Shown here in pieces: positions 1-30,445 of a DNA stretch of 30,445 nt (position 1 is its first letter; every line of letters starts with the position of its first letter). The notes beneath the pieces were generated by a model. That model was not told the origin of the DNA. It searched no databases and worked only from the letters and a program-made list of their open reading frames with translations. The position numbers were made by a program, and so were the translations under genes. The DNA comes from a virus. Location: the IMG/VR virus record IMGVR_UViG_3300032322_000418, positions 1-30,445 of that record; one strand, given 5' to 3'.

Positions 1-129
1 ATCTGGTGGGCATGGTCTTCTGGGGCTGCGTTTGCCGAGTCCGTTACGATGATTTTTGACGATCAGGAAATGCAGATCCTTGCGTCCATTATTGCTTTCT
101 GGTTTGGAACACAGGCGTTTCGTAAGTGA
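1..129 (+). CDS. Holin C-terminus (partial, cut by window start)
   Basis: Reading frame 1 is open from the first base and stops at TGA 127-129, giving the last 42 residues of a protein that starts outside the window. The visible part has a short polar stretch (DDQEMQ) followed by a hydrophobic segment (ILASIIAFWFG) and a short basic end (TQAFRK), the layout of the last membrane helix of a small phage holin. Its stop overlaps the GTG start of the lysozyme gene by four bases (GTGA, 126-129), which suggests translational coupling and the usual holin-endolysin pairing. A holin would open the inner membrane to release the lysozyme. The lysozyme has no export signal of its own, which supports this. 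The family cannot be fixed from 42 residues. Confidence 0.7.
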   Translation: MWWAWSSGAAFAESVTMIFDDQEMQILASIIAFWFGTQAFRK

Positions 130-602
130 AAGTAAGCGATAAAGCCATCAAAATGATTAAGCACCACGAGGGTGTCCGTCAAAAGCCTTATCGTTGTCCA
201 GCCAAATTATGGACAATTGGGGTGGGTCACGTGCTTTACCCTCGTCAAGGTGCTTTAAAAATAGATGAGCGCGATGCCTACCCATTAGAGTATAAAGATG
301 ATCGTACCTTTTCAATGGAGGAAGTAGATGGAATACTTCGAGATGATCTTAACCGCTTTGAACGGGGTGTTGAACGCTTCTGTCCCGTTAAGCTCACTCA
401 AGGTCAGTTCGATGCTCTTGTTAGCTTTAGCTTTAATGTTGGTCTGGGAACACTACAGCGCAGCACCCTCCGTCAAAAGGTTCTTCGGGGCGAGATGGAA
501 GAGGCGGCAGAAGAGTTCTTGAAATATACGCTGGCTGGCGGTAAAGTATTAAAAGGCTTGGTAACCCGCAGGAATGATGAACGTGCCTTATTTTTAAGCT
601 AA
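126..602 (+). CDS. Endolysin, GH24 (T4-type) lysozyme
   Basis: A 158-aa muramidase that would cleave the peptidoglycan glycan backbone. The family signature E-x8-(D/C)-x5-T is present as Glu15, Cys24 and Thr30, inside HHEG and WTIGVGH. The second half has the helical-lobe pattern of T4/lambdoid lysozymes ([16 protein letters not shown], then an L..GL..RR..E..L ending). Length is normal for the family. There is no hydrophobic N-terminus, so it is neither a SAR endolysin nor Sec-exported and should depend on the holin gene it overlaps. The start is GTG at 126, with lysozyme-like sequence from the first residues. The Asp-to-Cys change in the catalytic triad is a known natural variant of GH24. 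Confidence 0.95.
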
Positions 603-603
603 T

Positions 604-2652
604 ATGCCACTCCAAAAACTACAATTTCGCCCAGGTTTAAACAGAGACCAAACAAATTACTCCAATGAGGGTGGTTGGTATGAGTGCGATAAAGTGCGCT
701 TTCGCTCTGGTTTTCCCCAAAAAATAGGCGGTTGGCTACGTTACGGAACGTCTACCGTTATAGGCATTTGCCGTCAAATGTTTAACTGGATTACTACGGC
801 TTCAGATAATTACCTAGCTTTAGGGACAAGTAAAAAGCTATATATTGAGGCAGGGCAGGTTTTGTATGACGTTACCCCCCTTCGCCAATCTTTTATTAAC
901 CCAGCTACTAATAACTGCTTTACCACAGTAAACGGCTCTAAAACCGTTACGGTTGCTATTACTGCCCACGGAGCTTCAGACGGGGATTACGTAACTTTTT
1001 CTGGTGTTGTTGGGCCAATTGGTGGTATCCCTCAAGCCGAATTTAATGCTGAATTTATTTTGACTTATGTAAACGCAAACTCTTTTACTATTACCACTAC
1101 TACAGCAGCTACATCTTCAACTTCTGGCGGTGGGACTGCAATTACAGCGGCTTTCCAAATTAGCATAGGAAATGATAATTCTTCGTATGGATACGGTTGG
1201 GGAGCAGGTGCATGGAGTCGTGGTGCTTGGGGGTCTGGAAGTGCTACACCTATAGTACTTTTACAGCGAGATTGGTTTATACAGAACTTTGACAATGATA
1301 TGGTGGCTAACGTCCGTAATGGGGCGATTTATTATTGGAAATATATAGACGGTTTAGCAACTAGAGCTACACCTCTAGCAACCACAACTGTTAGCGGAAT
1401 AGCCCCTGCGGATGTACCCACTCAGGCTATGCAGATTTTAGTATCCCAGAATGACAAGCACTTATTAGCTTTTGGTGCTACCCCTTATGGTGGCGGAGCG
1501 TTTGACCCCTTATTAATCCGTTGGGCGACCCAAGATCAGCCTAATGTTTGGACACCACTTGTTACTAATTCAGCAGGTTTCTTGCGAGTCTCCCGTGGCT
1601 CAGTCATTGTCTGTGCTGTAGCAACCCGTCAGGAGATCCTTGTATTTACTGAGGGTACTCTTAATTCCTTGCAGTATTTAGGCACAGCAGATGTGTTTGG
1701 AATCCAAGAGCTTTCAGACAATATATCTATTCTTAGCCCCCGTTCAGTCGTTGTGGTTAACAACACGGCATATTGGTTTGGGCATGATAAGTTCTATGCT
1801 TACAACGGACGGGTTGAAACTTTGCCTTGCACCCTAAGAAATCACGTCTTCCAAAACTTAAATTATGACCAAGCTGACCAGATTGTTTCTGGTACGAACG
1901 AAGGCTGGAACGAAGTCTGGTGGTTCTACCCAACTGCGGACAGTCAGGTTAATAATGCTTATGTTATCTACAACCATTTAGAAAAAATCTGGTACTACGG
2001 TACGATTGATCGCACAGCATGGTCGGACTCATCACTTAGGGAATACCCTCAAGCCCTAACAGCAACTTATGTAACAGGAGCTATTTCGGGTACAACCTTA
2101 ACTGTAACGAATATTGCTGCAGGTATTTTGGAAGTTGGGGATGTTATTACTGGCACAGGGGTCGCTACAGGTACTAAGATTACCGCTTTAGGCACAGGTA
2201 CAGGTGGGGTAGGCACGTACACCGTTAATATTTCACAACTAGTAGTCCAAACCTCAATGACTGCTAACAGCATTATTTACAACCATGAACAAGGTCTAAA
2301 CGATAATGTTTTACCGATGACTTCTTATATAGCATCGTCAGACACAGATCTTGCAGACGGAGATCAGTTTATTTTGACCAAGCGAATTATCCCTGACCTT
2401 AACTTTGCTGGGTCAACTGCTGATTTACCTGCGGTCACAATGTACATTAAACCTCGTAATTTCCCTGGTAATGCCTATTCCAACATAGATTCCCAACCAG
2501 TTATTGAGACTTCAGTGGACATCTATACCGACCAGATCTTTATGCGGGCAAGGGCACGTCAGATGGCACTTGAAATTGAATCTACGGAGTTAGGTGTCCA
2601 GTGGCAGTTAGGTAGCCCTCGTTTAGACGGTAGACCAGATGGACAAAGATAA
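604..2652 (+). CDS. Virion tail/DNA-stabilisation protein with two inserted beta-repeat modules
   Basis: A 682-aa predicted structural protein. The backbone (N-terminal [24 protein letters not shown]-type region and a conserved stretch around residues 400-470 rich in W, Y and N) resembles the tail-accessory or packaged-DNA stabilisation proteins of podovirus-like phages; I recognise the type but cannot name an orthologue. Two insertions are visible. At about residues 100-190 is a Thr/Ser-rich beta module of the FCCH-like kind common in phage tail proteins (DGDYVTFSG, then [13 protein letters not shown]). At about residues 488-556 is a second repeat type ([26 protein letters not shown]). Both probably act as exposed decoration or adhesion modules. 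The gene starts 1 base after the lysozyme stop and ends in a TAATG overlap with the next gene. Confidence 0.7.
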
Positions 2653-4040
2653 TGGATTGCGTACCATACAACATAAAGGCGCCTGCATTACCTTTAGCGC
2701 CCCTAGAATATGACCAACAACAACAAGACCAATTCCAGTATGCCCTGCGCCTCTACTTTAATAGGCTTGATAACTATTTGGCAGAATTAAGTAACTGTAT
2801 AAATATGAGCGGAACCATAACAGACCCAACCTATGTCACCTTTCCGCCTACTAATGTAGATGCCTTTAATCGTCTAGTGGTAGCGTCTCCCTATACGCTA
2901 TTTGATAGCCAAAACCGTTTTGCAATTGACAATCAATTTGACACTAGCACGGCTACTGGGGGGTCTACTACTTATCTTCCTAATGAGTCTAGCGTTCAAC
3001 TAAGTGTTACTACTAGTAGTGGGTCTGAGGTGGTTCGTCAGACTTATCGAACCATGCCGTACCAACCAGGCAAAGGTCTTGGGCTATTGGCTACATTTGC
3101 CATGAACGCTGGTAAAACTGGATTGCGTCAGCGGGTAGGTTACTTTAATACCCAGAACGGGGTGTTCTTCCAGCAGAATGATACGACTTTAGCCTTTGTT
3201 CTGCGGACTTATACCAGCGGTGCGCCTGTAGATACGGTAATTACCCAAGCCAACTGGAACGGAGATAAGCTAGACGGCACTGGGCCAACTGGCAGGGTGC
3301 TTGATGTAACTAAAACCCAGATTCTGGCAATTGACTTTGAGTGGCTAGGAGTGGGAGATGTACGGTGCGGGTTCTTTGAGGACGGCAAGTTCGTAATCTG
3401 CCACACTTTCCACAACGACAACATCAATACTACGGTCTATATGACCACAGCTATTCTGCCTGTACGCTACGAAATTAGTAATACGGCTACTACGGCTTCA
3501 AGTTCGTCTATGAAACAGATTTGTTCTACCGTGTACTCCTCTGGAGGCTATGAGCAAACATCAATTGACCATGTGGCTAGGCGGACTACCATTTTTAACA
3601 ACATTACTACCGCAGCTACTTTCTTTCCCATAGTCTCTATAAGACTAGCTTCAACGGCTCTAGGGGCTGTAGTTTTACCTAATAGGGTACAGTTTTTACC
3701 AACAACCAACCAAAACTACGAAATGGCGTTATTAAAGAACCCAACCTTGACGGGTGCTACTTGGGCGGCTACAGTTCCTTCAGACTCTAATGTGGAGTTT
3801 GATGTTGCCGCTACAGCCATATCTAGCGTTGGTACTATTGTGCAAACGGACTATGTAACTGCGTCTGGTAGTGCTGGAGTAAGCAATACAAGTGCCGCAA
3901 CAGGATACAACTGGGACTTACAACTAGGAGCATCTTTGGCAGGAGTTAGCGATATATACACTTTAGCTGTTAGGACGGTATCTGGAGCCACAAATGGGGA
4001 CGGCGTAGGCTCAATTAGCTTCTTTGATTTAACCCAATAA
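2652..4040 (+). CDS. Virion structural protein, probable tail appendage or fibre
   Basis: A 462-aa protein whose ATG overlaps the upstream stop by one base (TAATG). The N-terminus (about residues 10-50) is a short helical region, LAPLEYDQQQQDQFQYALRL then YFNRLDNYL, similar to an N-terminal element seen in other phage tail-region proteins. Residues of about 90-300 form a Thr/Ser/Gly-rich beta domain with aromatic clusters (RQTYRTMPYQPGKG, VGYFNTQNGVFFQQN, FEWLGVGDVRCGFFEDGKF), a jelly-roll-like pattern. The C-terminal third is Ala/Thr/Ser-rich with repeated beta strands. No enzyme motif is visible. A role in the tail tip or host contact is inferred from composition and neighbours. Confidence 0.6.
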   Translation: MDCVPYNIKAPALPLAPLEYDQQQQDQFQYALRLYFNRLDNYLAELSNCINMSGTITDPTYVTFPPTNVDAFNRLVVASPYTLFDSQNRFAIDNQFDTSTATGGSTTYLPNESSVQLSVTTSSGSEVVRQTYRTMPYQPGKGLGLLATFAMNAGKTGLRQRVGYFNTQNGVFFQQNDTTLAFVLRTYTSGAPVDTVITQANWNGDKLDGTGPTGRVLDVTKTQILAIDFEWLGVGDVRCGFFEDGKFVICHTFHNDNINTTVYMTTAILPVRYEISNTATTASSSSMKQICSTVYSSGGYEQTSIDHVARRTTIFNNITTAATFFPIVSIRLASTALGAVVLPNRVQFLPTTNQNYEMALLKNPTLTGATWAATVPSDSNVEFDVAATAISSVGTIVQTDYVTASGSAGVSNTSAATGYNWDLQLGASLAGVSDIYTLAVRTVSGATNGDGVGSISFFDLTQ

Positions 4041-4079
4041 GATGATAAACTTCAATAAATTCAACCCCGTGAGGTAGGT

Positions 4080-7000
4080 ATGGGCTTTCAAAATACAGCA
4101 CAAAATTTAGCCTCTTATGGGCGTGGTAATGACACTCAGCTTGTCCACATGTCCCCTAATGAGATTAGAGGACTTCAAGCAATTGCTCTAGCTCACGGTG
4201 GTAGTTTAACAATTAACCCAACTACGGGTTTACCCGAAGCAGGCTTTTTAGAAAAAATTCTTCCGATGGTAGCTGGTGCAGCCTTAACCGCTACTGGAGT
4301 AGGTGCCCCCCTAGCGGCTTTAATGGTTGGTGGTGGGTATGGTCTAGCTACAGGTAGTGTAGAAAAAGGCTTGATGGCGGGTTTAAGTGCCTATGGTGGT
4401 GCTGGATTAGCAACTGGGTTAGCTGGAGCTGGGGCGTCCGCAGCGGTAGAAGCAGGTGGTCAGGCTGCCGTTGAACAGGCTCTTGCTACCACCGGACAAG
4501 AAGCTGCTAAAGAGGCAGTTGGTCAGCAAATTACAGAAGAAGCTATTAAAAACGCAGCTGCAGAGGGTATAACTTTACCCGCAGATTATGCACAAATGGC
4601 AGCGCAACAAGCAACCCCACAACAAATAGCCCAAGTTCAAGCCCAAAATGCTTTAAGTAGTAACCCATCATTACAACAAGCTGCTCTTAGAGCTGAGAAC
4701 CCAATGGATGTAGTACGTGCTTCTGGCATGGGTAATGTAGCCCAAAGCCCTCAAATTGCTGATCCGACATTTGGGCAAAGTGTATCTAACATGGGCAAAG
4801 GCTTAGGTCAGCTTGGTAGTCAGCAAGGACTGTCTTCCGTTTACGCCTCTATGCCTACTGGCACACTGCCAGCAACAGCAATTACTATGATGTCCCCAGA
4901 TCAACAAACTCCAAGTCAAGGTGGGTATCAGGAAGACGAATATGATCGTCGTTTAAAAGGTTACAGATTAAGTCCAAATTATCAAGCTTATCAAGCTCCT
5001 ACTCCTAACCCATACTATCGCCCTGTCTATGCCGCAGAAGGTGGCGTAATGGAGTCGTTTGACGATGAAGCTGGTGTAGATATGGCTTCTGGTGGGATTG
5101 CTCGATATAAAAATAAAGGCGAAGTTAACGTACTGAAAGACTATTTAGACAGGCAAGAGAAAGAAGAACGCCAAGTAAGACCTTTATCAACAAATCCTTC
5201 TTCTTATTTTCCTGATGTTGGTATATATAGAGATCCAGATATAGATACGGCTAAAAAAGATGCGCTAACAGCTGCAATGATTCGTTTGGGTAAAGCTGGC
5301 AAAGGTGCTGGAATTAAATCTGTACCGCTTCCTAAGACTTCAATTAGGGGTCTTGGGGATATTAGAGGTGCTACCCCCGAAGTAGAAGAAGCTGCTAAGG
5401 GTGGGGTAATGTCTCATTTAGGAGGATACTCCGATGGTGGAAGAATGCTTAAAGGACCTGGGGATGGTATGTCTGATTCTATCCCTGCTACTATTTCTGG
5501 AAAACAACCAGCACGGCTGGCTGATGGAGAATTTGTTGTCCCGGCTGATGTTGTTTCGCATTTAGGTAACGGCTCTACTGATGCTGGTGCTAAGAAGTTA
5601 TACAGCATGATGGACAATATTCGTAAAGCCCGCACTGGCAAAAAGAAACAAGCCCCTGCAATTAACCCTGAAAAGTACTTGCCTGGCAATAAAAAAGCGT
5701 CGGGGGGTATAGCTGGATACGCTGAAGGTGGAGCAGTTGGATATGCTGAAGGTGGTGATATTGCTGGTTTATACCAATCTATATTAGGCCGTGCGCCTGA
5801 TCCAGAAGGTTTAGCAAGTTGGCAAAAAGCACAAGAGGCTGGAACTTCTTTTGCGGATATTAAAAAAGCCTTTGAAAATTCGCCAGAAGCTAGAGCAAAT
5901 ACAGTTAAACAAATATATAACGAACAACTAGGACGTGAGGCTGAAGCTGAAGGTTTAACTAATTGGAGTAAAGTTTTAGGAAGTGGGTCGACTGCTGCGG
6001 ATGTGGCTAAAGCAATTGCTCAATCAAAAGAAGGGCAAAAAATGGATATACAAGCTGCTGCCTCTGCATATAGACAAGTATTGGGTAGAAACCCAGAGCC
6101 AGCTGGTTTGCAATTTTGGTTGTCTTTAGCTCAAAGTGAAGGATTAACATCGCAACAATTAAAAGATCGTATTGCGGAAGCAGCTGCACCAGAAATGAAA
6201 GCCCGCAATATTACTAAACCATTTACAGAAATGCAATTAGCTTCGTTAGAATCTGACCCCCTTGCTGGTTATTATTCAGACTACGACATTTATGATGTAG
6301 CTCCTGACGCAGAAAACGTGTCAATGATAGACGGAAGAAGGGTTCAATTTACTACCCCAGTAACTCGTGAAGCAGTTGTAAGTAAATTTATAAACGGTGT
6401 TTATACAACCACTCCAGGTAAAGGCATTACTTATACAACTACGCCAGGCAAAGACATATTAAATATGCCACACGTACAGGCAGCTATTAATGTTGCCCGT
6501 GCTAACGGAACGCTTAGTGAAGCAGATTACAACTCTTTGGCGTCCGGTTTAAATACTGCAACTACTCCAGAAGCTATAAGAGCAGTATTTAATAAACCTC
6601 AAGGGCAAGTAGTTATTGACGCTATTCAGGGTCAACAAATAGGTGAAGCGAAAACTTTAGCTGCTGCACAAGCAGAGGCAGCGCAAAGACAGCCTATTTT
6701 AACAGCTCAAATGGCACAAAATCCTGGGACTTACCTAAGTAATGCTGCTCTGACTAATGCTTATAAAGCGGCTGGTATTAGCATTCCAGCGGATTATAGT
6801 TTTTACAAAGGCGTTGACACCCGTGACCGTACATCAAACTTGTTAACACCACAAAACATAGCTCAAAAAAGATCTGAAATAGTAAATGAGTTAAATAGAA
6901 ACAACCCATATAGAGTAGCGTATCAACCAATTAATCGTGGCATTGCTAATCTACCAGCCTCTGTGCAAGACCCTTACTCTGATGCAGGGTTAGCGTTTTT

Positions 7001-7214
7001 ATATGGGCAAATGATGAACCAGTACGCTCCAGCGCCTCCTGGACAAGTTAATCCAGCTACTTTTGTATCGAACGCACCGTATACATACATACCACCACCA
7101 CCAAACAATTTAACTTTACAAACACCTATTCCTGATGCGGCACGACCAGCTCCCCCTGCCCCTCCTCCCGAAGCAGCTCCTGCTCCAGCCACAAGTGGTG
7201 GAGACGGAGGGTAA
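4080..7214 (+). CDS. Large glycine-rich virion protein with DUF4214 repeats
   Basis: A 1044-aa predicted virion protein. Visible parts: residues of about 58-130 are a hydrophobic Gly/Ala-rich segment able to enter membranes. Residues of about 130-250 are Ala/Gln-rich. Several copies of an (A/S)xGG(I/V)xxYAxxG-type motif lie at about 317, 333 and 537-560. Near 455-500 is a block with GPGDGMSDSIPA and DGEFVVPADVVSHLGNG, which I recognise from other phage structural proteins. Three DUF4214-like repeats follow (LYQSILGRAPDPEGL at about 563, IYNEQLGREAEAEGL at about 610, AYRQVLGRNPEPAGL at about 662). Residues 774-792 hold a tandem YTTTPGK repeat. The C-terminus is Pro/Ala-rich. DUF4214 occurs in secreted and surface proteins. 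A good SD-like GAGGTAGGT precedes ATG 4080. An ejected internal or tail protein is the likeliest role. Confidence 0.65.
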   Translation: MGFQNTAQNLASYGRGNDTQLVHMSPNEIRGLQAIALAHGGSLTINPTTGLPEAGFLEKILPMVAGAALTATGVGAPLAALMVGGGYGLATGSVEKGLMAGLSAYGGAGLATGLAGAGASAAVEAGGQAAVEQALATTGQEAAKEAVGQQITEEAIKNAAAEGITLPADYAQMAAQQATPQQIAQVQAQNALSSNPSLQQAALRAENPMDVVRASGMGNVAQSPQIADPTFGQSVSNMGKGLGQLGSQQGLSSVYASMPTGTLPATAITMMSPDQQTPSQGGYQEDEYDRRLKGYRLSPNYQAYQAPTPNPYYRPVYAAEGGVMESFDDEAGVDMASGGIARYKNKGEVNVLKDYLDRQEKEERQVRPLSTNPSSYFPDVGIYRDPDIDTAKKDALTAAMIRLGKAGKGAGIKSVPLPKTSIRGLGDIRGATPEVEEAAKGGVMSHLGGYSDGGRMLKGPGDGMSDSIPATISGKQPARLADGEFVVPADVVSHLGNGSTDAGAKKLYSMMDNIRKARTGKKKQAPAINPEKYLPGNKKASGGIAGYAEGGAVGYAEGGDIAGLYQSILGRAPDPEGLASWQKAQEAGTSFADIKKAFENSPEARANTVKQIYNEQLGREAEAEGLTNWSKVLGSGSTAADVAKAIAQSKEGQKMDIQAAASAYRQVLGRNPEPAGLQFWLSLAQSEGLTSQQLKDRIAEAAAPEMKARNITKPFTEMQLASLESDPLAGYYSDYDIYDVAPDAENVSMIDGRRVQFTTPVTREAVVSKFINGVYTTTPGKGITYTTTPGKDILNMPHVQAAINVARANGTLSEADYNSLASGLNTATTPEAIRAVFNKPQGQVVIDAIQGQQIGEAKTLAAAQAEAAQRQPILTAQMAQNPGTYLSNAALTNAYKAAGISIPADYSFYKGVDTRDRTSNLLTPQNIAQKRSEIVNELNRNNPYRVAYQPINRGIANLPASVQDPYSDAGLAFLYGQMMNQYAPAPPGQVNPATFVSNAPYTYIPPPPNNLTLQTPIPDAARPAPPAPPPEAAPAPATSGGDGG
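6401..6455 (+). repeat. Tandem 30-bp coding repeat (YTTTPGK)
   Basis: Two near-identical copies with a 30-base period inside the 1044-aa virion gene. Each begins TTATACAAC and runs to CCAGG(T/C)AAAG, encoding YTTTPGKGIT then YTTTPGKDI. The copies differ mainly at third codon positions, so the duplication is kept at protein level. It is probably a short beta or linker repeat. Confidence 0.6.
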
Positions 7215-7628
7215 ATGAATTTAACTGTCCGTTCTGTTAACGTTGCTTACTTACATCAAACTTGGCCTTTGATTGAGGATCTGTTTGTTAAAGCAGCTAA
7301 ACAGGATAGTGATGACTACACCATAGACCAGATCAAAGGTTTACTGGCTAATGGTTCGTGGGTATTATTAGTAGCAACGGATGAAGAGAACGTTATACAT
7401 GGCGCCGCTGCAATTAATTTTTATAATATGCCTAACTATCGGGTTGGGTTTATTACCGCCATGGCGGGTAAAGCAATTGTGAATGAAGATGTTTATGGGC
7501 AAGTTTGTGCTTTTATAAAAGCAAACGGTGCTACTAGGGTCCAGTGTGCTGCTAAAGAATCCGCAGCTAGGCTGTATAAACAAGTTGGTATGCAAGAGCG
7601 TCACATTATTATGGAAACTAAATTATGA
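7215..7628 (+). CDS. T7 gp13-like internal virion protein (GNAT-like fold)
   Basis: A 137-aa protein with the alpha/beta order of GNAT acetyltransferases (N-terminal helix TWPLIEDLFVKAAK, central strands WVLLVATDEENVIHGAAAINF, C-terminal SAARLYKQVGMQERHIIMETKL). The acetyl-CoA loop (R/Q-x-x-G-x-G/A) is not evident, so catalysis is doubtful. Size and position just before the internal-core type proteins match T7 gp13 and its GNAT-like relatives, which act in virion assembly rather than as known enzymes. The ATG directly follows the previous stop, and the gene ends in an ATGA overlap with the next one. A true small-molecule acetyltransferase is the alternative. Confidence 0.65.
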   Translation: MNLTVRSVNVAYLHQTWPLIEDLFVKAAKQDSDDYTIDQIKGLLANGSWVLLVATDEENVIHGAAAINFYNMPNYRVGFITAMAGKAIVNEDVYGQVCAFIKANGATRVQCAAKESAARLYKQVGMQERHIIMETKL

Positions 7629-9949
7629 GCTTCTTAAGATCTAAGCACAGCGGGTGGACCTGGGAAGGACGCCGTACTCCTAATTTTGGCGGCGGCGGTG
7701 GTTCCCCTGGTCCATCTCAAAACACTACAGTAACTTCTAACATCCCTGAGTACGCTAAGCCTTATGTAACTAATATGTTTGAGGCTACCCAGCAACAGTT
7801 GTTTACTGGGAACAAAACTAAAGAGGGTGGTTTTGACATTACTGGATTTAGACCATATATACCCTATAGCGGCAATGTAAGCGACTACTATGCTGGATTT
7901 TCTCCCCTTCAGCAGCAGGCTCAGTTTGAAGCTGGTGCAATGCAGCAACCAGGACAGTTTGCTTTAGGTAGTGGTTTAACAGGTAGCGCAGGTATTCGGT
8001 CATTAGGTGCTGCTAATCAATATGCTCAGAACGTAACAAGTCCAGGCAGCATGCAGGCTTATATGTCACCTTACCAACAGGGTGTTACAGACGTTGCTAA
8101 AGCTGCAGCAGTTCGTGAAGCACAAATGGCTCAACAAGCTCAAAACTTAGGTGCTGCTCGCCAAGGTACTTATGGTGGAGCTAGACAACTCCTTGCCAAT
8201 ACTGAGCGTGAACGTAACTTATTAACTAATCTATCTAACATTCAAACCCAAGGCTCACAAGCCGCTTACGACAGAGCCTTACAGTCACAGCAGTTTGGTG
8301 CCAACTTAGGTATGCAAGGATACGGACAGGCTTTGGGTGCTGGAGCGCAATTAGGTCAACTAGGTGCTACTCAACAAGCGGCTGATATTGCTCGTCAAAA
8401 TCAAATGGCATCAATGGGTGCTCAACAACAAGCGCTTGAGCAATCTAAGATTAATCAAGCTATTCAAGACTACGCTACGCAACAACAGTATCCGCTCATG
8501 CAGTTAGGCTTTATGTCTAACATGTTGCGTGGTCTGCCTATGCAAGCAGCAACAACTCAAAGTTATCAGGCTGCTCCTTCTCCGCTTTCGCAAGGTCTTG
8601 GTGTTTTGGCTGGTGCGGCTGGTGCTAAGCAAGCTGGTCTCTTTGCAGAGGGGGGAACTATCAAGGGTTTAGCCGCTGGGGGTGTTACAGGCTACGCTAA
8701 TAGAGGGATGGTTCAGGCTAATCCTAGTAGCGGAGTAGTCCAAGGCATTCGTCAAAAATTAGAAATGATGCCACCTGAGCAGCTACAGCAAGTTGCTCGA
8801 ACAAGTTCTAGCGAAGAAGTCCGTGCCATGGCAATAGAGATATTGCGTGAAAAACAAATAAGAGAACAGGCTGAAGCGCAAGCTGAGCAGTCTATTATGC
8901 AAGACCAACAACGTGGTCTACCTACTCCTGTAACTGAAAGGGTTGGATTACCTGCAGCTCCTGCTGGAGCGATGGACATGCTAAATGCCGCTAGTGGTGG
9001 CATTGTGGCTTTTGCTAACGAGGGTGAAGTTGAGTTAGACCCGGATAAAGAATTTGCTGCTCGTCAAAGAGCAATTGAGTTTGCTAAGAGACAACGTGAA
9101 GCCGCTGGTATAACTGCACCTAAAGCAGCACTAGCTGACTTTTACGCTAAAGAACAAGCTTCTCTAGCCGATGCTGAGAAACAAGCTAGAGGCTATGACT
9201 TACTGCAGTTTGGTGTTAACTTAGCCGCCGAAGCAGGAAGCCTACCCTACGCAGCCGCTAAAGCGGGGCAAAGAACATTGCCAGGCGTAATCTCTCGCCA
9301 AGAAGGACTTAGGGGTCGTCGTACCGAAGTTGCCAAAGGTTTAGCTGAAGTTGCTGAAGGTGAGCGCCTAATGAAAGCAGGTGATATTACTGCTGGTAAT
9401 GAGATGTTTGAAAAAGGACAAGAACGCCTCAACAAAGAAAAAATTGCTAACATCCAAGCCCGTGCTTCAATGGCATCTGCTAATCGTGCAACTGACTTAG
9501 ATAAAGTAACTAAAGATTTCTTAAACGAGATGCTAGCTAGTGGTCAATACCAAGATAATGCAGCTACCAGAGCAGAAGCACGTCGTAGAGCAATTGGTGC
9601 AATCGGTGGTCTAGAGCGCAAAATGGACATACAAGAAACAACCGCTGCTGATAAAGCGGTTAAGGATGACACTAGTATTAAGGCTATGCGAAGAGAGCAA
9701 GCACAATACGAACCAGGCGATCCAGAACATAGTGCATTGCAACAAAAAATTAAAGATAGAGAAGCCAAAATTAGAGCGGGTTATGCAAAAGGTGCTACCC
9801 CCGCCCCAGATGCAACTCCTGCCCCTGCGGTACAAGCGTTACCAATGCCAGCTAAACAAGAAGATTTAGTGAAAGGGAAAACATATAATACCGCTAGAGG
9901 CCCAGCCGAATGGAATGGTAGTAAATTTGTAGCAGTGCAAGCACGGTAA
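7625..9949 (+). CDS. Q/A-rich internal or tail virion protein
   Basis: A 774-aa protein. The N-terminus has a glycine run (FGGGGGSPGPSQ) and then an IPEYAKPYVTNMFEATQQQL segment, an opening I know from other phage structural proteins. Residues of about 100-300 are a long Gln/Ala-rich helical region. Residues of about 340-362 and 455-470 carry AEGG, AAGGVTGYANRG and ASGGIVAFANEG motifs, the same motif type as in the 1044-aa neighbour. The C-terminal third is highly charged and helical with likely coiled coils, ending in a small module (KGKTYNTARGPAEWNGSKFV) that may be a beta hairpin. No enzyme motif is present. Position between the gp13-like and polyvalent proteins suggests an internal-core or ejection protein, analogous to T7 gp14/gp15 in place but not demonstrably in sequence. 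Confidence 0.6.
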   Translation: MSFLRSKHSGWTWEGRRTPNFGGGGGSPGPSQNTTVTSNIPEYAKPYVTNMFEATQQQLFTGNKTKEGGFDITGFRPYIPYSGNVSDYYAGFSPLQQQAQFEAGAMQQPGQFALGSGLTGSAGIRSLGAANQYAQNVTSPGSMQAYMSPYQQGVTDVAKAAAVREAQMAQQAQNLGAARQGTYGGARQLLANTERERNLLTNLSNIQTQGSQAAYDRALQSQQFGANLGMQGYGQALGAGAQLGQLGATQQAADIARQNQMASMGAQQQALEQSKINQAIQDYATQQQYPLMQLGFMSNMLRGLPMQAATTQSYQAAPSPLSQGLGVLAGAAGAKQAGLFAEGGTIKGLAAGGVTGYANRGMVQANPSSGVVQGIRQKLEMMPPEQLQQVARTSSSEEVRAMAIEILREKQIREQAEAQAEQSIMQDQQRGLPTPVTERVGLPAAPAGAMDMLNAASGGIVAFANEGEVELDPDKEFAARQRAIEFAKRQREAAGITAPKAALADFYAKEQASLADAEKQARGYDLLQFGVNLAAEAGSLPYAAAKAGQRTLPGVISRQEGLRGRRTEVAKGLAEVAEGERLMKAGDITAGNEMFEKGQERLNKEKIANIQARASMASANRATDLDKVTKDFLNEMLASGQYQDNAATRAEARRRAIGAIGGLERKMDIQETTAADKAVKDDTSIKAMRREQAQYEPGDPEHSALQQKIKDREAKIRAGYAKGATPAPDATPAPAVQALPMPAKQEDLVKGKTYNTARGPAEWNGSKFVAVQAR

Positions 9950-9952
9950 GCT

Positions 9953-12900
9953 ATGGCACGAACCTTTTCGTTTGAAGAGGCTCAGCAACCACTAGAGCCA
10001 CAAACTTTCTCTTTTGAAGAGGCCCAGAAACCACTGGAGCCTCAAACTTTTTCGTTTGAAGAAGCAATAGCAAAAGCCCCCGTAACAGAAGAACCAGCCC
10101 CAGAAGAATCAACTTTATCTCCTGAGTTTCAACAGGCACTAGCCCCTGTCGTTGCTCCAAAGTCTTCCGTTACTGTTGAGGCTGCACCGCCAAAAATTTA
10201 TACCCCACAAACTGCTCCGTTGGTTGAAGGGGAAACAACATCTAATCCGTTTAAAGGTTTGGGCGCACGAACTGTATCCATGCTTGGTTCTGGTATTGAG
10301 GGTGTTGCTCGTGTTGGTGAGTCCTTTGGTGATTACCTAGAAGAAAAGCTACCAATCTCTGGGCTTTCCAAAGAAGAACTGCAAAACAAACGCCAATTAG
10401 AGCCACTGTTTAAGTGGGCAGATTCTCTAAGAAACTACGGCAAAGAAATTAATTACCAGCCTAGCCAAAAGCTTGGAGATATTGCTGACAACCCAGCAAC
10501 CATCGTGCCGTTTATTGCCGAGCGTATTATTACTTCAACCCCCGATATGGCTGCGGCAGTATTTGCTTTCCCCGCTTATGTTGCAACACGAACAAACGAA
10601 ATACTTAATGAACGCCTTAAAAATGATGATAAAGATTTAAAAGATGCAACCGTAGGCGATGTAGCTATTTCAACAGGTGCAGCAATTATTGAGAGTACGC
10701 TTGAACGGTTTGCAACTAAAGGCTTAGGTAAGGCTACTACGGGTAAAACAGCTGCTGGGCGAATTGGAAAAGAAGGTACGCTTCAGGCAGGTACAGAAGC
10801 CGTTGAGGAAGGTGTAAGTTACTTAGGCGGCACTGCTGGCACTAAGACAGGTGTTGACCTTAAAGAGCTTGGTGCTCAAATGCTTGAAGGCGCTATTGTT
10901 GGTAAAGGTCTAGGTGTCAGTGTTCAGGGTGGTAAAGAGGCTTATCAAGTCTACAAAGAACGTGCGGCTGACAATGACTACAAAGAAGCTATGGCAACGG
11001 TCCTTGCTGATAAAGGGTTTAGCTTTGCACCGCCTGAAGTTAAGCAAGAGATTGAGAAAGAGGCTACTAAGTCTATTCTTGAGTCCACTAAAGAAAACCT
11101 AGGCGATGTTGTTGATTCTATTAAAGGAAGAATAGCTGAGTTTGTTGCACCTAAAACACCAGAGGCAGAAGAGTTTACAACTTTGGTTAATCGCTATCGT
11201 GAATCAGGGTTAACCTACGATGAAGCTTTAAATCAAGCTAAACAAGACTTTGTGGAGGCAGGACGTGGAGATCAATCAATTGTCAGTGGAACAAATCAAC
11301 CAAGCGTTTCTGTGCCTAGCACACCAAGCGAAACCCTCACAAGAACTACTGAAACTACCGGAAGAGACTTGGCAGCAATTAGCAAAACTGCTACTCCTGC
11401 TGGAGGCGGAGAAGGAACTCAACTCGGTGCATTAGAACCCACTGCAGAACAAGATTTACAAACGCTTAAAAAGCTAGAAAAAAGAAGAAACGCTGCAGAC
11501 TTAAAAGTTAGAAAAGCACAAACTAGTGAAGAGACTAGAAAGGCTAAGGAACAGCTACAAAAAATAGATGATGAATGGGATGCTTTTACTAAAGAAAGCA
11601 AATCAAGAAGAGATAAAAGGATTGCGGAACTCACTGAGCAACCAACTACCATTACAGAAGCTACCGAAGTCTTAACCACCCCAGTTACCCGTGGCAAACC
11701 TCGTGGTCGCAAAAAGATAGAACGTACTCCTGAAGAAGCCGCTATTAAGGCTACAGAACGCAAAGCTCAACAAGCTGCGGGCAAACAAGTTATCCGTACG
11801 GCTGAAAAGCTACAGAAAATTAGTCAAGAGCGATTTGACGAAACTAAATTTGAGACTGTAGAAGATCTTGCTGAGGGTGAAAAAGAATTTACTGAGCGTC
11901 GCCGCCAAGCCCTAGAAGACGCATATGGGCTAACTGTTCAAGGTTCTACTAAGGCGAATAAAGCTGGCACCATAGGTCAGGCTATTTTAGAGTCTGCTAC
12001 CCCACAAGAACGTCAATTAGCTAAAGAGCGCTATGAGCTACGCAATAAGACTGCTCGCTCTGAACTTCTTGAAGCCACTGATGGCAATGAGAACACTGTA
12101 TATACAGGCTTTAGGACCGCAGCTAATGCACTATCTTGGTTAACTAAGAACGGTAATGACTTTGAGCGCACCCTGGCTAAACGTTTGATGCCGTTTGTCC
12201 GCACAATGCGGGTTGTTATTGTTCGCTCTCCTGCTGATTTGCCCACCAATTATTTACGCTCGCAGTTTGAAGGCGCAGCTGGTATGTACTCCGATGGGGT
12301 TATCTACCTAGCTGAAGATGGTGGCTTAAATAACACAGTATTTCTGCACGAGGCCTTACACGGCGCAACCATTGACCGTATTAATAAGTACTTAGATGAT
12401 GTAGCAGCAGAAATTCAACCTGAAAAATCTTTGGCTGAAGCTGTAGAACAACTTAATGCGGTTATGAAGAGTGCTGGCAGGATGTACACCGCACTACAAA
12501 GGTTAGGTAAAACAGATGCTCGTGTAGATGCCCTAGCTAACGCCAAAGCATTTACTGATATTAAAGAATTCATAGCTTATGGTATGTCCAATCCAGCTAT
12601 GCAAGAGTTTCTTTTGCAATCCCCAGGTCAAGTAATTGGAATTCAATCGACCATAATTGACAAGTTATTTACCCCATTTGTACAAGCTATCCGCAAGATG
12701 TTTAACATGGGCGACAACTATGATTCTGCCATGCAGGATCTAATCATTGTTACAGATAAGTTGTTATCTGCTAAGTTTTCCCAGCCTAAGGTTACTAGGT
12801 CTGAAGCAGCACTGGCTAAGAAGCAGAGTAAAAAGATTGATGCTGACGTAGAAAAGCTACGTCTATCTAAGTCGTCGACAGAAACCGAAAAACTTGTTGG

Positions 12901-15900
12901 CAACATGATAAAGAACCATGGCTTCCAAGGTTTCTTAGATTTGCTAGAAGCAAGACGGGAGGCATTGGGTGATGGTTTCGTTTCTAAACTGTTATACAAC
13001 TTACCTACATCAGATATTATTCGTTGGGCGGGTGACGACGTACCAGCATTAGCTTCGACCGATAAAATGATGCAAGAAGTATCAACCATGCGCATGAGGT
13101 TGATGACTGCCGTGGCTAAGAAAGCCGAGGCTCTAGCTAAATTTACTAGCAAGAATGGTTCTGAAGCATTAAGTGACACAATGCATTTGGCTCGTTTAAA
13201 GAAAGTTAGCCCTGCTAAATACGCTAATGCTACGGAATATGCAAAGAATGATCCGCTAGTTAAAAAATATGAAGCCCTAATTGCTGACCCCAATACAGAC
13301 CCTACTAAGCTACCCGCATTTAAAGGTCAGCTCACTCAACGTATTAATCAGATTGATGCCGTATACGCTAGGTGGAATGCACTTGGTAAGCAACAAGACG
13401 GACACAAGATGTACAAAATGGTCCAAGAGTACTACCAGGACATGTACAACTTGACCCGTAGGCTTTTAGATGATCAGATTAATGCACTAAATATAGATGC
13501 TGCGGACAAAGCTAAGCTGCTTAAATCAGTGCGGATGATGCATGAGCGCAGCGTATCTAACAAAGAGCCCGAAACAATAATTTTGGAAGATGGCACTGAG
13601 TCCATAGAAGCAACGTTTGCTACGCTACCAGAAGATTACTTTCCGTTTACTCGTCGTGGTCAGTACTGGTTAAACGTACAAGGACCAAAGGGACGGGAGT
13701 TTTATTTATTTGAAAGCGGTAATGACCGCAACGTATTCAAAGCCCAACGTGCCCGTGAAATGGGTGTAGAGAAGAACGACCCTAAATTCTTTACCCAAGG
13801 TAATGACATCAGCGCACTTAGAAGTAATTTCCAAGATAGCAGTGCTATGTTAAGGGAGATGTTTGAGGTTATTGATGAGGCAGACACGTCTAAGCTAGCA
13901 CCAAATAATGTGAGCGCTTTTACAGAAGGCTTAAAAGACCAGCTGTATCAGACCTATTTAATGACTATGCCTGAGCGTAGTTTCCGTAAACAGTTCTTAC
14001 ACGCTGAGAAAATTACTGGTTTTAGCTCTGACGTCCTACGTAATTTAAAAGATTCAGGCACTAAATACTCCAACCAATTAGCTAAACTCAAGTACGGTAG
14101 TGCTTTGCGCAATGAAATACAACGTGCACGAGACACCCTTGAGGGCATGCCAGCTAACGAGCGTGGGCGCTTAGAGTTGTTTATTAATGAAATGGATGCA
14201 CGTGCTGAGCAAGAAATAAACCCGCCAACAGATAATCCTTGGGTAGATAAGATTAATCAAGCCACTTACTTGATGCTTTTAACCAGTGCCGCTACCGCTG
14301 GTGTGCAGATGCTAGCCGTGCCTAATATGATTATGCCAACCCTTAACGATCAGTACGGGTATGGTAAATCTGCTGCCAAACTTACTAAATACATGGCATT
14401 GTGGAAGTCTATTGGTGTTACTGACGTAGACCCAGATACAGGTGAAACCACATTTACAGCACCGTCTTTTGTATCCTCTAAGATTGCACGTGAAAATGAA
14501 AACTTACGTCGTGCGTACCAATACGCTATAGAGAAGTACAACATGTTTAGCTTGACTAATACTTCGATATTGACAGGCTCAAACAAAACTCCCACTTCAG
14601 TTGGTGAAAGTGCACTTACTCGTGCGGGGCAAACGTCATTTCGTTTAATTACTGCTTTATTAAATGGCTCTGAGCGTATCAGCCGTGAAATTACCTTTGG
14701 TATGAGTTTTGAGTTGGAGTTTGAAAAGACAGGTAATTTTGAAGAGTCAGTACAAAAAGCAATTACAAACACCCAAGAGTTACTAGGTCGTTATGATGCA
14801 GCGCAGCGTCCCCGTAGCTGGCGCAATGCTGTGGGTAAAACAGTTGGGCAGTTTAAAACTTACTCTGCATTTATGACTTCGTGGTTTTTACGCAACGGCT
14901 ATACCGTACTCAGTAAGGGATTGCTAGATGCTGAGGGGCGTTCCGCCGCACATAAGCTTAGTGGTGTCGTCCTAATGGGTGCTATGTTCCATGGCTTAGT
15001 CGGTTCTCCTCTTTATAGCACGATTGCTAGCGTAGTTGATTTATATGACTACCTGTTTGGCGACGAAGATGAGATGCGGAAACGTAGGCTTGACAACCCA
15101 TTAACTGTGTATAACTCAGATTTGCGCTTCCGCTATGAGTTTTTACCGAGAAACTTTGGGCAAATTGAAATTCCTGGGTTAGACGGAAGAGATCATAGGC
15201 TTAGCGAGGTATTAGAAAAAGGCCCTGCATCTGCACTTACAGATATGAATATTGGTTCACGTACGTCTTATGATGGCTTGTGGTTTAGAGAAGCAAAGAT
15301 GGGTGCTACCACCAAAGAGACTGTCCTTAATTTCCTTGCCGCTAACTTAGGTCCGTCTATCTCTGTTGCGGGTAATGCACTAAGTGGAATTGATGACCTT
15401 GGGAACGGTAAGATCCAACGCGGCTTAGAAAAGCTTGCCCCTGCTTTCTTTAAAGCACCATTAGTTGCAGCACGATTAAGTCAAGAAGGCGCTAAGAGCC
15501 AAGCTGGTGACATGCTCTTACGTAAAAGTGAACTAAACGAACTAAACATTGCTGCTCAGGCATTAGGGTTTCAACCTACTCGATTAAGCCGTATTCAAGA
15601 AATGAATTTTAAATATTCGCAAGAGGACAAGCAAGCCAGTGCGGATAAGAATGAATTACTAAAGAGTTTAAATGAAGCAGTAGCTAGCGGTGAACCGCCT
15701 GAAAAGTTTAGAAATATATTTAAAAAGATTGCAAAACATAATCGGCGTTACCCACATGAAGCCTACGAAATAGACGAAGATACAATTGAACGCTCTTTAG
15801 AGTCCTATGCCAAGCGCAAAGACTTAGTGATTCGTGGCTTATACATACCAGAGAAGAAAGAAGACATCTTGATGCCTGGCGTTGGTGTTACTAAACCTCT

Positions 15901-15907
15901 TAAATAA
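9953..15907 (+). CDS. Giant polyvalent ejection-type protein with HExxH peptidase motif
   Basis: A 1984-aa protein, the last late gene before the convergence point. In order: three tandem TFSFEEA repeats (residues 4-38); a hydrophobic segment near 178-215; charged helical linkers (about 350-720); a zincin motif HEALH at 799-803 with a candidate third ligand Glu872 in KEFIAYG; a long helical region; YFPFTRRGQYW near 1223, like the PLxRFG motif of phage polyvalent proteins; membrane-compatible segments near 1437-1460 and 1669-1695; and a conserved RYDAAQRPRSW and FKTYSAFMTSW block near 1611-1635. Such fused giant proteins are thought to be packaged in the capsid and ejected into the cell. Possible roles are wall or membrane passage and inactivation of host targets. 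The metallopeptidase call is from motif only. Confidence 0.7.
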   Translation: MARTFSFEEAQQPLEPQTFSFEEAQKPLEPQTFSFEEAIAKAPVTEEPAPEESTLSPEFQQALAPVVAPKSSVTVEAAPPKIYTPQTAPLVEGETTSNPFKGLGARTVSMLGSGIEGVARVGESFGDYLEEKLPISGLSKEELQNKRQLEPLFKWADSLRNYGKEINYQPSQKLGDIADNPATIVPFIAERIITSTPDMAAAVFAFPAYVATRTNEILNERLKNDDKDLKDATVGDVAISTGAAIIESTLERFATKGLGKATTGKTAAGRIGKEGTLQAGTEAVEEGVSYLGGTAGTKTGVDLKELGAQMLEGAIVGKGLGVSVQGGKEAYQVYKERAADNDYKEAMATVLADKGFSFAPPEVKQEIEKEATKSILESTKENLGDVVDSIKGRIAEFVAPKTPEAEEFTTLVNRYRESGLTYDEALNQAKQDFVEAGRGDQSIVSGTNQPSVSVPSTPSETLTRTTETTGRDLAAISKTATPAGGGEGTQLGALEPTAEQDLQTLKKLEKRRNAADLKVRKAQTSEETRKAKEQLQKIDDEWDAFTKESKSRRDKRIAELTEQPTTITEATEVLTTPVTRGKPRGRKKIERTPEEAAIKATERKAQQAAGKQVIRTAEKLQKISQERFDETKFETVEDLAEGEKEFTERRRQALEDAYGLTVQGSTKANKAGTIGQAILESATPQERQLAKERYELRNKTARSELLEATDGNENTVYTGFRTAANALSWLTKNGNDFERTLAKRLMPFVRTMRVVIVRSPADLPTNYLRSQFEGAAGMYSDGVIYLAEDGGLNNTVFLHEALHGATIDRINKYLDDVAAEIQPEKSLAEAVEQLNAVMKSAGRMYTALQRLGKTDARVDALANAKAFTDIKEFIAYGMSNPAMQEFLLQSPGQVIGIQSTIIDKLFTPFVQAIRKMFNMGDNYDSAMQDLIIVTDKLLSAKFSQPKVTRSEAALAKKQSKKIDADVEKLRLSKSSTETEKLVGNMIKNHGFQGFLDLLEARREALGDGFVSKLLYNLPTSDIIRWAGDDVPALASTDKMMQEVSTMRMRLMTAVAKKAEALAKFTSKNGSEALSDTMHLARLKKVSPAKYANATEYAKNDPLVKKYEALIADPNTDPTKLPAFKGQLTQRINQIDAVYARWNALGKQQDGHKMYKMVQEYYQDMYNLTRRLLDDQINALNIDAADKAKLLKSVRMMHERSVSNKEPETIILEDGTESIEATFATLPEDYFPFTRRGQYWLNVQGPKGREFYLFESGNDRNVFKAQRAREMGVEKNDPKFFTQGNDISALRSNFQDSSAMLREMFEVIDEADTSKLAPNNVSAFTEGLKDQLYQTYLMTMPERSFRKQFLHAEKITGFSSDVLRNLKDSGTKYSNQLAKLKYGSALRNEIQRARDTLEGMPANERGRLELFINEMDARAEQEINPPTDNPWVDKINQATYLMLLTSAATAGVQMLAVPNMIMPTLNDQYGYGKSAAKLTKYMALWKSIGVTDVDPDTGETTFTAPSFVSSKIARENENLRRAYQYAIEKYNMFSLTNTSILTGSNKTPTSVGESALTRAGQTSFRLITALLNGSERISREITFGMSFELEFEKTGNFEESVQKAITNTQELLGRYDAAQRPRSWRNAVGKTVGQFKTYSAFMTSWFLRNGYTVLSKGLLDAEGRSAAHKLSGVVLMGAMFHGLVGSPLYSTIASVVDLYDYLFGDEDEMRKRRLDNPLTVYNSDLRFRYEFLPRNFGQIEIPGLDGRDHRLSEVLEKGPASALTDMNIGSRTSYDGLWFREAKMGATTKETVLNFLAANLGPSISVAGNALSGIDDLGNGKIQRGLEKLAPAFFKAPLVAARLSQEGAKSQAGDMLLRKSELNELNIAAQALGFQPTRLSRIQEMNFKYSQEDKQASADKNELLKSLNEAVASGEPPEKFRNIFKKIAKHNRRYPHEAYEIDEDTIERSLESYAKRKDLVIRGLYIPEKKEDILMPGVGVTKPLK
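9962..10063 (+). repeat. Tandem 42-bp repeat encoding TFSFEEAQxPLEPQ
   Basis: Two full copies (residues 4-17 and 18-31 of the giant protein) and a third partial copy (TFSFEEA from residue 32). Base differences between copies are mostly synonymous (for example TTTTCGTTTGAAGAG against TTCTCTTTTGAAGAG). The repeats form the extreme N-terminus, where a packaging or docking tag could sit. Confidence 0.7.
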
Positions 15908-15911
15908 AAAA

Positions 15912-15930
15912 CCCCCGCACTAGGCGGGGG
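15912..15930 (-). terminator. Intrinsic terminator for leftward transcripts
   Basis: CCCCCGC, loop ACTAG, GCGGGGG form a perfect 7-bp GC stem. On the - strand the stem is followed by a T-rich run (complement of TAAATAAAAAA at 15901-15911), the signature of an intrinsic terminator for the leftward early operon. On the + strand the hairpin is preceded by A's and not followed by T's, so it would be a poor terminator for the late operon, although the stem may still block or stabilise that transcript end. Confidence 0.8.
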
Positions 15931-15995
15931 CAAAGATTGTGGAAGGAGCTAACTTCCGAGGAGAAACAGACGAGCTGTTCTGTGCTCGAGTATAG
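15931..15995 (-). other. Noncoding hairpin cluster at the convergence point
   Basis: Between the terminator and the last leftward gene there are two more small inverted repeats: GGAAG/CTTCC (15941-15945 with 15953-15957) and CGAGC/GCTCG (15971-15975 with 15984-15988). Read leftward, three hairpins follow each other and end in the T-rich run. A TATACT (15989-15994 on the - strand) with a weak TTTACG 17 bases upstream precedes them, but the implied start falls inside the first hairpin. It is either a structured 3' untranslated region or a small RNA. No ORF is visible here. Confidence 0.4.
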
Positions 15996-16190
15996 TTAAA
16001 TTCTCCAGATGCGTAAACCTTTTACACCTTCTTCAATAACTACTTTAAATATAACTTCCATCTTTAATCTTTTTGTAACACGTAAGATGTCTTTCTTGGC
16101 AGTATCGGGGTCAAGGCAGGGTATGAAGATCGAATACCCCACCTTAAAATTTCTCCAATTAACGTTATAACTAATCTTCTCTACTAGCAT
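15996..16190 (-). CDS. Small conserved phage protein, unknown function
   Basis: A 64-aa protein starting at ATG 16190; a TTG two codons upstream (16196) is possible. The pattern VGYSIFIPCLD, then KRLKMEVIFKVVIEEG, then GLRIWRI resembles small proteins of other phages that run from a VGxSFFVP-like start to a GLRVWRI end, so I take it as real. The mix of short strands and one basic helix fits a small nucleic-acid-binding protein, but no named domain can be assigned. It overlaps the primase-helicase 3' end by 20 bases and is the last gene of the leftward operon. Confidence 0.6.
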   Translation of the reverse strand: MLVEKISYNVNWRNFKVGYSIFIPCLDPDTAKKDILRVTKRLKMEVIFKVVIEEGVKGLRIWRI

Positions 16191-19011
16191 TTTCAATAAT
16201 CGGTGCTACAACCGCATCCATATCAATAAAGTCAGGTACAGAGCAGTCAAAGAACAACGCATGAACCCCAGGAGATGTAACACGCATACCTTTAGACATC
16301 TGCTTGGTATCGGCTTTTACGTAAATACCACGAGCTTTTAGTTCGTTCAATGTCTCTTTGTATGGGGCTTGTGCCTCTACACAATCCTTCTTAAAGTCCT
16401 TGGCTACGATATACATCATCTTGGTATCGGGTTCATAGCGTATCTTTAGATCAGCCCGTGGCTCTTGTACAGGCACTGAATGCATATTGGTACGCTTATC
16501 CACCTCATTGTTTACAACCAACATACTTTGGATATTACGGTTAAGGTAGTCACCAATAATAGCTGCAGCGTTATTAGCTGGGGGTGCGATGTCTTGGCGT
16601 ACTGTGGTTAACATCTGCATAGCCCATGCGTATATGGCTTTCATATCGTAGTCGTGCAAACCAAGCATACGGGCAACCAAACCGCCTGTAATGTTACAAG
16701 CAATAACGGCAGACCAAAAGCGCTCCTTGCTTGTTAGGCGCATCTCTTTATCAATCTTAGCTTGAATTGCTAGCAAGTTACTGACTGTGTCTTCTAAGTT
16801 ACCCAGTAGGTATGTGCAGTAGATGTCTCCAGCATGCCCGTAGTTTTCTTTTAGCTGATGGTCGAACATTGCTTTAGCTACATGGACAGGAATAATATTG
16901 CTCGGGTGGATTTGATACTCTAATAGACGCATGCTCTCACCGTCCGGGCTGTTCTTGTGCACCCCTAACTTCTCATAGAAACTAGCGTTTGAACTAGCCA
17001 AGGATATAGTCTGCCAAGTGGTATTGTTAATACGCATCTCGTTTTTATCTGATCTAGACCTGTTGGCACCACGACCTTGTGACATGCTGTAAGCCAGCGT
17101 AGAGAACTCAGCAGGGCTGATGTTGGTAATCTCGTCAATCGTAAACGGTAAGTTATTCATAATCCCTAGATGCAGCATCTTAGCGGCTAGGGTATCTTTC
17201 CAAATAGCAGCCAGTCTATCGGGGTGCCCGTACACGCTATTGCACATATACAACGCAGTAGATTTACCTGTGCCTGACTCTTTGTGGATAAGATTTATGA
17301 TTGCTCCGCTATGACCAGTAAACTTAAGAAGCGGCGCGCCAAACGCAGTAAGCGCAGCAAACGCATGGGGTTCTAATCCTGGTGCGCCATATAGATTAAA
17401 TACTTCTTTCCATTTCTCCAGTGTGCCTTTGGGATGCATAACTTCTGCAAATGATCTTGTGTTCGCAGAGGGTGGGCTATGGAATGTACCGTCTTTGCTA
17501 ATTTCCCTGTCACCAATGATAAATTTGCTTTCTTTATCCGCCCAACCAAATTGTGTCCTCATAAGTTCTGCCTTTCCTTTGTACTGCAATTCTTTGATAA
17601 ACGACATTAAAAATGCCATTAGTTGATCCATCTGCTTTGGCATACCTGCCACGCCTTTTGTTGACAGCGCCTCACGCAATCTTTCTTTTACTGCCACTGT
17701 AGATAACGGAATCGTAAACTCTCGCACGTCATCTCTAGGCAGGTGTAACCGCATCAATACAAGCTCACCAACCGTAGGGTCGGGGTCATGCATCCGCTTT
17801 ACGATATACAAATCATGCTCGTATACACAGATTGGCTCTGATTCTTCTTCATCCTTTATGGTTATGTAGATACCACCGTTCTTCCCACGAAAATACGGGA
17901 ATGGATAAGAAGGTATCTTGTATGTAACGGCATCATCTAATGCCTGCGTCTCATGCACTTCGGTTTCTTCTGCTTTTACTATCTCTCTACCTAAAGCAAT
18001 AGGGGAACCGATGCGTCCTTTCCACTGGCAGCCTTCGCAACCACCGGGGTTATTCTTCTCAAACGTACTGCAACGCTGGGCAAATGCTGTGTGACTAGCC
18101 TTTTCTTCAGTGTCTTCAGGAGAGTAGTCAGGGTGTCTTTCTGAAATCTTGTGGATTGCAGTTTCTCTATCTACGCAACGATGAGCAATAGATAGTGCGT
18201 TGAACCACATAGGTTCGGATACAGATTCTTGATTCTGATATTGATACAGTAGCTGTGCACATCCCTCACCGTTTGCGCTACGAATCATAATTTTGCTAAA
18301 CCGAGATACGGTGTTAGCAGCCATAGCTTTTTGTAACTCACTTAGTTCTCTAGGTGCTGTTGGCTTTTTAGGCGCTTCTTTTACACCAAGTAAGTTCTTA
18401 AATGTTTCGTATTCAACATCTGGTGCATCACATATTATTTCTACTGGCTTAGGTGGATTGTCTTTAAAGTTCAATGTACCGGGAACTCTAAGCACTCTAG
18501 CTATTTCAAATACACTTGCATCGACATAAAGGTTATGCAATACGCATAGTTCGTTCAAACGATTAGCAACTGGCTCCCACTCTTCCCTACTAACGGGGTT
18601 AACAAGAGGCCAATATGCATGAATGCCCCTACCTGAGTTAACAAGTAAAGGCTTTGGTAATCCAATTAGTTTGCAAAAGTCTTTTAATGCTTCTAGACCT
18701 GTTGCTTGGTCTATGTATCCATCAGGACGATTTGTTTTTGGGTTTAGTTCTGCTTTTGCTTCACCACAATCTAAGTCAAGCCAAAACGCTTTGAGGTCTT
18801 TTACGTTCTCTTTTTTACGATTTAGGTTTGTCTCAAACTTAGCAACACCAAAATACACATCTCTACCCTTAGACAGAAAGTCTGCTACATAGGTATCAAA
18901 TTCTTCTCGTGTTTGAACAAGCTCTTGTATAGCGGATTTACCCTTTAAGCCAAGCACAGTAAGCCACCCATCGGGGCTTTGCACTCTGTTTAATAGGTCA
19001 ATGTTTGCCAT
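16171..19011 (-). CDS. Primase-helicase (AEP-like primase plus P-loop helicase)
   Basis: A 946-aa replication protein. The N-terminal half looks like an archaeo-eukaryotic-type primase: metal-binding Asp79/Asp81 in WLDLDC, SGRGIHAYW at 126-134, and DASVFEIARVLRVPGTLN at 164-181. A Cys cluster (Cys314, Cys325, Cys328, perhaps Cys251 or Cys279) in a CSTFEKNNPGGCEGC context probably binds zinc. The C-terminal half is an ATPase of the kind found in DUF927/superfamily-3-like phage helicases: Walker A ESGTGKST 578-585 and Walker B PFTIDE with Asp626/Glu627. It would unwind DNA and make primers for the PolA polymerase. The upstream SD is weak (GAGACGAG) and a terminator lies just upstream, so expression probably depends on readthrough. 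Confidence 0.85.
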   Translation of the reverse strand: MANIDLLNRVQSPDGWLTVLGLKGKSAIQELVQTREEFDTYVADFLSKGRDVYFGVAKFETNLNRKKENVKDLKAFWLDLDCGEAKAELNPKTNRPDGYIDQATGLEALKDFCKLIGLPKPLLVNSGRGIHAYWPLVNPVSREEWEPVANRLNELCVLHNLYVDASVFEIARVLRVPGTLNFKDNPPKPVEIICDAPDVEYETFKNLLGVKEAPKKPTAPRELSELQKAMAANTVSRFSKIMIRSANGEGCAQLLYQYQNQESVSEPMWFNALSIAHRCVDRETAIHKISERHPDYSPEDTEEKASHTAFAQRCSTFEKNNPGGCEGCQWKGRIGSPIALGREIVKAEETEVHETQALDDAVTYKIPSYPFPYFRGKNGGIYITIKDEEESEPICVYEHDLYIVKRMHDPDPTVGELVLMRLHLPRDDVREFTIPLSTVAVKERLREALSTKGVAGMPKQMDQLMAFLMSFIKELQYKGKAELMRTQFGWADKESKFIIGDREISKDGTFHSPPSANTRSFAEVMHPKGTLEKWKEVFNLYGAPGLEPHAFAALTAFGAPLLKFTGHSGAIINLIHKESGTGKSTALYMCNSVYGHPDRLAAIWKDTLAAKMLHLGIMNNLPFTIDEITNISPAEFSTLAYSMSQGRGANRSRSDKNEMRINNTTWQTISLASSNASFYEKLGVHKNSPDGESMRLLEYQIHPSNIIPVHVAKAMFDHQLKENYGHAGDIYCTYLLGNLEDTVSNLLAIQAKIDKEMRLTSKERFWSAVIACNITGGLVARMLGLHDYDMKAIYAWAMQMLTTVRQDIAPPANNAAAIIGDYLNRNIQSMLVVNNEVDKRTNMHSVPVQEPRADLKIRYEPDTKMMYIVAKDFKKDCVEAQAPYKETLNELKARGIYVKADTKQMSKGMRVTSPGVHALFFDCSVPDFIDMDAVVAPIIENASRED

Positions 19012-19032
19012 TCTCGTCTCGTTGTTAGGGGG

Positions 19033-19057
19033 AAAAAAGGGGGGACTACTCCCCCCT
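19033..19057 (-). terminator. Intrinsic terminator between HTH gene and primase-helicase
   Basis: On the - strand an 8-bp stem (A, six G:C pairs, A, with a CTAC loop; 19038-19057) is followed by six T's (19033-19038). A second small hairpin, TCACC/GGTGA with a four-base loop (19058-19071), lies directly upstream. It should end most of the transcript from the 20.65 kb promoter and lower primase-helicase expression. Confidence 0.85.
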
Positions 19058-19079
19058 CACCTTCCGGTGATGCTCTTTA

Positions 19080-19337
19080 TTACTTAAGTTTTGATTCTTT
19101 AATGTGCTTGTTAAGACTATTAAGCAACCTAGCTACATCTTTACTAACGTCGCCATTAGGGGTGTACATCCCAATGAACCAGTTATAAACGGTCTGACGG
19201 CTAACCTTAAGCGTAAGGGCTACATCCGCAACCGATACGCCTAATTTAATAGCCGCCCTACCCAATGCAACTCCGAGCATACTGCTATCAGCTCGTTTGT
19301 TTAACTGAATAGTCTTGGCACTGTAGCCGTAACTCAT
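19080..19337 (-). CDS. Small helix-turn-helix DNA-binding protein
   Basis: An 85-aa protein with a clear Cro/C1-type HTH: LGRAAIKLGVSVADVALTLK then VSRQTVYNWFIG (residues of about 25-56), where SRQTVYNW is the recognition helix. Short basic tails flank it. It begins three bases after the SSB-like gene ends and is the last gene before the terminator. It could regulate the promoter at 20.65 kb or help load the replisome; similar small HTH proteins sit between SSB-like and primase genes in other phages. There is no dimerisation or cleavage domain, so it is not a classical lysogeny repressor. Confidence 0.75.
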   Translation of the reverse strand: MSYGYSAKTIQLNKRADSSMLGVALGRAAIKLGVSVADVALTLKVSRQTVYNWFIGMYTPNGDVSKDVARLLNSLNKHIKESKLK

Positions 19338-19339
19338 TA

Positions 19340-20221
19340 TTAGCTATCCGACCAAGCATTAACTACATCTGCTAGCTTTGCTTTAGGCGCAGCGGGTGGC
19401 ACTTCAGCTTTTTTAGCTCGTTTAACAACAGGTTCATCAACTTCTTCTGTTTCAACAGTTACTTTAGATGTAGCAGCTACTGCTGGGGGTAACTTAACAA
19501 CACCGTCTTGCTGGGCTACAGTCAATTGAATAACTCGCTTAGATTCCTGAGTAGACTGCGCTGCTTCTACAACATCAATCTCTTCGTCAGTTAAGTGACG
19601 CACAGGGGTGAACTTTAATACATCAGCCGTCTCGTTCTCGTCAAAACTAATTTGAGTAATGATGCGGTCAATGCTCTCGCCGTTAGCTGGCAGGAACTTA
19701 ATATAGCTCTCAAACGGATGCGTATTACCAACACCCTTACCAAACAAAGACTTAGCAGGGATATTAAATTGGTAGATGTCGCCGCTCATATCATTCTCAA
19801 GCAACAAAGCAATACGACGATTAAAGCGACATGCACGACCTTTGCCGTTTGTGCCTGAACCATCAATGTTCTGTGGGCAAGTAGCGCAGCTCGCAGCCTG
19901 TGGGTTTGCGGCTTTAGCATCGGGTACATCGCCTTGATTAGACCAGCAATCAGGTAGGGTTGGGGCAGCATCAGGATCAAACGCAGTAGCGTAGAACTGA
20001 CGGGATACCTTTGGTAGTGCGTTAATAATGATTACATTTAAGAAACCATCTTTAACTTTACCTGCTTCTTTGCCGTTTACGATACGACGAAATACGCCTT
20101 TGGACATGGTGATACGACGGCTTGTACCGCCACCGCTATCGGCTAAGGCTTTAGATAATTCACTAACCTCACGATTAGTTGCTACTGAGTTTTGCTGCTG
20201 AAAAATAGAAATGTTGCTCAT
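19340..20221 (-). CDS. Probable ssDNA-binding protein with zinc-binding cysteines
   Basis: A 293-aa protein. A core of about residues 35-215 has strands compatible with an OB fold (SRRITMSKGVFRRIVNG, FLNVIIINALP). An inserted Cys4 site follows: Cys92, Cys112, Cys115 and Cys131, ending in a conserved GKGRACRFNRRIALL block. The C-terminal 80 residues are low-complexity Pro/Ala/Lys/Glu-rich and end in NAWSDS, reminiscent of a flexible SSB tail, although the usual acidic-aromatic tip is weak. Position between an unknown coiled-coil protein and replication genes supports ssDNA binding. The start overlaps the upstream stop by one base (TAATG) with GGAG upstream. The assignment rests on type and context, not on a certain homologue. 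Confidence 0.6.
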   Translation of the reverse strand: MSNISIFQQQNSVATNREVSELSKALADSGGGTSRRITMSKGVFRRIVNGKEAGKVKDGFLNVIIINALPKVSRQFYATAFDPDAAPTLPDCWSNQGDVPDAKAANPQAASCATCPQNIDGSGTNGKGRACRFNRRIALLLENDMSGDIYQFNIPAKSLFGKGVGNTHPFESYIKFLPANGESIDRIITQISFDENETADVLKFTPVRHLTDEEIDVVEAAQSTQESKRVIQLTVAQQDGVVKLPPAVAATSKVTVETEEVDEPVVKRAKKAEVPPAAPKAKLADVVNAWSDS

Positions 20222-20616
20222 TATTTGCTCCTTCTAACAACCACGGTGTATTTTCTGTCTGCTTGTAAACCAGCAGGTAACAGTTCGGGATTCTCTTCGA
20301 GAAACTGCTTAAGATTGGTTTGATGCAATCTCTTCTCGAGCAGGGGATATGCATCGTGTTCTTGTATGAACTGATACATAGAATCCCAATCAGTCGTCCA
20401 GTACCGTGTATCCACTTTACGAATGATTGTCCCTGCTGGTGTTTTAATGCTATCGGCATTGTTGTCACGACATACTTCAAGCATCTTTTCTGCGAGCAAG
20501 TCCTGTTGAGCTTTTAACTCTTCGTCTTGTTGCTCGTACAACTCTTTAATCTCAGCTCGCTTGTCTCTAATTTTGATATAAATCTCGGCAAGTTTGTCTG
20601 TTTGTACATCTTCCAT
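20221..20616 (-). CDS. Conserved phage protein with N-terminal coiled coil
   Basis: A 131-aa protein. Residues of about 5-48 are heptad-rich and charged (a likely coiled coil, DKLAEIYIKIRDKRAEIKEL). The C-terminal part (SIKTPAGTIIRKVDTRYWT, then W/Y-rich helices and PAGLQADRKYTVVVRR) is a small alpha/beta domain often found next to SSB-like genes in phages. No catalytic motif is visible. It is the first gene after the promoter at 20645-20672, has a strong SD (AAGGAGC) and is coupled to the SSB-like gene. A role as an SSB or nuclease partner is possible but unproven. Confidence 0.6.
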   Translation of the reverse strand: MEDVQTDKLAEIYIKIRDKRAEIKELYEQQDEELKAQQDLLAEKMLEVCRDNNADSIKTPAGTIIRKVDTRYWTTDWDSMYQFIQEHDAYPLLEKRLHQTNLKQFLEENPELLPAGLQADRKYTVVVRRSK

Positions 20617-20644
20617 TTTTAGCTCCTTCTAACTACGAACCGCT

Positions 20645-20672
20645 AGTATACCAATGACTTTGACAATGTCAA
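20645..20672 (-). promoter_or_regulatory. Sigma70-type promoter for the SSB-like/HTH operon
   Basis: On the - strand TTGACA (20667-20672), a 16-base spacer and TATACT (20645-20650): a full -35 consensus and five of six at -10. The -35 box overlaps the stop codon of the SNF2 helicase gene and the -10 lies 29 bases before the next ATG. The -35 forms one half of a perfect 13-base palindrome, TTGACATTGTCAA (20660-20672), so a bound protein could block RNA polymerase. Confidence 0.8.
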
Positions 20673-22063
20673 GCTATTTCTTCAATTTCTTGTCTATATA
20701 AGTCAATTATTTTTGTGTGGCTGTCTATGTTATTTTGTAACATTCTGTATAGCCTAGCTTCTACTTCGCTTCCTTTGATATGCACAATAGTCATAGGGTT
20801 TTTTTGCCCTGGGCGGTTAATACGTGCATTGGCTTGCAAGTATGTTTCTACGCTGGTCACAGGAGCATACCAAATGATTACGTTAGCAGCTGTTAGTGTT
20901 AACCCGTGCGATGCCGCTTGTGGTTGAATTATCAAGACCCTAGTGTTATCTGTCTCTTGAAAGTCTTTGATTATTTCGTGTCTTTTGTTTACAGGTACTT
21001 GCCCATTGATGATTCCACAAGTAATATTAGCTGCGGTTAAGTAAGTTCTTAGCAGTTCTATAGTATGGGTAAATGGAACAAACACCAGGACCTTGTGTGA
21101 AGCCTCGTTAATAACCTCTTCAATGACTCGCAGACGGTTAGATACGTCAAACTCTATGACTTCTTTAGTATCGGTATACACCGCACCACCGGAGATCTGC
21201 AGTAGCTTATTAATGTTAGTAGCTGCGTTTACCGAAGTAACTTGCTCTCCATCTGCGTGTATCAGCATTTGTTGTTTGAGCAATTTGTAATACTTTATTT
21301 GTTGTGGGGTAAGCGGAGCATCTCGTTCTACAAAAGTTACATCAGGTAAATCTAAGCATTGATCTTTCTCAAACCGAATAGCAGGTTGTAACACTTTATG
21401 TACAACAGACTGAGCTTGGGGCTTGGGTATCCAACGATAGGTGCCGACCTTGTACATAACTTGGTCACGGAACTGACCATAAAATTTAGGGGTGTTATCA
21501 GGATTAATAAGCTTGGCTAGGCCAAACGCATCTACGGGTGATTGTGCTGCTGGAGTACCAGTAAGCATCCACATGCCCTTGACTTGGCTAGCTATATCTC
21601 TAAGGGTCTTCCAACGAGTTGTTTGTGCATTTTTATAGGCACTTGCTTCATCGACCACGATTAAGTCAAACCCACCTTTTAGCACCTCTTCTTTGACGAT
21701 GTCTACCCCATCAAAGTTAATGATGACAAACTCAGCGTTGTTGGCGAGTATTTTCTTGCGTTGTACTGGGCTACCATGCGCTATGTCGCATGTGCGGTGA
21801 ATTGCAAACTTAAATAAGTCTTGTTGCCATGCTGATTTCATAATCGACAATGGACAAATCACAAGCACACGACGGATGACACCTAGGTTCAATAGGTAGT
21901 CTGCTGCCCATATTACGCTAGCAGTTTTACCCGTGCCTTGTTCGTTAAAACAAAAAGCCTTGCGGTTAAGCGTTAAAAACTCAGAGGTCTGCTTTTGATG
22001 TGCAAACGGTTTGTGTTTCCCAGGCCAGTTGTAATCCGTCAGAATGCTATTTTTTGCTGACAT
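20669..22063 (-). CDS. SNF2-family DEAD-like helicase
   Basis: A DNA-dependent ATPase/helicase of superfamily 2. Motifs (numbered from the longer 508-aa reading starting at 22195): AHQKQT Q-like region 65-70, Walker A EQGTGKT 85-91, DEAS 182-185 in place of DEAH, LTGTP 211-215, and motif VI ARINRPGQ 457-464. I use ATG 22063 (464 aa) because it begins MSAKNSILTDYNWPGKHKPF, just ahead of the conserved core, and avoids a 149-base overlap with the HNH gene; the overlap left is 17 bases. It probably unwinds DNA or remodels recombination or replication forks. The next promoter starts on its stop codon. Confidence 0.9.
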   Translation of the reverse strand: MSAKNSILTDYNWPGKHKPFAHQKQTSEFLTLNRKAFCFNEQGTGKTASVIWAADYLLNLGVIRRVLVICPLSIMKSAWQQDLFKFAIHRTCDIAHGSPVQRKKILANNAEFVIINFDGVDIVKEEVLKGGFDLIVVDEASAYKNAQTTRWKTLRDIASQVKGMWMLTGTPAAQSPVDAFGLAKLINPDNTPKFYGQFRDQVMYKVGTYRWIPKPQAQSVVHKVLQPAIRFEKDQCLDLPDVTFVERDAPLTPQQIKYYKLLKQQMLIHADGEQVTSVNAATNINKLLQISGGAVYTDTKEVIEFDVSNRLRVIEEVINEASHKVLVFVPFTHTIELLRTYLTAANITCGIINGQVPVNKRHEIIKDFQETDNTRVLIIQPQAASHGLTLTAANVIIWYAPVTSVETYLQANARINRPGQKNPMTIVHIKGSEVEARLYRMLQNNIDSHTKIIDLYRQEIEEIA

Positions 22064-22331
22064 TCCGTTTGACGGAGTGGTCTGAGTTCCTGCTGAATGA
22101 TCTGTTTTTGCTAGCGGATTTAACTTTGAGATTACCCCTAGCACTTGTTCCCCCCTTGCTGAGAGGCTTTGCATGATCGACGTCTTTTCCATCACCCTTC
22201 TGTACCTTTCCTTCTTTCATTAGCTCCGCACGGGCAGCGTTACGCTTTGCCCTATTTTTTATTTGTTCGGGTTTACCCTGATACTGTTCGTATTCTTTTT
22301 TGTATGGTCTTGGTTTGTTTACGTATGGCAT
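22047..22331 (-). CDS. Small HNH-like endonuclease
   Basis: A 94-aa basic protein. The C-terminal half shows GKDVDHAKPLSKGGTSARGN, then LKVKSASKNRSFSR, the D-H...N...N pattern of compact HNH proteins found in many phages. The N-terminus is basic and helical. It would nick or cut DNA using one metal ion, perhaps during packaging, replication or recombination. It lacks a DNA-specificity domain and the paired CxxC motifs of larger HNH enzymes. A good SD (AAGGAGAA) precedes ATG 22331. It ends AAA AAA TAG inside the start of the SNF2 gene. Confidence 0.7.
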   Translation of the reverse strand: MPYVNKPRPYKKEYEQYQGKPEQIKNRAKRNAARAELMKEGKVQKGDGKDVDHAKPLSKGGTSARGNLKVKSASKNRSFSRNSDHSVKRNVSKK

Positions 22332-22352
22332 TTGGGTTCTCCTTGTCTTTTC

Positions 22353-23027
22353 CTATTTTCGTCTTTCCCTATAGTTATGGCAAGTCTTGACAGGACACCA
22401 ACCGCATAACGGACCCGCTACTGCGTTCCATACACCCGTTTCCATGGCTTTTTCTAGCCGTTCCAAGTCAAACCGCACATGGGAAAAGTAAGCCAGCCGA
22501 TGTTGCGAACTGTGTTCTTTATTAACAAATTCGTTACTAACTACAAATAGCAAAGCAGACTTAAGGCTAGTAAGTTTGGGGAAGTGCGTGAACACCGCCG
22601 CTGCTAATAAATCTAACTGTTGTAGGTCTGCATACTTAGCGTTCTTACTACTCTTGTAATCAACCAAATAGCCTTCGTCACCGTTGATGATTAGCAAATC
22701 CGCAATCCCTCGATACCACGCATCTTTGTCATAGAATCCGCATGGATTGAGTCTGCCGCCTTTGTTAGATACACCTAGTTCAATCTCAGTATGCTTCTCC
22801 CCTGGTATCCTCTTAAGGGCATCTACTGTATCTTGAATAAACGCAAACTGAGGTGGGATGGGTGTGCCATCTTTAATATAGTCTTCAGCGGCTTTATGTA
22901 GTTCTTTGCCATATATCGTAGCTTCGCTACCCTCGTCCTTCACATCCTTAGCTACTTTAAGATGGTAGTATTTCTTCGGACATTGTTGAAATGTCTTGAG
23001 GCTACTGTATGACCAAGCTGTTTTCAT
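22353..23027 (-). CDS. Cas4/RecB-like PD-(D/E)XK exonuclease with Fe-S cysteines
   Basis: A 224-aa nuclease. Active-site pattern: His44 in GKELHKAAEDY, Asp110 in YRGIAD, Asp123 and Lys125 in VDYKS, then a Gln in LQQLDLLAAAV. Four cysteines in the Cas4/AddB arrangement (Cys16 in FQQCPKKYY; Cys208, Cys211 and Cys216 in CGWCPVKTC) suggest a 4Fe-4S cluster. Such phage proteins resect DNA ends for recombination or degrade host DNA. No CRISPR genes are nearby, so this is a replication/recombination enzyme rather than part of an adaptation module. The start overlaps the previous gene by four bases (ATGA). Confidence 0.88.
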   Translation of the reverse strand: MKTAWSYSSLKTFQQCPKKYYHLKVAKDVKDEGSEATIYGKELHKAAEDYIKDGTPIPPQFAFIQDTVDALKRIPGEKHTEIELGVSNKGGRLNPCGFYDKDAWYRGIADLLIINGDEGYLVDYKSSKNAKYADLQQLDLLAAAVFTHFPKLTSLKSALLFVVSNEFVNKEHSSQHRLAYFSHVRFDLERLEKAMETGVWNAVAGPLCGWCPVKTCHNYRERRK

Positions 23028-23242
23028 TTGTTCTTTCTTTTTGACGAGTATTTAGCTTGTGAAATCTTTGCTATGCAGTGAGCGCATTTCCAACGTCGGA
23101 TTGGTCTATGCCGACTACCAACAGTAAGCACTTCACCACCAATATCAGGCTGATAACTAGTACAGCTTGAGCAATACTTTTTCCCACCACTAAGCACCTT
23201 TTCTGTTATATCGTCGTCTAGGTTTAATTGCCGCAATTCCAA
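23024..23242 (-). CDS. Small zinc-ribbon protein
   Basis: A 72-aa protein with two CxxC pairs, CSSC and CAHC (Cys24/27 and Cys53/56 counted from the TTG start), forming a zinc ribbon with basic residues between and after. I prefer TTG 23242 because AAGGAG sits six bases upstream and the overlap with the previous gene falls to 53 bases. ATG 23269 (81 aa, 80-base overlap) is the alternative. It probably binds nucleic acid or a partner protein. The ATGA overlap with the exonuclease gene suggests co-expression. Confidence 0.6.
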   Translation of the reverse strand: MELRQLNLDDDITEKVLSGGKKYCSSCTSYQPDIGGEVLTVGSRHRPIRRWKCAHCIAKISQAKYSSKRKNK

Positions 23243-23390
23243 GTTCTTCTCCTTTTTCGTTAGCCTCAATCATGCCATCGGCAATTTCCCAAGCTTCTTT
23301 AAATTCCCAAACACTACCCCGTGAAATTAAACCAAGCATGGCAAAGCCAGCAAACATGATACGCATATGTTCCTTATCTTGCTCAGTCAT
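23190..23390 (-). CDS. Small conserved phage protein, unknown function
   Basis: A 66-aa protein: a hydrophobic helix FAGFAMLGLI, a helix with EFKEAWEIADGMIEA, and a basic C-terminus (IAAIKPRRRYNRKG). Small proteins of this build, with a single soft hydrophobic helix and an AIKPRRRY-like end, recur in phage early regions. Function is unknown. The start overlaps the previous stop in the eight-base string ATGACTGA, the same junction string as at 28907-28914. Confidence 0.6.
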   Translation of the reverse strand: MTEQDKEHMRIMFAGFAMLGLISRGSVWEFKEAWEIADGMIEANEKGEELGIAAIKPRRRYNRKGA

Positions 23391-23616
23391 TTGTACCCGC
23401 CTCTCTTAATTTGTTTCGTAACCGCTGGCATTCGGCTTGTACTGTTTTTAATTGTTCATTAATGATGTGCAACTGATGCCGCAACATTGCTTCCGTGTCC
23501 TCTTGGTCTGCTATGTTCACAATACCCGCAAATGGGATTGGTTCATAGCTAGCACCACTGTCAATAATGTGTGGGGGTGATGCGTTCATACGGTCTTCGG
23601 TTGTAAAAGTCGTCAT
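23383..23616 (-). CDS. Small coiled-coil protein, unknown function
   Basis: A 77-aa protein. The first half is Pro/Ile-rich without clear structure; the second half (about residues 38-73, EDTEAMLRHQLHIINEQL and on to LRNKLREAG) has a strong heptad pattern typical of a short parallel coiled coil. Its ATG overlaps the stop of the membrane peptide gene (ATGA). It may be an adaptor or oligomerisation protein; nothing more can be said. Confidence 0.5.
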   Translation of the reverse strand: MTTFTTEDRMNASPPHIIDSGASYEPIPFAGIVNIADQEDTEAMLRHQLHIINEQLKTVQAECQRLRNKLREAGTND

Positions 23617-23786
23617 TTGTTAAATTTTTCCCATATTTCTGAAACTGGCATTCCCTTAATCTCCTGCCAGCCAATGTAAACACAAGCAAACATAATAAAC
23701 ACAAAAAAGCCAAACACCAAGGCAAAGATCAATATGGCAAATGTAGCCACAAGTAGGATAAGTAAGTTAGCTATTGTTGCTATCAA
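23613..23786 (-). CDS. Small membrane protein with TTG start
   Basis: A 57-aa gene found by reading the junctions. After TTG 23786 comes an almost unbroken hydrophobic stretch (about residues 2-40, IATIANLLILLVATFAILIF then ALVFGFFVFIMFACVYIGW), enough for one long or two short membrane helices, then a polar tail (QEIKGMPVSEIWEKFNK). The start is supported by a strong SD (GGGGAGG, seven bases before TTG) and a TTGA overlap with the upstream stop. The end overlaps the next gene by ATGA. It could be an early holin-like, superinfection-exclusion or host-membrane protein; no family is recognised. Confidence 0.65.
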   Translation of the reverse strand: MIATIANLLILLVATFAILIFALVFGFFVFIMFACVYIGWQEIKGMPVSEIWEKFNK

Positions 23787-23802
23787 AATAGTGCCTCCCC
23801 TA
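23782..23802. repeat. 21-bp direct repeat, copy 1
   Basis: Identical 21 bases, beginning ATCAAAATAGTG and ending CCTCCCCTA, occur here and at 24262-24282 in the same orientation. The copy covers the end of the dioxygenase-like gene (encoding GEALF and stop), the SD, and the first bases of the following gene. Confidence 0.9.
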
Positions 23803-24262
23803 ATAGTTGTTCAAATGTTAATTCGTTTTTGTCGGCTTCAAACTCAACGCTCATTAAGTATCTTGGCTGAGCAAAGTTGATTACCATATGGGGTACTTGA
23901 TTGTTAAATAGATAATACGTTTTCGGTAAATACTTTAACTCTATAAACTGATGTGTAGCTTCATCACTACCTACCTCAAAGATGCAGTTACTCTTAACGT
24001 CGTTTAGCAACATGTTTACGCACACCCCACGTCGCCCATCTACGTGCCAGTCATAAGTTGTGTATGGGTCTAATTTAAGAATACCGACTGCCATTCTGTG
24101 TTGCATACCAAGCATATACAATATCGGGTCACCAAACGCTAAATCAAATGGCACTTGGATAGCATCAAAGTTATGGTAACGCTTCCACGCATCTGCACTC
24201 ACGGCAAACTTTAGTAACTTATCAGCTATGCTTGACTTAGCTGGTATGGCATAAAACGGCAT
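23783..24262 (-). CDS. Putative 2OG-Fe(II) dioxygenase-like protein
   Basis: A protein of 159 aa from ATG 24262 (160 from TTG 24265). It shows the HxD...H...R signature of double-stranded beta-helix oxygenases: His74 and Asp76 in YDWHVDGRRG, His126 in NNQVPHMVIN, Arg135 in FAQPRYLMSVEF (160-aa numbering). The strands between (VCVNMLL, CIFEV, TYYLFNN) fit the fold, and the spacing fits Fe(II)- and 2-oxoglutarate-binding proteins of the prolyl/aspartyl hydroxylase type. The substrate is unknown; a protein side chain or a nucleic acid base is possible. The gene is flanked exactly by a 21-bp direct repeat and ends in the same LGEALF residues as its upstream neighbour. Start choice is open because TTG has the better SD spacing. 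A non-catalytic cupin is the alternative. Confidence 0.6.
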   Translation of the reverse strand: MPFYAIPAKSSIADKLLKFAVSADAWKRYHNFDAIQVPFDLAFGDPILYMLGMQHRMAVGILKLDPYTTYDWHVDGRRGVCVNMLLNDVKSNCIFEVGSDEATHQFIELKYLPKTYYLFNNQVPHMVINFAQPRYLMSVEFEADKNELTFEQLLGEALF

Positions 24263-24282
24263 CAAAATAGTGCCTCCCCTAG
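24262..24282. repeat. 21-bp direct repeat, copy 2
   Basis: Second copy of the repeat at 23782-23802, 480 bases away. It covers the last codons and stop of the 53-aa gene, the GGGGAGG ribosome binding site and the start of the dioxygenase-like gene. Confidence 0.9.
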
Positions 24283-24423
24283 TTCACTTAAATCTACCTT
24301 ACGTACGGGTTTACGTACGCACTTAAATGTCCAACCTTCACGCTGTTGCACAATTTGTCTTGCTTCTTCTTGTCTATGCACAGTACGCATAGTCTCACCG
24401 TTCTCGTCTTTAATGATGTACAT
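24262..24423 (-). CDS. 53-aa small basic protein, unknown function
   Basis: A gene recovered from the gap between its neighbours. ATG 24423 lies inside the end of the 321-aa gene (14-base overlap), and it stops at TGA 24262-24264, overlapping the next start (TGATG). The sequence starts MYIIKDENGETMRTVHRQEE, continues to a GWTFKCVRKPVRKVDL stretch and ends in LGEALF. The layout of a short hairpin, a helix and a strand resembles many tiny phage early proteins that read as one small domain. Its C-terminus is copied in the next gene. Function unknown. Confidence 0.65.
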   Translation of the reverse strand: MYIIKDENGETMRTVHRQEEARQIVQQREGWTFKCVRKPVRKVDLSELGEALF

Positions 24424-25375
24424 GTTTTTGCTCTTCGTATTTACCTACGGCATAGTCTTTGATGATCTTGCCGTTTTTCTCATCGCCAACTAGCATTGGG
24501 TCTACCCATACTTTTTTACCTGACTTCTTCATGGTGCGCCAGTGACCACGTCTCCAATGCAGTCGGGGTGAGGCATGTGTTCCATGAGGTGTTGATGGCA
24601 ACGCTGATTTCTTGCCGTCAACTGTAATTAGCTTGAACTCAATTAAAGGTTTCTTGCCTTTGTTTATACGTTTTTTATTAATTGCAACTTCATCAGGGGT
24701 AGGTGCAGAAATATACATCTCGCCACCCGCCACAGTCAGCATGTGTATTGCTATTATGGCATGGTAAGCCATACTAGAAAGTGCGCTATCTATTTGATCT
24801 TCTTCTTTTTCGCTTGTTAAAGAAGGTTTGATTATTTGTATTTTATTATTTTCATCAATACACAATAGCGCAGTGGCTGCATAATATTTGCGCCCAACCT
24901 CATGTTGTTTACAAAACAAAACATGCAACGCTATGTGATCTGTGTGTTGCACTAAAAAACAAGAATAAATTACATTAACTAAACCATCTTGAAAGTCTTG
25001 TGCTTTAACTATTTGAGGGCCACTATGATCTCCTGTATCTGTACGTTCGCCCGAGATTATTGTAATTTTAGGAAAAGGAAGACGCAACTCACCTAATTCT
25101 TGGAGGTCTGTAAGTTTTGATGCATAGCTGTTATCAAAATGACGTTCGACAATTACTTTAGGGTATTCAAGAATACAATCAGCAATTTCTTTAGAAACAT
25201 TTTTATAGTCATTAACAGCAACACATTTATTTTGTTGAGCTAACGTGACATATTCTGTAAAAGCTTGCAATACTTTGTTCTTTATATCGGGTTCTGAAAG
25301 AGCCTGTTTAACGCTTGAATGCAAGTCTTGAGACGCAATCATCGCTATTGGGTGTAACTCATTAGCACTCGCCAT
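24410..25375 (-). CDS. Conserved phage protein of unknown function
   Basis: A 321-aa protein. The first 230 residues form an alpha/beta domain with no motif I can name. The C-terminal part is distinctive: PSTPHGTHASPRLHWRRGHW then RTMKKSGKKVWVDPMLVG (about residues 263-300), a His/Arg/Trp-rich motif that I have seen at the end of other uncharacterised phage proteins, then a KDYAV segment and a KHVHH end. It may bind nucleic acid or metal. It starts within the end of the polymerase gene (14-base overlap) with a good SD (GGGGAG), so it is translated with it. Confidence 0.6.
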   Translation of the reverse strand: MASANELHPIAMIASQDLHSSVKQALSEPDIKNKVLQAFTEYVTLAQQNKCVAVNDYKNVSKEIADCILEYPKVIVERHFDNSYASKLTDLQELGELRLPFPKITIISGERTDTGDHSGPQIVKAQDFQDGLVNVIYSCFLVQHTDHIALHVLFCKQHEVGRKYYAATALLCIDENNKIQIIKPSLTSEKEEDQIDSALSSMAYHAIIAIHMLTVAGGEMYISAPTPDEVAINKKRINKGKKPLIEFKLITVDGKKSALPSTPHGTHASPRLHWRRGHWRTMKKSGKKVWVDPMLVGDEKNGKIIKDYAVGKYEEQKHVHH

Positions 25376-27179
25376 AACTTCTCCCCATTCCCGCTTCGCA
25401 ACTCAGAGGTAGGTCTTGTGCCCACTTGGGTCGCATCTTCATACACATCTCTACATACTCTTTACCAGCTTCCGCTTCTTGCTCAGGTATTACGCAAGCA
25501 ATCGCATCATGCACAGTCATTACGACTTTATATTTCTTTGCTACATGTAACATCTGCTCACCAATGATGATTCGGGCTAAGGCTTGGCAGACGTTCTCAA
25601 TAACTTTACCGCCATATATTCTGTTAGGTACAGTTGCTTTACCCTTTCTGGTGTCGTAGACGTACTCGTCCTTGCCCTGCTCGTTCCGCATCTTGCGTAG
25701 GTTTGGATACTTCACATACAGTCCGTTTGGTAGGCGAATGCCTTTCCTGCCTTCTACTTCTAACACTCCAGTCCGACCCAAAGACATACTCTGATTGTTG
25801 ATAATGGCATCTAAGGCTAGTCCTGCTTTTCTCCACAATGCTGGTATCCAGTCATATGTTTCACGATAGACTTTGATAATGTGTGCAGTCTCTTCATCAG
25901 ATACCTCGACGTTAAAGGTTTTGAGCTGAGCCTTAAATTTCTGCGCTCCCATCCCAGACCCCGCCCCGAGAATCGTCGTTTTGCCAACGAACCTTTCGTC
26001 CTTGCTAATTTCTTCAGTTGCCTTGTTATATATAGACGACGCCATGATTCTGTATACATCTTCACCCCTTTCAAATGCATCAACTAAATCGTTTTGCTCA
26101 GCCAGCCATGCTAGAGTTCTTGCTTCTATTTGACTAGAGTCAGAGTCCACAATGACATACCCGGGGGAAGCCATAATTGCATCTTTGAGAATAGAGCCTC
26201 GTGGTAGGTTTTGTAGGTTGACCTTGTCGTCACCACCCCAGCGACCTGTGTGTGCCGCATAGTAGCGTAGCGGTATGGGGAATAAGCCTCGCTGCGCTAT
26301 ATCAATAAAGCGCTCAGTCCTTGTTTCTTCTATAGTAGACTTAACACCAAGACGCGCTGCCACTAAAGCTTGCACTACTTCGCTTTCATGCTCAAGCAGT
26401 TCTTTAAACCCTTCATCAGTCTTGGCAAATGCCCATGCTTCTTTGCCTGTCGTAGCACTAATCTTGCGTGGGGGTTCTATATTAAAGTTTGACAATAACA
26501 CCGCAAACTTGTCGTTACTCATTAAATCTTCTTTGGGGTAAATTTTAGTAAGTTCTGCTTTTCTTTCCCGAATACCATCTAGGTGATTATGTAGCGTGTT
26601 GCCATCAAGCCATAACTTAGGCTCAGTAAACATACGGATGGTCAGGTCAATTAACCGCAACTCAGAGGGAGGAAAGCCTGCACTTAGTTCCTCGAATAAA
26701 CCCATCGTCAGCACCACATCATTCTTGCAATACTCACCGTACTGTGCCAAGTCTTGTGCATTAAAATCAATCCGACGCTTACCCTGTGCCTGTAACACCT
26801 CTGTGCCTTTTACTCCCAGCCCATAGTGTTCCGCCAATGCTTTTAAACTGCCACCAACTTCATTACCATGAATGGCTCTTGCCATTGATAGAGTATCGGC
26901 AATTCCCTTAGGTCTTATATCAAACTCCCAGTTAAGGATAGCCATGTCAAACATAGCGTTGTGCGCTATCACGAGATGCTTATCAAATTCAAAGCTATCT
27001 AAGAATTTCTTTGTATCTGCTCTCGTACCGCTAAACCACTGAGGACCGGATCCTTGCTCGCACACCGCCACCCCAATCGTCTCAAACTCAGAACCACGAA
27101 TGTATTCTTCCGTAGTCATTTTGCTAAGCGAATAGGTTTGAGAGTAATACGTCTCAAAGTCGATGCAAAAGATTTTCAC
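25362..27179 (-). CDS. polA: DNA polymerase, family A, with 3'-5' exonuclease
   Basis: A 605-aa replicative polymerase. The exonuclease domain has all motifs: Asp7/Glu9 (IDFET), Asn74/Asp78 (AHNAMFD), and Tyr150/Asp154 (YCKND), so proofreading should work. Polymerase motif A is DSSQIEAR with Asp347 and Glu352. Motif B runs Arg396, Lys400, Leu404 and Ser408-Gly409. Motif C is VHDAI with His557/Asp558. Compared with E. coli Pol I, position 762 is Leu and position 766 is Ser instead of Tyr. The 5' nuclease domain is absent, as usual in phages. It is coupled to the 148-aa gene by a four-base overlap and should copy DNA with the primase-helicase. Confidence 0.96.
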   Translation of the reverse strand: MKIFCIDFETYYSQTYSLSKMTTEEYIRGSEFETIGVAVCEQGSGPQWFSGTRADTKKFLDSFEFDKHLVIAHNAMFDMAILNWEFDIRPKGIADTLSMARAIHGNEVGGSLKALAEHYGLGVKGTEVLQAQGKRRIDFNAQDLAQYGEYCKNDVVLTMGLFEELSAGFPPSELRLIDLTIRMFTEPKLWLDGNTLHNHLDGIRERKAELTKIYPKEDLMSNDKFAVLLSNFNIEPPRKISATTGKEAWAFAKTDEGFKELLEHESEVVQALVAARLGVKSTIEETRTERFIDIAQRGLFPIPLRYYAAHTGRWGGDDKVNLQNLPRGSILKDAIMASPGYVIVDSDSSQIEARTLAWLAEQNDLVDAFERGEDVYRIMASSIYNKATEEISKDERFVGKTTILGAGSGMGAQKFKAQLKTFNVEVSDEETAHIIKVYRETYDWIPALWRKAGLALDAIINNQSMSLGRTGVLEVEGRKGIRLPNGLYVKYPNLRKMRNEQGKDEYVYDTRKGKATVPNRIYGGKVIENVCQALARIIIGEQMLHVAKKYKVVMTVHDAIACVIPEQEAEAGKEYVEMCMKMRPKWAQDLPLSCEAGMGRSYGEC

Positions 27180-27622
27180 CTGCGCACCGCTTTTTTCTTT
27201 AGTCGTTGCCTTCCTTGCGCAAGTTCCTCTGCCCGTTTTTCGTAAATTTTTTCCATCTCAATTATGATTGCCTTTTTTTCGCTCTCGCTCAGCCCTTGTA
27301 GATAAGAAAGTGATAGTTCCTCTTGCACCATGGCGTCGTAGTCTACTGCATCACGTAGCAGAGTATTCATAACCTTCTTAGTGAATAGCTCGCCCTGCAA
27401 CTCTTGCATCTTCCCCCATAGGGCTTTGATTTCTTTATCGTTTAGGAACGGCAACTGATCTACATAATCCTTGCCCCCCTTCGCCCGCATTTCAACGGCA
27501 AAAAGAATGTCTCTCCATTTGGGGGGATACTTGCCATACATGTCAGGCACAAACTCATCAGGATTACTGCTCATGCGTTCAAGTAATATCTGAACACCTT
27601 TGTTCATTTCAACATCTGCCAT
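27176..27622 (-). CDS. Conserved helical protein upstream of DNA polymerase
   Basis: A 148-aa, mostly helical and charged protein (PPKWRDILFAVEMRAKGGKDYV, then ESEKKAIIIEMEKIYEKRAE, and a very basic end RQRLKKKAVRR). No motif is recognised. A strong SD (GAGGAGG) precedes ATG 27622. It starts inside the VRR-NUC gene (14-base overlap) and overlaps the polymerase start, so it is probably a replisome accessory or DNA-binding factor by position only. Confidence 0.55.
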   Translation of the reverse strand: MADVEMNKGVQILLERMSSNPDEFVPDMYGKYPPKWRDILFAVEMRAKGGKDYVDQLPFLNDKEIKALWGKMQELQGELFTKKVMNTLLRDAVDYDAMVQEELSLSYLQGLSESEKKAIIIEMEKIYEKRAEELAQGRQRLKKKAVRR

Positions 27623-27938
27623 CTGTGTCCTCCTCGTTGTTAGCCCCTGTTAATTCTTTTAGCAAATTCTCTAACAATGTTAGGTTGCTTTCATTTATTA
27701 CTAGCGTGATACCACCTTGCTTACGAATGTCAGCCATTTCTTTTTCTTGTAAGGCGGTAGGTTTGTTATCCCCTGCTTTGCATTCAATCGCAAGGAATCT
27801 CCCTTGGGTGCAACAGATAATATCAGGCACTCCGCTACGACCATAGCCATGGGTAGCAGGGAAGAAGTAGTAAACGTCGTAAGCTTTAAGTAGCTTGACG
27901 CATTTGTCTTTAACTTTCTTTTCGGGAGTTTGTGCCAT
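27609..27938 (-). CDS. VRR-NUC domain nuclease
   Basis: A 109-aa stand-alone VRR-NUC protein of the PD-(D/E)XK superfamily. Catalytic pattern: GYGRSGVPDII (Asp of PD), then RFLAIECKAG (Glu and Lys of ExK) and TALQEKEMADIRKQGG (Gln-containing helix). Stand-alone phage members are thought to act on branched DNA such as Holliday junctions, so a replication or packaging junction resolvase is the likely role. The ATG lies just seven bases downstream of the -10 box of a good promoter, with no classical SD. A CTAACAATGTTAG palindrome lies inside the gene. Confidence 0.9.
   Translation of the reverse strand: MAQTPEKKVKDKCVKLLKAYDVYYFFPATHGYGRSGVPDIICCTQGRFLAIECKAGDNKPTALQEKEMADIRKQGGITLVINESNLTLLENLLKELTGANNEEDTDGRC
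27671..27683. promoter_or_regulatory. 13-bp palindrome CTAACAATGTTAG, site 1
   Basis: Perfect odd palindrome within the VRR-NUC gene, 49 bases before the next gene start (27622). One of four copies. Confidence 0.75.
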
Positions 27939-27944
27939 GCCACC

Positions 27945-27972
27945 ATAATAACATGGTGTTGGACTTTGTCAA
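27945..27972 (-). promoter_or_regulatory. Sigma70-type promoter upstream of VRR-NUC
   Basis: On the - strand TTGACA (27967-27972), a 16-base spacer and TATTAT (27945-27950). The predicted start is about 27938, the A of the ATG. It shares CTTGACA and an AAAGTC segment with the promoter at 20645-20672. Transcription from here would supply the nuclease, polymerase and downstream genes. Confidence 0.7.
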
Positions 27973-27999
27973 GGAGAAAATTGGGTGGTGATGTAGATT

Positions 28000-28068
28000 C
28001 TCTGCCACCCTCAGAGTTAACAAGGACTCAGCTAGCGTCGAACGTATCGGGGCAAACTAGCTGAGGGT
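28000..28068 (-). ncRNA. Candidate structured leader or attenuator with competing stems
   Basis: In the leftward transcript ACCCTCAGCTAG (28068-28057) can pair with CTAGCTGAG (28035-28027, nine base pairs) or with CTGAGGGT (28014-28007, eight base pairs). The two stems share CTCAG and exclude each other. A third short hairpin CTCTG/CAGAG (28000-28016) also competes. The region is noncoding and lies between the exported peptide gene and the promoter of the nuclease gene. The rest of the gap 27939-28137 shows no ORF beyond the promoter and the palindrome. Confidence 0.5.
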
Positions 28069-28123
28069 AAAATCGTTTTGCATCTACAAGGCTACTAGGT
28101 TTTACCTATAATCAAATGCCCCC

Positions 28124-28136
28124 CTAACATTGTTAG
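28124..28136. promoter_or_regulatory. 13-bp palindrome CTAACATTGTTAG, site 2
   Basis: Perfect copy one base past the stop codon of the exported peptide gene, in the noncoding hub and 186 bases before the VRR-NUC start. Confidence 0.8.
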
Positions 28137-28137
28137 A

Positions 28138-28290
28138 TTAGTAACATACAGTATTGCAGTTACCATAATAGCAACATGTCTGACAAAATAACATCTTACC
28201 GTTGGGACTTGTTATGGTTTGAGTGGTGCAGTTTGCATATGCTACCGTAGCTATTGCACTTAACCATAAACCGATTAGTAGTTTTTTCAT
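28138..28290 (-). CDS. Small exported Cys-rich peptide
   Basis: A 50-aa gene recovered from the gap. The N-terminus is a standard Sec signal peptide: MKKLL, a hydrophobic core, and a TVAYA cleavage site, predicted after Ala19. The mature part is about 31 residues with six cysteines (21, 36, 39, 40, 45, 49) in a CxxCC and CNTVC pattern with YYGNC between, which suggests up to three disulfides in the periplasm. I recall similar short phage peptides ending in a CCYYGNCxxxC-like motif. The start overlaps the DUF3310 gene stop by ATGA, with GGAG eight to nine bases upstream, so it is co-translated. Role unknown: interference with host envelope proteins, superinfection exclusion and inhibition of a periplasmic enzyme are all possible. 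Confidence 0.75.
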   Translation of the reverse strand: MKKLLIGLWLSAIATVAYANCTTQTITSPNGKMLFCQTCCYYGNCNTVCY

Positions 28291-28745
28291 TTTGTTTTCT
28301 CCAAATTAGATATTGCACGATCAAGATACCACTTCGCCTTTTGCAAGTCCTCAAGTTTGTTACCTTTTAAATCTGCACGACTCACATACTTCACTACATT
28401 ACCTAGGTTATACCCTAGGTTTTTAGCCTCGATGAAATCAATCGTCTCAATACCCCCTGCCTTGTAGTGCGGTGGGTGATTGACCATATCGGCTTTGCTA
28501 TGGACGCTTCTATTGCTTGTAGATACTGCTACTACTTTCATACCCTTAGCATATTTACGTGCGGCGGGCTTAGGCGATAGAGCAGTCATGGGCATACCGC
28601 TTGCTTTTTTCTTTTGCAGATGCACCGCCTGATACACCCCTGCTAGTGAAACCCCTGTTGCTTGGGATACTTCCTTAGCCTTGGCATTAGGGTTTTTCTG
28701 AATGTAGCGTAATACTTTACTGCTCTTGGTGAGTTTCTTTCTCAT
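28287..28745 (-). CDS. HTH plus DUF3310 (T7 gp1.7-related) protein
   Basis: 152 aa from ATG 28745, which has GGAG eight bases upstream; an upstream ATG at 28769 would add eight residues but overlap the RHH gene by 53 bases. The N-terminal 45 residues form an HTH (LRYIQKNPNAKAKEVSQATG, VSLAGVYQAVH). A Pro/Ala/Lys linker follows, then a DUF3310 domain (VNHPPHYKAGGIETIDFIEA, then GNVVKYVSRADLKGN and LEDLQKAKWYLDRAI). DUF3310 is related to T7 gp1.7, a nucleotide kinase, so a role in dNTP supply is plausible. The HTH fusion suggests DNA binding or regulation. It is coupled to the exported peptide gene. Confidence 0.85.
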   Translation of the reverse strand: MRKKLTKSSKVLRYIQKNPNAKAKEVSQATGVSLAGVYQAVHLQKKKASGMPMTALSPKPAARKYAKGMKVVAVSTSNRSVHSKADMVNHPPHYKAGGIETIDFIEAKNLGYNLGNVVKYVSRADLKGNKLEDLQKAKWYLDRAISNLEKTK

Positions 28746-28914
28746 TTGTTTCTCCATATTGTTGAACATAATTAGCTAATACTTCCCTAATCTTTGCACT
28801 CTTGTTAGGGTAAGCGTTGAAAAAATCTGCTACTTCTTGGCTGACACGAATAGGTAGGTAAACCATTGCAGGCTTTACCCCCCTACCCCTGCCTCTTTTT
28901 ATTAGTTCAGTCAT
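28717..28914 (-). CDS. Ribbon-helix-helix-like DNA-binding protein
   Basis: A 65-aa protein. A basic N-terminal arm (IKRGRGRGVKPA) is followed by a strand (MVYLPIRVS), a helix (QEVADFFNAYP) and a second helix (SAKIREVLANYVQQYG), the order and length of RHH (CopG/Arc-like) domains. The strand would enter the DNA major groove of a dimer. I prefer ATG 28914, which overlaps the previous stop by eight bases (ATGACTGA), over GTG 28932, which has no SD. A CTAACA(W)TGTTAG palindrome lies just upstream of this gene pair, so this protein is a candidate binder. The assignment is from pattern only. Confidence 0.6.
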   Translation of the reverse strand: MTELIKRGRGRGVKPAMVYLPIRVSQEVADFFNAYPNKSAKIREVLANYVQQYGETNEKETHQEQ

Positions 28915-29116
28915 TTGGTTTATTAGCCTCACGATTTAACTTGAACAAATAATCTTCCCGATACTCGGTTGGTGGGACAAAGCCGTGCTTTCTCCATGTT
29001 GCCATTACGTCAGCACCCGTAGTCCACTTGAATCTTGATTCTTTATCTAGAGCCATAGCAGGTCTCCTTTCCTTGGGTTCTTCAACAATAAATACATGCC
29101 GTTTCTTATTAAACAT
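28907..29116 (-). CDS. Small conserved phage protein, unknown function
   Basis: A 69-aa basic protein with a KWTTGADVMATWRKHGFVPP then TEYREDYLFKLNRE core that looks like a compact helical domain; I cannot name a family. The start has the strongest SD in the region (AAGGAGG, five to six bases before ATG 29116). The 13-bp palindrome at 29130-29142 ends 14 bases before the start codon, so a bound protein could affect both transcription and translation of this gene and the RHH gene after it. Confidence 0.55.
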   Translation of the reverse strand: MFNKKRHVFIVEEPKERRPAMALDKESRFKWTTGADVMATWRKHGFVPPTEYREDYLFKLNREANKPND

Positions 29117-29125
29117 ACTTCCTCC

Positions 29126-29962
29126 TTAACTAACATTGTTAGGTAATACCAAGAAAGTGGTTTCGTTAACACGAAAACCTACACCACTAATCACTTGGTT
29201 ATCTTCAATCAATTTAAGTAGCCCTACTGCCCTACGAATAAATTCGGGCAACTCATCACTCTGTTTTATTTCCAAAGGGTCTTTGCCCTTTTGCACAGAA
29301 TAGTTTAATCCATCTATGAACACAATAAAAGCGTTGTCAGTTCGCAACATTTTAATTAGATGTTGCGTTGCATTAAATTCTTCTACTTGTGTAGGTAACT
29401 GCTCAAGATGTTTCGCAATACTAGTCTTATCTACTACACTATCCATAAACGCTTGATAATTATTAGTAATAAAGTTTCGTGCTTGCAACTCCATTGCACC
29501 CCATGTGCCTCGCAGTTTCCACCCTTTCTCGTTGTCTATCTGCGATAGCGAGTTCTCAACTTTTTGTCTAGCCTCGGTAATTTTCTCAACTACATTTTTC
29601 CTACCGAAGAACTTGTCCACATGCTTGATTGCTTTCTTGAGATGAACTGTTTTCATACCACTACCACGCTCACGCATACCCTCAATGCGATGATTGTCAA
29701 TACGATAGCGATACCCACTACCACAGTAGTCCTTGTCGATTGTGCCTAGCACTTCTCGCTTATCCTTAACGTCAAAGCGATAAGCATGATACGTTTTATC
29801 TTCTGAATTAGCAGTCGTAGCAGTCTCGACAAATGTCCATTGTGGATACTTCAAAGCCAACTGCTCTACTAGGTCTATGAGGAATGGGTCAAGCATGGAC
29901 TTTCTCTTGATCCCATCACCAAAGCGGTCATGCTCTTTCAATTCAATGTTTGCATACGTCAT
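29126..29962 (-). CDS. Conserved phage protein of unknown function
   Basis: A 278-aa alpha/beta protein. The first 90 residues contain an RFDVKDKREVLGTIDKDYCG strand region followed by RYRIDNHRI; the middle is helical and charged (FFGRKNVVEKITEARQKVEN); the C-terminus has FIVFIDGLNYSVQKG and ends in a VGFRVNETTFLVLP strand. No catalytic motif is recognised. SD GGAGAG lies eight bases before ATG 29962. Its last codons (PNNVS and stop) are written by the CTAACAATGTTAG palindrome, so the operator-like sequence doubles as coding sequence. Confidence 0.55.
   Translation of the reverse strand: MTYANIELKEHDRFGDGIKRKSMLDPFLIDLVEQLALKYPQWTFVETATTANSEDKTYHAYRFDVKDKREVLGTIDKDYCGSGYRYRIDNHRIEGMRERGSGMKTVHLKKAIKHVDKFFGRKNVVEKITEARQKVENSLSQIDNEKGWKLRGTWGAMELQARNFITNNYQAFMDSVVDKTSIAKHLEQLPTQVEEFNATQHLIKMLRTDNAFIVFIDGLNYSVQKGKDPLEIKQSDELPEFIRRAVGLLKLIEDNQVISGVGFRVNETTFLVLPNNVS
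29130..29142. promoter_or_regulatory. 13-bp palindrome CTAACATTGTTAG, site 3
   Basis: Perfect copy over the last codons of the 278-aa gene, 14 bases upstream of ATG 29116. It is the best placed of the four copies to act as an operator. Confidence 0.8.
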
Positions 29963-29975
29963 TTAATTACTCTCC

Positions 29976-30445
29976 TTACCAATCAAACTTACTAAGAATG
30001 TCATCAACCTTGGCTTTCACACTACTACGCACATCAGGGCTTTCTTTGATTGCCTCGATGTCTACTCCTAACATTGTTAGTTCAAGCGAACGGCGAGCAT
30101 TCTCAAGCAATGGGTCTTTCGTTACGTTCAAGTGGGATAACAGTCCGCATAACTCCTGAGCATTTGTAATCAGGGTATCGTGATACCTCTTCTTGGTCTC
30201 GTCATCGCCCTCTACATCTGTTAGCTTTTCTGAAATATGCACAAGGGTCTTATGCAATTTCTCCCATGGTTCACGCATAGCATCTTTGAGCCTGTCGTTA
30301 AACGCTGACTCATACTGCTGACCTAGTTCCTCCATGTCTGCCTTGGGTATATCAAGACGGAAGTCCCCACCTTCGGGCAACGGAGAGAACACTAAGCGGA
30401 ATCCAAATTTGTTCCGCAACTCCTCGATACTTGGATAGTCATAAG
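29976..30445 (-). CDS. DUF3150-like protein (partial, cut by window end)
   Basis: The reading frame is open through the right edge of the window, so the N-terminus lies outside; TTG 30419 is internal, not the start. The visible part, of about 156 aa, reads YDYPSIEELRNKFGFRLVFS, then SPLPEGGDFRLDI, and a helical DLKDAMREPWEKL-like and ALLSHLNV-like region. I associate this pattern with the DUF3150 family, which occurs in phage and mobile-element early genes with unknown function. Mostly helical and charged. A CTAACATTGTTAG palindrome lies inside the gene (30068-30080). The gap to the 278-aa gene is 13 bases and holds that gene's SD. Confidence 0.7.
   Translation of the reverse strand, partial: YDYPSIEELRNKFGFRLVFSPLPEGGDFRLDIPKADMEELGQQYESAFNDRLKDAMREPWEKLHKTLVHISEKLTDVEGDDETKKRYHDTLITNAQELCGLLSHLNVTKDPLLENARRSLELTMLGVDIEAIKESPDVRSSVKAKVDDILSKFDW
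30068..30080. promoter_or_regulatory. 13-bp palindrome CTAACATTGTTAG, site 4
   Basis: Perfect copy inside the DUF3150-like gene (written as part of ELTMLG), 106 bases before the next start codon. Confidence 0.75.

Follow-up and report, generated by a model that had tools for sequence, protein, structure and literature searches.

The stretch of DNA analysed here (the window) is the IMG/VR phage record IMGVR_UViG_3300032322_000418 with a length of 30,445 nt. It contains a noncoding gap with a corrected extent of 27939–28137, because the adjoining positions 28138–28290 on the minus strand represent an ORF of 50 codons. The product of this ORF is cysteine-rich with a signal-peptide-like start, and no family match was found for it. 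The next gene upstream codes for a DUF3310 protein (28287–28769, minus strand), while the gene downstream of the gap codes for a VRR-NUC or Hjc-like nuclease of 109 amino acids (27609–27938, minus strand) and belongs to the same operon as the gene for DNA polymerase A (25362–27179, minus strand). The location ahead of the polymerase operon given in an earlier note on this DNA agrees with this arrangement, as the genes for the nuclease and DNA polymerase A come next in leftward direction. The operon has a minus-strand promoter, TTGACA-N16-TATTAT (27945–27972; TTGACA at 27972–27967, TATTAT at 27950–27945), with 11 of 12 consensus matches, and the nuclease gene lacks a Shine-Dalgarno sequence and is probably leaderless. 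The earlier note had counted this promoter among the elements of the gap; it is indeed present, but it sits downstream of the stems described below, so that its transcripts do not contain them. A promoter between the RNA and the following gene was also found in low-GC relatives. An inverted repeat covers the −10 element of the window (27938–27960), recurs at the same place in low-GC relatives, and ends just before the start codon without Shine-Dalgarno sequence. Both arms vary in concert among relatives (ACCAT..ATGGT, CTCTTG..CAAGAG, CCCT..AGGG and GCGC..GCGC), and candidate readings are an operator whose specificity has changed or a hairpin preventing the translation of readthrough mRNA.

The gap also holds the previously noted palindrome, which comprises 13 bp (CTAACATTGTTAG, 28124–28136) and lies outside the RNA fold. 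Four exact copies of the palindrome (CTAACAWTGTTAG) occur in the window, at positions 27671, 28124, 29130 and 30068, and 141 exact copies were counted in 83 RNA-bearing loci compared to none in shuffles; it was noted in the window, L077, L204, G002, G003 and G004. Three relatives of 64–67 kb carry 9–21 copies over about 10–12 kb with spacings of about 0.1–2.4 kb, positioned both within and between genes, and the array is limited to the early region and stops just after the RNA. By analogy, it appears to resemble the dispersed repressor (stoperator-like) sites of cluster A mycobacteriophages.

Three segments of the gap had been reported as potential pairing partners, all in leftward sense: A (ACCCTCAGCTAG, 28057–28068), B (CTAGCTGAG, 28027–28035) and C (CTGAGGGT, 28007–28014), together with a local CTCTG/CAGAG hairpin (28012–28016/28000–28004). 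All of them are present in the window exactly as described, A forming nine perfect pairs with B and eight with C. In 1000 approximately dinucleotide-preserving shuffles of a 116-nt stretch, inverted repeats of 9 bp appeared by chance in 13 and of 8 bp in 45 cases, and the combination of both with a common arm never occurred (0/1000). Thermodynamic folding of the window stretch was weak, with z values of −0.9 to −1.3 for the RNA, because the structure is pseudoknotted. As the folding energy was ordinary, only the comparison with relatives could decide, and the evidence is therefore comparative.

Viral contigs with related genes were retrieved by a nuclease search (63 contigs) and a polymerase search (80 contigs). 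Nearly all nuclease relatives contain the same noncoding element upstream of the nuclease, and a covariance model (R1) also detected the RNA in divergent polymerase relatives. When viral contigs were scanned for a pattern and then with the covariance model, 86 of the 100 scanned loci were confirmed, and two further scans resulted in 66 confirmed loci. The listings overlap, and the combined set analysed amounts to at least 131 loci with at least 116 distinct RNAs from IMG/VR. The GC contents of the RNA copies range from 0.38 to 0.68, and each of 14 RNA-bearing records holds a single copy. The match of the covariance model in the window extends from 27981 to 28096, with 100 bits. The genome types suggest a freshwater habitat for these phages.

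The comparison of the relatives showed a fold of six common helices, three of which are crossing (pseudoknot) pairings. In the window, this structured RNA of about 140 nt occupies 27983–28122 on the minus strand, bounded by the PKa 5' strand and the PKb 3' strand, as supported by the covariance model match and covariation; all of the following strands are given in the same sense. The 5' strand of PKa (GGGGCA, 28117–28122), located 15 nt behind the stop of the 50-codon ORF, is followed by those of P0 (GGTAAAA, 28100–28106) and P1 (TGTAGAT, 28082–28088), the latter being the most conserved core with its partner ATCTACA at 27992–27998. The 3' strand of P0 (TTTTACC, 28066–28072) precedes the 5' strand of P2 (CTCAGCTAG, 28057–28065), which is contained in segment A and pairs with segment B (28027–28035), and the loop of P2 contains the 3' strand of PKa (TGCCCC, 28049–28054). 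The pyrimidine-rich linker J2/3 (TCCTTGTTAA in the window, 28017–28026) connects to the P3 hairpin (28000–28016; CTCTG at 28012–28016 and CAGAG at 28000–28004), whose loop provides the 5' strand of PKb (GGGTGG, 28005–28010) for pairing with CCACCC at 27983–27988, 3' of P1. Crossings exist between P0 and P1 and between PKa and P2, and PKb links the P3 loop with a region that lies outside P1. The near-invariant core consists of CCUUGYAKAUG in P1, GGC closing the P3 loop, and AAUCUAC. In the relatives, J2/3 often reads CUCC or ACCUCCU, resembling the 3' tail of 16S rRNA, and the CUCC-type sequence also occurs in relatives without a downstream Shine-Dalgarno sequence. Sequestration of a Shine-Dalgarno sequence by J2/3 was rejected, 58 of 300 swaps being equally good.

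Covariation in related phages had been named as a check of the earlier proposal, and it turned out strong, with many compensatory changes in a conserved noncoding element. The alignment of 56 relatives was fitted to P1–P3, without fitting to PKb. Taken together, 95.1% of the cells of P1, P2, P3 and PKb are paired versus 70.9% in shuffles, changes on both sides were found in 24 of the 27 counted pairs and in 370 cells versus 102 in shuffles, and the covariation score is 0.62 versus 0.15 in shuffles. Sliding one strand by 1–3 columns reduced this score to 0.08 or less. Among the individual helices, P1 is paired in 98.2% of the cells and shows double changes in six of seven pairs, while PKb is paired in 95–99% and shows them in five of six. 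The previously proposed A:B pairing corresponds to P2, which is kept in 93.9% of the cells over the 56 relatives with both-side changes in every pair of both blocks, and the CTCTG/CAGAG hairpin is real as well, representing P3 with 91% paired cells. P0 and PKa were assessed without alignment to them, by comparing the complementarity within each of 115 sequences to that after swapping partners, and also with Watson-Crick pairs only. The values were 17.0 versus 13.1 (sd 0.27) for P0 and 19.8 versus 14.0 (sd 0.26) for PKa, with 90 and 78 distinct helices, respectively.

The types of mismatches provide information on the nature of the element. The cells of P1–P3 contain 37 G.T versus 15 A.C combinations, and the benefit from allowing wobble pairs was 25 for G.T versus 12 for A.C in P0 and 21 versus 10 in PKa. 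Unlike the other helices, PKb shows the reverse (1 versus 28), probably due to conserved bases beside the helix. Because G.T outnumbers A.C overall, the pattern speaks for an RNA folded from the leftward transcript rather than for a DNA element.

The earlier note had interpreted the three segments as an attenuator or riboswitch-like leader, in which A pairs alternatively with B or C and thereby switches transcription or translation. Although neither pairing has a mismatch in the window, the mutually exclusive A:C stem is paired in 51.7% of the cells and complete in only two of the 56 relatives, and exchanging the partners among sequences gave equal or better pairing in 24 of 200 swaps, so that A:C does not exceed this control. 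Instead of pairing with A, segment C serves P3 and PKb, and the A:C match looks like a coincidence of the window's own lineage. A two-way switch between A, B and C was therefore rejected as a conserved mechanism. Moreover, no terminator was found within 27500–29200 of the window, including the gap, so that the fold has no such competitor, and the promoter further downstream is not part of the fold. With neither conserved mutually exclusive stems nor a terminator, we regard an attenuator as extremely improbable. What stands of the proposed noncoding hub is a conserved structured element; the A:C switch is not conserved, and an origin, as discussed below, receives no support.

Most loci share the gene order DUF3310, RNA, nuclease and DNA polymerase A, the DUF3310 gene being the usual upstream neighbour. 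In the group of the window, a protein like the window's 148-aa one is coded between nuclease and DNA polymerase A, and in some loci the gene after the RNA varies. Homologues of the 50-codon ORF lie upstream of the RNA at the same place in L015, L019 and L021–L023; in other relatives, it is replaced by other small ORFs or DUF3310. Whichever gene is upstream, the 5' strand of PKa overlaps or nearly abuts its stop codon (median distance 6 nt; the few larger distances reflect the choice of a wrong frame). Upstream of the RNA, there is no promoter signal (5.5 versus 5.7 in shuffles), and a strong one follows downstream (8.7 versus 5.9). The downstream region contains either a promoter of the TTGACA/TATAAT type, sometimes together with a terminator, or a Shine-Dalgarno sequence and a start codon. 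A start codon with a Shine-Dalgarno sequence follows 15–50 nt behind the fold in 60 of the 116 distinct RNAs, which corresponds to the position of a 5' UTR; this does not apply to the promoter type including the window, nor to L142 and L411. In L080, L106, L132, L146, L225 and L411, an intrinsic terminator stands at the end of the RNA, and the window has none of its own. L411, a sound member with 62 bits and a PKa of 9 bp, is the locus that combines its own terminator, starting about 3 nt past the RNA, with the lack of a dependent gene, since the next gene, for a primase-helicase, is convergent. In L142, which forms a single lineage with L411, the RNA directly adjoins the stop of the primase-helicase gene, which is convergent here as well. 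In L016, a deletion upstream of the nuclease removed P2, the 3' strands of P0 and PKa and part of the 5' side of P3, and P1 and PKb are still present; this may be due to faulty assembly, or it may be a real variant indicating that the RNA is dispensable.

Because the fold is kept together with a separate promoter, with a terminator or without any gene behind it, its function is probably independent of the downstream gene. The explanation we prefer, giving it an even chance, is a new class of structured phage RNA, which is transcribed leftward in the early operon and probably released as its own RNA. The fold would be part of the early operon transcript, from which it would be set free via termination or processing, and the released RNA would then act, as such or in an RNA-protein particle, during replication or the early stage of infection, instead of switching a single gene on and off as a leader. 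This fits with the single copy per genome, the 5' end at the upstream stop codon, and the lack of an own promoter signal. Points against a released RNA are the leader-like spacing of 15–50 nt in 60 of 116 distinct RNAs and the order of DUF3310, RNA, nuclease and polymerase kept in most loci; in addition, L142 and L411 are one lineage only, and L016 may mean that the RNA is dispensable. A trans-acting triple-pseudoknot RNA that is excised from the early transcript and is catalytic or forms an RNA-protein particle, for example, a self-processing ribozyme or the RNA component of a particle for replication or counter-defence, appears rather unlikely to us. The main rival is a cis-acting leader, i.e. 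a riboswitch or a protein-binding (autogenous) operator controlling translation of, or readthrough into, the nuclease and polymerase genes, which we consider possible, if doubtful. The fold lies 15–50 nt from the start codon in about half of the distinct RNAs, the neighbouring genes are conserved, and the size and conserved core of the fold would suit a ligand- or protein-binding domain. However, the window's group has the gene promoter downstream of the RNA, terminators part the RNA from the gene in several loci, and no co-directional gene follows it in L142 and L411. Furthermore, J2/3 shows no specific match to the Shine-Dalgarno sequence, and the terminators, where found, share no bases with the fold.

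Two other explanations are less likely than either a released RNA or a leader. Processive antitermination, in which the nascent RNA would bind RNA polymerase and cause readthrough of the following terminators, would agree with a single copy in mid-operon in the early phage region and with terminators just downstream in several loci. We nevertheless consider it quite improbable: the put RNA of HK022, with its two stem-loops in about 70 nt, lacks pseudoknots of this kind, the present RNA has no Rfam match, and the terminator of L411 ends the operon, with nothing beyond it to transcribe in that direction. Less convincing still is an origin of replication next to the replication genes, as suggested in the earlier note, or a structured RNA primer at this place; we assign a very low probability to both. 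Although the gap is a noncoding hub and the RNA nearly always lies near polymerase or primase genes, the GC skew in three relatives of 64–67 kb flips about 10 kb away and only where the gene direction changes, no DnaA box is present in the gap (their number in the window is at chance level), and the wobble bias indicates an RNA function.

With the window as query, no Rfam 15 family reached the gathering threshold, the only match being a chance one to sR51 on the other strand (E 1.1), and 12 divergent relatives gave no Rfam 15 match at E 0.5; these searches included the known ribozyme families in Rfam. A tRNA or tmRNA was rejected, as ARAGORN gave no gene model. The open-licence papers searched contained no description of the RNA and none of an RNA beside DUF3310 or VRR-NUC, with the 224 motifs of a 2017 survey covered only via Rfam. 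Named phages gave no useful DNA match, and the nearest named polymerase relatives tested, KPP25, Rollin and RHph_TM3_14A, do not contain the RNA. None of 80 pattern-bearing bacterial contigs was confirmed, and no RNA was found in 399 and 369 bacterial genomes, which is weak evidence because of the strict filters. We therefore rate the RNA as a previously undescribed class, new in family and architecture. A complex RNA fold under strong selection across copies of 38 to 68% GC is rare, and it is carried by abundant, poorly studied phages. At about 140 nt, with its secondary structure worked out and many natural variants, it also represents a compact testable object. Proof of a ligand- or protein-binding leader would make it a new class within a known kind, and action in trans or self-cleavage would make it a new kind of phage RNA.

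Several known systems share some of these properties. The translational operators of genes 32 and 43 of phage T4 are small and gene-specific, that of gene 32 being pseudoknotted, and likewise represent structured leaders beside replication genes; the present fold exceeds them in size and persists in loci with another downstream gene or none at all. Processive antitermination RNAs are known with HK022 put and the EAR element of Bacillus. The latter, also called epsC RNA, is a pseudoknotted RNA located in an operon ahead of terminators, as is the case here, but host range and sequence are different and the present RNA has no match in Rfam. The structured manA and wcaG RNAs of cyanophages were also discovered in aquatic phages by comparative genomics (PMC2864571), with genes and folds different from ours, which matches no Rfam family. 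Finally, the put RNA of HK022 is about 70 nt long, folds into two stem-loops and is present in two copies, putL and putR, near the early promoters (PMC9378689). Both would be folded nascent RNAs of a phage early operon, but the RNA described here comprises about 140 nt and six helices with crossings, and it occurs as a single copy in mid-operon.
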